Shown here piece after piece: positions 1 through 64,000 of a stretch of DNA of 64,000 nt. Location: contig NZ_JAIWPR010000004.1 of NCBI RefSeq assembly GCF_021191635.1, positions 1-64,000 on the forward strand. Reading direction: 5' to 3'. Position numbers and translations under genes: made by a program. Under the pieces are notes generated by a model that was given only the letters and a program-made list of their open reading frames with translations, did not search any database and was not told the origin of the DNA. Source of the DNA: Alterluteimonas quercicellularis (lineage in GTDB: Bacteria; Pseudomonadota; Gammaproteobacteria; Xanthomonadales; Xanthomonadaceae). Each line of letters begins with the position of its first letter. Position 1 is the first letter of the stretch.

Positions 1-72
1 CGCGAGCGCGCTCCTACGGACATGCGAGACCGGACGCACGTCGCTCTTGTACGAGCGCGCTCGCGCGCGACC
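1..72. repeat. Inverted pair of GAGCGCGC palindromic repeats
   Basis: Positions 1-18 and 49-72 carry the same GC-rich core in opposite orientation. Read on one strand both contain GAGCGCGCTCGCG, preceded by GTAG or GTAC, with one mismatch over 17 bases. Together they can form a stem with a loop of about 30 bases. The core resembles REP-type intergenic repeats of pseudomonads and xanthomonads. It lies just beyond the stop codon of the minus-strand HAD gene, so it may also act as a transcript end. The window edge may cut it. Confidence 0.55.
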
Positions 73-110
73 GCACGGGATGCCGGCCACGCGGATGCCG
101 ACGGCCGGCC

Positions 111-1046
111 CTAGCGCGGTGCCGGCACCGGCGCCTCGTCGGCCTCCGCGGCCTCGGCGCACCAGCGCGGGGCGAGGCCGCCGCAGATGGCGTCGCGCAT
201 CGCCCGCCACTGGCGTTCGGCCTCGGCGTCGTCGCCGGGCAGGACCGGCGGCGACGGCGGCCGGTAGTGCAGCACCGCGACCTCCTGCGGCATCCGCTCG
301 GCGGCCGCACGCACGTCGTCGGCGTTGCGGGCGAGGTCGTCCACCATCACCACCGCGTCGTAGTCGCGGCCCAGGCTGGCCAGCAGCAGGCGCAGCACCA
401 CGCCCTTGTGCAGGCCCGAGGCCATCACCACGCCGTCGGAGACCGAGACGTCGCGGCCGCGCCCGAAGCCGAGCCGGTCCAGTTCCGCCTCGCCCAGCAC
501 CTGCCGGGCGGCGGCCATCACCGCCTGCGCCGGCAGCACGCCGCGGCGCACGCACAGCGGCGGGCCGCACTCCGGCGCGTCCGGGAAGGCGATGCCGTTG
601 GCGCGCAGTTCGCGTTCGGTCATGTCGCGCATGTCGGTGCCGCGCGCGGTCAGCGCGTAGACGGCGATGCCGGCGGCCTGCAGGGCGGCGACCTCGGCGG
701 CGGCGTCGGCCTCGGTGGGCGCCTGCGCGGTGAGGTACATCAGGGTGCGCTCGACCTGGCGGTAGCCGTCGCGCGAACGCGCTTCCAGCGGATCGAGGTC
801 GGGCCAGCGCCGGGTGGCGCGCAGCAGGGTGCTGTCGATGTCGTAGACGACCAGGACGCGGCCGGCGCCGTGGCGCGCGGCCAGCGCCTGCGCGCGCGCC
901 GTGGCCTCGTCGAGGTTGGCGATGCGCTCGACCTGGCGGGGCTGGAGCGGCGCAGGCTGCGGCGCGGCGGCGGTCGCCAGGCCGGCGGCGAGCACGAGGG
1001 GAGCGGCGAGGGACGCGAGGCGCCCGGCGGCGTGGAAGCGAGGCAT
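111..1046 (-). CDS. Exported HAD-superfamily protein, DUF2608-like
   Basis: This encodes 311 residues. The N-terminus has a hydrophobic signal-peptide-like stretch (LAAPLVLAAGLATAAA, about residues 12-30). The mature part carries a HAD nucleophile motif, VVYDIDSTLLR, close to DxDxT. Later motifs are VYALTARGT (motif II Thr region), SDGVVMASGLHKG with the expected lysine, and VVMVDDLARN with the acidic pair. These are consistent with a phosphatase-like fold acting in the periplasm. The substrate is unknown. I took the Met at 1046 because it precedes the hydrophobic segment directly; an in-frame start at 1070 adds eight polar residues. It diverges from the TonB receptor gene. Confidence 0.8.
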   Translation of the reverse strand: MPRFHAAGRLASLAAPLVLAAGLATAAAPQPAPLQPRQVERIANLDEATARAQALAARHGAGRVLVVYDIDSTLLRATRRWPDLDPLEARSRDGYRQVERTLMYLTAQAPTEADAAAEVAALQAAGIAVYALTARGTDMRDMTERELRANGIAFPDAPECGPPLCVRRGVLPAQAVMAAARQVLGEAELDRLGFGRGRDVSVSDGVVMASGLHKGVVLRLLLASLGRDYDAVVMVDDLARNADDVRAAAERMPQEVAVLHYRPPSPPVLPGDDAEAERQWRAMRDAICGGLAPRWCAEAAEADEAPVPAPR

Positions 1047-1228
1047 CCCGCTATCATGCCGCCCCCGCATGACAATTGGGCGACCTGCGCGCGGATGTCA
1101 TGGCGGTGTCACGCGCCGGCCACGGCGGGTTCAACAACGCGGGCCAAGCTTCTCCGCTTGGCCGCGCCGTCCGCGGCCTGGCCCAGGGACCGGGACCTCT
1201 TCCAGCCTGCCGGAGCCCGACCGCCGCC

Positions 1229-3913
1229 ATGACCCCGCCCCTACGCCCGCTCGCCGCCGCCATCCTGCTGGGGCTGGCCGCCGCGCCGGGCGCCGCGCCC
1301 GCGCAGTCGCCGTCGCCCGCGCCCGCCGCCGCGCAGGACGACGCGCAGTCGCTGGACCGCATCGTCGTCACCGGCCAGCGCGCGGCGATCGGCCGCGCCC
1401 TGCAGGCCGAGCGCGCCGCCGACCACCTGGTCAACGTGGTCGCCTCCGAGGACATGGGCCAGTTCGCCGACCAGAACGTCGCCGAATCGCTGCAGCGGGT
1501 GCCGGGCATCACCCTCAACCGGTCGGAGGGCGAGGGCCGCAGCGTGTCGGTGCGCGGCCTGCCGTCCTCGTTCACGCCGGTGACCGTGGACGGCGTGCGC
1601 CTGGGCACCTCCAACCTCGACAGCACCTCGGTCTCGCTCGATTCCGTCGACAACAGCCAGCTCGACCAGATCGAGGTCAGCAAGTCCACGCTGCCCAGCC
1701 AGGACGCCGACAGCATCGGCGGCGCCATCGACCTCAAGACCATCTCCGCGTTCAGCCGCGACAAGGGCCAGGTGCAGCTGCGCGCCGAAGGCTACTACGG
1801 CGACAACCCGGGCGACTGGGGCGAGCAGGTCTCGGGCAGCATCACCCGCCGCCTGCTCGACGACACCCTGGGCGTCGCCGCGACCGTCTCGCACTCGCGC
1901 CGCCCGATCGAGGGCTACGAGCTGGAGCCCGACGGCGGGCTGGACGCGGTCTCCACCGGCGGCGAGGACGGCCCCGAGTACCTGCGCCCGAACGAGGTCA
2001 CCGTGGCCCGCGAGACCGGCGAGCGCACCCGCCGCAACGCCTCGGTCAACCTGGAGTTCCGGCCGGACGAGGCGCACTCGCTGTTCCTGCGCGGCACCTG
2101 GAGCCGGCTCGAGGACGAGGACCTGGCCTACCAGGACATCTGGGTGGTCGAGGAGTCCGAGGACGAGCACATCATCCAGGCGCGCCCGCGCGGCGGCACC
2201 TTCGACGACACCGAGCTGGAGAAGCGGCTGTTCTTCCAGGACATCAGCGACCGCCAGTCCAGCGTCGCCGCCGGCGGCCGCCACGAACTGGGCCCGTGGA
2301 CGATCGGCTACCAGGTCGACCACGCCCGCTCGCGCTTCGACAACCCGGGCGCGCTGCGCGGACGCTTCGCGGTGGAGGAGGTGCTGACCGAGCTGGACGT
2401 GCGCGACGACAATCTCACCATCGTCGGCTCGCCGGGCGACGGCGGCGACGGCGGCGATCCGATGGACCCGGGCGACTACCGCTTCAACCAGCTGCTGGCC
2501 GCCGACGAGCGCCGCACCGACGAGATCACCTCCGCGCGTCTGGACCTGGCGCGCCAGTTCGACTGGTTCGAGCGCGGCGGCGAGCTGGCCTTCGGCCTCA
2601 AGTACCGCGAGCGCAGCAAGCACAACGACCGCGAGGAGTACACCGGCAACCCGCGCGGCGCCGGCTACGCCGGCACGCTGGAGGACCTGCCGATCTTCGT
2701 CGCGCGCACGCCGTTCGGCTACGACTCCATCTTCCCCGAGCGCGAGGCGGCCCTGGCCTTCTTCCGCGACGCCCGCGCCTACATGCTGGCCAACAGCCCC
2801 GGCTACCAGCGCGTGGACCTGTCCAACGCCGGCGACTACTGGGTGGACGAGGACGTGGCCGCCGCCTACCTGCAGGCGACCTTCAACCCGACCGACGCCC
2901 TGCGCCTGATCGCCGGCGTGCGCGCCGAGCGCACCGAGTCCTCCAGCCGCGGCTACTTCACCGAGTTCGACGGCAGCGGCAACGGCCCCGACGGCGGCGC
3001 CGGCACCGGCGAGGTGCTGCCGCTCGACCCGGTGACCAAGCGCTACACCGACTGGTTCCCCGGCCTGCACGCGGTGTGGTCCACCGACGGCACGGTGGTG
3101 GTGCGCGCCTCCTATACCCGCGGCACCCAGCGGCCCGACTTCACCGACCGCGCGCACCGCATGCGCGTGCAGTTCGAGACCCGCGACCCCAGCGACCGCG
3201 ACCTCTACGCCGGCAACCCCTGGCTCGAGCCGCTGATGGCCGACCAGTTCGACGCCTCCATCGCCTGGTACCCGCAGCCCGACACCGTGCTGCAGGCGGC
3301 GGTGTTCCACAAGGACATCGACAACTTCTTCTTCGACTTCGAGGGCGACGGCGACGCCTTCGCGCAGACCCCGCTGCAGCTGCCCGACGGCGTGGCGGGC
3401 GACTTCAGCCGCATCTCCACCGTGCTCAACGGCGAGTCGGCGCGCGTGCGCGGCATCGAGCTGTCCTGGCAGCAGGCCTTCGCCGGGCTGCCCGGCTGGC
3501 TGTCGGGCCTGTTCGCGCAGGCCAACGTGGTGTGGGCCGATTCCGATGCCGACACCCGCGTGCGCGCCGGCGAGAGCTTCTCGCTGCCCGGCCAGCGCGA
3601 CGTGGTCGGCAACCTGTCGCTGGGCTGGGAGAACGCGCGCGCCTCGGCGCGGGTGGCGGCCAACTACCAGGGCGAGGCGCTGCTGCAGCTGGCGGGCTCG
3701 GCCGAGGAGGATGTGTTCGCGCGGCCGATGACCACCGTCGACCTCAACCTGCGCTATGCCATCAACGACATGCTGGAACTGCACTTCGACGCGGTGAACC
3801 TGACCGACGAGGCCGAGGTGGAGTCCTACCGCGGCGACGCCACCGGGCGGCAGGTCTATCTCAACTCCGCGTTCGGGCGCAGCTACCGCGCGGGGCTGCG
3901 CCTGCGGTTCTGA
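1229..3913 (+). CDS. TonB-dependent outer-membrane receptor
   Basis: This encodes 894 residues. A signal peptide (about residues 1-25, ending near APAQ) precedes a TonB-box-like segment LDRIVVTGQR at 42-51. The plug follows, with FADQNVAESLQRVPGITLNR and a VRGLPSSFTPVTVDGVRL stretch, then a long beta barrel. The last residue is Phe (GLRLRF), as expected for outer-membrane barrel insertion. The plug pattern matches the large receptors typical of Caulobacter and Xanthomonas that import sugars, peptides or chelates by TonB/ExbBD energy. No substrate gene is adjacent. The reading frame is open much further upstream, but only the ATG at 1229 places the signal peptide at the N-terminus. Confidence 0.92.
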   Translation: MTPPLRPLAAAILLGLAAAPGAAPAQSPSPAPAAAQDDAQSLDRIVVTGQRAAIGRALQAERAADHLVNVVASEDMGQFADQNVAESLQRVPGITLNRSEGEGRSVSVRGLPSSFTPVTVDGVRLGTSNLDSTSVSLDSVDNSQLDQIEVSKSTLPSQDADSIGGAIDLKTISAFSRDKGQVQLRAEGYYGDNPGDWGEQVSGSITRRLLDDTLGVAATVSHSRRPIEGYELEPDGGLDAVSTGGEDGPEYLRPNEVTVARETGERTRRNASVNLEFRPDEAHSLFLRGTWSRLEDEDLAYQDIWVVEESEDEHIIQARPRGGTFDDTELEKRLFFQDISDRQSSVAAGGRHELGPWTIGYQVDHARSRFDNPGALRGRFAVEEVLTELDVRDDNLTIVGSPGDGGDGGDPMDPGDYRFNQLLAADERRTDEITSARLDLARQFDWFERGGELAFGLKYRERSKHNDREEYTGNPRGAGYAGTLEDLPIFVARTPFGYDSIFPEREAALAFFRDARAYMLANSPGYQRVDLSNAGDYWVDEDVAAAYLQATFNPTDALRLIAGVRAERTESSSRGYFTEFDGSGNGPDGGAGTGEVLPLDPVTKRYTDWFPGLHAVWSTDGTVVVRASYTRGTQRPDFTDRAHRMRVQFETRDPSDRDLYAGNPWLEPLMADQFDASIAWYPQPDTVLQAAVFHKDIDNFFFDFEGDGDAFAQTPLQLPDGVAGDFSRISTVLNGESARVRGIELSWQQAFAGLPGWLSGLFAQANVVWADSDADTRVRAGESFSLPGQRDVVGNLSLGWENARASARVAANYQGEALLQLAGSAEEDVFARPMTTVDLNLRYAINDMLELHFDAVNLTDEAEVESYRGDATGRQVYLNSAFGRSYRAGLRLRF

Positions 3914-3925
3914 GCGCTCACCGGG

Positions 3926-3992
3926 GGTCGCGCGCGAGCGCGCTCCTGCGGGAGCGAGGACGCGGTTCCGCGCCGTGTGGGAGCGCGCGACC
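3926..3992. repeat. Second GAGCGCGC palindromic repeat pair
   Basis: Between the TonB receptor stop (3913) and the convergent ELM1 gene stop (4002) lie GGTCGCGCGCGAGCGCGC (from 3926) and an inverted partial copy GGGAGCGCGCGACC (3979-3992). The core is the one seen at 1-72. The pair occupies nearly the whole intergenic space between two convergent genes, which is the usual place for REP-like elements and suits a two-way transcript end. Confidence 0.5.
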
Positions 3993-4001
3993 GGTCCGTC
4001 G

Positions 4002-4988
4002 TTACCGCAACCCCAGCCGCTCGCGCACCAGCGCGGCGATGCGCGCGGTCTCGCGCAGCGGCTCGGCGGCGAACGGCGCCAGCGCCTCGTCCACCGGGCG
4101 CACGCGGCCGCGCGCGAGCAGCGCGTCGAGGAAGCGGCGCGGGCGCCCCTCGACCCGCCCGGGCTCGAACACGAACACCGGCGCGCGCGTGGCGCAGGCC
4201 TCGGACAGCATGTTCACCGAGTCGGGCGTGCAGACGATGCGGTCGGCCCAGGCGAGCAGGCCCGGGTAGGGATTGGGGCCGTCTGCCGCCCCGGTCCAGC
4301 GCAGGCCGGGGGCGTTCGCCGGCAGCGCGCGCAGCGCGGCCGCGACCGCGGCGGGGGTGCGGCGCGAGGCGGTCGCCAGCAGGCTGCCGCCCTCGCGCGC
4401 CACCGCCGGCGCGAGCCGCGCGAGCAGGCGCGCGAACGCGCCGGCGTCGAGACCGTAGTGGCGGCTGGGGCCGCCGACCAGCAGTGCGGTGCGCGGGCCG
4501 GGCAGGGCGCCGAGCGCGGGGAACGCCTCGCGCGCGGCCTGCAGCCAGGCGTCGTCGACCGGGTGCAGGCTGCCGAGCGGGACCAGCACGTTGGCGCCGG
4601 CCAGGCCGTCGTGCTCCGGGGCGATCACCAGGTCCCAGTGGCGCGGGTCGATGCGCGGATCGAGGATCTGCACGGTGCGCGCGCCCGCCGCGCCCGCCAG
4701 CCGGGTGGCCAGCGCGGCCTGGCGGCCGCAGCCGATCGCCAGCGGCGGCGGGGCGGCCAATGCCTGCGCGAAGGCGGGGCCGAAGGCGGCCCGGCTGCCC
4801 GGCAGCCGCCGCGGCGCGCACCAGCGCCACGGCGCGCGCGCGCCCAGGGCCCAGGCCCGCGTCGCGCCTGCGGCGAGCGCTTCGCCCAGCGCCGCGGCCT
4901 GGCGCACGTTGCCCGCGCGGCCGTCGCTCAGCGTCCACGCCGCCGCGCGTGGAGACGCCTGCGCATCGCCGGGCGGGGCATGTTCCAC
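4002..4988 (-). CDS. Mitochondrial fission ELM1 family protein
   Basis: This encodes 328 residues. The N-terminal [20 protein letters not shown] is the signature start of the ELM1/DUF1022 family. It is followed by a two-lobe fold reminiscent of GT-B glycosyltransferases: [18 protein letters not shown] at mid-protein and the C-terminal [21 protein letters not shown] and [12 protein letters not shown] segments. Bacterial members often lie near lipid A or LPS genes, and a sugar-nucleotide role has been suspected but not shown. I chose the GTG at 4988 because GGAAGG stands eight bases upstream; an ATG at 5063 would add 25 unconserved residues without a ribosome site. It diverges from the nitroreductase gene. 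Confidence 0.82.
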
Positions 4989-5094
4989 AGGCGTGACCTT
5001 CCGTTCCGGGCGCCGCCGCTGCGGCTTCACCGCCGGAACTCTACACTGGGGTCTTTCGTTCATACAGCGGCCAGGCCGCAAGGACTCCGGCTCG

Positions 5095-5679
5095 ATGGGC
5101 ATCCTCGACGACTCCGCGCTCGACCAGCTGTTCCGCACCGCGCGCACCTACAACCGCTTCTCCGGCGAGATCGACGACGCTACCCTGCACCGGCTCTACG
5201 AGCTGCTGAAGTGGGGGCCGACCAGCGCCAACCAGTCGCCGGCGCGCTTCGTGTTCGTGCGCTCGGCCGAGGCGAAGAAGAAGCTGGAGCCGGCGCTGGA
5301 CGAGGGCAACCGCGAGAAGACCATGAGCGCGCCGGTGGTGGCCATCGTCGGCTACGACGAGGACTTCCACGAGAAGCTGCCCTACCTGTTCCCCCACACC
5401 GACGCCAAGAGCTGGTTCGACGGCCCCCGCGAGGGCCGCCACGACCACGCCTTCCGCAACGGCACCCTGCAGGGCGCCTACCTGATCCTGGCCGCGCGCG
5501 CGCTCGGCCTGGACACCGGCCCGATGACCGGCTTCGACGCCGCCAAGGTGGACGCGGCCTTCTTCGCCGGCACCGCCATCCGCTCCAACTTCCTCGTCAA
5601 CCTCGGCAAGGGCGATCCGGCCAGCATCTTCGACCGCTCCCCGCGCCTGTCCTTCGACGAAGCCTGCCGCATCGTCTGA
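5095..5679 (+). CDS. Nitroreductase family protein, malonic semialdehyde reductase (RutE)-like
   Basis: This encodes 194 residues, the normal length for the family. The N-terminal part carries [12 protein letters not shown] and [19 protein letters not shown], the FMN-binding pattern shared with RutE and related flavin reductases. The C-terminal half has [23 protein letters not shown], typical of the nitroreductase fold. Members reduce 3-oxopropanoate, quinones or nitro compounds with NAD(P)H. No other rut gene is present, so pyrimidine catabolism is not supported by context. AAGGA lies about ten bases before the ATG. The yceI gene follows after a 32-bp gap, so the two may be co-transcribed. 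Confidence 0.88.
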
Positions 5680-5711
5680 ACCCGCCCGTCCCACGCAAGA
5701 AGGAGCTTCCC

Positions 5712-6305
5712 ATGCAGACCGCATTCCTCAAGCGCAGCGCGCTCGCCAGCCTGCTGGCGCTGGCCGCCGGCGCCGCCTTCGCCGCCCCGGTCACCTACGA
5801 GATCGATCCCGCCCATACCGACGTGGTCGCGCAGTGGAGCCACTTCGGCTTCTCGAACCCGATCGCCCACTTCGGCGAAGTGGACGGCCGCATCGTCTAC
5901 GACCCCGAGAACGTGCCCGCCTCCAGCGTCGAGGTGACGCTGCCGCTGTCGGGCCTGAACTCGCACGTGGCCAAGTTCGACGAGCACCTCAGGAGCGCCG
6001 ACTTCTTCGACGCCGAGCGCTATCCGCAGGCGACCTTCAAGTCCACCGCGGTCCAAGCGGCAGGCGAGGGCCGGCTGCGCGTCACCGGCGACCTGACGAT
6101 CAAGGACAACACCCACCCGGTGGTGCTGGACGTCACCCTCAACAAGGTCGGCGCGCACCCGATGACGCAGCGGCCGACGATCGGCTTCGACGCGACCACC
6201 ACCCTCAAGCGCTCCGACTTCGGCCTCGGCCAGTACGCCCCGAACGTCAGCGACGAGGTGGAGCTGCGCATCACCACCGAGGCGAGCGCGCCCGCCGCGG
6301 AGTAG
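5712..6305 (+). CDS. YceI family periplasmic protein
   Basis: This encodes 197 residues with a clear signal peptide (about 1-23, ending AGAAFAAP). The mature chain starts TYEIDPAHTDVVAQWSHFGF, the classic YceI opening, and contains AHFGEVDGRIVYD and LNSHVAKFDEHLRSADFFDA. It ends FGLGQYAPNVSDEVELRIT. YceI proteins form a lipocalin-like barrel that binds isoprenoid or other amphiphilic lipids in the periplasm; some are induced by base or stress. AGAAGGAGC stands just before the ATG. A strong hairpin follows the stop. Confidence 0.95.
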   Translation: MQTAFLKRSALASLLALAAGAAFAAPVTYEIDPAHTDVVAQWSHFGFSNPIAHFGEVDGRIVYDPENVPASSVEVTLPLSGLNSHVAKFDEHLRSADFFDAERYPQATFKSTAVQAAGEGRLRVTGDLTIKDNTHPVVLDVTLNKVGAHPMTQRPTIGFDATTTLKRSDFGLGQYAPNVSDEVELRITTEASAPAAE

Positions 6306-6340
6306 GCTTCGCAGCGCCCCGCAAGGGCGCCCGGCCCGCC

Positions 6341-6364
6341 GACGCCCCCGCCCGCGGGGGCGTC
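6341..6364 (+). terminator. Ten-bp perfect hairpin after yceI
   Basis: GACGCCCCCG (6341-6350) and CGGGGGCGTC (6355-6364) form a perfect 10-bp GC stem with a four-base loop, 36 bp after the yceI stop. No T-run follows, as is common in very GC-rich genomes, so it could be a terminator or a 3-prime stabilising stem. Confidence 0.5.
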
Positions 6365-6431
6365 GTGCCGTCCGGCCTTCGCTGCGCCCGGCCGCGTGGC
6401 CATCGGCGCCGACACGCCCCAGGAGTTCCGC

Positions 6432-7124
6432 ATGCCCCTCCATCGCCCAGGCTCCGGCCGCGGCCGCCTGTCCCGCGACGGCGTGGCCGCCGTCCACAGC
6501 TTCTCCGCCGGCGAGTTCGTCGACCGCGCATGGACGGGCTTCGGCGCGCTGCGGGTCCTGGCCGAGGAGACGCTGGCGCCCGGCGCGGCGCCGCCGCCGC
6601 AGCGGCGCGCCAACATGCGCATCCTGACCTGGGTGCGCTGCGGCGCGCTGGCCTGGTCCGACGGCGCCGGCGAGGCGGGCGAGCTGTACGGCGGCGGCGT
6701 GCAGCTGCTCGACGCCGGCCGCGGCACGGAACAGGTCGAGCGCAACCTCTCCGCCGAGTCCCCGGTGGAACTGGTCCGGCTGTGGCTGCAGCCCGCCGCG
6801 CTCAACACCCCGCCGCGGCGGCTGGTCGGCGGCGTCGCCCCGGCCGCGCAGCCCGGAGGCTGGTGCCCGCTGCTGGACGACGAGGCCCTGGCGCCGGCGC
6901 GGGCGAGCGCGGCGCGCGTCGCGCCCGGCGAGGCGATCGAGCTGCGCCTGGCGCCCGGCCGCTGGACCTGGCTGCACGTGCTGCACGGGCGCACCGCGCT
7001 CGGCGCGCAGGCGCTGGCCGCGGGCGACGCCGTCGGCTGGGCCGACGAGCCCGGCGTCCACGCGCTGGCCGCCCTCGACGGGCCGCTGGAACTGCTGCGG
7101 ATCGAGGTGCCGGCACCGGCGTAG
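6432..7124 (+). CDS. Pirin-like bicupin protein
   Basis: This encodes 230 residues. The opening pattern RDGVAAVHSFSAGEFVDR, then TGFGALRVLAEETLAPG and LTWVRCGALAWSD, matches the N-terminal cupin of YhhW/pirin proteins. The C-terminal half has PGRWTWLHVLHGRTALGAQALAAGDAVGW, a second cupin. The usual pirin metal site (HxxxH with later HxE) is largely lost: the region where HPHRGFE is expected reads differently (PPPQRRANMR). The protein may therefore not be a quercetinase. AGGAGTTCCGC directly precedes the chosen ATG. Family assignment is fairly firm; activity is not. Confidence 0.7.
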   Translation: MPLHRPGSGRGRLSRDGVAAVHSFSAGEFVDRAWTGFGALRVLAEETLAPGAAPPPQRRANMRILTWVRCGALAWSDGAGEAGELYGGGVQLLDAGRGTEQVERNLSAESPVELVRLWLQPAALNTPPRRLVGGVAPAAQPGGWCPLLDDEALAPARASAARVAPGEAIELRLAPGRWTWLHVLHGRTALGAQALAAGDAVGWADEPGVHALAALDGPLELLRIEVPAPA

Positions 7125-7244
7125 GGCCTGCGGCTGTGGCGTCGACGAGCCCTGGGTGCCGGCGGTCCGCCGTACCGACGACACATGCGACGCCGCGGCG
7201 GCCCGCCGCATCCTGACGGGACCCTTCCGCGGAAACGTCCCCAC

Positions 7245-8522
7245 ATGCCGCTGCGCCCGTTGCCCTGCCTCCTCGCCGCCGCGCTTGCCGCCGCCTTCGC
7301 CTCCGCCGCCGCGCAGACGCCGGCCGCCCGGTCGCCCGCCGCGGCCGCGCTGCCGGCGCCCGCCGCGCAGGCGCTGGAGACGATCTCGCGGCACGCCGCC
7401 GACAGCCGCAGCGATGCCGTGCTGATCGTGCGCGACGGCGAGGTCCTGCTCGAACGCGGCAGCGGCGACCCGGCGCCGATCGAGCTGATGTCGGCCACCA
7501 AGTCGGTGGTGGCGCTGGGCATCGGCCTGCTGCTGGCCGACGGCCTGCTCGATTCGCTCGATGCCCCGGTGGCGACCTGGTTCCCCGAGTGGAAGCAGGG
7601 CCGCAAGCGCGGGATCACCGTGCGCATGCTGCTCGACCATACCTCCGGGCTGCAGAACGCGCCCAACGCCGGCGCCGAGATCTATCCGGCGCCGGACGTG
7701 GTGCAGCTGGCGCTGGCGGCGGAGCTGGACGCCGCGCCCGGCGAGGTCTTCTCGTACAACAACAAGGCGACCAACCTGCTGGCCGGCGTGGTTGCGCGCG
7801 CTTCCGGCCGGCCGCTGGACGCCTACCTGGGCGAGCGCCTGTTCGCGCCGCTGGGCATCCGCCCCGGCGATTGGCATCGCGACGATGCCGGCAACCCGCA
7901 TGCGATGGCCGGGCTGCCGCTGACCGCGCGCGACGCCGCCAGGCTCGGCCAGCTCCTGCTCGACGACGGCCGCCTGGCCGACGGCACCCGGCTGCTGCCG
8001 GAAGGTTTCGTCGAGGCGCTGTGGCGGCCGGGCCCGCGTTCGGCGCAGGTCGGCCTGCTGTGGTGGCGCGTGCCGGCCTGGCAGCGGCTGAGCCTGCGCG
8101 CGGACGCCGCCGAACGCCTGGCCGCGCACGGCGTGCCCGCCGACGTGGCGCAGGCCCTGCTAGGGCTGGCGGGCCGTAGCTTCGACGACCCCGCGCAGGC
8201 GCTGCACGCCGCGCTGGGCGACGACTGGCAGGCGCGCTACGGGCGCGAGGTGATGGAGCGCGGGCTGACCCGCCGCGACCTGTTCGACGAGGAGATGGGG
8301 CCGGTCGTCGCCTACGCCGCCAACGGCTATCTCGGCCAGCACATCGTCGTCTTGCCCGGCAAGCGCCTGGTCGCGGTGCGCCAGATCCGCAGCCGCGAGG
8401 ACCATCGTTCGCCGCAGGACGACTACGCCGCGTTCCCGCGCGAGGCGATCGCGCTGGCCGAGGCGCTGCCGGACGCGGGCGCACCGTCGTCCGGCGCGCC
8501 TCCGCGCGACGCGGTTCCCTAG
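7245..8522 (+). CDS. Exported serine hydrolase, class C beta-lactamase fold
   Basis: This encodes 425 residues with a signal peptide (about 1-25, ending SAAAQ). The catalytic SxxK motif is S83-A-T-K86 in ELMSATKSVVALGIGLLL. The second motif Y-x-N is Y171 in SYNNKATNLLAG. The DHTSGLQN block, typical of penicillin-binding and esterase members of family S12, lies between them. The C-terminal part contains YAANGYLGQHIVVLPGKRL, near the place of the third (KTG/HxG-like) motif. These enzymes act on peptidoglycan peptides, esters or D-amino compounds in the periplasm. No ampR-like gene is near, so a true resistance lactamase is unlikely. Confidence 0.88.
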   Translation: MPLRPLPCLLAAALAAAFASAAAQTPAARSPAAAALPAPAAQALETISRHAADSRSDAVLIVRDGEVLLERGSGDPAPIELMSATKSVVALGIGLLLADGLLDSLDAPVATWFPEWKQGRKRGITVRMLLDHTSGLQNAPNAGAEIYPAPDVVQLALAAELDAAPGEVFSYNNKATNLLAGVVARASGRPLDAYLGERLFAPLGIRPGDWHRDDAGNPHAMAGLPLTARDAARLGQLLLDDGRLADGTRLLPEGFVEALWRPGPRSAQVGLLWWRVPAWQRLSLRADAAERLAAHGVPADVAQALLGLAGRSFDDPAQALHAALGDDWQARYGREVMERGLTRRDLFDEEMGPVVAYAANGYLGQHIVVLPGKRLVAVRQIRSREDHRSPQDDYAAFPREAIALAEALPDAGAPSSGAPPRDAVP

Positions 8523-8558
8523 CGCATCGGTCGCCGCGACCGGACTCGCGGACCCGCG

Positions 8559-9950
8559 TCAGTCCTTGGCGAACCGCGCCTTGAGCATCGCCCACGCCGC
8601 GCGCAGGCTCTGCGCCTCGCCGCCGGCCGGGCGCCCGGGCCGGTCGTTGTCGTTCCAGGCGTAGACGTCGACGTGCGCCCAGCGGCGCCCGCGCGAGACG
8701 AAGCGCTCCAGGTACAGCGCGGCGGTCACCGAGCCGGCCATGCGCGAGCCGGCGTTGGCCATGTCGGCGACGCGGCTGGTCAGGTAGCGCAGGTACGGCC
8801 GCCACAGCGGCATGCGCCACAGCGGGTCGCGCGCCACGTCGCCGGCCTGCAGCCAGGCTTCGGCCAGCGCGTCGTCGTTGCTGAAGAGCGCCGGCAGGTC
8901 GGGGCCGAGCGCGATGCGCGCCGCGCCGGTCAGGGTGGCGAAGTCGATCGCCAGTTCCGGGTCCAGCTCGTCGGCCAGCGCCAGCGCGTCGCCGAGCACC
9001 AGGCGGCCCTCGGCGTCGGTGTTGTCGATCTCCACCGCGATGCCCTTGCGGGTGGCGATCACCTCGCCCGGCCGCAGCGCGTTCGGGCCGATCGCGTTCT
9101 CGACCGCGGGGATCAGCAGGGTCAGCCGCACCGGCAGGCGGCGTGCCATGACCAGCCCGGCCAGCGCCAGCGCGTGCGCGGCGCCGCCCATGTCCTTCTT
9201 CATGTTGCGCATGCCGTCGGCGGGCTTGATGTCCAGGCCGCCGGTGTCGAAGCACACGCCCTTGCCGACCAGCACCAGGCCGGGATGGGCCTCGTCGCCC
9301 CAGTCCAGGCGCAGCAGCCGCGGCGCGCGGTGCGAGGCGCGGCCGACGGCGTGGATGGCGGGGAAGCCGCGTTCGAGCAGGGCGTCGCCGACCACGGACT
9401 CGAAGCGCGCGCCGTGCGCCTGCGCGACCTCGCGCGCCGCCGCCTCCAGCTGCTCCGGGCCCATGTCCTCGGTCGGGGTGTTGACCAGGTCGCGCACGCG
9501 CAGGCACGCGGCCAGCACGTCCAGCGCCTCGGCATGCGCGCCGTCGAGCACCAGGCGCGCCGGCGGGCGCCCGCCGCTGCGGTAGCGGGTGAAGCGGTAC
9601 GCGCCCAGGCCCCAGCCCAGCACGCAGGCGGCGTCGACCCCGGCGCCGCCGATGCGCCAGTCGCCGGCCGGCAGCACGTTGGGCGCGTGCGCCCACGAGA
9701 ACGGGTCCTGCGCGTCGCCGATGCCGAGCACGGCCGACTCCAGGCCCTCGTCGCCGGGCAGCGCCAGCCAGGTGCCGGCGTGGCCCTCGAAGCCCTGCGC
9801 GTCGAGCCAGGCGCGCACGCGCGGCGGCTGCGCCTGCCGCCACGCCGGCAGGCCGGCGCCGTCGACCACGTGCAGCGTGCGCGCCTGCGCGGCGTCGGCG
9901 GCGGCCACCAGGCCGGCGGGGAGGGCGGTGTCGGGGGCGGTGTCGGTCAT
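8559..9950 (-). CDS. Leucyl aminopeptidase family (M17) metallopeptidase
   Basis: This encodes 463 residues. Two hallmark metal and catalytic blocks are visible: LVGKGVCFDTGGLDIKP, with the lysine and aspartate ligands, and NTDAEGRLVLGDALALA, the invariant M17 signature. The N-terminal half is the variable regulatory domain. The enzyme should remove N-terminal residues from cytoplasmic peptides using two divalent metals. Among M17 members it is shorter than PepA (about 500) and nearer PepB-like forms. It is the last gene of a minus-strand run; the YigB-like gene ends 46 bp upstream. Confidence 0.92.
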   Translation of the reverse strand: MTDTAPDTALPAGLVAAADAAQARTLHVVDGAGLPAWRQAQPPRVRAWLDAQGFEGHAGTWLALPGDEGLESAVLGIGDAQDPFSWAHAPNVLPAGDWRIGGAGVDAACVLGWGLGAYRFTRYRSGGRPPARLVLDGAHAEALDVLAACLRVRDLVNTPTEDMGPEQLEAAAREVAQAHGARFESVVGDALLERGFPAIHAVGRASHRAPRLLRLDWGDEAHPGLVLVGKGVCFDTGGLDIKPADGMRNMKKDMGGAAHALALAGLVMARRLPVRLTLLIPAVENAIGPNALRPGEVIATRKGIAVEIDNTDAEGRLVLGDALALADELDPELAIDFATLTGAARIALGPDLPALFSNDDALAEAWLQAGDVARDPLWRMPLWRPYLRYLTSRVADMANAGSRMAGSVTAALYLERFVSRGRRWAHVDVYAWNDNDRPGRPAGGEAQSLRAAWAMLKARFAKD

Positions 9951-9996
9951 GCGGGATCCCGGGTGGATGCGGCGGTCGAGGGGGACGCGGTGCGCG

Positions 9997-10713
9997 CTAA
10001 CGCGGCGACGGCGGGCCGGGCGGGTGCGCGTCGAGCCAGTCGGCCAGCCCGGTGAGCGAATCGAATTCGAGGTCGGGGCGCAGTTCCGGGTGGTCCCAGG
10101 CGCGGCCGTCGCGGTTGATCCAGCAGCTGCGCAGGCCCGCGCGCGACGCCCCGGCCACGTCCATCTCGACGTGGTCGCCCACGTGCAGCACCTCGCCGTG
10201 CGCGCATTCCAGCCGCGCGCAGGCGGCGTGGAAGATGCACGGCGACGGCTTGGCCCGGCCGTGCTCGCGGGCGCCGAGCTGGAACGCGAAGTGCCGCGCG
10301 ATGCCGACCCGTTCCAGGTCGGCGTTGCCGTTGCTGAGCGCGGCCACCGGCACGCGCGCGGCGATCCGCTCCAGCGCGGCGAGGCTGTCCGGGTAGTGCT
10401 CGACCTGGTTGCGCGCGGCGTAGAAGGCCTCGTAGGCCGGCTCCAGCAGCGAGGGGTCCGCGCCGCTGTCGCGCAGCGCGATCTCCAGCGTCATGCGCCG
10501 CAGCGCCGACAGGTCGTGGGCGAGCTGCGGATGCTCGCGCCAGACGCGGTCGCGCAGCGCGCGCATCGCCTCCGGCGGGTACATCCGCGCGGTGGCCGGG
10601 CTGTGCCGGCGCATCCAGTCGTCGAGGACGCGCTCGATCCGCGCGCCGATCGGCGCGAACGGCCACACGGTGTCGTCCAGGTCGAGGGTGATGGCGCGCA
10701 CGGGGAAGGTCAC
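9997..10713 (-). CDS. HAD-family phosphatase, YigB-like
   Basis: This encodes 238 residues. Motif I is ITLDLDDTVWPFAPI, the unusual L-D-D-T-x-W-P form of YigB proteins. Motif II is PVAALSNGNADL, the lysine is in GRAKPSPCIF, and motif IV is VLHVGDHVEMDVAGASRAG. E. coli YigB dephosphorylates FMN and the riboflavin intermediate 5-amino-6-(5-phosphoribitylamino)uracil, so a role in flavin synthesis is plausible. The start is GTG. A TAGAAT hexamer lies six bases before it, suggesting a leaderless transcript. The gap to the upstream permease gene is 36 bp. Confidence 0.85.
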   Translation of the reverse strand: MTFPVRAITLDLDDTVWPFAPIGARIERVLDDWMRRHSPATARMYPPEAMRALRDRVWREHPQLAHDLSALRRMTLEIALRDSGADPSLLEPAYEAFYAARNQVEHYPDSLAALERIAARVPVAALSNGNADLERVGIARHFAFQLGAREHGRAKPSPCIFHAACARLECAHGEVLHVGDHVEMDVAGASRAGLRSCWINRDGRAWDHPELRPDLEFDSLTGLADWLDAHPPGPPSPR

Positions 10714-10719
10714 CGCGCC

Positions 10720-10725
10720 ATTCTA
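10720..10725 (-). promoter_or_regulatory. Candidate -10 box for leaderless yigB-like gene
   Basis: On the minus strand TAGAAT (five of six to TATAAT) ends six bases before the GTG at 10713, so transcription would start at or within a base or two of the start codon. No Shine-Dalgarno sequence fits between them. No clear -35 was found, so this is only a candidate. Confidence 0.35.
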
Positions 10726-10749
10726 GTCCGTCGCCGCCCGCCGCGGCCG

Positions 10750-11841
10750 TCACTCCAGCAGGCGCGCCCAGCGTTCCATGCCGTCCACCCGCACCAGGGC
10801 CATCTTCACGCAGACCAGCAGCGGCACCGCGAGCAGCAGGCCGACGATGCCGAACAGGAAGCCGAACACCGCCAGCGCCAGGATCAGCACCAGCGGCGAC
10901 AGCGCCATGCGCCGGCCCAGCACGATGGGGGTGATCAGCTGGCCTTCCACGGTGTGCAGGCCGAGGTAGATCGCCATCGGCAGCAGCGAGGCGCCCAGCG
11001 TGTCGAAGGCGACGAAGCCGAGCATCAGCATCAGGAAGGCGCCGATGAAGGGCCCCACGTAGGGCGCGAAGTTCAGCAGCGCCACGATCGTGCCCCACAT
11101 CAGCGCCTCGGCTGTGGGGATGCCCAGCCAGTACAGCACCGCGGCGAACGCCATGCCCAGCGTCGCGTTGATGACGGTGATGGTGAGGATGTAGCGCGAG
11201 ATCTCGCGCTCGATCGAGGCCATGATCTCCACCGTCAGCTTCTTGCGCTGGCGGTCGGGCAGCAGGGCGATCGCGTGCCGGCCCAGGCGCTCGCCGTAGA
11301 CCATGAAGAAGAACGTCAGCAGGATCACCGCCAGCACCGAGGCGGCGATGCGCGGGGTCGCGGCCAGCCGCTCCCAGGCGTCGTCGCGCTGGATCTGCAC
11401 CACCTGCACGCGGCGCGCGGTGCGGTTGCCGTCGGCGACGCGCGCGAAGGACTCGGCCGCCTCGCTGGCCGAGCGCATCGGCCGCGTCATCTGCTCCAGC
11501 CGCGGCGCCAGCGAGCGCAGCTGCTTCGGCGTCTGCTCGATCCAGCCGTGCAGCGGGCCCGCCAGCTGCCAGGCCAGCAGCCCGGTCACCGCCAGCCCCC
11601 CGAGCAGCACCAGCAGCGCGCCGACGAAGCGCGGCACGTACAGCCGGCGCAGCCCGCGCAGGAAGGGGTTGCCGATCATCGCGAAGAACATCGCCAGCAG
11701 GATCGGCAGGATCACCGCCTGCGCCGCCCAGGCGGCGAACATCGTCGCCAGCAGCGCCAGCACCACCAGCGACAGCGGCGCGCGCGGGCGGGGTGGGGGC
11801 GCCGGGGGCAGTTCCCCGGCGGCGTCCGCGCTGGCGACCAT
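10750..11841 (-). CDS. AI-2E family transporter (PerM/YdiK-like permease)
   Basis: This encodes 363 residues. Hydrophobic segments appear near residues 20-60, 70-95, 165-190, 225-260 and 265-345. The long central soluble part contains QLRSLAPRLEQMTRPM. The conserved ALLNFAPYVGPFIGA and HTVEGQLITPIVLGRRMALSP segments are diagnostic of the AI-2E/PerM family. Members include autoinducer exporters and sodium/proton antiporters; most have no known substrate. It follows the 11851-12378 gene by only nine bases in the same direction. Confidence 0.9.
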   Translation of the reverse strand: MVASADAAGELPPAPPPRPRAPLSLVVLALLATMFAAWAAQAVILPILLAMFFAMIGNPFLRGLRRLYVPRFVGALLVLLGGLAVTGLLAWQLAGPLHGWIEQTPKQLRSLAPRLEQMTRPMRSASEAAESFARVADGNRTARRVQVVQIQRDDAWERLAATPRIAASVLAVILLTFFFMVYGERLGRHAIALLPDRQRKKLTVEIMASIEREISRYILTITVINATLGMAFAAVLYWLGIPTAEALMWGTIVALLNFAPYVGPFIGAFLMLMLGFVAFDTLGASLLPMAIYLGLHTVEGQLITPIVLGRRMALSPLVLILALAVFGFLFGIVGLLLAVPLLVCVKMALVRVDGMERWARLLE

Positions 11842-11850
11842 GTGCAGGCC

Positions 11851-12378
11851 CTAGCGCTCGGACACGTCGGTCGCGGCTTCGGCCGGGGCGGGCTGCCGTT
11901 CCCAGGTCGGATCGGGGCGGCGGCGGTCCCCGTGCGGCGGCGCGTCCGCGGCGGTCTCCGCGCCAGGGTCCGGTGCGGGCGCCGCGGCCGGCGCGCCGGT
12001 GCTTTCCTCGACCGCCTCGGTGGCGGTCTCGGCCGCCTGGTCGGCGGTCTGCGCGGCGGTATCCGCGGTGGCGGCGGCGTCCTTGGCGGTGACCGCGGCG
12101 TAGGCCGACTGCGCCGAGGCGAGCAGGCCCGACAGCGAGGTGATCAGCTGCATCGTGCGCGGGCTGGCCAGCTTGCCGACCCGGCGCAGCGCCACCTGCG
12201 GATTGGCCTTGCCGCTGAAAAAGCCGGCCAGCAGCCCGGCCAGCACGATCCGCGGCGGGGTCCAGGCCTCGCGCCAGCGGGCGCCCAGGCTGCGCCAGGC
12301 GGCGTCGGTCTGCACGATGCGCCCGTCCACCACCTGCTCGCTGCGCTCCACGCGGCGCTTCAGCGCTTCGAAGTTCAT
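11851..12378 (-). CDS. Unknown Ala-rich protein, coupled to a YqjE/holin-like gene
   Basis: This encodes about 175 residues. I do not recognise a named family. Visible parts are a charged N-terminal helix (MNFEALKRRVERSEQVVDGR), a weakly hydrophobic segment (PPRIVLAGLLAGFFSGKAN), a conserved-looking helix (LASPRTMQLITSLSGLLAS), and a low-complexity Ala/Thr/Glu/Pro tail with no expected fold. The position matches the third gene of yqjD-yqjE-yqjK type clusters, so a small envelope-associated role is likely. Its ATG overlaps the TGA of the upstream gene by four bases (12375-12378), implying translational coupling. Confidence 0.6.
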   Translation of the reverse strand: MNFEALKRRVERSEQVVDGRIVQTDAAWRSLGARWREAWTPPRIVLAGLLAGFFSGKANPQVALRRVGKLASPRTMQLITSLSGLLASAQSAYAAVTAKDAAATADTAAQTADQAAETATEAVEESTGAPAAAPAPDPGAETAADAPPHGDRRRPDPTWERQPAPAEAATDVSER

Positions 12379-12899
12379 GCCGCGTCCGCCTTGCCGCGCG
12401 CCGCGGTCCCGGTGTCCGGAGGCGACGGCGCCGCGTCGTCGTCGTCGTCGTCGTGCTCGTTGAACAGGCCGAGCCGGTGCAGCTGCCGGCGGGTGGCGTG
12501 CATGCCGGCGTGGTCGAAGAACACCGACGTGCGCCAGCCGGCCAGCGCCGTCACCGCCAGGCTGATCAGCGCGGTGATCGACAGCGAGGCCAGCCACGAG
12601 ATGCCGGGGATCTTCTGCAGCACCGCGATCAGCACGCCCATCAGCAGCAGCCAGGCCGAGGCGCCGAAGATGATCGCCACCGCGCACCAGCCCAGCGCCC
12701 GGCCCAGCGCGCTGCGCGCGAGCGCGAAGTCGGCGGAGATCAGCCGCCGCAGCGCGCGGCCGGTGCCCGCCGCGGACGACAGGGTCTCGCGGCCGGCGCG
12801 GCCGATCCGGCGCACGCTCTCGTCGATGTGCGGGGCCGGTCCCGGCGCCTGGGCGTCCACGCCGCAGGCGTCGTCGGACCGCGACTCGTCTGGCCTCAC
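12375..12899 (-). CDS. Phage holin-like / YqjE family membrane protein
   Basis: This encodes 174 residues. A soluble N-terminus with a helix (LSSAAGTGRALRRLISADFA) precedes two transmembrane helices (about WCAVAIIFGASAWLLLMGVLIAV and LASLSITALISLAVTALAGW). A striking Asp run (HDDDDDD) follows near the C-terminus. This is the actinobacterial holin-X/YqjE layout. Despite the family label there is no phage context. Homologues pair with ribosome-associated YqjD/ElaB proteins at the inner membrane and are linked to stationary-phase stress. The DUF883 gene lies 23 bp upstream. Confidence 0.78.
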   Translation of the reverse strand: MRPDESRSDDACGVDAQAPGPAPHIDESVRRIGRAGRETLSSAAGTGRALRRLISADFALARSALGRALGWCAVAIIFGASAWLLLMGVLIAVLQKIPGISWLASLSITALISLAVTALAGWRTSVFFDHAGMHATRRQLHRLGLFNEHDDDDDDAAPSPPDTGTAARGKADAA

Positions 12900-12922
12900 G
12901 GCGTCTCCTCGTGGCGGGCGGA

Positions 12923-13276
12923 TCAGCGGCGCGCGAGCTTGGCGATCAGCCAGCCGGTGGCGAAGGCGACGCCGAACGAGGCCAGCGGGCGCTCGCGGAT
13001 CAGGTCGGCGGCGCTGTCCAGCAGGTCGCGGCCCTTGTCGACCAGGTCGTCGACCTGCTCGCGGCCGGCCTCGCCCAGGTTCTCCAGCGCCGACAGCCCG
13101 GCGGTGGCGCCGTCGGCGAGGTCGGCCTTGACGTTGGCCCGGCCCAGGCGCAGTTCCTCGCCCGCGACGCTGGCCGCGCCCTTGAGTGCGTCGCCGGCGT
13201 CGTGCGCGGCCTGCTTCAGCGCGCTGCCCGCGTCGCCGAGGTTGTGCTTGAGGTTGTCGGTGGAAGTGGGGCTCAT
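12923..13276 (-). CDS. DUF883 family protein (ElaB/YqjD-like)
   Basis: This encodes 117 residues. A long amphipathic Ala/Asp/Lys-rich helix (NLGDAGSALKQAAHDAGDAL, then ELRLGRANVKADLADG) is followed by the conserved RERPLASFGVAFATGWLIAKL, a single C-terminal membrane anchor. This is the architecture of ElaB/YqjD/YgaM. Those proteins bind ribosomes and tether them to the inner membrane in stationary phase in E. coli. The upstream DegP-like gene ends 26 bp before this start, so protease, tether and holin-like genes probably share a transcript. Confidence 0.85.
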   Translation of the reverse strand: MSPTSTDNLKHNLGDAGSALKQAAHDAGDALKGAASVAGEELRLGRANVKADLADGATAGLSALENLGEAGREQVDDLVDKGRDLLDSAADLIRERPLASFGVAFATGWLIAKLARR

Positions 13277-13302
13277 GGCGGTTCTCCTGTGGGTGGGGGG
13301 TG

Positions 13303-14745
13303 TCACTGCAGGCGCAGCTGGAAGCGATTGCGGCCGCGCTGCACCAGCAGCACCAGGGTGTCGGGCTGGTCGGCCAGCGAGGCGCGGAAGCCGGACAGGT
13401 CGTGGAACTGGCCGCCGGTGGAGGCCAGGATGAGGTCGTTGGCGCGCAGGCCGTTGCGCTCGGCGCGGCTGCCGGCCTCGACGCGCTCCACCAGCACGCC
13501 GCTGATGCGGTCGCTGGCGCGGCGCAGCGCCTCCGGCAGGTCGGCCAGGGTGGCGCCGGCCAGGCGCGGGTCGTAGGCGCCGCCGTCGCGCGGCAGCTCG
13601 GTCAGGCGGGCGGAGATCTCCAGGGCGCGCCCGTCGCGCAGCACGCTCAGCGTCATCGGCGCGTCCACCGGCTGCAGGCCCTGGATGTTGCGCAGGGTCT
13701 CGGCGTTGTCCACGCGCTGCCCGTTGGCCGAGACGATGACGTCGCCGGTGCGCAGCCCGGCGCGCGCGCCGGCGCTGCCGTCGTGCACGCGGGTGACCAC
13801 CGCGCCGCGCGGCTCCGCCAGGCCCAGCCCCTGGGCGATGCGCGCATCGACCGTCTGCGCGTCCACGCCCAGGGTGCCGCGGCGCACCGAGCCGGTGTCG
13901 GCCAGCTGGCGCATCACGCTGCCGGCGAGGTTGGACGGGATCGCGAAGCCCAGGCCGATGTTGCCGGCCATGCTGCCCTGCACGTTGAAGCTGGCGGTGT
14001 TGATGCCGACGAGCTGGCCGTCGAGGTTGACCAGCGCGCCGCCGGAATTGCCGGGGTTGATCGAGGCGTCGGTCTGGATGAAGTTCTGGAAGCCCACGCC
14101 GGGCACGTTGCTGCGGCCCACCGCGGAGACGATGCCCGAGGTCACCGTCTGGCTGAAGCCGAACGGGTTGCCCACCGCCACCACGAAGTCGCCGACCCGC
14201 AGCGTGCCGCTGTCGGCCAGCGGGATCGCGCTCAGGTTCTCGGCGGGGATGCGCATCAGCGCGATGTCGGTCTCCGGGTCGGAGCCGACGAACTCGGCGG
14301 CCAGGGTGCGGCCGTCGGCCAGCGTCACCGAGACCTCGTCGGCGCCCTCGATGACGTGGTGGTTGGTCAGTACCCAGCCGCGCTGCGCGTCCACGATCAC
14401 GCCGGAGCCGAGCGAGCGCTCCAGGCGCTCTTGCGACAGCTCGGGGAACATGCGGCGGAAGAAGGGATCGCCGCCGAAGGGGCTGACCTGCACGCGGCGG
14501 GTGTTGTGCACGCTGACGACCGAGGGGGTGACCCGCTCCAGCATCGGCGCCAGCGACGGCAGCGGCTGGCCGCTCACCGCCGCCGGCAGTGCCGCGGTGG
14601 CGGCCACGGCGGCAGGCGCGCCGACGACCGGCGCTGCGGGCGCTTGCGCGTGGGCCGGCCGGGGCAGGTCGCTGATCACGGTCGCCGCCAGCCCGCCGAA
14701 GGCGGCCGCGGCGACCAGGGCGAGAAGAGTGGGAAATGCGCGCAT
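13303..14745 (-). CDS. Do/DegP-like periplasmic serine endoprotease
   Basis: This encodes 480 residues: a signal peptide (about 1-33), a trypsin-like domain and two PDZ domains. The triad is H130 in TNHHVIEG, D160 in ETDIALMRI and S234 in NPGNSGGAL. The LERSLGSGVIVD and VGNPFGFSQTVTSGIVSA blocks are typical of HtrA proteases. PDZ1 begins near GTLGVDAQTVD and PDZ2 near ISGVLVERVEAGSRAERNGL. It degrades or refolds damaged envelope proteins. The start was placed at MRAFPTLLAL because it opens the signal peptide. The family call is near certain; the choice between DegP, DegQ and MucD is not made. Confidence 0.93.
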   Translation of the reverse strand: MRAFPTLLALVAAAAFGGLAATVISDLPRPAHAQAPAAPVVGAPAAVAATAALPAAVSGQPLPSLAPMLERVTPSVVSVHNTRRVQVSPFGGDPFFRRMFPELSQERLERSLGSGVIVDAQRGWVLTNHHVIEGADEVSVTLADGRTLAAEFVGSDPETDIALMRIPAENLSAIPLADSGTLRVGDFVVAVGNPFGFSQTVTSGIVSAVGRSNVPGVGFQNFIQTDASINPGNSGGALVNLDGQLVGINTASFNVQGSMAGNIGLGFAIPSNLAGSVMRQLADTGSVRRGTLGVDAQTVDARIAQGLGLAEPRGAVVTRVHDGSAGARAGLRTGDVIVSANGQRVDNAETLRNIQGLQPVDAPMTLSVLRDGRALEISARLTELPRDGGAYDPRLAGATLADLPEALRRASDRISGVLVERVEAGSRAERNGLRANDLILASTGGQFHDLSGFRASLADQPDTLVLLVQRGRNRFQLRLQ

Positions 14746-15260
14746 GGGAGATCGATTGTTCCGGTGACGAGGGTGGCAGTTGCGTGAAAGCGCCGTGCGC
14801 CGGCCGTTGCGGCGGCGCCCGCGGATGCCGCATGCGGCACCCGCGTCGGGCCCGTTCATGATGCCTCGTCGCGGTTCAATGCGCGCGTAATCGCGGGCCG
14901 GCGAGGGCGCTGCGCGCGGCCCGTCCGACGAGCGGCGCGCCGACGGCGGGTGCGCGGACCGACGCGGGCACGACGCGTGCGCAGCGGACCCCGTGCATTG
15001 CCGGCGCGGCCGGGGAATGCGCGGCGAGAGGCGCCGGCCGGTGCGTCGCCGGACGCGGCCGGTGCGCGGGCGGGGCAGGTCGGCATCGCGCGCCGGGCGA
15101 TCGCCGCGGCGGCGGTCGCGGTCCCGCCGCCGGCGCCCGGCGCGCGTCCCTGCGGTCCCGCGTCCGCATCGCCATGCGGTTTTCTGTTCCGCAGCGCACG
15201 AAAACTCCGTACATTCCGCTCCACGGGCATCGTGCCCGTAACCAGACGAGGAAAACCCCG
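14746..15260. other. 515-bp gap between degP-like and histone-like genes
   Basis: I see no supported gene here. The minus-strand frame at about 14856-15230 is almost pure Arg/Ala/Pro, as expected for antisense of GC-rich DNA. Visible structure: a perfect 14-bp palindrome TGCCGCATGCGGCA at 14826-14839, near the side that should drive the minus-strand operon, and a TACATT hexamer at 15210-15215 that could be a weak -10 for the plus-strand histone-like gene. ACGGGCA/TGCCCGT (15223-15239) makes a 7-bp stem just before that gene's ribosome site. Confidence 0.4.
15223..15239 (+). promoter_or_regulatory. Leader hairpin before histone-like gene
   Basis: ACGGGCA (15223-15229) pairs with TGCCCGT (15233-15239) across a three-base loop. 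The stem ends nine bases before GAGGAAAA (15248-15255), the ribosome binding site of the gene at 15261. It could protect the transcript or tune ribosome access. No regulator can be named from the sequence. Confidence 0.3.
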
Positions 15261-15791
15261 ATGAGCAACGGTAACGGAGTGACGGCGACGATCGCGGAAG
15301 CCGCCGAAGCTGTGGCCGAGAAAGCCCAGGAAGTCGGAAGCAGCGTGGTCGCCACCGCGCGCAAGGCCGTGAGCAGCGCCAAGAAGACCGCGAGCGAGGT
15401 CGGCAAGACGGTCAGCAAGCGGGTCAGCACCGCGAAGAAGAAGCTGGCGGCCGCCAAGGCCAGTGCCACCTCCGAGGCCGCATCGCTGAAGAAGGCCGGC
15501 GCCGGCCGCAAGGCGGCGAAGAAGGCCCCGGCGAAGAAGGCGGCCGCCAAGAAGGGCGCGGCGAAGAAGACCGCCCGCAAGGCGCCCGCGAAGAAGACGG
15601 CGGCCGCCAAGGCGCCCGCGAAGAAGGCCGCGGTCGGCAAGAAGGCCTCGAAGACCGCCAGGAAGGCGCCGGCGAAGAAGGCCCCGGCCCGCAAGAGCGC
15701 GGCGAAGAAGGCGCCGGCCGCGAAGAAGGTCGCCAAGAAGGCGCCCGCCAGGAAGGCCGCGAAGAAGGCCGCCCGCAAGACCGCCGCCTGA
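15261..15791 (+). CDS. Histone H1-like nucleoid protein (AlgP/Hc1 type)
   Basis: This encodes 176 residues. The first 60 or so are a helical Ala/Glu/Val/Lys segment (TIAEAAEAVAEKAQEVGSSV). The rest is a Lys/Ala/Pro repeat region with many KKAPAKK, KKAAAKK and ARKAPAKK units and no acidic residues. Such tails bind DNA without sequence specificity and compact it, as in H1 of eukaryotes, Hc1 of chlamydiae and AlgP/AlgR3 of Pseudomonas. The repeat number probably varies between strains by slippage. GAGGAAAA is an unusually strong ribosome site. A GC hairpin follows the stop. Confidence 0.85.
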   Translation: MSNGNGVTATIAEAAEAVAEKAQEVGSSVVATARKAVSSAKKTASEVGKTVSKRVSTAKKKLAAAKASATSEAASLKKAGAGRKAAKKAPAKKAAAKKGAAKKTARKAPAKKTAAAKAPAKKAAVGKKASKTARKAPAKKAPARKSAAKKAPAAKKVAKKAPARKAAKKAARKTAA

Positions 15792-15801
15792 GCGGCCGCG
15801 G

Positions 15802-15829
15802 CCCGGGTCCGTCCGGCGGCGGACCCGGG
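15802..15829 (+). terminator. GC hairpin after histone-like gene
   Basis: CCCGGGTCCG (15802-15811) and CGGACCCGGG (15820-15829) form a perfect 10-bp stem with an 8-base loop, eleven bases after the stop codon of the histone-like gene. No T-tract follows. It separates that gene from the FNR-like site of the next one. Confidence 0.55.
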
Positions 15830-15848
15830 GCCGTCGATCCTGCGCAAC

Positions 15849-15862
15849 TTGACCTGGATCAA
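15849..15862 (+). promoter_or_regulatory. FNR/ANR-type site upstream of uspA-like gene
   Basis: TTGACCTGGATCAA fits the FNR/ANR consensus TTGAT-N4-ATCAA at nine of ten defined positions. Its centre lies about 64 bp before the ATG at 15920. If activation is class II (centre at -41.5), transcription would start near 15897, and GACGAT at 15885-15890 would sit at -10. Universal stress genes are common targets of anaerobic regulators in pseudomonads, which supports the reading. Confidence 0.65.
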
Positions 15863-15919
15863 TGACGCCCGCCGCCGGGCGGCCGACGATGGCATCGCTG
15901 TCCCAACGGAGACGATGCC

Positions 15920-16363
15920 ATGTACCGCCATCTGCTGATTCCCACCGACGGGTCCGAACTGTCCGCGTTCGCCGTCGAACAGGGACTCGAACTCGCCAAG
16001 CGCCTCGACGCCCGGGTTACCTTCTTCACCGCGATCGAGCCGTTCCAGGTCGTCGCCGTGGGTTCCGACCAGCTCATGTACGCGCGCGACGACTACCAGC
16101 GGCACACCACCGAGGCCGCGCAGCGCCACCAGGCGGACGCGACCGCGCGCGCGCAGGCGCTGGGCGTGGAAAGCCACGGCGTGGTGGTGGAGCACGGCAA
16201 TCCCTACCAGGCGATCGTGGAGGCCGCCGCCGAGCACGGCTGCGACCTGATCGCGATGGCCTCCCACGGCCGCCGCGGCGTGCAGGCGGTGCTGATCGGC
16301 AGCGTGACCCTGAAGGTGCTCACGCACTCCGCGGTGCCGGTGCTGGTCTACCGGCGCGCCTGA
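15920..16363 (+). CDS. Universal stress protein, UspA family
   Basis: This encodes 147 residues, the normal one-domain length. It starts MYRHLLIPTDGSELSAFAVE with the ATP-binding Asp in PTDGS. Near the end is MASHGRRGVQAVLIGSVT, which fits the G-2x-G-9x-G-S nucleotide motif except that the first Gly is Ala. VLTHSAVPVLVYR closes the fold. Such proteins bind ATP or form dimers and aid survival under energy or oxygen stress. An FNR-like site upstream suggests induction at low oxygen. An adjacent CDS begins 71 bp after its stop. Confidence 0.93.
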   Translation: MYRHLLIPTDGSELSAFAVEQGLELAKRLDARVTFFTAIEPFQVVAVGSDQLMYARDDYQRHTTEAAQRHQADATARAQALGVESHGVVVEHGNPYQAIVEAAAEHGCDLIAMASHGRRGVQAVLIGSVTLKVLTHSAVPVLVYRRA

Positions 16364-16434
16364 CCGGCGCGGCCGCGCCGCGTGGCATGATCGGCCGGGC
16401 GCGCGAGCCGCCCGCGCCGACCGAGGACGCCACC

Positions 16435-17757
16435 ATGCAAGCCGCCGCCGTGCTGTTCGCCGCCCTCTGCCTGCTGGCGCCGGCCGCGGCCGCGGCCGAC
16501 CCCGCGCCCGATGCCGCGCCGGGGCCGTCGGAGGTGCGCATCGTCCGCGAGGACGGCGCCTACCGCCTGCAAGTGGACGGCGCGCCCTTCCGCGTCCGCG
16601 GCGCCGGCCTGTCGGGCGGCGACCTGGAGGCGCTGGCCGCGCGCGGCGGCAATGCGCTGCGCACCTGGAGCAGCGGGCCCGACCGCGCCGCGGTGGCCGC
16701 GATGCTCGACCGCGCGCACCGGCTCGGGCTGCGGGTCGCGATGGGCCTGGAGGCGGGCAAGCAGCGCCACGGCTTCGACTACGGCGACGCCGCGGCGGTG
16801 GCTGCGCAGCGCGAGCGCATCCTCGCCGAGGTGGCCGCGTACAAGGACCACCCGGCGGTGCTGCTGTGGCTCATCGGCAACGAACTGAACCTGGAGGCCA
16901 CCGATCCGGCGGTGTGGGACGCGGTGGGCGACCTCGCCGAGGCGATCCGCGCGGTCGATCCGCACCACCCGGTGGGCACCCCGCTGGCCGGGGTCGACCG
17001 CGAGGCGATCGCGCTGCTGCGATCGCGCGCGCCGGCGCTCGACTTCATCGGCGTGCAGGTCTACGGCGGCATCGGCGACATGCAGGCGCAGCTGCGCGAC
17101 AGCGGCTGGCGCAAGCCCTACCTGGTCACCGAGTGGGGGCCGACCGGCCACTGGGAAAGCCCAGAGACCGCATGGGGCGCGCCGATCGAGGACGACGCCA
17201 CGCGCAAGGCGGAACTGCTGCTCGAGCGCCACCGCCGCGACATCGACAGCGACCGCCGCCAGGGCCTGGGCGACTTCGTGTTCCTGTGGGGCCAGAAGCA
17301 GGAGCGCACGCCGACCTGGTACGGCCTGTTCCTGGCCGGCGGCGAGAGCACGCCGGGCGTGGACGCGATGCAGCGGCTGTGGACCGGCCGCTGGCCGGAC
17401 AACCGCGCGCCGTCGATCGCGCCGCTCCGCCTCGACGGGCGCCGGGCGCGCGACAGCGTGACGCTGGCGCCGGGCGCCGCCGCCCGGGCGCGCGGCCGCG
17501 CCGAGGATCCCGACGGCGACCCGCTGGCCTGGCGCTGGACGCTGCGCGAGGAGAGCGCGGCGACCTCGGTCGGCGGCGACCCGGAGACGCTGCCGCCGGA
17601 GGTCGAGGCGTCGCTGTCGGCGGACGCGGACGGCGGCGTGCGCTTCGTCGTGCCCGCGCGCCCCGGCGCCTACCGCCTGTTCGTCGAGGTCCGCGACGGG
17701 CAGGGCCACGCCGCCTACGCGAACTTCCCGTTCCGGGTCGCGGAACCGGCGCGATAG
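16435..17757 (+). CDS. Exported glycoside hydrolase-like protein (GH-A TIM barrel)
   Basis: This encodes 440 residues with a signal peptide (about 1-21). Residues about 35-325 form a barrel typical of the GH2/GH5 superfamily: FRVRGAGLSGGDLEALAARG, NALRTWSS, HPAVLLWLIGNELNLEA with the likely acid/base E150, and PYLVTEWGPTGHWE with the likely nucleophile E233. The last 100 residues (ITCH-like beta pattern with SIAPLRLDGRRARDSV and EDPDGDPLAWRWTL) look like an Ig-type or PKD-like domain. Substrate is unknown; a beta-glycan is probable. No polysaccharide locus is adjacent. It converges with the next gene, 7 bp away. Confidence 0.75.
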   Translation: MQAAAVLFAALCLLAPAAAAADPAPDAAPGPSEVRIVREDGAYRLQVDGAPFRVRGAGLSGGDLEALAARGGNALRTWSSGPDRAAVAAMLDRAHRLGLRVAMGLEAGKQRHGFDYGDAAAVAAQRERILAEVAAYKDHPAVLLWLIGNELNLEATDPAVWDAVGDLAEAIRAVDPHHPVGTPLAGVDREAIALLRSRAPALDFIGVQVYGGIGDMQAQLRDSGWRKPYLVTEWGPTGHWESPETAWGAPIEDDATRKAELLLERHRRDIDSDRRQGLGDFVFLWGQKQERTPTWYGLFLAGGESTPGVDAMQRLWTGRWPDNRAPSIAPLRLDGRRARDSVTLAPGAAARARGRAEDPDGDPLAWRWTLREESAATSVGGDPETLPPEVEASLSADADGGVRFVVPARPGAYRLFVEVRDGQGHAAYANFPFRVAEPAR

Positions 17758-17764
17758 GCAGGCT

Positions 17765-18685
17765 TCAGGCGTCGCGCGCGCGTTCGCCGTCGCGCAGCGT
17801 GCGCCCGAACAGGTCCAGCAGCCGGCGCCAGGCCTCGCGCGCGGCGGCTTCGTCGTAGCGCGGCGTGGTGTCGTTGTGGAAGCCGTGCTGGGTGCCCGGC
17901 GGCTGCAGCAGCGCATGGCGCGTCCCCGCCGCCTGCAGCGCCGCCTCGTAGGCCGGCCAGCCGGCGTTGATGCGCTCGTCGTGCTCGGCCAGCACCACCA
18001 GCAGCTCGGCCCGGATCTTCGGCACGTCCTCCAGCGGCGCGGCGTTGCCGTAGAACGGCGCGGCGGCGGCCAGCGCGGGCAGGCGGGTGGCGAGGAAGTT
18101 GGCCATGCCGCCGCCGTAGCAGAAGCCGACCACGCCGAGCCGGCCGTTGCCGCCCTCGATCCCGTCCAGCAGGCGTGCGGCGGCGAGGAAGTCCTCGCGG
18201 GTCCTGGCCTGGTCGAGCTGCCCGAACAGCGCCCGCGCCGCGTCCTCGTCGCCGGGGTAGCCGCCGAGCGGGAACAGCGCGTCCGGCGCGAAGGCGATGT
18301 AGCCCTCCAGCGCCAGCCGGCGCGTCACGTCCTCGATGTGCGGGTTGAGGCCGCGGTTCTCGTGCACGACCAGCACCGCCGGCAGCGGCCCTGCGGCCTG
18401 CGCGGGCCGGGCCAGGTAGCCGAGGCCGGTGCCGTAGCCTTGCGGCGACGGGAACTCCAGCCGCTGCGTCGACAGGCGCGCGTCGTCGGGGGCGACCTGC
18501 TGCGCCGCGGCGAACCGCGGGCTCAGCGCGGCGAGCAGCCCCGCCGCGCCGGCGGCGCCGACCGCGAAGCGCGCCGCGCCGGCCAGGAAGCCGCGGCGAT
18601 CGATCTGCCCGTGCACGTACTGGTCGAACAGGCGCAGCACCTGCGGATCGAAATCGCTGGCCTTGCTGCGGGGCGGTTCGGACAT
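17765..18685 (-). CDS. Exported dienelactone hydrolase family protein
   Basis: This encodes 306 residues. A twin-arginine-like element (QIDRRGFLAGAARFAVGAAG) starts about 30 residues in, after a soluble stretch seen in many bacterial members of this family. The alpha/beta hydrolase core has the Cys nucleophile in VGFCYGGGMANF, Asp in VVLAEHDERINAG and His in GTQHGFHNDTTPR, the complete dienelactone hydrolase triad. The HENRGLNPHIEDVTRR segment is also typical. I preferred the ATG at 18685 with GAGGG upstream. A CATAAT hexamer at 18720-18715 could be its -10. Export is likely but not certain. Confidence 0.85.
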   Translation of the reverse strand: MSEPPRSKASDFDPQVLRLFDQYVHGQIDRRGFLAGAARFAVGAAGAAGLLAALSPRFAAAQQVAPDDARLSTQRLEFPSPQGYGTGLGYLARPAQAAGPLPAVLVVHENRGLNPHIEDVTRRLALEGYIAFAPDALFPLGGYPGDEDAARALFGQLDQARTREDFLAAARLLDGIEGGNGRLGVVGFCYGGGMANFLATRLPALAAAAPFYGNAAPLEDVPKIRAELLVVLAEHDERINAGWPAYEAALQAAGTRHALLQPPGTQHGFHNDTTPRYDEAAAREAWRRLLDLFGRTLRDGERARDA

Positions 18686-18861
18686 GGCGGCTGCCCTCGG
18701 CATTGGTCGGGCCGATTATGGCCTGGGGCCCGTTAACGCGACTGGCATGCCTCGCACCGGTCCAGCGAGCGTGCGCGGCAAGGAAGAGCGACGGCGCGTA
18801 TGTCGATACGCAACGGCGCGATGACGCGGCCGCGTGTCCCGGCGAACGCCGATCCGCGACG

Positions 18862-20250
18862 TCAGGCGCTCATGTCCTGGAACGCCTCCGCCAGCTCCAC
18901 CCGGTCGCGGCCGCCGCGCTTGGCCGCGTACATCGCCCGGTCGGCGCGCACCAGCAGGCGCTCGTAGTCGGGATGGCCGTCGTGGGGCGCGACGCCGATG
19001 CTCGCGCTCATCGGCAGCCTGCGGCCGTCGGCGAGCGGCAGCGGAGTGGCGGCGATGCGCTCGCGCAGGGTCTCGGCGAAGGCCAGCGCCCGTTCGGCGC
19101 CGACCGCCACCAGCACGATCAGGAACTCCTCGCCGCCCAGCCGGAACACGTAGTCGCTGGAGCGGACCGCCTGGGTCAGCAGCCCGGCCAGGTGCTGCAG
19201 CGCGCGGTCGCCGGTGTCGTGCCCGTGCTCGTCGTTGATGCGCTTGAAGTGGTCCACGTCCAGCAGCAGCACCGCGAACTCGTGGCGGTGGCTGGCGGCC
19301 AGTTCGATCTCGGTGCGCAGCACCGTGGGCAGGAAGCGGCGGTTGAGCAGCCGGGTGAGCGCGTCGGAGCCAGCCTCCAGTTCGCCGATGCGGCCGAACA
19401 GCAGCGTCAGCAGCTCGCGGACGGCGTCCAGCCGGGCGCGGATGGCCTCGAACGCGTCCGCCGAGGGCAGCGCGTCCGGCCCCATCAGGCCGTCGATCTC
19501 GGCCATCAGCGTGCGCACGTGGCGGGTCTCGCCGTTGTCGCCGATGATCGGGATGCCCTTGTGCAGGAACCACAGCCCGAACTCCGATTCCGACAGCGGC
19601 CGCGGCGGCGCCGCGCGGCCGTTGCCGGCCAGGGCGTAGAGCAGCCGGTTCTCCCAGTCCAGCAGCAGGGCGCGCTGGCGCTCGCGCTCGGCGCCGATGT
19701 TCTGCGCCAGCGAGAACAGGCGGTAGGCGGCGTCGGTGCGCGAGGAGCGGTCGTGGGCGTCGGCGTAGGCCAGCGTCATGCATTCCAGCGCGAGGTCGAT
19801 CGAGGCGTCGACCACGGCGACGGCGGCGAACGCGACCCCGGGCGCGGCGCCGTCGGCGCGGATGCGTTCGAGCAGGGCGCCGCGCAGCACGCGGATGCCG
19901 CGGCCGACCAGGTCCACCGGCATGCCGATGCGCGCGTGCACGATGCCGGCCTGGCGGTTGGCCCCGATCAGCGCGTCCACGCTCTCGGGCGTGGCGTGCA
20001 GCAGGGCGCGCAGCCAGCGCTGCAGCGCCGGGTGCAACCGCTCGCGCACCTGCTCGTGCGACAGGAAGCGCGCCGCGCGCGGGTCGTCGAGCAGGGTCGC
20101 GTAGAAGCGGTCGGCGAAGCCGGCGGCGCCCTCGGCCAGGCCGCGGGCCAGCGCCAGCGCAGCGGGATCGGCGTCGGCGAGGGCCCGGCGCCAGGCGGCG
20201 GCCAGCCGCGGCGAGGGATCGTCCTCGGCGCGCAGGGACGGTTCGGTCAT
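18862..20250 (-). CDS. Globin-coupled diguanylate cyclase (DosC-like)
   Basis: This encodes 462 residues, almost the length of E. coli DosC. Residues about 15-160 are a globin-coupled sensor: the heme-proximal His should be H105 in GIVHARIGMPVDL, and Y50 in FADRFYATLL fits the distal tyrosine. A middle helical domain follows. The GGDEF domain begins near SDALTRLLNRRFL, with the active site GGEEF at about 372. RSSD five residues before it is an intact allosteric I-site, so product inhibition is expected. It should make cyclic di-GMP in response to oxygen or another heme ligand. No EAL partner is encoded nearby. TAGAAT at 20280-20275 is a possible -10. Confidence 0.9.
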   Translation of the reverse strand: MTEPSLRAEDDPSPRLAAAWRRALADADPAALALARGLAEGAAGFADRFYATLLDDPRAARFLSHEQVRERLHPALQRWLRALLHATPESVDALIGANRQAGIVHARIGMPVDLVGRGIRVLRGALLERIRADGAAPGVAFAAVAVVDASIDLALECMTLAYADAHDRSSRTDAAYRLFSLAQNIGAERERQRALLLDWENRLLYALAGNGRAAPPRPLSESEFGLWFLHKGIPIIGDNGETRHVRTLMAEIDGLMGPDALPSADAFEAIRARLDAVRELLTLLFGRIGELEAGSDALTRLLNRRFLPTVLRTEIELAASHRHEFAVLLLDVDHFKRINDEHGHDTGDRALQHLAGLLTQAVRSSDYVFRLGGEEFLIVLVAVGAERALAFAETLRERIAATPLPLADGRRLPMSASIGVAPHDGHPDYERLLVRADRAMYAAKRGGRDRVELAEAFQDMSA

Positions 20251-20342
20251 CGGGAGAGCGGCGGACGGCGGGCCATTCTAAAGCGCGCTCGCGCGGCGGG
20301 GGCATCGCCGCAGCGGAGCGCTCGCGGGACGCCCGCGCCGCC

Positions 20343-21299
20343 TCAGGCCCGCGGCAGCGCGTCCCAGAACGCCTCGATGCGGCGGCGCGCGTCCGCGTCC
20401 GGCAGCGCGCCGCGCCCGGCGCCGAGGTTGTCCTCGAGGTTGGCGAGCTTGGTGGTGCCGGGCAGCACCGCGGTCACCGCCGGGTGGCCGAGGCTGTACT
20501 TGAGGAACAGCTGCGCCCAGCTCGCCGCTTCGAACTCCGCCGCCCACGGCGGCAGCGGCACGTCGCGCACGCGCGCGAACAGGCTGCCGCGGCGGCCGCC
20601 CAGCGGCACGTTGAGCAGCACGGCGGTGCCGCGCGCCTGCGCGGCGGGGAACACCGTGGACTCGGCCTCGCGGTCGTCGAGCGAGTAGTTCACCTGCACC
20701 ACGTCGAGCGGGTACGCGCGGATCAGCGCGGCGGCCTCGGCGTGCTGGCGGTCGCTGGAGGTGGTGATGCCGATGTGGCGCAGCCGGCCGGCCCGCTTCC
20801 ACTCGGCCAGCGTGGGCAGGATCGCCTCGGCGCCGTTGAGGTTGTGGACCATCATCAGGTCGATCACGTCGGTGCGCAGGTGGCGGAAGGAGGCTTCCAT
20901 CTGCTCGACGCCGCGGGCGACGTCGCCGTCGGGCGCGGTGACCTTGGTGGCCAGGAAGAACCGCGGGCGCACGCCGAGTTCCTCGATGAGCTCGCCGAGC
21001 ACCGCTTCCGAGTTGCGATAGGACGGTGCGGTGTCCACCACGCTGTTGTCCAGGCGCGCCAGCCGCTGCAGCACCTCGCGCAGCGGTGCCTTCTCCTCGG
21101 CGGTGGCCACGCCGTAGGCGTTGGTGCCCAGGCCGACCACCGGGATGCGTTCGCCGCTGGAGGGAATGGCGCGCGTGATCGGCGCGGCGGCGGTCGGCCG
21201 GTCCGTGCGGGCCCAGGCCGGCAGGGCGAGGGCGGCGGAGGCGGCGGCGACGCCCCGCAGCAGCCGGCGGCGGGACGGGTCGTGCGCGGTGTCGTGCAT
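20343..21299 (-). CDS. Tat-exported aldo/keto reductase
   Basis: This encodes 318 residues. The N-terminus reads HDPSRRRLLRGVAAASAALALP, a twin-arginine signal with hydrophobic core and ARTD cleavage region. The AKR tetrad is visible: Asp and Tyr in VVDTAPSYRNSE, Lys in FFLATKVTAPD and His in LMMVHNLNGAE. The C-terminal VTAVLPGTTKLANLEDN is the NADPH-binding end. Tat export of folded cofactor-bearing reductases to the periplasm is known in xanthomonads and others, but NADPH supply there is an open question. Substrate is unknown. It diverges from the SDR gene. Confidence 0.87.
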   Translation of the reverse strand: MHDTAHDPSRRRLLRGVAAASAALALPAWARTDRPTAAAPITRAIPSSGERIPVVGLGTNAYGVATAEEKAPLREVLQRLARLDNSVVDTAPSYRNSEAVLGELIEELGVRPRFFLATKVTAPDGDVARGVEQMEASFRHLRTDVIDLMMVHNLNGAEAILPTLAEWKRAGRLRHIGITTSSDRQHAEAAALIRAYPLDVVQVNYSLDDREAESTVFPAAQARGTAVLLNVPLGGRRGSLFARVRDVPLPPWAAEFEAASWAQLFLKYSLGHPAVTAVLPGTTKLANLEDNLGAGRGALPDADARRRIEAFWDALPRA

Positions 21300-21576
21300 G
21301 GCGGATCCCCTGTCGGGCGGTGGCGTCCGATTCTTCCACCGCGGCGCGGGGGCGACAACCCGGGCGCGTGGGCGGCAGAAGCCGCCTGGGCTGCACGGCC
21401 CGCCGAGCGGTCCATCTCCGCGCCGCTTCCTGGCCTGTGGTCCCGCTACGGGCCGGCGAAGCGGCGCGAAACCGGCCTCGCACGGCAGGCCGTTCGCCTC
21501 GAACGTTGCTGCCGCGCCGGCTTCCCGGCGGCGCGGCGATCGGTTAGCGTGCGCCGTCCCCGCGCCGGAAGCCCGC

Positions 21577-22554
21577 ATGCCGTTCTCGATCCGCCGCCGG
21601 CGCCTGCTCGCGGCCGCCGCCCTGTCGCCGCTGGCGGCCGCGTTCTCAGCCGCCGCCGCGGGCCGCCCGGCCGTGCCGCGCGCCGGCATGGACGCGGACG
21701 CCGTGCTGCGCGGGATCGACCTGTCCGGCCGCACCATCGTGGTGACCGGCTGCAACTCGGGCATCGGCTTCGAGACCATGCGCGTGCTGGCGGCGCAGGG
21801 CGCGCACGTGGTCGGGACCGCGCGCGACGCGGCTAGGGGCCGCGAGGCCTGCGATGCGGTGCGCGGGCGCGCCACCCCGGTGGTGCTGGAACTGGCCGAT
21901 CTCGATTCGGTGGTCGAGTGCGCGCGGCAGGTGCGCGCGCTGGCGCCGCGCATCGATGCGCTGGTCTGCAACGCCGGCATCGTGCTCGGGCGCCACGAGC
22001 GGGTCGGCGCGCTGGAACGGCAGTTCGCGGTCAACCATCTCGGCCACTTCGTGCTGGCGAACCGGCTGATCGCGCAGGTGCTCGCCGCGCCGCAGGGGCG
22101 GGTGGTGAGCCTGGGCAGCGGCAACCACCGCGATGCGCCGCCGGGCGGCATCCAGTTCGACCGCCTGTCCGGCGAAGGCTGGCACGACCGCGGCTACGCC
22201 CACTCCAAGCTCGCCAACGGGCTGTTCTCGATGGAACTGGCGCGCCGGCTGCGCGGCACCCGCGCCACTTCCAACTGCGTCACGCCCGGCCATACCCGCA
22301 CGAATATCCTGCGCTCGACCGGCTCGCGCTACGCGCAGACCGCGCGCACGCCGGCGCAGGGCGCGGCGATGCCCTGCTACGCCGCCGCGCACCCGGCGAT
22401 GGCCGGCGTCAACGGCGCCTACATGAGCGACTTCGCACCGGCGGCGCAGAGCCCGGCGCAGACCGACGCCGCGATGGCCGCGCGGCTGTGGGCCGTCTCC
22501 GAGCGCCTGGCCGGCGACGCGCTCGCGCCGTGGCCGGAGGCGCTGCGCGCGTAG
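21577..22554 (+). CDS. Short-chain dehydrogenase with RR-type N-terminus
   Basis: This encodes 325 residues. The cofactor motif is VTGCNSGIGFE, then VCNAGIV and the catalytic YAHSK in HDRGYAHSKLANGL, with a Ser in VVSLGSGNH. This is the retinol-dehydrogenase/WWOX-like branch. The N-terminus MPFSIRRRRLLAAAALSPL looks like a Tat or Sec signal ending near AAAAG. It is the second reductase of this region with such a signal, next to the AKR gene on the opposite strand. Stop to next start is 116 bp. Confidence 0.85.
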   Translation: MPFSIRRRRLLAAAALSPLAAAFSAAAAGRPAVPRAGMDADAVLRGIDLSGRTIVVTGCNSGIGFETMRVLAAQGAHVVGTARDAARGREACDAVRGRATPVVLELADLDSVVECARQVRALAPRIDALVCNAGIVLGRHERVGALERQFAVNHLGHFVLANRLIAQVLAAPQGRVVSLGSGNHRDAPPGGIQFDRLSGEGWHDRGYAHSKLANGLFSMELARRLRGTRATSNCVTPGHTRTNILRSTGSRYAQTARTPAQGAAMPCYAAAHPAMAGVNGAYMSDFAPAAQSPAQTDAAMAARLWAVSERLAGDALAPWPEALRA

Positions 22555-22670
22555 GCGTTTCCGGGTCGCCCGCGATCCTCCTGCGGGCGGGCTTGGCACC
22601 GCCACCCGCAGGCGGCAAGGTACCCGGGTGGCCGGGCGACGGGCCGCCCGCGCGAAGGAGGAGGCCGACG

Positions 22671-23054
22671 ATGGAACTGGCGATCTGGCTGCTGGCGGCG
22701 CTGCTCGTCGCCGCGCTCGTCCGCTACGCGCGGCGGCGGGTCGGCACGCGCGCCGGGCGGGAATTCGAGGCGCTGGTGTTCCGCACCCCCGAGGGACCGG
22801 TACCCGGGCGCCGGATGGAATCGCTCAAGACCGTGGTCGACGTGACGGGGCTGGAGAGCCCGTGGCCGCGCGGCTCGGTGTTCCGCTACTGCAAGGGGCC
22901 GGGGCCGAGCTACTTCGTGGCCATCCGCGAACCCGGCGAGCCCGGGCGCTGGGTCGTCCGGCCGCTGGAGCCCGAACAGCTGCGCGGGGCCCTCGTCGAC
23001 GATCCGGACGCGCTGCGCCTCGCCTTCCCGGAACCCGAACCGCCGCGCGACTGA
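22671..23054 (+). CDS. Small single-pass membrane protein, unknown
   Basis: This encodes 127 residues. One N-terminal transmembrane helix (LAIWLLAALLVAALVRYARR) is followed by a basic stretch and a soluble domain of about 100 residues with FEALVFRTPEGPVPGRRMES, GSVFRYCKGPGPSYFVAIREP and RWVVRPLEPEQLRGAL. I do not recognise a family. AAGGAGG stands about nine bases upstream of the ATG, one of the strongest ribosome sites in the window. It precedes the acyl-CoA dehydrogenase-like operon in the same direction by about 100 bp; whether it belongs to it is unclear. Confidence 0.7.
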   Translation: MELAIWLLAALLVAALVRYARRRVGTRAGREFEALVFRTPEGPVPGRRMESLKTVVDVTGLESPWPRGSVFRYCKGPGPSYFVAIREPGEPGRWVVRPLEPEQLRGALVDDPDALRLAFPEPEPPRD

Positions 23055-23156
23055 TCGTGCCCGGTCCGGGCGCGCCGGCCCCTGGTGCAGCGCGGACGGG
23101 CCGGGTTCGCACCGCGCTCACCGGCCGCTGCCTACGGTGCCCCGACCTCCCGACGG

Positions 23157-24164
23157 GTGGTCGCCTTGCCTGCCGCCAGCTCCGACATCGCCGCCGCGCC
23201 GCCTCCCGCCGCCGACCCGCCGCTGGCCGGCCCGGCGCTGCACGACGCCGTGCGCGAGGCGCTGCGCGAGCGCCCCGCGCTGCCGCTGCCCGGGCGCGGC
23301 ACGCGCGCGCGCTGGCGGGCGCTGGCCGAGCTGGCCGCGCGCGATCTCGCCCTGGCGAAGGTGCTGGAGGCCCACTACGACGCCCAGGCGATCTGCGCCG
23401 AGCTGGAGGCCCCCGGTCCCGCGCACGGCGAGGTCTGGGCGGTGTGGGCGGCCGAGCCGCCGCATGCGCAGCTGCGCCTGGAAGGCGGCCGCCTGCGCGG
23501 CCGCAAGGCCTGGTGCTCGGGCGCCGACTTCGTGAGCCACGCGCTGGTCACGGTGCGGCTGCCCGACGGCGAGCGCGGGCTGGCGGCGGTGGCCCTGGAC
23601 GCGCCCGGCGTCGAGGCCGACGACGCCGCCTGGCAGGCGCTGGGCATGGGCGCGGTGCGCAGTGGCGAGGTGCGCTTCGACGGCACGCCCGCGCGCGCGG
23701 TCGGCGCGCCGCGCGCCTATCTCGAGCGGCCGGGCTTCTGGCACGGCGGCGCCGGGATCGCCGCCTGCTGGCAGGGCGGCGCGGCCGCGGTCGCCGAGCG
23801 GCTGCGGCGCGACGCCGCCGTGGTCCGCAATCCGCACGCCGCCGCCCACCTGGGCGCGATCGACGCCGCGCTGGCGGCCGCGGCCGCGCTGCTGCGCGAG
23901 ACCGCCGATGCCATCGACGCCGCGCCCGAGCGGTCCCATCGCGAGGCGGTGGTGCGCGCGCGCAGCGCGGTGGAGGCCGCCTGCGCGCTGACGCTGGAAC
24001 GCGCGGGGCGGGCGCTCGGCCCCGCGCCGCTGTGCCTGGAGCGCGCGCATGCGCAGCGCTGCGCGGACCTGGCGGTGTTCGTCCGCCAGCACCATGCCGA
24101 GAAGGATCTGCAGGCCCTGGGCGAAGCGGCCCACGCGCTGGAGCGCACCCCGTGGCTGCCCTGA
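23157..24164 (+). CDS. Acyl-CoA dehydrogenase-like protein
   Basis: This encodes about 335 residues, shorter than the usual 380. Parts of the ACAD fold are visible: GRKAWCSGADFVSHALVTVRL at the flavin-binding beta domain, QALGMGAVRSGEVRFDGTPA, and a helical C-terminal half (AAHLGAIDAALAAAAALLRE) ending in LAVFVRQHHAEKDLQALG. The catalytic Glu cannot be assigned with confidence, so it may be a diverged oxidase or N-hydroxylase-type member. The start is GTG or TTG (23157 or 23166); no ATG is available. The next gene begins inside its end (13-bp overlap), so this is the first gene of a coupled operon. Confidence 0.7.
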   Translation: MVALPAASSDIAAAPPPAADPPLAGPALHDAVREALRERPALPLPGRGTRARWRALAELAARDLALAKVLEAHYDAQAICAELEAPGPAHGEVWAVWAAEPPHAQLRLEGGRLRGRKAWCSGADFVSHALVTVRLPDGERGLAAVALDAPGVEADDAAWQALGMGAVRSGEVRFDGTPARAVGAPRAYLERPGFWHGGAGIAACWQGGAAAVAERLRRDAAVVRNPHAAAHLGAIDAALAAAAALLRETADAIDAAPERSHREAVVRARSAVEAACALTLERAGRALGPAPLCLERAHAQRCADLAVFVRQHHAEKDLQALGEAAHALERTPWLP

Positions 24165-24979
24165 TCGATGCGGCGATCGACGCGACGCTGCCGCCCGCCG
24201 CCGCGCCCGCGCCCGACGAGGCCGACGCCCGCCTGATCGCCGGGCGCGGCACGCCGGAGTCGGCCTGGCGGCAGTCGTCCTGGCTGCAGGCGCTGCCGGA
24301 GGCCGCGCCGGAGGCGCTGCTGGGCGATGCGCGCCGGCTGGTGGTGGTCGCGCCGCATCCCGACGACGAGGTGCTGGGCGCCGGCGGGCTGATCGCCCTG
24401 GCCGCGGCGCGCGGACTGCCGGTGTGGGTGCTCGCGCTGACCGACGGCGAGCGCTGCTACCCGGCGCTGCCCGAGGCGTCGCACGCGGCGCTCGCGCAGG
24501 CCCGGCGCGCCGAGCTGCACCGCGCGCTGGCGCGCCTGGGCGTGGGCAGCGGCGGCGTCGAGCACCTGCGCCTGCCCGACGGCGGCCTGCAGGCGGAGGG
24601 CGCGGCGCTCGCGCTGCGCATCCACCGCCTGCTGCGGCCGCACGACCTGGTCCTGACCACCTGGCGCCGCGACGGCCATCCCGACCACGAGGCCGCGGCC
24701 GCGGCGGTGGCCGACGCCGCCGGCTGCAGCGGCTGCCGGCGGATGGAGTTCCCGGTCTGGGGCTGGCACTGGGCGCGCCCCGACGGCCGCGACCTGCCGG
24801 TCGCGGACATGCGCCGCCTGCCGCTGGACCGGGCGACGCGCGCGCGCAAGCTGTGGGCGCTGCGCGCGTTCGCCAGCCAGCTCGGCCGCGGGCCGGCGAT
24901 GCCGGCGGCGGCCGAGCCGATCCTGCCGGCCTGGGTGCTGGCGCGCTTCCGCCGCGACTTCGAGACCTTCGTGCTGTGA
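24152..24979 (+). CDS. PIG-L family N-deacetylase
   Basis: This encodes 275 residues. LVVVAPHPDDEVLGAGGLIALA carries the AHPDDE zinc and catalytic motif of PIG-L/LmbE enzymes, and RDGHPDHEAAAAAV supplies the third metal-binding His. Family members remove acetyl groups from N-acetylglucosamine linked to lipids, inositol, cysteine conjugates or antibiotics. The start is GTG at 24152, within the ACAD-like gene; the end overlaps the methyltransferase start by four bases (GTGA). Position between a glycosyltransferase and an N-methyltransferase-like gene suggests it acts on an N-acetylated sugar made by the same operon. Confidence 0.9.
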   Translation: MAALIDAAIDATLPPAAAPAPDEADARLIAGRGTPESAWRQSSWLQALPEAAPEALLGDARRLVVVAPHPDDEVLGAGGLIALAAARGLPVWVLALTDGERCYPALPEASHAALAQARRAELHRALARLGVGSGGVEHLRLPDGGLQAEGAALALRIHRLLRPHDLVLTTWRRDGHPDHEAAAAAVADAAGCSGCRRMEFPVWGWHWARPDGRDLPVADMRRLPLDRATRARKLWALRAFASQLGRGPAMPAAAEPILPAWVLARFRRDFETFVL

Positions 24980-25566
24980 GCGCGGACCTGGCCTACTTCG
25001 AGCGGCTGCACGAGGCCCCCGACCCGTGGGGCGTGGACGCGCGCTGGTACGAGCGCCGCAAGCGCGACCTGCTGCTCGCCTGCCTGCCGCAGCCGCGGTT
25101 CGCGCGCTGCTGGGAGGCGGGCTGCTCGGTTGGCGCGCTGACCGAGGCGCTCGCCGCGCGCTGCGACCGCGTGGTCGCGACCGACGCCGCCGAGGCGGCG
25201 CTGGCGCACGCACGCGCGCGCCTGTCCGGCCTGGGCCACGTCGAGCTGCGCCGGCAGATGCATCCGGGGGAATGGCCGGACGGGCGCTTCGACCTGATCG
25301 TGGTCAGCGAGCTGGCGTACTACCTGGACGCCGGCGCGCTCGCGCGCCTGGCGCGCCGGCTGGAGACCACGCTGGAGCCCGGCGGCACCCTGGTCGCCTG
25401 CCACTGGCGCTGGCCCTTCGCCGAGCGCCTGGCCGCCAGCGAGGAGGCGCACCGCGTGTTCGACGGCATCGGCCTGCCGCGCCTGTTCGCCTACCGCGAT
25501 CCCGACCTGCTGCTGGAGGGCTGGGGCGCGATGGCCTCGGTCGCCCAGCGCGAGGGCCTGGCGTGA
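24976..25566 (+). CDS. NodS-like SAM-dependent methyltransferase
   Basis: This encodes 196 residues. The N-terminal YFERLHEAPDPWGVDARWYERRK and the SAM-binding WEAGCSVGALTEALAARCDRVVATDA follow the NodS family pattern closely. Post-motifs include FDLIVVSELAYYLDAG and LEPGGTLVACHWRWPF. NodS of rhizobia N-methylates the free amine that NodB deacetylation leaves on the terminal glucosamine of Nod factors. Here a deacetylase gene lies directly upstream with a GTGA overlap, which makes a similar deacetylate-then-methylate order attractive. The true acceptor is unknown. Confidence 0.85.
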   Translation: MSADLAYFERLHEAPDPWGVDARWYERRKRDLLLACLPQPRFARCWEAGCSVGALTEALAARCDRVVATDAAEAALAHARARLSGLGHVELRRQMHPGEWPDGRFDLIVVSELAYYLDAGALARLARRLETTLEPGGTLVACHWRWPFAERLAASEEAHRVFDGIGLPRLFAYRDPDLLLEGWGAMASVAQREGLA

Positions 25567-26264
25567 TCGCGGTCATCGTCCCCGTGCACAACGAGGAGGC
25601 CCTGCTGGGCGACTGCCTGGCGTCGCTGCGCGAAGCGGCGCGCGCGGTGGAATCGTCCGGCGAGCCCGTGCGCGCGGTGGTGGCGCTGGACCGCTGCACC
25701 GACCGCTCGCGCGCGATCGCGCTCGCCCTCGGGGCGGAGGTGATCGAAGTCCACGCGGGCACCGTCGGTGCGGTACGGCGCGCGGCCGCCGAGCGCGCGC
25801 TGGCGCTGGGCGCGCGCTGGCTGGCGAGCACCGATGCCGACAGCCGCGTGCCGCCCGACTGGCTGCGCGGCCAGCTGCGGTACGGTGCGGACGCGTTCTG
25901 CGGCATGGTGCGGGTGGACGACTGGAGCGGCTACGCGCCCGCCACCGTCGAGGCCTATCTGCGCGCGCATCCGCACGTGGCCGGCCACCGCCACGTGCAC
26001 GGCGCCAACCTGGGCCTGTCGGCGCGCGCGTACCGCCGCTGCGGCGGCTTCGCGCCGCTGGCCTGCGGCGAGGACGTGGCCCTGGTCGCCGCACTGGAGG
26101 CGTGCGGGGCGTCGATCCGCTGGGCGCCCGCGCCGCTGGTGGTCACCAGCGCGCGGCGCGAGGCGCGGGCCCGCGGCGGATTCGCCACCTACCTGGCGCA
26201 GCTCGAGCGCGACCTGGCCGACGCCGCGGCGCCGGCGCCGCTGGCGCTCGCCGCCGGCGGCTGA
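25563..26264 (+). CDS. Family 2 glycosyltransferase (GT-A)
   Basis: This encodes 233 residues. It opens IAVIVPVHNEEALLGDCLASL, the GT2 nucleotide-binding start; LASTDADSRVPPDW contains the DxD metal motif. The C-terminal half has VHGANLGLSARAYRRCGGF and ACGEDVALVAAL, where the ED pair is the usual catalytic region. No transmembrane helix is present, so it is not a processive NodC-type synthase. GTGA overlap (25563-25566) ties it to the methyltransferase. It closes the four-gene operon. Confidence 0.88.
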   Translation: MIAVIVPVHNEEALLGDCLASLREAARAVESSGEPVRAVVALDRCTDRSRAIALALGAEVIEVHAGTVGAVRRAAAERALALGARWLASTDADSRVPPDWLRGQLRYGADAFCGMVRVDDWSGYAPATVEAYLRAHPHVAGHRHVHGANLGLSARAYRRCGGFAPLACGEDVALVAALEACGASIRWAPAPLVVTSARREARARGGFATYLAQLERDLADAAAPAPLALAAGG

Positions 26265-26304
26265 GGGCGCCGGACCGTCGCCGGCCCGGCGCGCCCGCGC
26301 GGCG

Positions 26305-27468
26305 TCAGGGCGTCAGCACCACCTTGCGGCAGTCCTCCTCCTTCTTGTCGAAGGTGGCGTAGCCCTGCGCCGCCTCGGCCAGCGGCAGGCGGTGGGAGAT
26401 GATCGCGCCCGGATCGAGGTCGCCGTTGCCGATGTGCTCCAGCAGCTCCGGCATGAAGCGCTGCACGTGGGTCTGGCCCATGCGGAACGACAGGCCCTTG
26501 TCGAAGGCGTCGCCGAACATGAAGGCGTGCACGAAGCCGGCGTAGACGCCGGGCACGCTGACGATGCCGCAGCGGCGGGTGGCGGCGATGCACTGGCGCA
26601 GCGCGAAGCCGCTGCTGCCTTCGAGCTTCAGCGCGGTGAGCACGCGGTCGGCGGTGCTGCCCTTGGCCTCGAAGCCCACCGCCTCGATCGTCGCGTCCAC
26701 GCCGCGGCCGCCGGTTTCCTCGATGATCCACGCCGCCGGGTCGTCCTGCTCGTCGAAGTCGATCGGGACGACGCCGTAGGTCCGTTCGGCGAAGTCCAGC
26801 CGGTAACCGTGGTGGTCGATCATGAAGATGCGCGAGGCGCCCTGCATGCGCGCGCAGGCCGCGGCCATCAGGCCGACCGGCCCGGCGCCGAAGATCGCCA
26901 CCGTGGACCCTTCGCGGACCTCGGCGTTGAGCACCGCCTGGTAGCCGGTCGGCAGGATGTCGGACAGGAACAGCACCTGCTCGTCGGACAGCGCGTCGGG
27001 AATGCGCAGCGGGCCGACGTTGGCCTGCGGCACGCGCACGTACTCGGCCTGGCCGCCGGGGATGCCGCCGTAGAGATGGCTGTAGCCGAACAGCGCCGCC
27101 GGCGGCTTGAGGCCCTTGCGGTTGAGGATCGCGCCCTGGCCGGTGTTGGTGGTCTCGCAGGCCGCGTACTCGTCGAGCCGGCAGTGGAAGCAGTCGCCGC
27201 AGGCGATGACGAAGGGGATCACCACGCGGTCGCCCGGCCGCACCCGGGTCACGCCGCGGCCGGCCTCCTCCACGACGCCCATGAACTCGTGCCCCAGGAT
27301 GTCGCCGTCGTGCACCTCCGGGATCTTGCCGCGGTAGAGGTGCAGGTCGGAGCCGCAGATGGCGGTGGCGGTCACGCGCAGCAGGATGTCGTCGGCCTCG
27401 ACCAGCTTGGGGTCGGGCACCGTTTCGACGCGCACGTCCTTGCTGCCGTGGTAGGTGAGGGCTTTCAT
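26305..27468 (-). CDS. Zinc-dependent alcohol dehydrogenase (formaldehyde dehydrogenase-like)
   Basis: This encodes 387 residues of the MDR superfamily. Catalytic zinc ligands are in [13 protein letters not shown] and [11 protein letters not shown]. The structural zinc cysteines occur as [15 protein letters not shown]. The nucleotide-binding site is [14 protein letters not shown] followed by [10 protein letters not shown], where the Asp suggests NAD. The long [21 protein letters not shown] insert is typical of the glutathione-independent formaldehyde dehydrogenase-like group common in soil bacteria. It diverges from the first DUF808 gene; no operon partner is present. Confidence 0.9.
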
Positions 27469-27765
27469 GGCGCTCGCTTGGCTGGGGGGAGCGGATGAAG
27501 TAGCGCCGCCGCGGTCGATGCGGGGTGATTCACGCCGGGCATACGACGCGCGCACCGCGCGCGCACGGCCTGCGCACGCGCCGCGGGCCACGAACGCGGC
27601 GGCCGGCTTCACGGCCGGCTTCATGCCGGTGAACGGGCGCATGTGCGCGGGTTTCCCGCGCGGCCGCCGGGTTCGCGCTGCACTGCATCATCGGCGCGCC
27701 GGATACCGCACAATGGGCGATGGCGCCCAGGGGCGCCCGAACCCGACACCCCCTTCGGAGCCCTC
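27469..27765. other. Divergent intergenic region, ADH and DUF808 genes
   Basis: This 297-bp region separates two divergent starts. I find no supported gene. CGGCCGGCTTCACGGCCGGCTTCAT at about 27600-27625 is a short direct repeat of GGCCGGCTTCA. CACAAT at 27709-27714 is a possible -10 for the DUF808 gene, without a convincing -35. Confidence 0.35.
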
Positions 27766-28692
<927 letters not shown>

Positions 28693-28782
28693 GTCCCGGG
28701 GCCGGGCGGCCGGCCCCGCGTTCACCTGCCGTCGCGGCGGCCGCGTGCAGGATCGCGGCCTGCTTGTCCGCGGACTCCGTGC

Positions 28783-29592
28783 ATGGATCGCGTCCTGCGC
28801 TGCCTGCTCGTCGCGTCGCTGCTGGCGGTGGCCGTCCCGGCCCAGGCCCGCACGGTCTGGCGCTGCGTGCGCGACGGCACGGTGAGCCTGTCGACCGCGC
28901 CGGAGCCGGGCTCGAAGTGCGTGGCCCACGAGCTCGACGACAACGCCGTGCAGACGCCCAACCTGTGGGGCGACTTCGGGGTGTTCAGCGGCACGCTCTA
29001 CGAGCGCGAGCAGGACGGCCGCCTGGTCTACGGCACCCGCAACCTGCCGGGCTCCCGGGTCTACCTGCGCTTCACCGCGCAGACCCCGCCGGGCGAGCCG
29101 GCGCACGCCGGCCTGGGCGAGGTCGGCGCGCCGCGGCTGGCGCCGCACAGCGCGGCGTTCCGGGCCGCGGCAAGGCGCTACCGGCTCGACGAGGCCTGGC
29201 TGCGGGCGATCGCGCACGCCGAGAGCGCGTTCGACGCGGCGGCGGTGTCGTCCAAGGGCGCGCAGGGGGTGATGCAGCTGATGCCCGAGGTGGCGACGGA
29301 GTACGGCGTGGCCGACCCGTTCGCGCCCGAGCAGTCGATCGACGGCGGCGCGCGCTACCTGCGCGACCTGCTGCGGCGCTACGGCGGCGACCGCCTGCTG
29401 GCGCTGGCCGCCTACAACGCCGGCATCGGCACGGTGGCGCGCTACGGCGGGGTGCCGCCGTACCAGGAGACCCAGGCCTACGTGGCCAAGGTGGGCGCGC
29501 TGCACCGGCGCTACCAGGAGGCGCTGGGCACCGCACCGGAGCGGCCGGCCGGCGCGGTGAGCCCGTCGCCGGCCGGACAGCCCGCGCGCTAG
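28783..29592 (+). CDS. Exported lytic transglycosylase (SLT domain)
   Basis: This encodes 269 residues with a signal peptide (about 1-22, ending AQA). Residues 23-110 form a small N-terminal domain (TVWRCVRDGTVSLSTAPEPG) with two Cys, as in DUF4124-type exported proteins. The SLT domain follows: AIAHAESAFDAAAVSSKGAQG with the catalytic Glu, GVMQLMPEVATEYGV and LALAAYNAGIG. It should cleave the MurNAc-GlcNAc bond of peptidoglycan with anhydro ends. The size and layout resemble the small transglycosylases linked to secretion systems, though none is adjacent. Confidence 0.92.
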   Translation: MDRVLRCLLVASLLAVAVPAQARTVWRCVRDGTVSLSTAPEPGSKCVAHELDDNAVQTPNLWGDFGVFSGTLYEREQDGRLVYGTRNLPGSRVYLRFTAQTPPGEPAHAGLGEVGAPRLAPHSAAFRAAARRYRLDEAWLRAIAHAESAFDAAAVSSKGAQGVMQLMPEVATEYGVADPFAPEQSIDGGARYLRDLLRRYGGDRLLALAAYNAGIGTVARYGGVPPYQETQAYVAKVGALHRRYQEALGTAPERPAGAVSPSPAGQPAR

Positions 29593-29622
29593 GCACCGGG
29601 AGGGCTTGCGCCGCCCGCGCGC

Positions 29623-31194
29623 CTACCGCCCGGCGTCGCCGCCGGCGGCCTCGCGCTCGGCCTGCTGCGCCTGCTCGCGCTCGATCCAGGCCTCGATCGT
29701 GCGCCGCGCGCGGCGCTCCTCGGCCTTCTCGCGCAGCGCTTCCAGGCTCAGCACCCGGTGCAGGCCCACCATCACCCCGACAAGCAGCAGCGCGAACGGC
29801 AGCGCGGCGATGGTGATCAGCGCCTGCAGCGCGTCCAGGCCGCCGGCGACCAGCATCGCCGCGGCGACCAGCGCGATCGCCGAGCCCCAGACCAGCTTGC
29901 GCCGCAGCGGCGGGTCGCCGGCCGCCTCGCTGGACATCGAGCCCAGCACCAGCACCGCGGAATCGGCGGAGGTGACGAAGAAGATCGCCACCAGCAGGAT
30001 CGCCAGCCCGGACAGCAGACCCGACAGCGGCAGGCTGTCGAACATCAGGTACAGCACGGTCTCGTAGCCGTCGGCCAGGGCGCCCGTCATGTCCACGCTG
30101 CCGAACAGCTGCGCCCACAGCGCGGTGCCGCCGAAGGTGGCGAACCAGGCGAAGCCGAGCAGGGTGGGCGCCACCACCACGCCCAGCACGAACTCGCGCA
30201 GGCTGCGGCCGTAGGAGACGCGGGCGATGAAGGCGCCGACGAAGGGCGACCACGAGATCCACCAGGCCCAGTAGAAGATCGTCCAGTCCGCCACCCAGCT
30301 GCTGCCGGAGAACGGCGCCATGCGCAGGCTCATCTCGACCAGGTGGTCGAGGTAGCTGCCCAGCGAGGTGGTGAAGGTGTCGAAGACGAAGCCGGTCGGC
30401 CCCAGCAGCGCCACCAGCACCAGCAGCGCGCCGGCCAGGGCGAGGTTGAAGCTGGACAGCCATTTGATGCCGCGGTCCACGCCGCTGGCGCTCGAGGCCG
30501 TGTACAGCACGAAGGCGACGGCGATCACCGCCATCTGCAACGGCAGGCCGTTCTGCAGCCCGAACACGCGGGCCAGGCCGGCGCCGATCTGCAGGGTGCC
30601 CATGCCCAGCGTGGTTGCCACGCCGAGCGCGGTCGCGACCACCGCGACGATGTTCACCGCGCGGCCGATCCAGCCGCGGTGGCGCTCGCCGATCAGCGGC
30701 TGCAGCAGGTCGCTGATCAGGCCGCGGCCGTTGCGGTTGTACTGGAACCAGGCGATCGCCAGGCCCATCAGCGCGTAGATCGCCCACGGGTGCAGGCCCC
30801 AGTGGAAGAACGCGTAGCGCATCGCCGCGCGCGCGGCCTGGGGGCTTTCCGGCGCCAGGCCTTCGGGCGGGGTCACCAGGTGCGAGACCGGCTCCGCCGC
30901 GCCCCAGAACACCAGGCCGATCCCCATGCCGGCGGCGAACAGCATCGACAGCCACGCGGTGTTGGAGAACTCCGGCTCGGCGTCGCGTCCGCCGATGCGC
31001 AGCCGCGACAGCGGGCCGAAGGCGATGTAGAGCACGAAGGCCAGGATCAGGAACACGATCAGCAGGTACAGCCAGCCGGCGTGGCGGATCACCGCCGCCA
31101 GCGCCGGGCCGGTCATCGCCTGGAACGACGCCGGCGCCAGGCCGGCGGCGAGCGACAGGACGAGGATCAGGCACAGCGAGATGCGGAAGATCAT
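29623..31194 (-). CDS. BCCT family transporter (betaine/choline/carnitine)
   Basis: This encodes 523 residues with about twelve hydrophobic helices. The signature MGIGLVFWGAAEPVSHLVTP and the FHWGLHPWAIYALMGL stretch, with aromatic residues for the quaternary ammonium box, identify the BCCT family. ADSAVLVLGSMSSEAAG is the conserved helix-8/9 part. The C-terminal tail (LEALREKAEERRARRTIEAW, then EQAQQAE) is charged and may sense osmotic state, as in BetP. Choline dehydrogenase genes are not near, so substrate cannot be set. It diverges from the YhiN gene. Confidence 0.93.
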   Translation of the reverse strand: MIFRISLCLILVLSLAAGLAPASFQAMTGPALAAVIRHAGWLYLLIVFLILAFVLYIAFGPLSRLRIGGRDAEPEFSNTAWLSMLFAAGMGIGLVFWGAAEPVSHLVTPPEGLAPESPQAARAAMRYAFFHWGLHPWAIYALMGLAIAWFQYNRNGRGLISDLLQPLIGERHRGWIGRAVNIVAVVATALGVATTLGMGTLQIGAGLARVFGLQNGLPLQMAVIAVAFVLYTASSASGVDRGIKWLSSFNLALAGALLVLVALLGPTGFVFDTFTTSLGSYLDHLVEMSLRMAPFSGSSWVADWTIFYWAWWISWSPFVGAFIARVSYGRSLREFVLGVVVAPTLLGFAWFATFGGTALWAQLFGSVDMTGALADGYETVLYLMFDSLPLSGLLSGLAILLVAIFFVTSADSAVLVLGSMSSEAAGDPPLRRKLVWGSAIALVAAAMLVAGGLDALQALITIAALPFALLLVGVMVGLHRVLSLEALREKAEERRARRTIEAWIEREQAQQAEREAAGGDAGR

Positions 31195-31272
31195 GGGCGC
31201 TCCATGCAGGAAAAACGCGCCATTGTCCGCATCCGCGCCTTCGGCCGCGATGAAGCCCGCGCCGGCACCGCC

Positions 31273-31278
31273 TAGAAT
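31273..31278 (+). promoter_or_regulatory. Candidate -10 box of yhiN-like gene
   Basis: TAGAAT matches the -10 consensus at five of six positions. A transcript beginning near 31285 would have an 80-base leader before the GTG at 31367 and would exclude in-frame ATGs further upstream, which helps decide the start of that gene. Confidence 0.35.
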
Positions 31279-31366
31279 GCCCGGCCCTGTCTACGCCCGC
31301 CGCGATGCCGATGTCCTCCCGCCCGGTTCACCACGCGCCGCCATCCGGCGAACGGCGGGCGCCGCG

Positions 31367-32560
31367 GTGAACGTCGTCGACACCGACGTCGCCGTCGTCG
31401 GCGGCGGTGCGGCCGGCCTGATGTGCGCGATGACCGCGGCAGGCCGCGGCCTGCGCGTGCTGGTGCTGGAAGGCGCCAACCGGGTCGGCAAGAAGATCCT
31501 CATGTCCGGCGGCGGGCGCTGCAACTTCACCAACACCGGCACCACGCCCGAGCAGTACCTCTCGGCCAACCCGCACTTCGTCAAGTCCGCGCTGGCGCGC
31601 TACACCCCGTGGCATTTCCTGGAGCTGGTCGAGCGGCACCGCATCGCCTGGCACGAGAAGGAGGCCGGCCAGCTGTTCTGCGACGAGTCCTCGAAGCTGG
31701 TGGTGCGCATGCTGCTGGACGAGTGCGCGCGCGCCGGGGCGCGGATCGAGACGCAGGCGGCGATCGCCCGCGTCGGGCGCGACGACGCCGGCCGCTTCGA
31801 GCTGGACTGCCGGCTGGGCCGGGTGCGCGCGTCGCGGCTGGTGGTGGCCAGCGGCGGCCTGTCGATCCCCAGCCTCGGCGCCAGCGGCTTCGGCTACGCC
31901 CTGGCCGCCGACTTCGGCCACGCCGTGCTGCCCACGCGCGCCGGGCTGGTGCCGCTGACGCTGAGCGGCCGCCACCAGGAGCGCCTGGACGGCCTGGCCG
32001 GGGTCTCGCTGCCGGTGGAGGTGCGCTGCAACGGCCGCGCCTTCGCCGACGCGCTGCTGTTCACCCACCGCGGGGTCAGCGGCCCCGCCATCCTGCAGAT
32101 CTCGTCGTACTGGCACCCGGGCGACGACCTGCGCCTGGACCTGCTGCCCGGCCGCGACGCCCACGCGCTGCTGCAGGCCTGGCAGCGCGAGCGCCCGGCC
32201 GCCGAGCTGCGGACCCTGCTGGCCGAGGCGCTGCCGCGGCGCTTCGCCCAGCGCCTGGCCGAGCGGTGGCTGCCGAGCCGGCCGATGCGGCAGTACCCGC
32301 CGCCGGAACTGCGGCGGATGGCGGCGCTGCTGCACGACTGGCCGCTGGTGGCCAGCGGCACCGAGGGCTACCGCACCGCCGAGGTGACCCTGGGCGGGGT
32401 GGACACCGACCAGGTGTCCTCGTCCACGTTCGAGTCGCGCTCGGTGCCCGGCCTGCACTTCGTCGGCGAGGTGCTCGACGTCGCCGGCTGGCTGGGCGGC
32501 TACAACTTCCAGTGGGCCTGGGCCTCGGGCCACGCCGCCGGCGAGGCCGTGGCATCCTGA
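31367..32560 (+). CDS. NAD(P)/FAD-dependent oxidoreductase, YhiN/HI0933 family
   Basis: This encodes 397 residues. The N-terminal dinucleotide motif is VAVVGGGAAGLMCAMTAAGRG, followed by NRVGKKILMSGGGRCNFTN, a sequence nearly unique to HI0933/YhiN flavoproteins. The C-terminus FVGEVLDVAGWLGGYNFQWAWASG closes the FAD site and is equally diagnostic. Enzymatic function is not settled; some members are annotated as aminoacetone oxidase. The start is GTG, chosen because it places the Rossmann strand eight residues in. The FKBP gene follows after 28 bp. Confidence 0.92.
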   Translation: MNVVDTDVAVVGGGAAGLMCAMTAAGRGLRVLVLEGANRVGKKILMSGGGRCNFTNTGTTPEQYLSANPHFVKSALARYTPWHFLELVERHRIAWHEKEAGQLFCDESSKLVVRMLLDECARAGARIETQAAIARVGRDDAGRFELDCRLGRVRASRLVVASGGLSIPSLGASGFGYALAADFGHAVLPTRAGLVPLTLSGRHQERLDGLAGVSLPVEVRCNGRAFADALLFTHRGVSGPAILQISSYWHPGDDLRLDLLPGRDAHALLQAWQRERPAAELRTLLAEALPRRFAQRLAERWLPSRPMRQYPPPELRRMAALLHDWPLVASGTEGYRTAEVTLGGVDTDQVSSSTFESRSVPGLHFVGEVLDVAGWLGGYNFQWAWASGHAAGEAVAS

Positions 32561-32588
32561 GCGGCCATCCGCCGCCCGCAGGTGCGCC

Positions 32589-33041
32589 GTGCCGCGTCCC
32601 CTCCGCCGTCTCGTCCCGTCCTGCCTCGCACTGTGCCTGCTGCTCGCCGGTTGCGGCGGCGGCCCCGCGCCGTACACCGGCGGCGGCGTCGAAGCACTGC
32701 AGGTCGTCGAGGTCGCGCCCGGCGAGGGCGAGGCGGCGCGCGCCGGAGACACGGTGACGGTGCACTACAGCGGCTGGCTGTACGACGAGAACGCGCCGGA
32801 CCTGCGCGGCGCCGAGTTCGACAGCTCACGCGAGCGCGGGCAGCCGTTCTCCTTCCTGCTGGGCGCGGGGCGGGTCGTGCGCGGCTGGGACGAGGGCGTG
32901 GCCGGCATGCGGGTGGGCGGGCGCCGCGAACTGCGGATCCCGGCCGACCTCGCCTACGGCGATCGCGGCGCCGGCCGGGTCATCCCGCCGGGCGCATCGC
33001 TGCTGTTCGAGGTGGAGCTGCTGGGGGTCGAGCGGCCCTAG
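32589..33041 (+). CDS. Lipoprotein FKBP-type peptidyl-prolyl isomerase
   Basis: This encodes 150 residues. The N-terminus LALCLLLAGCGGG has a lipobox (LLAGC) with Gly after the Cys, so outer-membrane sorting is possible. One FKBP domain follows: GDTVTVHYSGWLYDENAPDL, FDSSRERGQPFSFLLGAGRVVRGWDEGVAGMRVGGRRELRIP and VIPPGASLLFEVELL. All core aromatic and Asp residues of the FK506 pocket are present. It should speed prolyl cis-trans folding in the periplasm. It resembles Mip-like proteins without the dimerisation helix. The start is GTG. Confidence 0.92.
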   Translation: MPRPLRRLVPSCLALCLLLAGCGGGPAPYTGGGVEALQVVEVAPGEGEAARAGDTVTVHYSGWLYDENAPDLRGAEFDSSRERGQPFSFLLGAGRVVRGWDEGVAGMRVGGRRELRIPADLAYGDRGAGRVIPPGASLLFEVELLGVERP

Positions 33042-33057
33042 GGCCGGACGCCGGCGC

Positions 33058-33339
33058 TCAGGCCGGCAGCTTCAGCGCCGGGAACTGCCCGGTCATGCGC
33101 ACGCCGTCCGCCAGGCCCCAGCGCACGCCGATCCGGCGCAGCCGCGCTTCCACGTCCGCGCGGATCGAGGCCGGCGCGAGGTCGAGCACGGCGTCGTGCC
33201 GCTCCGCCCAGGCATTGGCGTAGGAGAACAGGTCGCGATGCAGGTGCTGCAGGCCGGGCATCTCCGCCTCGAGCTGGGCGAGCGCGTCCTCGACGGCTTG
33301 CAGCGAGCGCACGGTGCCGGGGAGAGGGGGATGGGGCAT
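33058..33339 (-). CDS. Small conserved-looking protein, unknown
   Basis: This encodes 93 residues. I know no family name. It is an acidic, helical, soluble protein: an N-terminal coiled stretch (TVRSLQAVEDALAQLEAEMP), a middle HLHRDLFSYANAWAERHDAV, and a C-terminal IRADVEARLRRIGVRWGLADG. Codon use matches the neighbours. Its stop lies 17 bp after the convergent FKBP stop. A GGAG-type ribosome site is not evident; the ATG at 33339 is the only reasonable start before a long stretch unlike protein. Confidence 0.6.
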   Translation of the reverse strand: MPHPPLPGTVRSLQAVEDALAQLEAEMPGLQHLHRDLFSYANAWAERHDAVLDLAPASIRADVEARLRRIGVRWGLADGVRMTGQFPALKLPA

Positions 33340-33558
33340 GGGGCCGGCCGATTTGGGGCGCACTGTGGGGAGCTCGACACTAGGGATGTGATCGCTACGG
33401 AAATGTGAATGTGACCCACTGTGCACGCGGAGGCAATGCCGGCGAGGTGCCGGCGTCTCCGCGCGGTCGCCCGTCCGTTCGTGCCCGGGCCTGCGGCAGG
33501 GCTCATCCCGGCGCCATCGCGCGCGGGCGAGAATGCCGCCACGCACACCGGAGACCCC

Positions 33559-34452
<894 letters not shown>

Positions 34453-34509
34453 TCCGGCGCTCATGCGCGCCGAGGCATGCTGGCGTTCCGCAAGCCCGAG
34501 GCCGGCATC

Positions 34510-34830
34510 ATGCAGCACGATCGCGACTACGCACCCGAGACGATCAGCCGCGAGCAGGTCGACGCCCTGCCGGGCGCGGTGGTGCTGGACTTCGGTACCG
34601 GCTGGTGCGGGTACTGCCAGGCCGCGCGGCCGCTGGTGGACGCCGCGCTGCGCGGGCGTGCCGACGTGCGCCACCTGCGCATCGAGGACGGCCGCGGCCG
34701 CCCGCTCGGCCGCAGCTACGGGGTGAAGCTGTGGCCGACGCTGGTGCTGCTGCGCGACGGCGTGGAGGTCGGGCGGCTGGTGCGGCCGCCGGATGCGCGG
34801 GCGGTCGAGGCCGCGCTGGCGGGGTTGTGA
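34510..34830 (+). CDS. Thioredoxin family protein with WCGYC site
   Basis: This encodes 106 residues. The fold is plain: VVLDFGTGWCGYCQAARPLVD with the redox site Cys-Gly-Tyr-Cys, VRHLRIEDGRGRPLGRSYGVKLWPTLVLLRDGVEVGRLV with the cis-proline in LWPTLV. The usual Pro between the active cysteines is Tyr, which should raise the redox potential and favour isomerase- or oxidase-like behaviour. No signal peptide is present, so it is cytoplasmic. I prefer the ATG at 34510; an ATG at 34477 adds 11 residues but has its GAGG too close. Confidence 0.85.
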   Translation: MQHDRDYAPETISREQVDALPGAVVLDFGTGWCGYCQAARPLVDAALRGRADVRHLRIEDGRGRPLGRSYGVKLWPTLVLLRDGVEVGRLVRPPDARAVEAALAGL

Positions 34831-34927
34831 ACGCCGCCGCGGCCTCTTAACGCGCCGTCGCCGCCCCCGTCACGGGCGACCGCCGACACTGCGGCGCGAC
34901 GGGCGATGGCCCATAGAGGAGGCGACG

Positions 34928-35326
34928 ATGACGGTGAAGATTCCGGCCGGGACCCTGGTCGTGGTGGCCGACGGCGGCGGCGCGCGCGTGTTCCGCAACG
35001 TCGGCGACGAGCGCAGCCTGACGCTGCGCCAGGAGGAACTGCTCGAACTGGTCGACATGAACGACGACGGCCCCGCCGGCAGCATGCCGCCGGAGGCCGG
35101 CGGCTCGGAGATCGACGAGGCGACCTTCGCCAAGCAGCTCGCGCAGCGCCTCAACGCCGGGGCGCTGAAGCAGCGCTACGACGACCTGGTGCTGCTGGCC
35201 GATCCGCAGACGCTGGGCCAGATGCGGCCGCTGCTGCACAAGGAGACCGTGCAGCGCCTGCGCGCGGAAGTGGCCAAGAACCTCACCAACGCGCCGCTGG
35301 CGGACATCGAGCGCGCGCTGTCCTGA
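34928..35326 (+). CDS. Host attachment family protein
   Basis: This encodes 132 residues. KIPAGTLVVVADGGGARVFRN at the start and the ADPQTLGQMRPLLHKETVQRLRAEVAKNLTNAP end match the family named for the Agrobacterium attachment protein (PF10116 type), with an eRF1-like release-factor fold. The name overstates what is known: the family is widespread, soluble and without shown activity. AGAGGAGG stands just before the ATG. It stands alone, with convergent neighbour 35380-36432. Confidence 0.82.
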   Translation: MTVKIPAGTLVVVADGGGARVFRNVGDERSLTLRQEELLELVDMNDDGPAGSMPPEAGGSEIDEATFAKQLAQRLNAGALKQRYDDLVLLADPQTLGQMRPLLHKETVQRLRAEVAKNLTNAPLADIERALS

Positions 35327-35379
35327 CGATCGCGCCGCCCGGCCCGCCCGCGACGGCGGGGCGGGCGGCGCGGCACGGG

Positions 35380-36432
35380 TCAACCGTCCCGCAGGCTGGC
35401 GATGTCGATGACGAAGCGGTAGCGCACGTCGCCGGCGAGCATGCGCTCGTAGGCCTGGTTGATCTCGGCGATGCCGATCACCTCGACGTCCGAGGCGACG
35501 CCGTGCTCGGCGCAGAAGTCCAGCATCTCCTGGGTCTCGCGGATGCCGCCGATCATCGAGCCGGCCAGGCGCCGGCGCCTGCCGATCAGCGGGAACGCGC
35601 CCAGCGGCGTCGGGGCGTCCGGAACGCCGAGCAGCACCATGGTGCCGTCGACCTTCAGCAACCCGAGGTAGGCGTTGTAGTCGTGCTGGGCGGAGACGGT
35701 GTCGACGATGAAGTCGAAACGCCCCGCGTTGGCCCGGAACGCGCCCTCCTCGCGGGTGGAGAGGAAATCGTTCGCGCCCAGCGCGAGCGCGTCCTCTCGC
35801 TTGGCCGGCGAGGTGCTGAGCACGGTGACCTCCGCGCCCATGGCGCGCGCCAGCTTCACCGCCATGTGGCCCAGGCCGCCCAGGCCGACCACGGCCACGG
35901 TGTCGCCGGGCTTCACCCCGAAGTGGCGCAGCGGCGAGTAGGTGGTGATGCCCGCGCACAGCAGCGGCGCGGCGCGCTCGAGCGGGATGCCGTCGGGGAT
36001 GCGCAGCACGTAGTCCTCGTCGACCACGATGCGGGTGGAGTAGCCGCCGTAGGTGGGCGCGCCGGTGTCGCGCTCGCGGCCGTTGTAGGTGCCGGTCATG
36101 CCCTGGTCGCAGTACTGCTCCTCGCCGGCGCGGCACTGCGGGCACTCGCGGCAGGAATCGACGAAGCAGCCGACCCCGACCACGTCGCCGACGGCGAACT
36201 TCGACACCGACGCGCCGGCGGCGGCGACGCGGCCGACGATCTCGTGGCCGGGCACCATCGGGAAGATCGAGCCGCCCCACTCGTCGCGGGCCTGGTGGAT
36301 GTCGGAATGGCAGACGCCGCAGTACAGGATGTCGATCAGCACATCGCGCTCGCGCGGGGCGCGGCGTTCGATGGTCAGCGGGGCGAGCGGCGCGCGCGCG
36401 GAGGGCGCGGCGTAGGCGGGCGTGGCGGTCAT
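35380..36432 (-). CDS. NAD(P)-dependent alcohol dehydrogenase, CAD/YahK type
   Basis: This encodes 350 residues. Catalytic zinc ligands are in LYCGVCHSDIHQAR and MVPGHEIVGRV. The structural zinc set is in DSCRECPQCRAGEEQYC. The cofactor site is VAVVGLGGLGHMAVKLARAMG followed by VTVLSTSPAKRE, where Ser at the end of beta-2 points to NADPH. YahK-like enzymes reduce a broad range of aldehydes. It is a different branch from the ADH at 26305. It is probably involved in aldehyde detoxification; no partner gene is near. Confidence 0.93.
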   Translation of the reverse strand: MTATPAYAAPSARAPLAPLTIERRAPRERDVLIDILYCGVCHSDIHQARDEWGGSIFPMVPGHEIVGRVAAAGASVSKFAVGDVVGVGCFVDSCRECPQCRAGEEQYCDQGMTGTYNGRERDTGAPTYGGYSTRIVVDEDYVLRIPDGIPLERAAPLLCAGITTYSPLRHFGVKPGDTVAVVGLGGLGHMAVKLARAMGAEVTVLSTSPAKREDALALGANDFLSTREEGAFRANAGRFDFIVDTVSAQHDYNAYLGLLKVDGTMVLLGVPDAPTPLGAFPLIGRRRRLAGSMIGGIRETQEMLDFCAEHGVASDVEVIGIAEINQAYERMLAGDVRYRFVIDIASLRDG

Positions 36433-36480
36433 GGGGGCACCTCGGGTGCGACGGGGGGATGCGCATGCTACGCCCGGCGC

Positions 36481-36648
36481 TCACTGCGCGGCGTCTGGGT
36501 GGCGCTGCATCCACGCGGCCAGGCGCGCGCGGTAGTCGGCCAGTTCCTCGGCATAGAGGTCGTAGACGCAGACCGCGCAGCCGCTGTCGCAGCAGTCGCT
36601 GGGCAGCGGCGGCTCCGGCGGCCGCGGGCGCGGATCGGGATCGCTCAC
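36481..36648 (-). CDS. Small Cys-rich oxidoreductase-like domain protein
   Basis: This encodes 55 residues. The N-terminal third is Pro-rich ([13 protein letters not shown]). Four cysteines follow in [20 protein letters not shown], the pattern of the short oxidoreductase-like domain (PF09791 type), then a helix with [16 protein letters not shown]. The cysteines may bind metal or a cluster. It starts with GTG and overlaps the TGA of the terC-like gene by four bases (36645-36648), so it is translated only after that gene. It is easily missed because of its length. Confidence 0.7.
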
Positions 36649-38210
36649 GGGGCGGGCTGCGGCGCCTCGGCCACCGGCGTGGCGCGCACCTCGATCACGC
36701 GGGCGCCCTGCATGCGGACCACCTCGAAGCGCCAGCCGTCGTGCTCGACGCGCTCGCCCGGCTGCGGCAGGTGGTCGAGGCGGTAGATCAGCAGGCCGGC
36801 CAGCGTGTGGTAGCCGGCGTTCTCGTCCGGCGCGAAGCCGAGCAGGTGCGCGGCGGTGGTGGCGGGCATGCCGCCGTCCAGCCGCCAGCTGCCGTCCTCG
36901 CCGCGCGCGGCGATGCGGTCGGGGTCCTGGGTGTCGGCGAGGTCGCCGACGATCGCCGCCAGCACGTCGCTGGCGGTGACCAGGCCCTCGACGCTGCCGT
37001 ACTCGTCGAGGACCAGCGCCATCGGGATCGGGTGGCGCTTGATGTCCTGCAGCACCCGCAGCGCGCTCGCGCCCTCGTGCACGACCAGCGGCGCCGAGAC
37101 CGCGGCGGCCAGGTCCAGTTCGCCGCCGTCGAGCAGCTGGCGCAGCAGCGTGCGCGCCTCCACCACGCCCTCGAAGCGGTCCAGTTCCCCCCGCGCGACC
37201 GGCAGGCGGCTGTGCGGCGCCTCGCGCAGCGCGGCCACGATCGCCTCGCGGTCGTCGTCCAGGTCGATCCACACCATGTCCAGCCGCGGCGTCATCAGCC
37301 ATTCGATCGGCTTGTCGGCGAAGCCGAGCACGTTGTAGACCATGTCGCGCTCCTCGTCGTCGAAGGCGCGCTCGGCCTCGCCGGCCACGCGGTCCTCGAC
37401 GTGGGCGTCGGCGTGCGGCTCGTCGCCGGCCGCGCGCCGCCCGAGCAGGCGCAGCACCGCCTCGGCGGTGCGCTCGCGCAGCGGCCGCACGGCCTCGCGC
37501 TTGCGGCGGTTGCGCAGCGCGAGCTGGTTGAACATCTCGATCAGGATCGAGAAGCCGATCGCCGCGTACAGGTAGCCCTTGGGCAGGTGGATGCCGAAGC
37601 CCTCGGCCAGCAGGCTCAGGCCGATCATCAGCAGGAAGCCCAGGCACAGCATCACCACCGTGGGGTGGGCGTTGACGAAGCGGGTCAGCGGCTTGCTGGC
37701 CAGCAGCATTACCGCCATCGCCACCGTCACCGCGATGTACATGATCGACAGGTGCTGCACCATGCCGACCGCGGTGATCACCGAGTCCAGCGAGAACACC
37801 GCGTCCAGCACCACGATCTGCGTGACCACCACGCCGAAGCTGGCGTAGCCGGCCGAGGCCGAGGCGTGGCCGCGGCCCTCCAGCCGCGAGTGCAGCTCCA
37901 TCGTCGCCTTGAACAGCAGGAACAGGCCGCCCAGGATCAGGATCAGGTCGCGCCCGGAGAAGCCGCGGCCGAACACCTCGAACAGCGGCTCGGTCAGCCG
38001 CATGATCCACGACAGCATCGCCAGCAGCACCAGCCGCATGCCCAGCGCGAGGCTCAGGCCGATGATGCGCGCGCGGTCGCGCTGCTCGGGCGGCAGCTTG
38101 TCGGCCAGGATCGCGATGAACACCAGGTTGTCGATGCCCAGCACGATCTCGAGCACGATCAGGGTCGACAGCCCCAGCCAGGCGGTGGGGTCGCTCATCC
38201 ATTCAAGCAT
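36645..38210 (-). CDS. TerC family membrane protein with CBS pair and CorC domain (YoaE-like)
   Basis: This encodes 521 residues. The first 230 are a TerC domain with seven or so helices: [21 protein letters not shown] and [21 protein letters not shown] carry the acidic metal-binding residues, and [18 protein letters not shown] is typical of YoaE. Residues about 290-415 are a CBS pair ([34 protein letters not shown]). The last 80 form a CorC/HlyC domain. TerC proteins of this group export Mn or help load metals onto secreted enzymes. A Cys-rich peptide gene is coupled at its end. Confidence 0.93.
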
Positions 38211-38391
38211 CGGGGCAGGCTCCGGCCGCGGCGCGCGGGACGCGCGCGCGCGGCAAGGCCCGCGTGCGGCGACGCGGGCGATCGGTCAAGGGGGCGGGCC
38301 GCGCGGCGCGAAGGCCGGGCGCCGGCGGGCGGGCGGGGCGCGGCGGACTCGGAGGTTCCGCGGGCGCCGGGTCCGGTTCGGAAGCGGGCAT
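38203..38391 (-). CDS. Possible small Pro/Arg-rich leader ORF before terC-like gene
   Basis: A 62-codon frame begins with ATG at 38391 and ends at 38203, overlapping the terC-like start by eight bases. On the minus strand TATGCT (38403-38398) lies six bases before the ATG, a spacing that would give a leaderless transcript. The translation is low-complexity (Pro, Ala, Arg), so it may simply be GC-rich noise in a 234-bp intergenic region with the real start at 38210. I list it because promoter spacing and overlap together are suggestive. Confidence 0.25.
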
Positions 38392-38444
38392 GGCGCCAGC
38401 ATACCGGAGCCGGGCGCGGCGTTCACGGCGCCGCGCCCGCCGGG

Positions 38445-39722
<1,278 letters not shown>

Positions 39723-39821
39723 GGCGTGGGCTCCCCGGATCGAGAACGCCTGAATCAGGCCGCGCCGCGGAGCGGCGCCGGCCTGGGCGTCGGCTTGAAT
39801 GGATTGTCGGCCTCTGCCCGC

Positions 39822-40322
39822 TTACTCGCTTGTCGCGCCCGGCTCAGAGAAGAGCACGGTGCCGGACTTGTCGATCAGCTGCAACTCCGGTCGACCCCGG
39901 TACGTCGTGAGCATGGCGCCGGCTCCATTGCGGTGAAGCACGAACAGGGAAGCGCCGGCATCGGGGTTGGCGACGACCTTGAGCACTTCCACGCTGCCGT
40001 CGCCGGAGTCCAGGGTCAGCATGGCCTCTCCACCAACATCCGACGTCAAGTAGCCGCCACGCTCGTTGCCGTCCGGGCCGAGAAGGATCAAGCCGGAAGA
40101 CGGGGTGGCGCGCGTCCCTCTCCGGCCTTGAACGACCGGGTCTTGAACCGGCGCGCCCAGCTCCACCCGGGTTTGCCCGGAAGCATCCTTGATCAGCAGG
40201 CCGCGAGCTTCTATTACGCGAGACGGGTCGTTCGCTCTGCTGGCTTGCAGCAAGGCATACGACGATATCGCAATGGCAGCGAGCGAGAGCAGGAGGTTGG
40301 CCGCAGTAGTCGCACGGGACAT
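39822..40322 (-). CDS. Membrane-anchored protein of unknown function
   Basis: This encodes 166 residues. An N-terminal hydrophobic segment (TAANLLLSLAAIAISSYALL) acts as signal anchor. The rest has beta-rich repeats of one pattern: IEARGLLIKDASGQTRVELG, SGLILLGPDGNERGGYL, EAMLTLDSGDGSVEVLKV and RPELQLIDKSGTVLFSEP, each a hydrophobic strand followed by a D/N-G turn. I do not know a name. Base composition is lower in GC than its neighbours (more A/T at third positions), hinting at transfer. The DUF2884-like gene ends 146 bp upstream. Confidence 0.72.
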   Translation of the reverse strand: MSRATTAANLLLSLAAIAISSYALLQASRANDPSRVIEARGLLIKDASGQTRVELGAPVQDPVVQGRRGTRATPSSGLILLGPDGNERGGYLTSDVGGEAMLTLDSGDGSVEVLKVVANPDAGASLFVLHRNGAGAMLTTYRGRPELQLIDKSGTVLFSEPGATSE

Positions 40323-40467
40323 TCAGGGTTCCTGTTGTGGAGATGTCTGCAGTAGGGGCCGACGCCATGCTGGAGCGCGTCGCGCGCTCCGACGCGCGTC
40401 GCGGCGTTTCGGTCGCGGGGGGCGCCGTGCCGGTGCATCGGAGCGCCGGACGGCACCAGCGGGCGTG

Positions 40468-41253
40468 TCAGCGCAACGCGGTGCGTGCGTCGGCGATCCG
40501 GGGCGCCTCGATCTCGAACAGGCGCAGCGGGGTGCCGTCGTCCTGGCGCAGCTCCAGCGAGCGCTGCAGCGCGTCCAGGGTCCGCAGGCGGCCGCACAGC
40601 GCGCGGGCGTGGGTCTCCAGGGTGCCTTCGCGGGCGGCGATGTCGCGCTCGAGCTGCGCCTCCATCTTCTCCATCCGCCGCTCCAGGCGGCCGGTGCCGC
40701 CGGTGAAGGCCATCCACAGCGCGCGCGCGGGGGTGATGCTTTCGGCCATCGATTCCGCCGCGGCCTCGATCTCCGCCTCGAACGATGCGCCGAACGCGTC
40801 CGGGTCCCAGGTGCCGCGGCCCAGGCTCTCGTCGATGCGGGCCAGCGCGCGCTCGCGCAGGCCGCGGAACTCGCGCGCCTGGCGCTCGCCCGACAGCGCG
40901 CGGGCGGTGTGTTCGAGGGCGTCGAAGGCGATGTGCACGCTCTCGCGCGCGATCGCCTCCACGTCCGGCAGCAGGCCGCGCGCCTGCGCCTCCATCGCGC
41001 GCAGGCGCGCGGCGTCCTTGGCACCGACCTCGCGGCGGACGCCGTCGAGCCACAGCCCGCCGTCGCGGATCTCCACCCGGCGCGGTCGCGCGTCGTCGCC
41101 GTCCAGCCTCACCCCGGCGGCGTCCACCCGCATCGCGTAGGGGGTCTCGATGTTGCAGTCCTGCGGCCGGGCGCCGTCGGCGGCGGACGCGGCCGGCGCG
41201 ATGGCGGAGCCGGCGATCAGGCAGGCGAGCAGCGGGGCGGAAAGGCGGGGCAT
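40468..41253 (-). CDS. DUF2884 (YggN) family exported protein
   Basis: This encodes 261 residues with a signal peptide (about 1-24, ending ASAAD). The mature protein starts with CNIETPYAMRVDAAGVRLDG, and has REVGAKDAARLRAMEAQARGLLPDV, and a helical C-terminal half (MEKMEAQLERDIAAREGTLE). Order and motifs match YggN/DUF2884 of gammaproteobacteria, which has no known function. The single Cys near the N-terminus and one in ARALCGRLRTLDAL are candidates for a disulfide. The MPRLSA start was chosen over an upstream Met because it begins the signal peptide. Confidence 0.8.
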   Translation of the reverse strand: MPRLSAPLLACLIAGSAIAPAASAADGARPQDCNIETPYAMRVDAAGVRLDGDDARPRRVEIRDGGLWLDGVRREVGAKDAARLRAMEAQARGLLPDVEAIARESVHIAFDALEHTARALSGERQAREFRGLRERALARIDESLGRGTWDPDAFGASFEAEIEAAAESMAESITPARALWMAFTGGTGRLERRMEKMEAQLERDIAAREGTLETHARALCGRLRTLDALQRSLELRQDDGTPLRLFEIEAPRIADARTALR

Positions 41254-41337
41254 CGGCGAGGTTCCTGCGGAAGACGCCGCCAGCATCGCGTCCGCGGGGC
41301 CGCGCTCCACGGCCCGGAAGTCATGCCGTGCCGATGG

Positions 41338-42744
41338 TCATGCCGCGCGCAGCGGCAGCGCGGCGGCCGTCGCCGCGGTCGCGGGCGCGGCGGCCGGCAG
41401 GTAGCGGTCGAAGCACATCGCCACCGCGCGCAGCAGCAGCCGCCCGCGCGGCGTGGCCTCGATCGCGTCGTCGTCCACGCGCACCAGGCCGTCGGCCGCC
41501 AGCGGCCGCATGCGCTCCAGCGCCTGCGCGAAGTAGTCGGCGAACGCGATCCCGTGTTCGGCCTCCACCGCGCGCGGGTCGATGCGGCCGTGGCACATCC
41601 ACTGCTGGATGACCGCGGCGCGCAGGGTGTCGTCGGCGTCCAGGCGCAGGCCGCGCCAGGTCGGCAGCTCGCCGGCGTCCACGCGCGCCTCCCAGGCGGG
41701 CAGGTCGCGCGGGTTCTGGCTGAAGCTGTCGCCGACGTGGCTGATCGCGCTCACGCCCAGGCCCAGCAGGTCGCTGCCGGCGTGGGTGGTGTAGCCCATG
41801 AAGTTGCGGTGCAGCGCGCCGTGCGCCTGCGCCAGGGCCAGCTCGTCGTCGGGCAGGGCGAAGTGGTCCATGCCGATGTAGACGTAGCCGGCCGCGCACA
41901 GGGCGTCGATCGCGCATTGCAGCAGGCCCAGCTTGGCCGCGGGCGAGGGCAGGTCGGCCTCGTCGATCCGGCGCTGGGCGCGGAACATCGCCGGCAGGTG
42001 CGCGTAGCTGTACACCGCGATCCGGTCCGGCCGCGCGACCAGCATGGTCTCCAGCGTGCGCTGGAAGCCGGCCAGCGTCTGCTTCGGCAGGCCGTAGATC
42101 AGGTCCACGTTCACCGAACGCATGCCGTGGCGGCGCGCGGCGTCGATGGTGCCGAGGATCTGCGCCGGGTCCTGCAGCCGGTTCACCGCCTGCTGCACCG
42201 CGGGATCGAGGTCCTGCACGCCCAGGCTGACGCGGTTGAAGCCGATCGCGGCCAGCGCGGCCACGTCGGCCGGCCGTACCAGGCGCGGGTCGACCTCGAT
42301 GGAGAAGTCGCGGTCGGGGCGCGCGCTGAGGCCGAAGTGCGTCCCCAGGCGCTCCAGCAGGCCGCCCAGCTGGCCGGGATCGAGGAAGTTGGGCGAACCG
42401 CCGCCGAAGTGGACCTGGATCGTCTCGCGCGCGCGGTCGAACATGCCCGCGGCCAGCGCGATCTCCGCGTTCAGGCGGTTCACGTAGGCCTCGCCGCGCG
42501 CGCGGTCGCGGGTGATGACGCGGTTGCAGCCGCAGTAGAAGCACGGGTTCGTGCAGAAGGGCACGTGCACGTACAGCGACAGCGGCCGCGCCGGGTCCGC
42601 CGCCTGGCTGCGCGCCGCGGCCAGGCGCAGGTCGGCGGCGCCGAAGCCGTCGTGGAAGTGCGGCGCGGTCGGGTAGGAGGTGTAGCGCGGGCCGGGCCGG
42701 TCGTGGCGGCGCAGCAGTTCGAGGTCGACGAGGGGAGCGGTCAT
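41338..42744 (-). CDS. hemN: Oxygen-independent coproporphyrinogen III oxidase
   Basis: This encodes 468 residues. The N-terminal RHDRPGPRYTSYPTAPHF matches HemN rather than HemW. The radical-SAM cluster motif is FCTNPCFYCGCN (CxxxCxxC plus the following Cys). Later blocks include VHFGGGSPNFLDPGQL and FNRVSLGVQDLDPAVQQAVNR. HemN makes protoporphyrinogen IX without oxygen in the cytoplasm and is a classic FNR/ANR target. A partial FNR-like site stands 35-48 bp before the start. The gene diverges from gspE. Confidence 0.95.
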   Translation of the reverse strand: MTAPLVDLELLRRHDRPGPRYTSYPTAPHFHDGFGAADLRLAAARSQAADPARPLSLYVHVPFCTNPCFYCGCNRVITRDRARGEAYVNRLNAEIALAAGMFDRARETIQVHFGGGSPNFLDPGQLGGLLERLGTHFGLSARPDRDFSIEVDPRLVRPADVAALAAIGFNRVSLGVQDLDPAVQQAVNRLQDPAQILGTIDAARRHGMRSVNVDLIYGLPKQTLAGFQRTLETMLVARPDRIAVYSYAHLPAMFRAQRRIDEADLPSPAAKLGLLQCAIDALCAAGYVYIGMDHFALPDDELALAQAHGALHRNFMGYTTHAGSDLLGLGVSAISHVGDSFSQNPRDLPAWEARVDAGELPTWRGLRLDADDTLRAAVIQQWMCHGRIDPRAVEAEHGIAFADYFAQALERMRPLAADGLVRVDDDAIEATPRGRLLLRAVAMCFDRYLPAAAPATAATAAALPLRAA

Positions 42745-42778
42745 GGCGGAAGGGTGCGCGCCCCGGCCCGGCGGCGCA

Positions 42779-42792
42779 TTGCGCCAGATCAA
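42779..42792 (-). promoter_or_regulatory. FNR/ANR-like site between hemN and gspE
   Basis: On the minus strand the sequence is TTGATCTGGCGCAA: a perfect left half (TTGAT), the four-base spacer and three of five in the right half. Its centre is 41 bases before the hemN ATG, so class II activation would place the transcript start at or next to that codon. The site is also about 51 bases from a possible gspE start of transcription. A hemN target makes biological sense. Confidence 0.5.
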
Positions 42793-42824
42793 CGCCCGGT
42801 CTCGGGACGGTCGGATGAAGCTGC

Positions 42825-42830
42825 TAAAGT
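42825..42830 (+). promoter_or_regulatory. gspE: Candidate -10 box of the T2SS operon
   Basis: TAAAGT (four of six to consensus) lies 33 bases before the GTG at 42863. If used, transcription would begin near 42837. This would exclude the upstream in-frame ATG at 42815 and support the GTG start for gspE. No good -35 is seen, so an activator may be needed. Confidence 0.3.
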
Positions 42831-42862
42831 CGCGGCCGGACGACCAAGGGACGGACAGTGGC

Positions 42863-44599
42863 GTGAGCGCGGTACCGCAGGATCCCGGCGAGGCGGCCGC
42901 CCCGGACGACGAGGCGCGGATCGTCGCCGCGCTGCTCGAGCGCGGGCGGCTGAAGGAGGCCGACCTCGGCCGCGCGCGGCGCCTGCACGGCGAGGCCGGC
43001 GGCAGCCTGCTGTCGCTGCTGGGCCGCCTGGGGCTGGTGTCCGAGCGCGACCACGCCGAGACCTGCGCCGAGGTGCTGGGGCTGCGGCTGGTGGCCGCGC
43101 GCGACCTGCCCGACGCGCCGCCGGAGCTGGTGGAGGGCGCACAGCCGCTGGCGCAGCGCTTCCTCAAGCAGTTCCACCTGTGCCCGGTCGGCGAGCGCGG
43201 CGGCCGGCTGCTGGTGCTGATGGCCGATCCCTGGGACGGCTACGCCCGCGAGGCGGTGGCGCTGGCCACCGGCTGCGAGCCGGAGCCGGTGGTCGGGCTG
43301 CGCTCGGAGATCGACGACCTGGTCGAGCGCTGGTACGGCCAGGGCCGCAGCGCGATGGGCGCGATCGTGGAGACCGCCGACGGCGACGCCGGCGGCGACC
43401 TCGACGACGTCGAGCACCTGCGCGACCTGGCCTCCGAGGCGCCGGTGATCCGGCTGGTGAACCTGGTCATCCAGCGCGCGGTGGAGCTGCGCGCCTCCGA
43501 CATCCACATCGAGCCGTTCGAGAACCGGCTCAAGGTGCGCTACCGCATCGACGGCGTGCTGATCGAGGGCGAGAGCCCGCCGGCCAACCTGACCGCGGCG
43601 GTGATCAGCCGCATCAAGATCATGGCCAAGCTCAACATCGCCGAGCGGCGCCTGCCGCAGGACGGCCGGATCATGCTGCGGGTGCAGGGCAAGGAGCTGG
43701 ACCTGCGCGTGTCGACCGTGCCCACCGCGCACGGCGAGAGCGTGGTGATGCGTCTGCTGGACCGCGAGACGGTGGTGTTCGACTTCCACCGCCTGGGCTT
43801 CACCGACGAGTTCCTGCCGCAGTTCCAGCGCGTGCTGGAGCAGCCGCACGGCATCCTGCTGGTGACCGGCCCGACCGGCTCGGGCAAGACCACCACGCTC
43901 TACACCGCGCTGTCGAAGCTCAACACCAGCGACGTCAAGATCATCACCGTCGAGGACCCGGTCGAGTACCAGATCGAGGGCATCAACCAGATCCAGGCCA
44001 AGCCGCAGATCGGCCTGGACTTCGCCAACGCGCTGCGCTCGATCGTGCGCCAGGACCCCGACATCATCATGATCGGCGAGATGCGCGACCTGGAGACGGC
44101 GCGCATCGCCATCCAGTCGGCGCTGACCGGCCACCTGGTGCTGTCCACCCTGCACACCAACAACGCCGCCGGCGGCATCACCCGCCTGCTCGACATGGGC
44201 GTGGAGGACTACCTGCTGACCTCCACCGTCAACGGCATCCTCGCCCAGCGGCTGGTGCGGCGGCTGGAGCCCTCGCACGCGGAGCGCTACGCCGCCTCGC
44301 CGGAGGAGATCGAGAAGTTCGACCTGCGCCGCTTCCAGCCCGACGGCCCGGTCCACCTGTACCGGCCGCGTCCTTCCGAGCTGGCGCCGACCGGCTACCT
44401 GGGCCGGACCACGATCATGGAGTTCCTGGTCATGAACGACGCGCTGCGGCGCGCGGTCATGCGCCACGCCGGCATGGGCGAGCTGGAGCAGCTGGCCCGC
44501 GAGGCCGGCATGCGCACCATGTACGAGGACGGCATCGTCAAGGCGCTGCACGGCGAGACCACGATCGAGGAAGTGCTGCGGGTGACGGAGGAGGCATGA
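42863..44599 (+). CDS. gspE: Type II secretion ATPase GspE (XpsE)
   Basis: This encodes 578 residues from GTG. The N-terminal domain (RIVAALLERGRLKEADLGRA, GLVSERDHAETCAEVLGLRL) follows XpsE. The ATPase core has TGPTGSGKTTTLYTAL (Walker A), IKIMAKLNIAERRLPQDGR, ITVEDPVEYQIEGINQIQ (Asp box), IIMIGEMRDLETA (Walker B) and LSTLHTNNAAGGITRL (His box). No CxxC pairs occur between LVRRLEPSHAERY and GYLGRTTIMEF, where many GspE proteins bind zinc. It powers pseudopilus assembly at the inner membrane. gspF overlaps by four bases. Confidence 0.97.
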   Translation: MSAVPQDPGEAAAPDDEARIVAALLERGRLKEADLGRARRLHGEAGGSLLSLLGRLGLVSERDHAETCAEVLGLRLVAARDLPDAPPELVEGAQPLAQRFLKQFHLCPVGERGGRLLVLMADPWDGYAREAVALATGCEPEPVVGLRSEIDDLVERWYGQGRSAMGAIVETADGDAGGDLDDVEHLRDLASEAPVIRLVNLVIQRAVELRASDIHIEPFENRLKVRYRIDGVLIEGESPPANLTAAVISRIKIMAKLNIAERRLPQDGRIMLRVQGKELDLRVSTVPTAHGESVVMRLLDRETVVFDFHRLGFTDEFLPQFQRVLEQPHGILLVTGPTGSGKTTTLYTALSKLNTSDVKIITVEDPVEYQIEGINQIQAKPQIGLDFANALRSIVRQDPDIIMIGEMRDLETARIAIQSALTGHLVLSTLHTNNAAGGITRLLDMGVEDYLLTSTVNGILAQRLVRRLEPSHAERYAASPEEIEKFDLRRFQPDGPVHLYRPRPSELAPTGYLGRTTIMEFLVMNDALRRAVMRHAGMGELEQLAREAGMRTMYEDGIVKALHGETTIEEVLRVTEEA

Positions 44600-45813
44600 C
44601 CCTCTACCGCTACAAGGCGCTCAACGCGCGCGGCGAGGTGCTCGACGGGCAGATGGAGGCCGGCAGCGAGCACGAGGTCGCGCAGCGGCTGCAGGAGCAG
44701 GGGCACCTGCCGGTGGAGGCGCGGCCGGCCAGCGAGGGCGGCGGGGCGCCGGCCTGGCGCACGCTGTTCCGGCCCAAGCCCTTCGGCGGCCAGCGGCTGG
44801 TGCAGTTCGCCCAGCAACTGGCGACGCTGCTGGCCGCGGGGCAGCCGCTGGACCGCGCGCTGACCATCCTGCTCGACCTGCCCGACGACGCCGCGGCGCG
44901 CAGCACCCTGGTGGACGTGCGCGACGCGGTGCGCGGCGGCAGCCCGCTCTCGCTGGCGCTGGACCGCCAGCACGGCACGTTCTCGCGGTTGACCGTGAGC
45001 ATGGTCAGCGCCGGCGAGGCCGGCGGCAGCCTGCACGAGACCCTGCAGCGCCTGGCCGACTACCTCGAGCGCAGCCGCGCGCTGCGCGGGCGGGTCATCA
45101 ACGCGCTGATCTACCCGGCCATCCTGCTGCTGATGGTCGGCCTCTCGCTGCTGTTCCTGCTGGGCTACGTGGTGCCGCAGTTCGCGGCGATGTACGAGAG
45201 CCTGGACGCCGAGCTGCCGTTCTTCACCCAGCTGGTCATCGGCGCCGGCACCCTGGTGCGCGACTGGTGGCTGCTGCTGGTGGCGGTGCCGGCGGTGGCG
45301 CTTTGGTGGTTCGACCGCCGCCTGCGCGATCCCGCGTTCCGCCTGCGCTTCGACGAGCGCCTGCTCGGCGTGCGCATCGCGGGCCCGTTGACGGCCAAGC
45401 TGGAGACCGCGCGCCTGACCCGCACCCTCGGCACCCTGCTGGCCAACGGCGTGCCGCTGCTGACCGCGCTCGGCATCGCCCGCAACGTGCTGGGCAACCG
45501 CGCGCTGGCGGCCGACGTGGATGCCGCCGCCGAGGAAGTGAAGGGCGGCGCCGGCCTGTCGGGCGCGCTGGCGCGCGGCAAGCGCTTCCCGCGGCTGGCG
45601 CTGCAGATGATCCAGGTCGGCGAGGAGTCGGGCGCGCTCGACGCCATGCTGCTCAAGACCGCCGACACCTTCGAGCAGGAGACCGCGCAGGCGCTCGACC
45701 GCATGCTCGCCGCGCTGGTGCCGACGATCACGATGGCGCTGGCGACCATCGTGATGGTCGTCATCCTCGCCGTGCTGATCCCCATCTACGATCTCACCAA
45801 CGTCATAGGCTGA
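44596..45813 (+). CDS. gspF: Type II secretion inner-membrane platform protein GspF
   Basis: This encodes 405 residues with two repeated GspF domains. The N-terminal LYRYKALNARGEVLDGQMEA is the family start; FAQQLATLLAAGQPLDRAL opens domain one and LTRTLGTLLANGVPLLTAL domain two. Three hydrophobic segments are seen, near residues 175-200, 225-245 and 370-395 (ALVPTITMALATIVMVVILAV). It anchors the ATPase GspE and the pseudopilus. ATGA overlap with gspE; gspG starts 3 bp after its stop. Confidence 0.97.
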   Translation: MTLYRYKALNARGEVLDGQMEAGSEHEVAQRLQEQGHLPVEARPASEGGGAPAWRTLFRPKPFGGQRLVQFAQQLATLLAAGQPLDRALTILLDLPDDAAARSTLVDVRDAVRGGSPLSLALDRQHGTFSRLTVSMVSAGEAGGSLHETLQRLADYLERSRALRGRVINALIYPAILLLMVGLSLLFLLGYVVPQFAAMYESLDAELPFFTQLVIGAGTLVRDWWLLLVAVPAVALWWFDRRLRDPAFRLRFDERLLGVRIAGPLTAKLETARLTRTLGTLLANGVPLLTALGIARNVLGNRALAADVDAAAEEVKGGAGLSGALARGKRFPRLALQMIQVGEESGALDAMLLKTADTFEQETAQALDRMLAALVPTITMALATIVMVVILAVLIPIYDLTNVIG

Positions 45814-45816
45814 CCC

Positions 45817-46293
45817 ATGGACTCCAGACGCGCTATTCGACGCCGTTCCGCCGCCCCGAACCCCCGCGCCCGCACCATCCGACGCGGCGCCGGCCGCGCC
45901 CGGCAGGGCGGCTTCAGCCTGATCGAGATCATCCTGGTGGTGGTGCTGATCGGCGGCATCGTGGCCTTCGCCGCCACCCGCATCCTCGGCGGCGGCGACC
46001 GCGCCCGCGTCAACCTGGCGCGCGCGCAGGTGCAGACGCTGGCCGAGAAGGTCGAGAACTACCGCATGGACACCGGCCGGCTGCCGAACGCGCTCGGCGA
46101 CCTCGTGGCCCAGCCGGGCGACGCGCCGGGCTGGCTGGGGCCCTACGCCAAGGACGCGGAACTCAACGATCCCTGGGGCACGCCGTTCGAGTACCGCGTG
46201 CCGGGCGACGGCCGTCCGTTCGACATCGTCAGCCTGGGCGCCGACCGCGCGGCCGGCGGGGACAGCGTCAACGCCGACATCCGCGTGGAGTAG
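45817..46293 (+). CDS. gspG: Major pseudopilin GspG
   Basis: This encodes 158 residues. The prepilin site is GG-FSLIEIILVVVLIGGIVAF, with cleavage before F33 and Glu at +5. The mature part has the GspG-specific NYRMDTGRLPNALGDLV and DPWGTPFEYRVPG (calcium-binding C-terminal region). The leader before the cleavage site is 32 residues and very Arg-rich, longer than the usual 6-20; no alternative ATG exists closer. It forms the shaft of the pseudopilus. Confidence 0.97.
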   Translation: MDSRRAIRRRSAAPNPRARTIRRGAGRARQGGFSLIEIILVVVLIGGIVAFAATRILGGGDRARVNLARAQVQTLAEKVENYRMDTGRLPNALGDLVAQPGDAPGWLGPYAKDAELNDPWGTPFEYRVPGDGRPFDIVSLGADRAAGGDSVNADIRVE

Positions 46294-46301
46294 GGCCCGA
46301 T

Positions 46302-46772
46302 ATGAACGCGGCGCGTCGCGCGGCGCCGGCCCGGGGCTTCTCGCTGGTCGAGATCCTGGTGGTGGTGGCGCTGATCGCCGTGGCGAGCCTGCTGGCGGTG
46401 GGCGTGTTCGGCAACGGCATCGAGCGCATGCAGGTCCGGTCCGCGGTGCGCGACGTCGCCGCCAACCTGCGCCACGCGCGCGCGCTGGCGATCGCCACCG
46501 GCCGGCCGCAGACCTTCGCCATCGATCCCGCCGCGCGCACCTGGCGCGCCGGCCCCGACCGCAGCGGGCGCCTGCCCGAGCGGCTGCAGGTGGAGTTCAC
46601 CGGCGCGCGCGAGGTGCAGCCGCGCCCCGGCGAGGGCGCGATCGTGTTCTTCGACGACGGCGCCTCGACCGGCGGGCGGGTGACACTGGTCGCGGGGCCG
46701 GCGCGCTGGAACGTGGACGTGGCCTGGCTGACCGGCGACGTGCAGGTGCACCGGGGGGAGGCGCGTCGGTGA
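46302..46772 (+). CDS. gspH: Minor pseudopilin GspH
   Basis: This encodes 156 residues. Prepilin cleavage follows G12 in PARG-FSLVEILVVVALIAVASL, with Glu at +5. VRDVAANLRHARALAIATGRPQTFAID is the usual GspH segment, and GARGEVQ-like beta structure ends the protein. It joins the tip complex with I, J and K. Its TGA overlaps a GTG (46769) that opens the reading frame of gspI, but a 216-bp repeat element starts one base after this stop. Confidence 0.93.
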   Translation: MNAARRAAPARGFSLVEILVVVALIAVASLLAVGVFGNGIERMQVRSAVRDVAANLRHARALAIATGRPQTFAIDPAARTWRAGPDRSGRLPERLQVEFTGAREVQPRPGEGAIVFFDDGASTGGRVTLVAGPARWNVDVAWLTGDVQVHRGEARR

Positions 46773-46988
46773 GAACCTATTCACGATCCTGCTGCGCTTG
46801 CCAGCTGGCGCGCGTGCGGTGCTCGAAAGAACCGCCTGGAGCGGTTCTTGACATCGCGTCAGCGATGGCCCGCAGGGTGGCCGCCATGGACGGCGGCCGC
46901 CAATGCTCATGTACCGCTCGTACACTGCGCTTCCTGCGCTCCGCCACGCGCCATCTGGCGGCGCTCGCGACGGATCGTAAACAGGTTC
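46773..46988. mobile_element. 216-bp element with terminal inverted repeats (MITE-like)
   Basis: GAACCTATTCACGATCC at 46773-46789 is matched by an inverted copy (GAACCTGTTTACGATCC on the other strand, 46972-46988), 15 of 17 bases. A second inverted pair lies inside: GCCAGCTGGCGCG (46800-46812) and its near-complement at 46947-46959. A perfect 9-bp hairpin AAGAACCGC-CTGGA-GCGGTTCTT occupies 46827-46849. The element has no coding capacity and sits exactly between gspH and the gspI ATG. No clear target duplication was found. Its length is a multiple of three and the crossing frame has no stop. Confidence 0.7.
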
Positions 46989-47005
46989 CGAGGACCGGGG
47001 CGGCG

Positions 47006-47452
47006 ATGCGCCGGCGGACCGCGGCGGGCGTGCGCGCGCAGCGCGGCTACACCCTGATCGAGGTGCTGGTCGCCTTCGCGGTGCTGGCGCTGGCGCTGGC
47101 GCTGCTGCTGGGCACGCTGTCGGGCGGCGTGCGCCAGGTCCGCTGGTCGGCCGATGCGGGCCGCGCGGCGCTGCACGCGCAGTCGCTGCTGGCCGACGTG
47201 GGCGTGGGCGAGACCCTGCAGCCCGGGCGCAGCGAGGGCGTGTTCGACGAGGGGCGCTACCGCTGGTCGCTGGAGGTCGCGCCGTGGACGGACCCGGCGC
47301 TGCCGCCTCCGGCCGCCGTCGACCCGTTCATGCCCTCGCTGCTGGCGCTGCGGCTCACCGTGCTGTGGGGCGAGGGCGGGCCGCGCGAGCGGCTGCAGCT
47401 GCAGTCGCTGCGGCTGGTGCAGCCGGCCGACCTCGGCGGGGTGACGCCGTGA
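47006..47452 (+). CDS. gspI: Minor pseudopilin GspI
   Basis: This encodes 148 residues from the ATG at 47006. Prepilin cleavage is before Y15 in AQRG-YTLIEVLVAFAVLALALAL; Tyr at +1 is uncommon but the Glu at +5 is present. SGGVRQVRWSADAGRAALHAQSLLADVG is the typical GspI middle. The frame is open back to a GTG at 46769 overlapping gspH, but that start would create a 93-residue leader made from the repeat element, so the ATG with GAGG upstream is preferred. gspJ overlaps by GTGA. Confidence 0.92.
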   Translation: MRRRTAAGVRAQRGYTLIEVLVAFAVLALALALLLGTLSGGVRQVRWSADAGRAALHAQSLLADVGVGETLQPGRSEGVFDEGRYRWSLEVAPWTDPALPPPAAVDPFMPSLLALRLTVLWGEGGPRERLQLQSLRLVQPADLGGVTP

Positions 47453-48126
47453 CCGCGCGATGCCGCCGTGCCGGCGGGCCGCGCCCGCGGCAGCGCGGAT
47501 TCACGCTGCTGGAGATCCTGCTCGCGACCGCGCTGCTGGCCGCGGGGCTCGCGCTGGGCTTCGCCACCCTGCAGGCGTCCACGGCCACGGTGGAGCGCGG
47601 CGAGACGCTGGCGCGCGAGAGCGAGCGCATGCGCGCGGCCTCGACCTTCCTGCGCCGGCGGCTGGGCGGCGCGCTGCCGATGGCCTTCGAGCACGACGCG
47701 CAGACCGGCCTGGCGCTGCGCTTCGACGGCGAGGCGGACCGGATGCGCTTCGTGGCCGAGCTGCCGGACTACCTCGGCCGCGGCGGGCCGTCCCTGCACG
47801 AGCTGAGCGTGCTGCGCGACGGCGACGCGCTGCAATTGGCGGTCGCCTTCACCAGCGTGGTCGGCGGCGCCGCGTTCGACGAGCGCGAGCCGCGCCCGCC
47901 CGAGCCGCTGGCGCGCGGGCTGCGCTCGGTGCGGTTCAGCTACCGCGGCATCGACGCCACCGGCGCGCCCACCCCCTGGCTCGACCGCTGGGCCGGCGCC
48001 GACGAGCTGCCGCTGCAGGTGCGGATCGAGATCGCCGACGCGCGTGGCGCCTGGCCGCCGCTCTTGGTCGCGCTGCCGCAGGGCAGCGGGCGGATGATCT
48101 CCAGCGCGGGACCGGCGACGCCATGA
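47449..48126 (+). CDS. gspJ: Minor pseudopilin GspJ
   Basis: This encodes 225 residues from GTG. The cleavage site is PRQRG-FTLLEILLATALLAAGLAL with Glu at +5. The body (TFLRRRLGGALPMAFEHD, LDRWAGADELPLQVRIEI) fits GspJ, the largest tip pseudopilin after K. It overlaps gspI and gspK by four bases each, so I, J and K are likely made in balanced amounts. Confidence 0.93.
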   Translation: MTARCRRAGGPRPRQRGFTLLEILLATALLAAGLALGFATLQASTATVERGETLARESERMRAASTFLRRRLGGALPMAFEHDAQTGLALRFDGEADRMRFVAELPDYLGRGGPSLHELSVLRDGDALQLAVAFTSVVGGAAFDEREPRPPEPLARGLRSVRFSYRGIDATGAPTPWLDRWAGADELPLQVRIEIADARGAWPPLLVALPQGSGRMISSAGPATP

Positions 48127-49013
48127 TCCGCCGCGCGTTCCGCCCGCCCGCCCGCGGCGCCGCGCTGCTGCTGGTGCTGTGGCTGATCGCACTGCTGACC
48201 GCGCTGGTCGGCGCGTTCGCGCTGTCGGCGCGCATCGAACACCTGCAGGGGCGGGTGCTGTACCAGGGCGTGGCCGGCGAGCAGGCCGCGCGCGCCGGGC
48301 TGGAGTACGCGGTCTCGCGGATGCTCGACCCGGTGCCGGAGCAGCGCTGGCTGCCCGACGGGCGCGCCTACGCCTGGCGCTTCGACGGCGTGGACATCGC
48401 CCTGCGGCTGGTCGACGAATCGGGCAAGGTCGACCTCAACGCCGCCCAGCAGCCGCTGCTGGCCGCGCTGCTGCGCGCGGCCGGCGCCGAGCAGCAGCAG
48501 GCCGAGCGCATCGCCGCCGCCATCCTCGACTGGCGCGACCCGGACGACCTGGGTCAGGTGCTGGGCGCGGCGGAGGACCCCCAGTACGCCGCCGCAGGGC
48601 TGCCCTACGGCGCCAAGGACGCGCCGCTGGAGAGCATCGGCGAACTGCAGCAGATCCTCGGCATGACGCCCGCGCTGTACGAGGCGCTGCTGCCGCACGT
48701 GACGGTGCACTCGGGCCTGGCCACGCCCGATCCGCGCTTCGCCGGCGGCCTGGTGCTGCAGGCGCTGGGCATGGACCCGGAGCAGGTGCTGCAGTCGCGG
48801 CAGCCGGCGCCCGGGCTGCCGCAGCCGCCCGAACTGCTGGGCGGCGGCACCGGCACGTATAGTATCGACAGCCGCGCGCGGCTCGCCGACGGGCGCGAGG
48901 CCGTGCTGCAGGCGGTGGTCCGCGTGGGCGGCGGCATCTCGCCCGGGGCCGCGTACACGATCCTGCGCTGGAAGGAAGGAGCCTCCGCATCCGATGCATC
49001 GCCCGGACCATGA
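48123..49013 (+). CDS. gspK: Tip pseudopilin GspK
   Basis: This encodes 296 residues. The prepilin-like start PARG-AALLLVLWLIALLTALVG lacks Glu at +5, as is usual for GspK, which caps the pseudopilus. VDESGKVDLNAAQQPLLAALLRA and ILDWRDPDDL followed by AKDAPLESIGELQQILGM are the conserved helical insert of the family. After its stop there is a 132-bp gap, the only sizable one in the operon. Confidence 0.94.
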   Translation: MIRRAFRPPARGAALLLVLWLIALLTALVGAFALSARIEHLQGRVLYQGVAGEQAARAGLEYAVSRMLDPVPEQRWLPDGRAYAWRFDGVDIALRLVDESGKVDLNAAQQPLLAALLRAAGAEQQQAERIAAAILDWRDPDDLGQVLGAAEDPQYAAAGLPYGAKDAPLESIGELQQILGMTPALYEALLPHVTVHSGLATPDPRFAGGLVLQALGMDPEQVLQSRQPAPGLPQPPELLGGGTGTYSIDSRARLADGREAVLQAVVRVGGGISPGAAYTILRWKEGASASDASPGP

Positions 49014-49145
49014 CGACCGTGCGCGCGCGATCCGCAACGCCGCCGCAGTCGACGCGACAACCGTTGGCCGTACACTTCGGCGCCATGGAGCGCGCGCCGG
49101 CGCGCGCCCGCCGCCGGGGACCTCCGCAATGACTCGCCGCAGCTG
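49014..49145 (+). other. Gap between gspK and gspL with mini-ORF
   Basis: This 132-bp gap is unusual in an operon of overlapping genes. TACACT at 49071-49076 could be a weak internal -10. ATG at 49129 starts a five-codon frame that ends at TGA 49144-49146, sharing one base with the gspL ATG (TGATG). GspL has no other clear ribosome site, so re-initiation from the mini-ORF is possible. Confidence 0.3.
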
Positions 49146-50342
49146 ATGGCCGCCACCGACGACATCGTGCCCGCCCCGGGGCTGGGGCGGCGCCTGGGCG
49201 AAGCGCGCGCGCGGCTGTGGCCCGGGGCCGTGGCCGGCTGGCGCTGGTGGACCGGTGCGCTCGCCAGCTGGCTGCCGCTGCGCCTGCGCGAGCGCCTCGG
49301 CCTGCTGCCGCAGCGCCTGCTGCTGCGCCGGCAGGGGCCGGGCCTGGCGCTGGCGCTGGAGCGCCCGGACCAGCTGCGCGCGCTGGCGGTGCTGCCCTGG
49401 CACGAGGACGCGCCCGACGCCGGCGCCTTCGCGCGGGTGCTGACCCCGGCGCTGGCCGAGCTGCCGCGCTGGCTGGTGCTGCCGGCGAGCGCCGGCCTGC
49501 GGCGGCCGCTGCGGCTGCCCGGCGCGGCCGCCGAGCGCCTGCGCGACGTGGTGGCCTTCGAGATCGACCGGCAGACGCCGTTCCCCGCCGCCGACGTGGT
49601 GTTCGACGCACGCGTGCTGGCGCGCCGCGACGACGGCCAGATCGACGTCGAGCTGGTGGTGGTGCCGCGGCGCACCCTGGACGAGGCGCTGGCCGCACTG
49701 GGCGGCGTCGCCGACACCCTGGCCGGCGTGGACCTCGACGACGGCCGCGGCGGCGCGCTGGGCATCGACCTGCTGCCGGCCGGGCGCCGCCGCCAGCGCA
49801 GCGATCCGTGGGGCCGCTGGAACCTGCTGCTGGCGGCGATCGCGGCGCTCGCGCTGGCCGCCGGCCTGTGGCAGATCCTCGACAACCGCCGCGCCGCCGC
49901 CGACGACTTCGAGCGCGAATCGCGCCCGCGCATCGAGCAGGCGCGCGCGGCCTCCATCGAGCGCCAGCGGCTGGTGAACCTGATCGAGGGCATGCGCTAC
50001 CTGGAGACCCAGCGCGCCGGGCGCCCGACCATGGTCGAGATCCTGGACGAGGTCACCCGCCGGCTGCCCGACGCCACCTACCTGGAGAAGCTCGCGGTCG
50101 AGAACGACCGGCTGCTGCTGATCGGCCTGAGCAACGAGGCTTCCGCGCTGGTCGGGCAGCTGGAGGGCTCGCCGCTGTGGCGGGCGCCGGCGCTGACCGG
50201 CGCGCTGCAGCCCGATCCGCGCAACCGGCGCGACCGCTTCACCCTCACCGCGGAACTGGCGGTCGCCGCGGCGGCGCCCGCCGCCGGTACCGCGCCGCCG
50301 CCGGCCCCGGCCCCCACGGGAGCGCCCGATGCGGACGGCTGA
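49146..50342 (+). CDS. gspL: Type II secretion protein GspL (XpsL)
   Basis: This encodes 398 residues. The cytoplasmic N-terminal actin-like part (about 1-220) includes RLRDVVAFEIDRQTPFPAADVVFDARV, a segment shared with GspL and PilM/N fusion-like proteins. One transmembrane helix (WNLLLAAIAALALAAGLWQIL, about 222-243) leads to a periplasmic PilN-like domain (RRLPDATYLEKLAVENDRLLLIGLS). It links the ATPase GspE to the envelope. The Ala/Pro tail overlaps gspM by 14 bases. Confidence 0.93.
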   Translation: MAATDDIVPAPGLGRRLGEARARLWPGAVAGWRWWTGALASWLPLRLRERLGLLPQRLLLRRQGPGLALALERPDQLRALAVLPWHEDAPDAGAFARVLTPALAELPRWLVLPASAGLRRPLRLPGAAAERLRDVVAFEIDRQTPFPAADVVFDARVLARRDDGQIDVELVVVPRRTLDEALAALGGVADTLAGVDLDDGRGGALGIDLLPAGRRRQRSDPWGRWNLLLAAIAALALAAGLWQILDNRRAAADDFERESRPRIEQARAASIERQRLVNLIEGMRYLETQRAGRPTMVEILDEVTRRLPDATYLEKLAVENDRLLLIGLSNEASALVGQLEGSPLWRAPALTGALQPDPRNRRDRFTLTAELAVAAAAPAAGTAPPPAPAPTGAPDADG

Positions 50343-50943
50343 GGCGAGCGCGCGCGATCGCTGGATCGCGCTGGGCATCCTGCTGGGCCTGCTCGCGCTG
50401 GCCTACCTGCTGCTGGTGCACCCATGGTGGACCGTGCCGATGCGCGAGGCGCAGGCGCGCATCGACGGGCTGCAGCAGCGCGACCTGCGCGCGCGCGCGG
50501 CGCTGCAGCAGCAGCCGCAGATCCAGCAGCGCACGGCCGAGGTCGCCGAGCGCTACGCGCGCACCCCGGGCTTCCTGCCCGAGCGCAGCCCGGAACTGGC
50601 CACCGCCGCGCTGGTGCAGCGGCTGGAAGCGACGGTGGCCGAGGCCAGCCCGGGCAACCGCAGCTGCGCGATCATCAACCGCTCGCCGATCGCCGGCGGG
50701 CGCCAGCAGGAGCGCTTCCCGCGGGTGGTGGTGCAGGCGCGCATCCGCTGCGGCTCGCCGGAACTGGCCGCGGTGCTGCACGCGCTGGAGAGTGGCGTGC
50801 CGCGGCTGTTCGTGGACAACCTCAACATCCTCTCGCAGCGCCACTTCATGGCGGGCGAGGGCCCGGAGCAGGGCGTCGGCCTCGACGTCAGCTTCGATCT
50901 CTACGGCTACCTGCAGCCGCCGGAGGCCGCCGATGCGCCTTGA
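50329..50943 (+). CDS. gspM: Type II secretion protein GspM (XpsM)
   Basis: This encodes 204 residues. An N-terminal anchor (WIALGILLGLLALAYLLLVHPWW) is followed by a coiled stretch and a ferredoxin-like periplasmic domain (FPRVVVQARIRCGSPELAAVLHALE, LFVDNLNILSQRHF). It partners GspL. It overlaps gspL by 14 and the next gene by 11 bases. Confidence 0.93.
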   Translation: MRTAEASARDRWIALGILLGLLALAYLLLVHPWWTVPMREAQARIDGLQQRDLRARAALQQQPQIQQRTAEVAERYARTPGFLPERSPELATAALVQRLEATVAEASPGNRSCAIINRSPIAGGRQQERFPRVVVQARIRCGSPELAAVLHALESGVPRLFVDNLNILSQRHFMAGEGPEQGVGLDVSFDLYGYLQPPEAADAP

Positions 50944-51757
50944 GGGAGTCGGCGCCACCACCGGCCTGCTCGCCGCGACCGCGCTGTGGGCGGTGCTGGT
51001 GTGGGGGCTCGCGCTGTTCGGGCTGGCCGGCCGGGTGGCGCCGCTGCCCGACGACCCCAGCCTGGCCCAGGCCCTGCCCGAAGCACCGGAGCCGGCCGCC
51101 GAGCGCCTGGGCCCGCCGACGCAGTACGCCGAGATCGGCGAGCGGCCGCTGTTCGCGGAGGACCGCCGCCACCGTCCGTTCCTGATCGACGGCAGCGGCG
51201 AGGAGATCGCCGCGCCGAGCTTCGACCTGGTGCTGACCAGCGTGCTGATCACGCCCTCGCTGGAGATGGCGATCGTGCAGCCGCGCGACGGCGGCGAGTC
51301 GCTGCGCGTGCGCGTGGGCGAAGCGCCGCGCGGCTTCGGCGGCTGGACGCTGCGCTCGGTGGCGCCGCGCAGCGCCGCCTTCGACGGCCCCGAGGGCGAG
51401 CGCACGCTGGAGCTGCGGGTGTACGACGGGGTCGGCGGGCAGCCGCCGACGCCGATCGCGCAGGCGCCGCGGCCGGGCGGGCCCCCGGGGCGCCTGCCGG
51501 CGCCGCCACCGCCTCCGCCGCAGGCGCCGCCTTCGCCGCAGGCGGTCGCGCAGGCGCAGGCGCAGGACGCCGCACGCGGCGCGCCGGCGCAGGCCCCGCA
51601 GCCCGGACAGGCGCCGCCGCCGGAGGCGGCGGCCGCCGACGGCGCGCAGCGCGCCGATCCGACGCCCGAAAGCCAGGCCGAGGCCATCCGCCGCCGCATC
51701 GAGGCCCGCCGCGCGCGCCTGCGCGCCGAGCAGGCGGCCCAGCAGCAGAACCCGTAG
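50933..51757 (+). CDS. gspN: Type II secretion protein XpsN (GspC-like)
   Basis: This encodes 274 residues. It has one N-terminal helix (TGLLAATALWAVLVWGLALFGLAG) and a homology-region domain (YAEIGERPLFAEDRRHRPFL, FDLVLTSVLITPSLEMAIVQ) like the part of GspC that touches the secretin. The C-terminal third is Pro/Ala/Gln-rich and disordered, then a charged helix (EAIRRRIEARRARLRAEQAA). No PDZ domain and no separate gspC is seen, so in xanthomonads this protein takes the GspC role. Confidence 0.85.
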   Translation: MRLEGVGATTGLLAATALWAVLVWGLALFGLAGRVAPLPDDPSLAQALPEAPEPAAERLGPPTQYAEIGERPLFAEDRRHRPFLIDGSGEEIAAPSFDLVLTSVLITPSLEMAIVQPRDGGESLRVRVGEAPRGFGGWTLRSVAPRSAAFDGPEGERTLELRVYDGVGGQPPTPIAQAPRPGGPPGRLPAPPPPPPQAPPSPQAVAQAQAQDAARGAPAQAPQPGQAPPPEAAAADGAQRADPTPESQAEAIRRRIEARRARLRAEQAAQQQNP

Positions 51758-51767
51758 AGTGCCCGCA

Positions 51768-54047
51768 ATGACGCGAACCTCCCGTGCTTCCTTCCTCAAC
51801 GCCCTGGCGATCGGGCTGCTGGCGACGCTGCTGGCGGCCTGCGCGACCGCGCCCATGCCCGACATCCGCCGGGACGGCGCTGCGGTGCCGCGCGCCGCCG
51901 CCGTCGAGAGCGAGCCGCTGGAGGAGGACGACGCGGGCCCGCGCGCGCAGATCCGCCGCGGCACCCAGCAGACCATCAACCGCTCGGTGGCCGCCTCGGC
52001 GCCGCCCAACCTCGCCGGCACCTCCGGCGAGGCGACCTTCAACTTCGAGGGCGAGTCGGTGCACGCCGTGGTCAAGGCGGTGCTGGGCGACATGCTGGGC
52101 CAGAACTACGTCATCGCCCCGGAGGTGCAGGGCACCGTGACCCTGGCCACGCCGCGTCCGGTCAGCCCGGCGCAGGCGCTGAGCCTGCTGGAGATGGTGC
52201 TGGGCTGGAACAACGCGCGGATGATCTACAGCGACGGCCGCTACAACATCGTGCCGGCCGACGGCGCGCTCGCCACCGGCGCGGTTGCCCCGCGCACCGG
52301 CGGCGCCACCACCGCGCGCGGCTTCGAGGCGCGCACCGTGCAGCTGCGCTACATCTCCGCCACCGAGATGGAGAAGGTGCTCGAGCCCTACGCGCGGCCC
52401 AACGCCATCGTCAACGTCGACAACGCCCGCAACGTGATCACCGTGGCCGGCACCCGCGGCGAGCTGGAGAACTACCTGCGCACCATCGAGATCTTCGACG
52501 TCGACTGGCTGGCCGGCATGTCGGTGGGCGTGTTCCCGCTGGAATCCGGGCGCGCCAGCCAGGTGGTGGGGGACCTGGAGAAGGTCTTCGGCGAGGAGAG
52601 CAACTCGCCGGTCGCCGGCATGTTCCGCTTCCTGCCGCTGGAAGGCGCCAACGCGGTCATGGTCATCACCGCGCAGCCGAGCTATCTCGACGAGATCCAG
52701 CGCTGGCTGGAGCGCATCGACGGCGCCGGCGGCGAGTCGCGCCTGTTCTCCTACGAGCTGAAGTACATCAAGGCGGCCGAACTGGCCGAGCGGCTGGCGC
52801 AGGTGTTCGGGGCCGGCGGCGGCCGCCGCGGCGGCGAGGGCGGCAGCGCCTCGCTGATGCCCGGCACCAATGCGATGGGGCTGGGCGGCCAGAACCTCGA
52901 CGAGCGGCGCGACGGCTCCTCGCTCACCGGCAGCGACGGCACCACCGGCGGCGGCGGGTTCGAGGGGCAGCTGTCGCTCGGCCCGCAGCAGCAGGGCGCG
53001 ACCAGCGTGACGCTGGAGGTGGACGGCACCCAGGTCGGGGTGTCGGCCGTCGACGAGACCAACACCCTGCTGGTGCGCGCCACCGCGTCGGCCTGGAAGT
53101 CGATCCGCGAAGTGGTCGAGCGGCTGGACGTGATGCCGATGCAGGTGCACATCGAGGCGCAGGTGGCGGAGGTCGCTTTGAATGGTGAGCTGCGTTACGG
53201 GGTGAACTGGTTCTTCGAGCGGGCGGTGACGGATGCGGGGCTGCCGGATGCATTCCGTCGCACGACTTGGAGTTCGATTGCAGGCAATGTCAGCGGCACA
53301 ACGCAGGGTGGGGTCAGTCCCGGCCTGGGCTGGACTTTCCTTGGCCGCAATGCGGCGGCGGTGATTTCGGCGCTCGATGAAATCACCGATCTGCGCTTGC
53401 TGCAGACGCCCTCGGTGTTCGTGCGCAACAACGCCGAGGCCACGCTCAACGTCGGCAGCCGCATCCCGATCTCCTCGGTCAGCGTCAACCCGATCTTCGG
53501 CGCCGGCGACAATGCCATCAGCCAGGTGCAGTACATCGACACGGGCATCATCCTCAAGGTGCGGCCGCGGGTGACCCGCGACGGCATGGTGTTCCTGGAC
53601 ATCGTGCAGGAGGTCAGCTCGCCGGGCGACGTGGCCGACGATAACGGCAACGTGCGCATCAACACCCGCCGCATGAAGACCGAGGCCGCGGTACAGGCCG
53701 GCGACACGGTGATGCTGGCGGGCCTGATCAGCGATCAGAACGAACGGGGCTCCACGGGCTTCCCGGGATTGAGCCGCCTTCCGGTGATCGGCGGGCTGTT
53801 CGGCCAGCAGCGTACGCGCAACGAGCGTACCGAAGTCATCATCCTGCTGACCCCGACGATCGTCCGCGACCCGCTGGAGGCGCGCCGCCTGACCGACGAG
53901 TACAGCCGACGCTTCCAGGCGCTGGAGCCGCTGCGGCAGCAGGAGGCCCGCGACGCGGAGCGCCGGCGCCGGCAGGCCGAGCGCGAGGCGGCTGAGGCGG
54001 CCCGGCGTGGCGAGCCGGCCGGGGTCGAGACCGACGGGGTGGAGTGA
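51768..54047 (+). CDS. gspD: Type II secretion secretin GspD (XpsD)
   Basis: This encodes 759 residues. The N-terminus ends in a lipobox (LLATLLAAC, Cys 25), so the secretin may be lipidated. N0-N3 domains follow: NFEGESVHAVVKAVLGDMLG, VQLRYISATEMEKVLEPYA and ELKYIKAAELAERLAQVFG, with a Gly/Ser-rich insert (about 350-400). The secretin core has QTPSVFVRNNAEATLNVGSRIPI and VMLAGLISDQNERGSTGFPGLSRLPVIGGLFG. The tail is charged. Codon usage changes sharply at about 53172-53400, discussed in the findings. It ends the operon. Confidence 0.96.
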   Translation: MTRTSRASFLNALAIGLLATLLAACATAPMPDIRRDGAAVPRAAAVESEPLEEDDAGPRAQIRRGTQQTINRSVAASAPPNLAGTSGEATFNFEGESVHAVVKAVLGDMLGQNYVIAPEVQGTVTLATPRPVSPAQALSLLEMVLGWNNARMIYSDGRYNIVPADGALATGAVAPRTGGATTARGFEARTVQLRYISATEMEKVLEPYARPNAIVNVDNARNVITVAGTRGELENYLRTIEIFDVDWLAGMSVGVFPLESGRASQVVGDLEKVFGEESNSPVAGMFRFLPLEGANAVMVITAQPSYLDEIQRWLERIDGAGGESRLFSYELKYIKAAELAERLAQVFGAGGGRRGGEGGSASLMPGTNAMGLGGQNLDERRDGSSLTGSDGTTGGGGFEGQLSLGPQQQGATSVTLEVDGTQVGVSAVDETNTLLVRATASAWKSIREVVERLDVMPMQVHIEAQVAEVALNGELRYGVNWFFERAVTDAGLPDAFRRTTWSSIAGNVSGTTQGGVSPGLGWTFLGRNAAAVISALDEITDLRLLQTPSVFVRNNAEATLNVGSRIPISSVSVNPIFGAGDNAISQVQYIDTGIILKVRPRVTRDGMVFLDIVQEVSSPGDVADDNGNVRINTRRMKTEAAVQAGDTVMLAGLISDQNERGSTGFPGLSRLPVIGGLFGQQRTRNERTEVIILLTPTIVRDPLEARRLTDEYSRRFQALEPLRQQEARDAERRRRQAEREAAEAARRGEPAGVETDGVE

Positions 54048-54285
54048 CGCGCTGCGATACGAGCGCCTGATGCCGCTCAAGGCTAATTCTTGTCCCGCCC
54101 CATGCAATCAAGCGAGATGCTGTTGAGTTTTGGCGACGTCCTGCATTTACTGCCTTGCGGATGGAGCGATTCACAGTTCTAGAAATCCGCAAGTGGTTTA
54201 ACTTGTACTTATTATTTTTTTAGCTTAGTTCTTAAGTGTGTTGTGAGGGGATATAAGGCCATCATGGAGTTGATAGGAGTGCAGC
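54048..54285 (+). promoter_or_regulatory. AT-rich upstream region with candidate promoter
   Basis: Composition drops sharply after the gspD stop; 54180-54260 is the most AT-rich stretch of the window, with TACTTATTATTTTTTTAGC at 54207-54225. TATAAG at 54252-54257 (five of six) with a weak TTCTTA 17 bp upstream could drive the gene at 54286. The T-run at 54213-54220 could also help end the T2SS transcript, though no good stem precedes it. Confidence 0.4.
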
Positions 54286-55110
54286 ATGAAGGCGCTAGTT
54301 GTATTGAGAGTCGGCATAGTTGCGGTGATCCCGATCTTTTTGAGTTTTTTTGACGCGATGGCAAGCGAGCGAGGACTGCGCGGATCGGATTCTGTGGAGC
54401 TAGTACGCGATCGCACAGAATACGTATGCAAGGGAGAGGGGGTGAAAAGAGGGGAGGTGGTGATTGGGCATTTGCCTAAGAACTATCTGGAGGATGTTTG
54501 TGCGGAGGGCGTTTTGGAGGTCGCTGAGCCGCGATCATCTCAAATGTACATGTGCGTTGGTTCGCCCCTGCCCGGCGATACTTGGATAATTTCATCCATA
54601 GTGTCTGCAGGTTCCACTGTGCCGCCCACAAATTGCCCTACGGGAAGTGCCTATCAGATCAGAAATACTGAAGGGCTTGCCAGTACGCATATGTGCGTTG
54701 GTTCCCCGTTGCCTCCCGGGTGGGTCATATCTTCGCAAATATCCGCTGGGAGCACAGTTCCGCCATCGAACTGCCCTAATAATGCGGCGTATGTAATAAA
54801 TAATTCAAATCCGCCGCCCCCGCCGCCCCCGCCTGAAACGCCTTTGCCCCCGGCAATGCAGCCAATCACGGAAGTTCCTGGGGGGCATGTCGTCTCATGG
54901 ATCCCCGCGGGAGACTATCCGGATCATCCTCTTCGTTTTGTTCTTGAGCGCAGCATCAATGGTGGTCCGTGGGAGGATGTTTACAAGGGGTCCGATCAAA
55001 GCTGGACTTCGACGGATCGCACGCCTGGTCTTCATTCCTATACTGTCCGGCGAATTACAGGGTTCTCGGGGGGGCAGTATTCGGTTACTGTCAGTGCCTT
55101 GATTGAATAG
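54286..55110 (+). CDS. Low-GC exported repeat protein, unknown
   Basis: This encodes 274 residues. A signal peptide (about 1-26) is followed by a short Cys-containing segment. Two tandem repeats of about 40 residues come next, 88-127 and 135-173, each MCVGSPLP, then W-I-I/V-I-S-S, SAGSTVPP, NCP and AY-I. A Pro run (176-189) links to a C-terminal FN3-like beta domain (FVLERSINGGPWEDVYKG, HSYTVRRITG). Six cysteines in total could form three disulfides. Codon choice is far from the neighbours, pointing to recent transfer. I recognise no family. AGGAG stands eight bases before the ATG. Position beside the secretin gene makes it a possible T2SS substrate, but nothing proves that. Confidence 0.8.
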   Translation: MKALVVLRVGIVAVIPIFLSFFDAMASERGLRGSDSVELVRDRTEYVCKGEGVKRGEVVIGHLPKNYLEDVCAEGVLEVAEPRSSQMYMCVGSPLPGDTWIISSIVSAGSTVPPTNCPTGSAYQIRNTEGLASTHMCVGSPLPPGWVISSQISAGSTVPPSNCPNNAAYVINNSNPPPPPPPPETPLPPAMQPITEVPGGHVVSWIPAGDYPDHPLRFVLERSINGGPWEDVYKGSDQSWTSTDRTPGLHSYTVRRITGFSGGQYSVTVSALIE

Positions 55111-55136
55111 ATTTCTCGCTGTTTCCATGCTGTTAC

Positions 55137-55167
55137 GCGGCCGTCACTTGCTGGCGGCCGTTTCTTT
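55137..55167 (+). terminator. Rho-independent terminator after low-GC gene
   Basis: CGGCCG (55138-55143) pairs with CGGCCG (55155-55160) over an 11-base loop, extended by one G-T pair, and is followed by TTTCTTT. It is 26 bases after the stop and seems to close the low-GC unit before the GC-rich genes resume. Confidence 0.65.
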
Positions 55168-55176
55168 GCCTCAGTG

Positions 55177-56166
55177 ATGGGAATCATCTCGCCGCCCATC
55201 GTCCTGCTGCCGCTGGGCGCCGACGACGACGCCCTCGACGCCTGCCTGGCCGCGCTGGACGCAGGCACGCCCACGGGCACGCGGGTGTGGCTGGCCGACG
55301 ACGCCTGCGCCGGCCCGCGCGGGCTGGCCATCGTCGAGCGCTGGCTGGCCGGCACCCCGCTGCAGGCCGACTACAGCCGCCGCCAGCGCGGCATCGGCGA
55401 GGTCGCCCATCTCGACGAGGCGCTGGCCGCCTGCGGCGAGGCCGACGTGGCGGTGCTGGCGCCCGATGCGGTGCCGGCGCCCGGCTGGCTGGCCGAACTC
55501 GCCGCCTGCTTCGAGCGCGATGCCTCGATCGCCACCGCCACCCCGTGGTGCAACGCCGGCGAGTCCGCGGCCTGGCCGCGGATCGGCGAGATCTCGCCGG
55601 TGCCCGACGACCTGGAGCGGCTCGGCGCGGCCTGCCGCGCGCTGCCGCCGCTGCACCCGGAACTGCCCGCCGCGGTGGGGCATGCGGTGCTGCTGCGCGG
55701 CAGCGCGCGGCGGCGCGCAGGCGGGCTGGACGCCTCCAGCTACGCGTCGTGGTACGCGGCGCTGATCGACCTGTCGCTGCGCCTGTCCGGCCTGGGCTGG
55801 CGCAACGTGCTGTGCGAGACCGCCTTCGTCGCGCGGCGCGGCGAGGGCGGCCCCGCGGACGGCGACCTGCCCGCGATCGCCGCGCGCTGGCCCGACTGGC
55901 ATGCGCGCATCGCCGGCTTCCTGATGCACGACCCGCTGCGCGAGCCGCGCGCGGCGCTGCGGGCGCGCTACGACGCGCTCGAGCGGCCGCCGGCGCAGCA
56001 CGAGCTGTTCCGGACGGCGACGGCGGCCGAAGGCCGCCCACCACCGTCCCTCTCCCGTTCCCCGGGAGAGGAGGGAGCCGGCTGCGGCGCAGGCGGTGCG
56101 GCGAGGGCCGACGCCGCCGCGCCGGCACCCGGCGCAGCAGCGCCCGGCGAGGACGCCTCCGGATGA
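55177..56166 (+). CDS. Glycosyltransferase-like protein (GT-A type, degenerate)
   Basis: This encodes 329 residues. It has a family 2-like start (IVLLPLGADDDALDACLAAL) with a mid-domain VAVLAPDAVPAPGWLAELAACFERD resembling the donor site, and WYAALIDLSLRLSGLGWRNVLCETAFVARRG as acceptor part. The DxD motif is replaced (APDA), so catalysis is doubtful. The last 45 residues (after about 285) are low-complexity and encoded by a palindromic repeat, suggesting that the original stop was lost. It overlaps the next gene by ATGA. Confidence 0.65.
   Translation: MGIISPPIVLLPLGADDDALDACLAALDAGTPTGTRVWLADDACAGPRGLAIVERWLAGTPLQADYSRRQRGIGEVAHLDEALAACGEADVAVLAPDAVPAPGWLAELAACFERDASIATATPWCNAGESAAWPRIGEISPVPDDLERLGAACRALPPLHPELPAAVGHAVLLRGSARRRAGGLDASSYASWYAALIDLSLRLSGLGWRNVLCETAFVARRGEGGPADGDLPAIAARWPDWHARIAGFLMHDPLREPRAALRARYDALERPPAQHELFRTATAAEGRPPPSLSRSPGEEGAGCGAGGAARADAAAPAPGAAAPGEDASG
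56049..56071. repeat. CCTCTCCCG palindrome inside coding end
   Basis: CCTCTCCCG (56049-56057) and CGGGAGAGG (56063-56071) form a perfect 9-bp stem with a five-base loop. Such CCCTCTCCC/GGGAGAGGG hairpins are a frequent intergenic repeat in GC-rich proteobacteria. Here it lies inside the last part of the glycosyltransferase-like gene. Confidence 0.5.
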
Positions 56167-57020
56167 GCGGGACCGCAGCGGCTGCGCCGGCCGGCGGCAT
56201 CGCGGCGATCGTGGTCACCTACGAGAGCGCGTCCACCATCGGCGAGTGCCTGGAGCGGCTGCGCGCGGCCGCGGGGGTGACGCAGATCCGCGTGGTCGAC
56301 AACGGCTCGCGCGACGGCACGCTCGCGCTGGTGCAGCGCCACGCCAGCCTGGATGCGCGGGTGCGCTTCATCGGCAACCCGGACAATCCCGGCTTCGCGG
56401 TCGCCTGCAACCAGGGCGCCGCCGACAGCGATGCGCCCTGGCTGGCCTTCGTCAACCCGGACTGCCTGCCCGGCGCCGACGCGCTGGCGCGGCTGCGCGA
56501 CCACGCCGCCGCGCAGCCGGCGCCGGCGCTGCTGGGCGCCGACCTCGTGGACGAGGCCGGGGTGCGCGACGGTGCCGCGCGGCGCCGCGATCCCGACTTC
56601 CTCGCCATGCTGCGCTCGCCCGGCGCGCGCCGGCTCGACCTGGCGGTGGACGAGCGCGTCGCGCTGCAGCCGGTGGACGCGGTGTCCGGCGCGCTGATGC
56701 TGATGCCGCGCGCGCTGTTCGCGCGCCTCGGCGGCTTCGACGCGGGCTACCGCCTGCACGCCGAGGACCTAGACCTGTGCCGGCGCGCGCGCCAGGCCGG
56801 CGCGCTGCTCGCGGTCGCCAACGACGTGCGCGTGGTGCACGTGCGCGGCGTGTCCAGCCGCTCGCGCCCGCTGTTCGTCGAATGGCACAAGCACCGCGGG
56901 CTGTGGCGCTACTTCCGCCGCTTCGAGGCGCCCGCGCGCAGCCTGCCGCAGCGCGCCGCGGTATGGGCGGCGATCTGGCTGCGCTTCCCCCTGGCGGTCG
57001 TCCGCCAGGCCCTGCGCTGA
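56163..57020 (+). CDS. Family 2 glycosyltransferase, rhamnosyltransferase-like
   Basis: This encodes 285 residues. IAAIVVTYESASTIGECLERL opens a GT2 domain; VDNGSRDGTLALVQRH, FIGNPDNPGFAVACNQGAADSDAPWLAFVNPDCLPG (N-P-D as the DxD variant) and VDAVSGALMLMPRALFARLGGFDAGYRLHAEDLDLCRRAR follow the pattern of WbbL-like rhamnosyltransferases. The HAEDLDLC block carries the catalytic Asp/Glu. It probably adds a deoxyhexose to a cell-surface glycan. It overlaps the upstream gene by four bases, so the two act together. Confidence 0.9.
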   Translation: MSGTAAAAPAGGIAAIVVTYESASTIGECLERLRAAAGVTQIRVVDNGSRDGTLALVQRHASLDARVRFIGNPDNPGFAVACNQGAADSDAPWLAFVNPDCLPGADALARLRDHAAAQPAPALLGADLVDEAGVRDGAARRRDPDFLAMLRSPGARRLDLAVDERVALQPVDAVSGALMLMPRALFARLGGFDAGYRLHAEDLDLCRRARQAGALLAVANDVRVVHVRGVSSRSRPLFVEWHKHRGLWRYFRRFEAPARSLPQRAAVWAAIWLRFPLAVVRQALR

Positions 57021-57346
57021 CGCGCGGCCCGTCTCCGCACCCCGGGAGCGCGGGCGGCAGGCGCCGTCCGGCATCCCGGCAGGACGCCTGAGCCGTTCCC
57101 CCCTGGCCGATCCGCGGCAGGCCGCCGCGCCCCGGCCTCCGGCCCGCGGGCGGCAAGGCTCCCGGCGACGCCGACGGGGGCGAATCGAAGGCGGCGTGAA
57201 GAATTCATCACAACGACGGCGATCGTGCAAAAAAACTGTCACGAGGTCGTCCGGGGCGCTGTCTTTTTGCAACCGATCGCCTCCGCGTGCGCAATACCAT
57301 GCAGGTGCGTCCCCCGCTTGCTCGTCTTCAAGCCAGGAGTCCCCGC
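57021..57346. other. 326-bp intergenic region before TonB receptor
   Basis: No gene is supported here. The right part is AT-richer and contains an interrupted inverted repeat: GGCGATCG-TGCAAAAA (57218-57233) and its complement with two extra bases (57264-57281). A weak promoter could be formed by TTGCAA (57267-57272) and CAATAC (57292-57297), spaced 19 bp. The left part shows nothing beyond high GC. Confidence 0.4.
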
Positions 57347-60300
57347 ATGTCCGCGAACGCCGTGCCCGTTACGCCCACCCCCGCCGTCGCCCGGCTGACC
57401 CGGTCGATCCGCATGGCCCTCGCGCTCGGCGCAGCGTCGCTGGCGATGCCGGCCCTGGCGCAGGTCGCGCCGGAGGCCGAGGCGGCGCACACCCTCGACG
57501 CCGTGCAGGTGACCGGCTCGCGAATCCAGCGGCAGAGCGCCAACACCGACACCGCGCAGCCGATCGGCGTGATCGACGGCGAGGTGTTCCTGGAACGCGG
57601 CTTCACCAATGCGGCGGAGGCGGTGAACCAGCTGCCGCAGGTGATCGGTTCGCTGACCGATGCCGGCGACCAGGAGGGTGCGCAGACGGGCAAGCAGTTC
57701 ATCAACCTCTTCAACCTGGGCTCCCAGCGCACGCTGACCCTGGTCAACGGGCGGCGCTTCGTCGGCTCGAACGCCGCCGGCGGCGGGCAGGGCGGCAACC
57801 AGGTCGATCTCAACAACATTCCCCCCAGCCTGATCGACCGCATCGAGGTCGTGCAGGCCACCGGGTCGGCGGTGTACGGCTCGGACGCGGTGGCCGGCGT
57901 GGTCAACATCATCCTCAAGACCCGCTTCGAGGGCGTGGAGCTCGACGCGCAGACCGGCCTCTCCGAGCGCGGCGACTACGAGCGCCACGCCTTCAGCCTG
58001 ACCGGCGGCACCGACTTCGCCGACGGCCGCGGCAGCGTGGTCGTGAACCTGGACTGGTCCAAGTCCGGCGCGCTGGTGGCGAGCGACCGCAGCTGGACCT
58101 CGCGGGGCTTCACCTTCGCGCCCAACCCCGCCAACACGTCCGACAGCGACGGGATCCCGGCCTCGATCGGCCGCGAGGACCACCGCATGTCCGAGCATCC
58201 GCAGGGCGGCACGCTCTACACCGTGCCCGCGCCGCTGGCGCAGTTCCGGCTCAACCTCGGCGGCGGGCCGGTGCGCTTCGACGGCACCGGCCAGCTGGTG
58301 CCCTACGACGTCGGCGACTACATCCAGCCGGCCTACGCCTTCGGCGGCGACGGGCTGAAGATCTCCGAGTTCACCTCGGTGCGCACGCCGGTGGAGCGCC
58401 ACGTGCTGACCGCGCTCGGCCACTACGACCTCACCGACCGCCTGCGCCTGAGCGCGGAGGTGATGGGCGCGGAGATGAGCGCGTTCGAGCCGATCAACCA
58501 GGGCGCGTACAACTCGGCCCTGCTCACCACCCAGCCCAACGGCGCGCTGCGCTTCACCACCGACAATCCCTTCCTGAGCGAGCAGGCGCGCGACCTGCTG
58601 ACCGCTGGCGGCGTGAGCAGCTTCTGGCTGTCGCGCTTCCACACCGACATCCTGCCCGGCTCCGGCGTCGGCAGCCGCAGCAGGACGCAGCGCGGCGTGC
58701 TGGCGCTCGACGGCAACTTCGAGGCCGCCGGCCGCTACTTCCACTGGAACGCGGCGGCGAACTTCGGCCGCAACGAGGGCAGCTTCAACAGCTTCGGCAT
58801 CCTGCAGGCGAACTGGCTCAACGCCATCGATGCGGTGCGCGACGGCGCGGGCAACATCGTGTGCCGCGTCGCGCTGGCCGACCCCGGCACGGACTGCGCG
58901 CCGCTCAACCTGTTCGGCATCGGCCTGGCCAGCCAGGAAGCCCGCGACTACGTGACCGGCGTGTTCGGGGCCAGCTACGAGACGCGGCAGAACAACTACC
59001 AGGCCAACATCGGCGGCGAGCTCGCCGAACTGCCGGCGGGGCCGCTCAACGTCGTGGCCGGCTGGGAGTACCGCAAGGAGTTCTCCGACTACCGCCCGTA
59101 CGAAACCTCCGCGCTCGGCCTGGGGCGCAGCGCGCCGGTCACGGCGATGCGCGGCGAGTACGACACCAACGAGTTCTACGGCGAGGTGCTGGTGCCCGTG
59201 TTCGGCGACGGCTTCGGCCTCGGCCCGATCACCGGGCTGGAGTTCGACGCCTCCTACCGCACCGTCGACAACTCGCTGGCCGGCGACAACGAGGCGATGT
59301 CGGCGGGCATGCGCCTGACCTTCTTCGACGACTTCACCCTGCGCGGCACCTGGAACAAGACCTTCCGCGCGCCCAGCCTGTACGAGCTGTTCCTGCCGCG
59401 CTCGATGACCACCGGCACCGGCGTGGATCCCTGCGATTCGCGCTACATCAACACCGGCGCCAACGCCGGCCTGCGCGCGACCAACTGCCGCGCCGAGCTC
59501 GCCTCGCTCGGCCTGGACCCCGGCGCGCCGCTGAACTCGCTGATCACCAACGTGCCGACCGAGATGTACACCGGCGGCAACCCCGACCTGAAGAACGAGC
59601 TCGCCGAGTCCTGGACCGCCGGCGCGGTCTGGGCGCCGGCCCGGATCCCCGGCCTGTCGCTGGTGGTCGACTACGTCGAGATGAAGATCGAGGACGCGAT
59701 CTCGTACTTCGACGCGGCCTCGACCATGCAGGCCTGCTACGACCAGCCGGTGCCGAACCCCTACTGCGGCAACTTCCAGCGCGGGCCGGACGGCCAGATC
59801 GTGCAGGGCTCGATGCAGGTCGGCTACACCAACGCCGGCTACGTGGACTTCGGCGCGACCAGCTTCGCCGCCAGCTACCGGTTCCCCGTCGGCGAGCGCT
59901 TCGGCACCCTGGACCTGGGGCTGAACGTGATGAAGATGCGCAAGCTGCTGGTCTCGGTGTCCGGGCTGGGCTTCGACGAGTACGACGCGGTCGGCACCGG
60001 CCTGCTGGCCAGTTCGCTGGTCGGCCCGACGCCGGAGTACCAGGCGCGCTTCAACGCGCGCTGGGAGCGCGGCCCGCTGACGGTCAACTGGAACACGCAG
60101 TGGTACGACGGCATCGTCTACGACCACAGCTACACCCACGAGACCCGCGACATCCTCGGCGTGCCGAGCACGATCAAGCACGATGCCTCGGTGCAGTACG
60201 CCTTCACCGACCGGCTGACCTTCCGCTTCATCGTCAACAACGTGTTCGACCGCGAGCCGCCGATCAACATCGCGGTCGGCGCCGGCGCCTACAACGACCT

Positions 60301-60352
60301 GTCCGACGTGATCGGCCGCTACTACTTCGCCGGCCTGAACTACCGCTTCTGA
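57347..60352 (+). CDS. Large TonB-dependent outer-membrane receptor
   Basis: This encodes 1001 residues. An N-terminal extension with signal peptide (hydrophobic core about 23-38, ending ALAQ) precedes a TonB-box-like LDAVQVTGSRI at 50-60. The plug contains TNAAEAVNQLPQV, TLTLVNGRRFVGS, NNIPPSLIDRIEVVQATGSAVYGSDAVAGVVNIIL, a canonical sequence. The barrel ends YYFAGLNYRF with terminal Phe. AGGAG precedes the ATG. Three exported amidohydrolase genes follow in the same direction after a 100-bp gap, which suggests import of peptides or acyl amino acids that those enzymes process. Confidence 0.95.
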   Translation: MSANAVPVTPTPAVARLTRSIRMALALGAASLAMPALAQVAPEAEAAHTLDAVQVTGSRIQRQSANTDTAQPIGVIDGEVFLERGFTNAAEAVNQLPQVIGSLTDAGDQEGAQTGKQFINLFNLGSQRTLTLVNGRRFVGSNAAGGGQGGNQVDLNNIPPSLIDRIEVVQATGSAVYGSDAVAGVVNIILKTRFEGVELDAQTGLSERGDYERHAFSLTGGTDFADGRGSVVVNLDWSKSGALVASDRSWTSRGFTFAPNPANTSDSDGIPASIGREDHRMSEHPQGGTLYTVPAPLAQFRLNLGGGPVRFDGTGQLVPYDVGDYIQPAYAFGGDGLKISEFTSVRTPVERHVLTALGHYDLTDRLRLSAEVMGAEMSAFEPINQGAYNSALLTTQPNGALRFTTDNPFLSEQARDLLTAGGVSSFWLSRFHTDILPGSGVGSRSRTQRGVLALDGNFEAAGRYFHWNAAANFGRNEGSFNSFGILQANWLNAIDAVRDGAGNIVCRVALADPGTDCAPLNLFGIGLASQEARDYVTGVFGASYETRQNNYQANIGGELAELPAGPLNVVAGWEYRKEFSDYRPYETSALGLGRSAPVTAMRGEYDTNEFYGEVLVPVFGDGFGLGPITGLEFDASYRTVDNSLAGDNEAMSAGMRLTFFDDFTLRGTWNKTFRAPSLYELFLPRSMTTGTGVDPCDSRYINTGANAGLRATNCRAELASLGLDPGAPLNSLITNVPTEMYTGGNPDLKNELAESWTAGAVWAPARIPGLSLVVDYVEMKIEDAISYFDAASTMQACYDQPVPNPYCGNFQRGPDGQIVQGSMQVGYTNAGYVDFGATSFAASYRFPVGERFGTLDLGLNVMKMRKLLVSVSGLGFDEYDAVGTGLLASSLVGPTPEYQARFNARWERGPLTVNWNTQWYDGIVYDHSYTHETRDILGVPSTIKHDASVQYAFTDRLTFRFIVNNVFDREPPINIAVGAGAYNDLSDVIGRYYFAGLNYRF

Positions 60353-60452
60353 CCGACCGCCGGCCGCGCCCGCCCGCCGGCGGCCGCGGATCGCGTCGCC
60401 GCCCGCACGGCCCGCCGCCGGCGGGCGGCCAGGCCACCTCCCGGAGACACCG

Positions 60453-62498
60453 ATGCGCCCATTCCACGCCATCCGCCGCCTGGCCGGGGCGGCCCTGCTG
60501 GCGAGCCTGCTCGCCCTGCCGGCCGCGTGCGCGCCGGGCCGCGACGCCGCCGGCCCCGCGCCCGCGCGCTACACGATGGTGGCCAACGGCGAGACGGTCG
60601 GCCACCTGCGCGGCGAGGCCGACGGCGACACGCTGCGGATCGACTTCCACGTCGACAACAACGGCCGCGGCCCCAGGCACCGCGAGACGCTGCGGCTGTC
60701 GGACGCGGGCGTGCCGCTGGCGTGGGAGATCGACGGCACCTCGCTGATGGGCGGGCCGGTGGAGGAGCGCTACCGCTACGGGGACGGCCGGGCGCGCTGG
60801 TACAGCCAGGCCGACAGCGGCGAAGCGGCCGCGGCGGCGCCGCCGCTGTACGTGGTCAACGATGCCAGCCCGTGGGCGCTGATCGTCTACGAGCGCCTGC
60901 TGCGCGCGCAGCCCGGGCAGGCCGTCGACGTCGTGCCCGGCGGCCGGCTGCGGCGCGAGGAGGTGACCGCGCTGCCTGGCATCGGCGACGGCCTGTCGCT
61001 GGTCCGGATCGTCGGGCTCGACCTGGCGCCGGAGTACCTGGTGCTCGACCGCGACGGCGCGGCGTTCGCCGTGCTCGGCGGCACCGGCACCGCGATCCGC
61101 GAGGGCGAGGAGGACCTGGCCGCGGCGCTGCAGGCCGCGGTCAACGACGCCGAGACCGTGCGCAACATCGACCTGCAGCGGCGGCTGGCCGCCACCCACG
61201 AGGCCGGGTTCGCGGTGCGCGGCGTGCGCCTGCTGGACGCGCGCGCGGGCACGCTGTCCGCGCCCTCCACCGTGGTCGTGCGCGACGGACGGATCGCCGA
61301 GGTCCTGGCCGCGGAGGCGCCGCTGGACGCATCGCTCGCGGTCTACGAGGGCGATGGCGGCACGCTGCTGCCCGGCCTGCACGACATGCACGCGCACACG
61401 TCCATCGAGACCGGCTGGTGGTACCTGGCCGCGGGCGTGACCACGATCCGCGACATGGGCAACGACAACCGGCGGCTGGCGGACCTCATTCGGCGCATCG
61501 AGGCAGGCGAGCTGGCCGGCCCGCGCATCGTGCGCAACGGCTTCCTGGAGGGCCGCAGCCCGTACTCGGCGCGCAACGGCGTGGTCGCCGACTCGCTCGA
61601 CGAGGCGCTGCAGGCCGTGCGCGACTACGCGCGGGACGGCTTCTGGCAGATCAAGATCTACAACTCGATGAACCCGGAGTGGATCCGGCCGATCGCCGCC
61701 GAGGCGCACCGCCTGGGCCTGGGCGTCACCGGGCACGTGCCGGCCTTCACCACGCCCGACGCGATGATCGAGGCCGGCTACGACGAGATCGCGCACTTCA
61801 ACCAGCTCGCGCTGGGCTGGGTGCTGGAGGAGGGCGAGGACACGCGCACGCCCCTGCGCCTGACCGCGATGGCGCGCCTGGCCGATCTCGACCTGCGGGC
61901 CTCGCCGCGCGTGGCGCGCTCGCTGGCGCTGATGCGCGAGCGCGGCACCGCGCTCGACACCACCGCGGTGATCCTGGAGCGGCTGATGCTCAGCCGCGCC
62001 GGCGGCACGTCCCCGGGCGGGGAGCACTTCCTGGAGCACATGCCGGTCAGCTACCGCCGCTTCCGCTACCGCACCTACGTGCCGGACCTCGTGCCCGAGA
62101 CCGACCGCGCCTACCACGCCGCGGTGGAGAAGATGATCGAGGCGATGGCGCTGCTGCACGAGCAGGGCATCCGGCTGCTGCCCGGCACCGACGACGGCAC
62201 CGGCTTCACCGTCCACCGCGAGATCGAGCTGTACGCGCGCGCGCTGGGCAATGCCGCCGCGCTGCGCGCCGGCACCGTCGGCGCGGCCGAGTACCTGGGC
62301 CGCGCCGACGAATACGGCACGCTGGCGCCGGGGCAGGCGGCGGATTTCTTCCTGGTGCCCGGCGACCCGCTGCAGGACATCAACGCCATCCGCCAGGTGC
62401 GCCTGGTCGCGCGCGCCGGCCGCGTCTACCAGCCGGCGGCCATCTACGAGGCGCTGGGCGTGCGGCCGTTCGTCGCGGCGGCGGAGCGGGTGCGCTGA
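60453..62498 (+). CDS. Lipoprotein amidohydrolase with N-terminal extra domain
   Basis: This encodes 681 residues. A lipobox LLALPAAC (Cys about 27) suggests lipid anchoring. Residues about 35-220 form a beta-rich domain of unknown type (YTMVANGETVGHLRGEADGD). The amidohydrolase barrel follows: HxH in LPGLHDMHAHTSIE, Lys in WQIKIYNSMNPEW, His in GVTGHVPAF and EIAHFNQLA, Asp in LPGTDDGTGF. All ligands of a binuclear site are present. It is likely to cleave amide bonds of imported compounds at the outer membrane or in the periplasm. The next gene starts on its last base (TGATG). Confidence 0.9.
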   Translation: MRPFHAIRRLAGAALLASLLALPAACAPGRDAAGPAPARYTMVANGETVGHLRGEADGDTLRIDFHVDNNGRGPRHRETLRLSDAGVPLAWEIDGTSLMGGPVEERYRYGDGRARWYSQADSGEAAAAAPPLYVVNDASPWALIVYERLLRAQPGQAVDVVPGGRLRREEVTALPGIGDGLSLVRIVGLDLAPEYLVLDRDGAAFAVLGGTGTAIREGEEDLAAALQAAVNDAETVRNIDLQRRLAATHEAGFAVRGVRLLDARAGTLSAPSTVVVRDGRIAEVLAAEAPLDASLAVYEGDGGTLLPGLHDMHAHTSIETGWWYLAAGVTTIRDMGNDNRRLADLIRRIEAGELAGPRIVRNGFLEGRSPYSARNGVVADSLDEALQAVRDYARDGFWQIKIYNSMNPEWIRPIAAEAHRLGLGVTGHVPAFTTPDAMIEAGYDEIAHFNQLALGWVLEEGEDTRTPLRLTAMARLADLDLRASPRVARSLALMRERGTALDTTAVILERLMLSRAGGTSPGGEHFLEHMPVSYRRFRYRTYVPDLVPETDRAYHAAVEKMIEAMALLHEQGIRLLPGTDDGTGFTVHREIELYARALGNAAALRAGTVGAAEYLGRADEYGTLAPGQAADFFLVPGDPLQDINAIRQVRLVARAGRVYQPAAIYEALGVRPFVAAAERVR

Positions 62499-63709
62499 TG
62501 CGCCTGCCTGCCGCGGCTGCGCTGCTGCTCGCCCTCGCCGCCCTGCCCGCGGCCGCGCAGGACCTGGTGCTGCGCGGCGCGACGGTGATGACCGCCGGCG
62601 ACGCCGGCACGCTGGACGGCGCCGACGTGTGGGTGCGCGACGGGCGCATCGCCGGCGTCGGCACGGCGCTGGCGGTGCCGGCAGGCACCGCCGAACTCGA
62701 TGCGCGCGGCCGCTGGCTCACGCCGGGCATCGTGGACCCGCATTCGCACCTGGCCACCGGCGGCCACAACAACGAGACGACCTCGCCGTTCACGCCGGAG
62801 GTGCGCATCGTCGACACGATCGACCCGCGCGACCGCGAGTTCGCGCTGGCCATCGCCGGCGGCACCACCACGCAGCTGATCCTGCCCGGTTCGGCCAACC
62901 TGATCGGCGGGCAGGGCGTGGTGGTCAAGAACCGCGTCGGCGAGCCGCTCGAGCGCATGGTCGTGGCCGACGCGCCGATGGCGGTGAAGTTCGCCATCGG
63001 CGAGAACCCGATCCGCACCCACGGCGGCAAGGGCCGCACGCCGGCCTCGCGCATGGGCTCGGCCGCGGCGCTGCGCGAGCGCTTCGCCGCGCTGCGCGGG
63101 CCCGATGCGCGCGACGGCGGGGACGAGCGGCGCGGCAGCGAGGCCGACCGCATCCTGCGCGAGCTGCAGGCCGGCCGCGCCTATGCCCACATCCACGCCT
63201 ACCGCGCCGGCGAGATGGAATCGCTGATCGCGATCGCGCGCGAGGCGGGCTTCACCATCCGCGCGTTCCACCACGCCACCGAGGCCTACAAGATCGGGCC
63301 GCAGCTGGCGCAGGCCGGGATCGCGGCGGTGGTGTGGAGCGACTGGTTCGGGGTGAAGGCCGAGGCCTGGGACGCGATCCCGTGGAACGCGCCGATGCTG
63401 CTGGAGCAGGGCGTGCGCGTCGCCCTGCACAGCGATTCGGTCGACATCACCCGCCGCATGCACCAGGAGGCGGCCAAGGCGGTGCGCTACGGCGCCACGC
63501 GCGAGCAGGCGCTGCGCATGATCACCCGCGATGCGGCCTGGGTGCTCGGCCTGGAGGACCGCCTCGGGTCGATCGAGACCGGCAAGGACGCGGACCTGGT
63601 GCTGTGGGACGCCGATCCGTTCAGCGCGGCCGCGCGCGTGGAGCAGGTCTACATCGACGGACGGCGCTACTTCGACCGCGCCGCCGCCGATGCGGAGGGG
63701 GCGCCGTGA
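62498..63709 (+). CDS. Exported amidohydrolase
   Basis: This encodes 403 residues with a signal peptide (about 1-20, ending AAAQ). The site motifs are HxH in GIVDPHSHLATGG, KFAIGENP with the possible bridging Lys, HIHAYRAGE, FHHATEAYK and ALHSDSVDITR. The N-terminal DLVLRGATVMTAGDAGTL and C-terminal IETGKDADLVLWDADPFS are the usual small beta subdomain of this superfamily. It resembles the group of exported imidazolonepropionase-like enzymes common in xanthomonads. It overlaps the genes on both sides (1 and 4 bases). Confidence 0.92.
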   Translation: MRLPAAAALLLALAALPAAAQDLVLRGATVMTAGDAGTLDGADVWVRDGRIAGVGTALAVPAGTAELDARGRWLTPGIVDPHSHLATGGHNNETTSPFTPEVRIVDTIDPRDREFALAIAGGTTTQLILPGSANLIGGQGVVVKNRVGEPLERMVVADAPMAVKFAIGENPIRTHGGKGRTPASRMGSAAALRERFAALRGPDARDGGDERRGSEADRILRELQAGRAYAHIHAYRAGEMESLIAIAREAGFTIRAFHHATEAYKIGPQLAQAGIAAVVWSDWFGVKAEAWDAIPWNAPMLLEQGVRVALHSDSVDITRRMHQEAAKAVRYGATREQALRMITRDAAWVLGLEDRLGSIETGKDADLVLWDADPFSAAARVEQVYIDGRRYFDRAAADAEGAP

Positions 63710-64000
63710 GCCGGCGGCGCCTGCGACTGGCCGCGGCCGCGCTCGGCATCGCGGTGGCCGGCGCGACCGCGGGCATGGCCACGGCCGCGGCGGCCACCGC
63801 GATCGTCGGCGCGCGGATCCTGCCGGTGTCCGCACCGCCGATCGAGCCGGGGACGCTGGTGGTCGGCGACGACGGCCGGATCGCGGCGCTGGGGCCGGCC
63901 GACGCGGTCGCGGTGCCCGCCGGCGCGCGCCGGATCGACGGCGCCGGGCTCACGGTCTATCCCGGCCTGATCGATTCCGAGACCAGCCTCGGCCTGGCCG
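63706..64000 (+). CDS. Third exported amidohydrolase, cut by window end
   Basis: Only the first 98 residues are visible. It starts with GTG overlapping the previous TGA. A signal peptide (RRRLRLAAAALGIAVAGATAG, with possible RR motif) is followed by TAIVGARILPVSAPPIEPGTLVVGDDGRIAALGPADAV and LTVYPGLIDSETSLGLA. At the place where HxH normally follows PGLID, the sequence reads SETSLG, so the first metal ligands seem absent, as in the group of amidohydrolase-like proteins with altered sites. The rest is outside the window. Confidence 0.8.
   Translation, partial: MSRRRLRLAAAALGIAVAGATAGMATAAAATAIVGARILPVSAPPIEPGTLVVGDDGRIAALGPADAVAVPAGARRIDGAGLTVYPGLIDSETSLGLA

Follow-up and report, generated by a model that had tools for sequence, protein, structure and literature searches.

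The 64,000-nucleotide stretch of Alterluteimonas quercicellularis DNA analyzed here (the window) contains four overlapping genes on the forward strand at positions 23157-26264, an observation that is confirmed. The first encodes a flavoprotein with an ACAD fold and the second a deacetylase of the PIG-L family; a NodS-clade methyltransferase (MT) and a soluble GT2 glycosyltransferase follow. The overlaps of 13, 4 and 4 bases between successive genes given in a first-pass annotation, made from the sequence and its open reading frames, are borne out by the gene coordinates. The same annotation described GTG or TTG starts; GTG holds for all four assigned starts, whereas TTG does not, occurring only as an alternative start, at 23166 in the first gene. 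Its four family assignments stand, with PIG-L, NodS and GT2 above their Pfam cut-offs and the ACAD fold backed by a predicted structure model. None of the four proteins contains a transmembrane-like segment (highest 19-residue hydropathy mean 1.72).

Table 1 Genes and sequence motifs of the four-gene cassette, in window coordinates
Feature	Position	Strand	Details
ACAD-fold flavoprotein	23157..24164	+	335 aa, GTG start; N-terminal helical part short; TdsC/DszC/nitrososynthase-like
E-x-H-x-D/N motif, flavoprotein	23367..23381	+	E71 and H73 invariant in 42/42 aligned relatives; H aligns with TdsC His
K-x-W-C-S-G-A motif, flavoprotein	23505..23525	+	S121 invariant in 42/42; aligns with K-x-F-C-S-G of TdsC/DszC
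PIG-L family deacetylase	24152..24979	+	275 aa, GTG start; 13-base overlap with flavoprotein gene
HPDDE, first part of PIG-L metal site	24356..24370	+	Motif in alignment
DGHPDH, distal metal-ligand region of PIG-L	24671..24688	+	H179 invariant in alignment
NodS-clade SAM-dependent methyltransferase	24976..25566	+	196 aa, GTG start; 4-base overlap with PIG-L gene
D-P-W, N-terminal MT motif common with NodS	25021..25029	+	Alignment
Soluble GT2 glycosyltransferase	25563..26264	+	233 aa, GTG start; 4-base overlap with MT gene; GT-A fold
D-x-D (DAD) motif of GT2	25833..25841	+	Alignment

Cassettes of this type are found in Lysobacteraceae, Pseudomonas, Burkholderiales and Actinobacteria as well as on Acinetobacter plasmids. 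Four profile searches, two of them giving at most 30 loci, returned about 125 places, 76 of them given with a locus and the window reported twice; in 73 of these 76 loci, retrieved by the flavoprotein profile alone and including the window's own, PIG-L and MT genes lie on the same strand in the same order. All four genes are located on one strand in 62 of 80 named loci, while PIG-L is missing from nine (Paraburkholderia/Burkholderia) and GT2 from six (Caballeronia/Burkholderia). Another PIG-L is encoded elsewhere in all eight PIG-L-less genomes searched, which may be a genus-wide trait. Start codons placed for a 13-base overlap were identified at 56 of 83 ACAD/PIG-L junctions and for a 4-base overlap at 69 of 84 PIG-L/MT and 71 of 85 MT/GT2 junctions, these loci being partly redundant. 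Co-occurrence, which the first-pass annotation had proposed to examine in other genomes, is far above chance, and chance adjacency of the four genes was rejected on the conservation of order, strand and overlaps across loci. Among the literature matches listed, in which subscription papers are poorly covered though the term PIG-L is retrievable where printed, no description of this gene set was found, and the available passages of PMC13130816, PMC12029717 and PMC10100943 do not mention the cassette.

The flavoprotein scores 28.7 bits against Acyl-CoA_dh_M (PF02770), under the Pfam cut-off of 33.3. Its profile matches TdsC (2.4e-14) and DszC (1.9e-13), followed by the acyl-CoA dehydrogenases 2dvl (3.9e-11) and 1rx0 (1.1e-10) and the nitrososynthases KijD3 (1.6e-10) and DnmZ (6.4e-9). 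Fold neighbors of the predicted model include DnmZ, KijD3 and one further nitrososynthase. Profile and fold comparisons, both with small margins, suggest that the protein is slightly nearer to DszC/TdsC and nitrososynthases than to classical acyl-CoA dehydrogenases, and the Ser and His residues that we take to be defining features of DszC/nitrososynthase-type flavin monooxygenases are conserved. The protein is similar to these enzymes in fold and in the aligned His and Ser, but differs from them in length (335 aa compared with about 400), with roughly 20% identity. For the catalytic glutamate of acyl-CoA dehydrogenases, residues 304-317, whose position on the fold is uncertain, were compared; they include no invariant Glu, position 315 being E in 30 and D in 9 of 42 relatives. 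Acyl transfer by the ACAD-like protein finds no support in the family and fold comparisons, and no match to an acyltransferase such as NodA was found for the four cassette proteins in Pfam or NCBIfam; the possible acylation of the product proposed earlier is not supported. The nitrososynthase matches would also fit an amino-sugar N-oxygenase, with the MT acting before or after it and an N-oxidised sugar (hydroxylamine, oxime, nitroso or nitrone) as the product. However, TdsC and DszC match better, isobutyryl-CoA dehydrogenase matches the profile as well as KijD3 does and no nucleotide-sugar aminotransferase is present among the four cassette proteins. We consider an N-oxidised product unlikely. 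It should be noted that the close scores of classical acyl-CoA dehydrogenases also count against the pathway we favor below.

The PIG-L protein shows both features of its family, scoring 96.4 bits against PF02585 (cut-off 28.2) and carrying the HPDDE motif together with the distal His, and its metal-site residues H69, D72, E73 and H179 are invariant in 37 aligned rows. It also matches the BshB1 and MshB models, as would be expected of a bacillithiol- or mycothiol-like pathway for a low-molecular-weight thiol, but falls far short of the curated cut-offs, with 62.9 bits for BshB1 (cut-off 182.5) and 30.2 bits for MshB (cut-off 224.35). With a GT2 instead of the GT4 of BshA/MshA and no cysteine ligase among the four proteins, a thiol cofactor pathway was rejected as highly improbable. 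On a Rubrobacter plasmid, a NodB-like CE4 deacetylase adjoins the ACAD and MT genes in the role of PIG-L; its best NCBIfam model is NodB (9.4e-33, below the model's cut-off), and no PIG-L was found in the 20.5 kb examined around this cassette. Further, PIG-L and MT are fused in one open frame at five actinobacterial loci, with both domains confirmed by Pfam in all five, which makes it likely that the two enzymes catalyze consecutive steps.

The MT belongs to the NodS superfamily (PF05401; 53.5 bits, cut-off 24) but, judged by its score, is not NodS itself, reaching 66.7 bits against the NodS equivalog model NF041650 (cut-off 300), for which a true NodS scored 341.4. In a tree whose members were collected by similarity to the window MT, it groups with true NodS to the exclusion of 24 other methyltransferases (support 99/99), as the Nod-like reading of the first-pass annotation called for, with NodS lying either within the cassette MTs or next to them (p-AU 0.63). 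The MT profile matches NodS at 5.6e-28, and the functional class that comes next is that of the phosphoethanolamine N-methyltransferases (1e-14). PDB entry 4isc belongs to the same family (profile 3.3e-68), but offers a structure only, its molecule being labeled merely 'Methyltransferase'. In a related clade, GT2, NodS and polysaccharide-deacetylase domains are joined in one protein. Together with the CE4 enzyme that takes the PIG-L role in Rubrobacter, such fusions make a deacetylase and N-methyltransferase logic credible for the cassette, and this part of the earlier Nod-like reading, as opposed to acylation, is retained. Alternatively, PIG-L and MT could target a non-sugar amide or oxygen or carboxyl groups, their likeness to Nod enzymes reflecting common ancestry only. 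Class I methyltransferases switch substrate easily, and 4-oxalmesaconate hydratase and LnmX are found among the matches of the cassette PIG-L; against this, the clade-mates of the MT accompany glycan deacetylases, in GT2-MT-CE4 fusions and beside the Rubrobacter CE4, and NodB is the partner of NodS. We judge targets of this kind to be improbable.

The GT2 protein (PF00535; 46.3 bits, cut-off 23.3) is predicted to adopt a compact GT-A fold and contains a D-x-D motif which we take to be its nucleotide-sugar/metal motif. The earlier statement that the glycosyltransferase lacks membrane helices and is not a chitin synthase agrees with these features. Its nearest curated models are TIGR04283 and the mycofactocin MftF glycosyltransferases, from which it differs in scoring far below their cut-offs (49.3 of 182 and 32.5 of 280 bits, respectively), and identity as a TIGR04283 arsenosugar glycosyltransferase was rejected on this score.

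From these family relationships and the gene neighborhoods described below, we infer every reaction, donor and acceptor, the order of steps and the stress role of the cassette. The soluble GT2 would use a donor, probably UDP-GlcNAc, to attach an N-acetylated amino sugar to a small soluble acceptor. PIG-L would then take off the acetyl group, the NodS-clade MT would methylate the freed amine and the ACAD-fold flavoprotein would oxidize the amine or a neighboring carbon. We tentatively propose, giving it slightly less than an even chance, that the product of this self-contained, scattered and also plasmid-borne module is an N-methylated amino-sugar conjugate, small and soluble in water, probably made in a general response to osmotic, desiccation or oxidative stress. 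As candidate acceptor, a non-reducing disaccharide would come first, above all trehalose, or sucrose in some lineages.

A link of the cassette with trehalose and sucrose genes, not visible from the window and newly observed here, holds in part of the lineages. In Comamonas, the arrangement is otsA-ACAD-PIGL-MT-GT2-otsB with overlapping ends, and two further loci (L045 and L051) show otsB-otsA-cassette. All 18 loci of one genus (g22) have otsA as the immediate upstream neighbor in the same orientation, treZ-malQ-treY neighbors occur in Pseudomonas and sucrose-phosphate synthase is encoded nearby at two loci (L048 and L049). Trehalose or sucrose genes are found inside the 12-20 kb stretch of 8 of 20 loci drawn across phyla (hand-chosen from 32 matching genomes, NodS and fusion loci left out, but not picked for otsA), compared with 0 of 40 control regions that were not random but hand-placed at rounded positions within ten genomes that carry the cassette. 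Over all case loci, which are mutually related, gave rise to some of the query proteins and include eight plasmid loci looked at before counting, the figure is 29 of 125, including a doubtful 27% sucrose match (L163). Among named loci of at least 10 kb, only 8 of 77 have such genes, all in Pseudomonas. Twenty of the case loci come from two families that were picked once otsA had been seen next to the cassette in a member, and this arrangement is found at 8 of 11 loci from one family and 0 of 9 from the other; in the family of genome G196, otsA is located within 1.5 kb at 1 of 30 loci, the one known beforehand, and at none of nine longer stretches. The window contains no match to OtsA, OtsB, MalQ, TreY, GlgE or sucrose-phosphate synthase, and the OtsA of its genome is encoded about 131 kb from the cassette.

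Trehalose is the leading putative acceptor of GT2. That the cassette converts trehalose, or sucrose in some lineages, to an N-methylated aminoglycosyl derivative, a new nitrogen-bearing class of stress-protective sugar scattered over Proteobacteria and Actinobacteria and also found on plasmids, seems doubtful to us, although less so than an N-oxidised product or a non-sugar target. A somewhat better, still minor chance is given to an N-methylated amino-sugar conjugate built on another small-molecule acceptor, with trehalose and sucrose genes adjacent only through shared stress regulation. Other stress genes likewise adjoin the cassette, namely catalase, at 10 of 125 case loci and none of the 40 controls, and Zn-alcohol dehydrogenase, at 19 case loci and 2 controls, as well as ferritin-like, PRC-barrel and DUF421 genes on plasmids, and most named loci are without a nearby trehalose gene. 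In 11 of 11 genomes, chosen for otsA near the cassette, no OtsA other than the linked one is encoded. A specialized second OtsA was thus not seen in these genomes, and simple co-regulation of the cassette with normal trehalose synthesis would account for the link equally well; all 11 score under the TIGR02400 cut-off, while the OtsA of the window's genome scores above it. In contrast, the Comamonas cassette, flanked by otsA and otsB and overlapping at its ends, is packed more tightly than co-regulation requires. If the product is a trehalose derivative or some other N-methyl amino-sugar, it would represent an overlooked class of stress metabolite, and deacetylation and N-methylation in the style of Nod factors would operate outside symbiosis.

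The cassette also resembles known pathways. In rhizobial Nod-factor tailoring by NodC, NodB, NodS and NodA, the freed amine is N-methylated and acylated. The shared components are a deacetylase, a GT2 and an MT of the NodS clade; the deacetylase and the MT would favor an acylated, Nod-factor-like chito-oligosaccharide. However, the cassette encodes a soluble GT2 of 233 aa and not a membrane chitin synthase, adds a flavoprotein, lacks an acyltransferase among its four proteins and, except in Rubrobacter, replaces CE4 with PIG-L. As the membrane NodC, NodA and CE4 NodB of Nod-factor synthesis proper are not among the four cassette proteins of the window, this pathway was rejected, and we regard an acylated product of this kind as the remotest of the alternatives. 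In bacillithiol and mycothiol synthesis (BshA-BshB and MshA-MshB), a glycosyltransferase and a PIG-L deacetylase act on a small soluble GlcNAc conjugate; the cassette has the same pairing, with GT2 in place of GT4 and an N-methyltransferase and a flavoprotein in place of the cysteine ligase.

The methyltransferase (MT) gene belongs to a compact cassette of four overlapping plus-strand genes. The first-pass annotation had given these genes GTG or TTG starts; the overlaps stood, and the start codon proved to be GTG in every case. Pfam matches lie above the cut-offs for the PIG-L, NodS and GT2 proteins and below it for the ACAD middle domain of the flavoprotein, and none of the four proteins matched an NCBIfam model above its curated cut-off. 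The cassette PIG-L is the sole PF02585 match of the window's genome. Neighbors in the window include a Zn-alcohol dehydrogenase, an aldo/keto reductase, a dienelactone hydrolase and a BCCT transporter.

Features of the cassette region in the window
Feature	Position	Strand	Remarks
Small ORF, 128 aa	22668-23054		just upstream of the cassette; hydrophobic N-terminus; no Pfam match
ACAD-fold flavoprotein gene	23157-24164	+	GTG start
PIG-L gene	24152-24979	+	GTG start; 13-base overlap with flavoprotein gene
MT gene	24976-25566	+	GTG start; 4-base overlap with PIG-L gene
GT2 gene	25563-26264	+	GTG start; 4-base overlap with MT gene

Gene order and overlaps, whose persistence across genomes had been proposed as a check, both recur. 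A search of four genome sets with the flavoprotein profile alone, with 76 loci inspected including the window's own, found PIG-L and MT in 73 of them, strand and order being constant in all 73; of the other three loci, two sit at the start of a contig and the third (L155) is remotely homologous. The 13-base overlap is possible at 56/83 ACAD/PIG-L junctions and the 4-base overlap at 69/84 PIG-L/MT and 71/85 MT/GT2 junctions. Among the best 80 of 564 relatives from a genome contig scan, here called the named set, 62 loci carry the complete cassette on one strand, 58 in the window's order and four with GT2 first (L079, L104, L126, L129). The incomplete loci lack PIG-L (9), GT2 (6) or still more (3: L130 as well as L098 and L107, which sit at contig edges). 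Hosts in this set include Xanthomonas, Stenotrophomonas, Pseudomonas, Burkholderiales, Kushneria, Streptomyces, Nocardiopsis and Microbacteriaceae. In a draw of genomes from the phylum, MT matched 32 of 299 genomes (1e-10), a count that takes in true NodS and fused relatives. All four window proteins were matched in 12 of 20 long-flank loci from this draw, the GT2 match in three of the 12 (L042, L043, L049) being a larger, more distant protein sited elsewhere; in another locus (L047) MT was the only one matched. The flavoprotein was found in 25/52 genomes of the window's genus and is thus gained and lost within it. Acinetobacter accounts for 19 of 40 plasmid records with MT, and two mobilizable Acinetobacter plasmids (L156, L162) carry the cassette. 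One record titled Bacillus subtilis SK7B5 (L060) is probably a contaminated or misnamed assembly, since its cassette DNA and a Stenotrophomonas MAG contig share ~81% identity over 6.4 kb.

The proposed NodS affiliation of the methyltransferase was borne out by a tree of 62 proteins, in which 23 cassette-type MTs, 7 more distant relatives, 2 true NodS and 6 fusions form one clade (99/99) apart from 24 other methyltransferases, taken from four genomes with the window's among them. True NodS is represented by L022 (341.4 bits against a cut-off of 300) and the nearly identical L023. The fusions, sister of NodS (98/95), come from six loci (L024, L026-L030) encoding GT2, MT and polysaccharide-deacetylase domains in one ~1000-residue protein, and Pfam confirmed the three domains in all three scanned (L024, L027, L028). 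The tree fits placement of NodS and the fusions either inside or beside the cassette MTs (p-AU 0.63). By profile, the closest solved structures are 4isc (3.3e-68) and NodS (5.6e-28), followed by phosphoethanolamine N-methyltransferases (1e-14).

PIG-L and MT form a single open frame in five actinobacterial loci (L086, L099, L103, L120, L125), with both domains detected by Pfam in all five. A Rubrobacter plasmid has the order CE4 (NodB-like) deacetylase, ACAD, MT, FAD oxidoreductase, GT; the top NCBIfam models are NodB for the CE4 protein (9.4e-33, below the cut-off) and NodS for the MT. Another PIG-L lineage lies within ~12 kb of MT in L035 and in Cupriavidus L159 and L163, adjoining GT2 in L035; its relatives occur elsewhere in all eight searched genomes with PIG-L-less loci (nine such loci), a presence that may simply be genus-wide. 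Four Pseudomonas or Pseudomonas-like loci (L037, L039, L105, L123) have a second PIG-L gene after MT or GT2, which suggests a second deacetylation. Within ~10 kb around MT, six loci (L042, L048, L049, L050, L075, L130) hold varying subsets of GT4, MurG-like GT-B and MftF-like GT2, families assigned by scans of L042, L048 and L075 members only, an array that would suit synthesis of a longer glycan. On a Deinococcus plasmid (L157), MT occurs with GT2, GT1 and UDP-galactopyranose mutase, PIG-L lies ~9 kb off and ACAD is absent from the annotation of the stretch.

GT2 has no membrane segments, as the first-pass annotation had stated, and is predicted to adopt a compact GT-A fold (pLDDT 95.9). Among solved folds, a Leptospira GT and the WrtF fucosyltransferase come closest; TarS and TarP also match, and some of these structures were solved with UDP-GlcNAc. 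The AlphaFold2 model of the flavoprotein (pLDDT 91.7) predicts an ACAD fold whose N-terminal helical part is short. Foldseek places it nearest to 5gj7 (titled putative acyl-CoA dehydrogenase), TdsC, DnmZ, ColB1 and DszC, and classical ACADs score only slightly lower. Profile comparison ranks TdsC first, then DszC, 5z8t/5gj7 and ColB1, followed by a mix of acyl-CoA dehydrogenases, methanesulfinate monooxygenase and nitrososynthases. H73 and S121, invariant in 42/42 aligned sequences, stand opposite a His and a Ser of TdsC/DszC, residues of importance in DszC. Most economically, sequence and model would be read as an oxidase or monooxygenase. In L199, a flavoprotein copy, the second in that genome, has an in-frame TGA.

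The PIG-L/MT fusion, the CE4 enzyme in the same place and the kinship of MT suggest that deacetylation and methylation would act consecutively on one substrate. Most simply, this would be an N-acetylamino sugar that GT2 puts on a small soluble acceptor. The flavoprotein may act on the amine as oxidant.

The arrangement in Comamonas antarctica, otsA-ACAD-PIGL-MT-GT2-otsB, where the joins to the ots genes overlap by 4 and 17 bases, makes trehalose the best candidate acceptor. L045 and L051 have otsB-otsA-cassette, and otsA lies directly upstream on the same strand in 18/18 loci of one genus (g22), compared with 0/12 within 1.5 kb in other genera of its family. In longer stretches, otsA is directly upstream in L285 and L286 (genus g476), otsBA lies 2-4 kb off on the opposite strand in L272 and L289, and neither was found in those of L282, L283 and L284; in the family of genome G196, otsA was within 1.5 kb in 1/30 loci, that one already known. 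In 11/11 genomes picked for otsA near the cassette, Comamonas not among them, this is the only OtsA. Further neighbors are treZ-malQ-treY, adjoining the cassette in Pseudomonas loci, and sucrose-phosphate synthase/phosphatase (L048, L049). Trehalose or sucrose genes occur near 29/125 cassette-bearing loci and 0/40 control regions at round coordinates in ten cassette-bearing genomes (one-sided Fisher 1.3e-4), 8/20 less selected phylum loci (4.9e-5 against the same controls) and 8/77 of the named set, every one Pseudomonas (0.03), p-values that are only indicative because the loci are not independent. Two Acinetobacter plasmids have otsAB near the cassette, one with a catalase as well, and a Cupriavidus plasmid has glgE and catalase near it. 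Shared stress regulation would produce the same arrangement of cassette and trehalose genes. In the window, OtsA, OtsB, MalQ, TreY, GlgE and sucrose-phosphate synthase gave zero matches, and the genome's OtsA is ~131 kb away from the cassette. The product of the cassette is probably one unknown to date.

A literature search of partial coverage returned no description of the four-gene cassette. The cassette has parts in common with Nod-factor tailoring but lacks defining features of that system. Likewise, it has the GT plus PIG-L logic in common with bacillithiol and mycothiol biosynthesis, while defining features of both pathways are missing. We regard it as a novel set of enzyme families that are each known.
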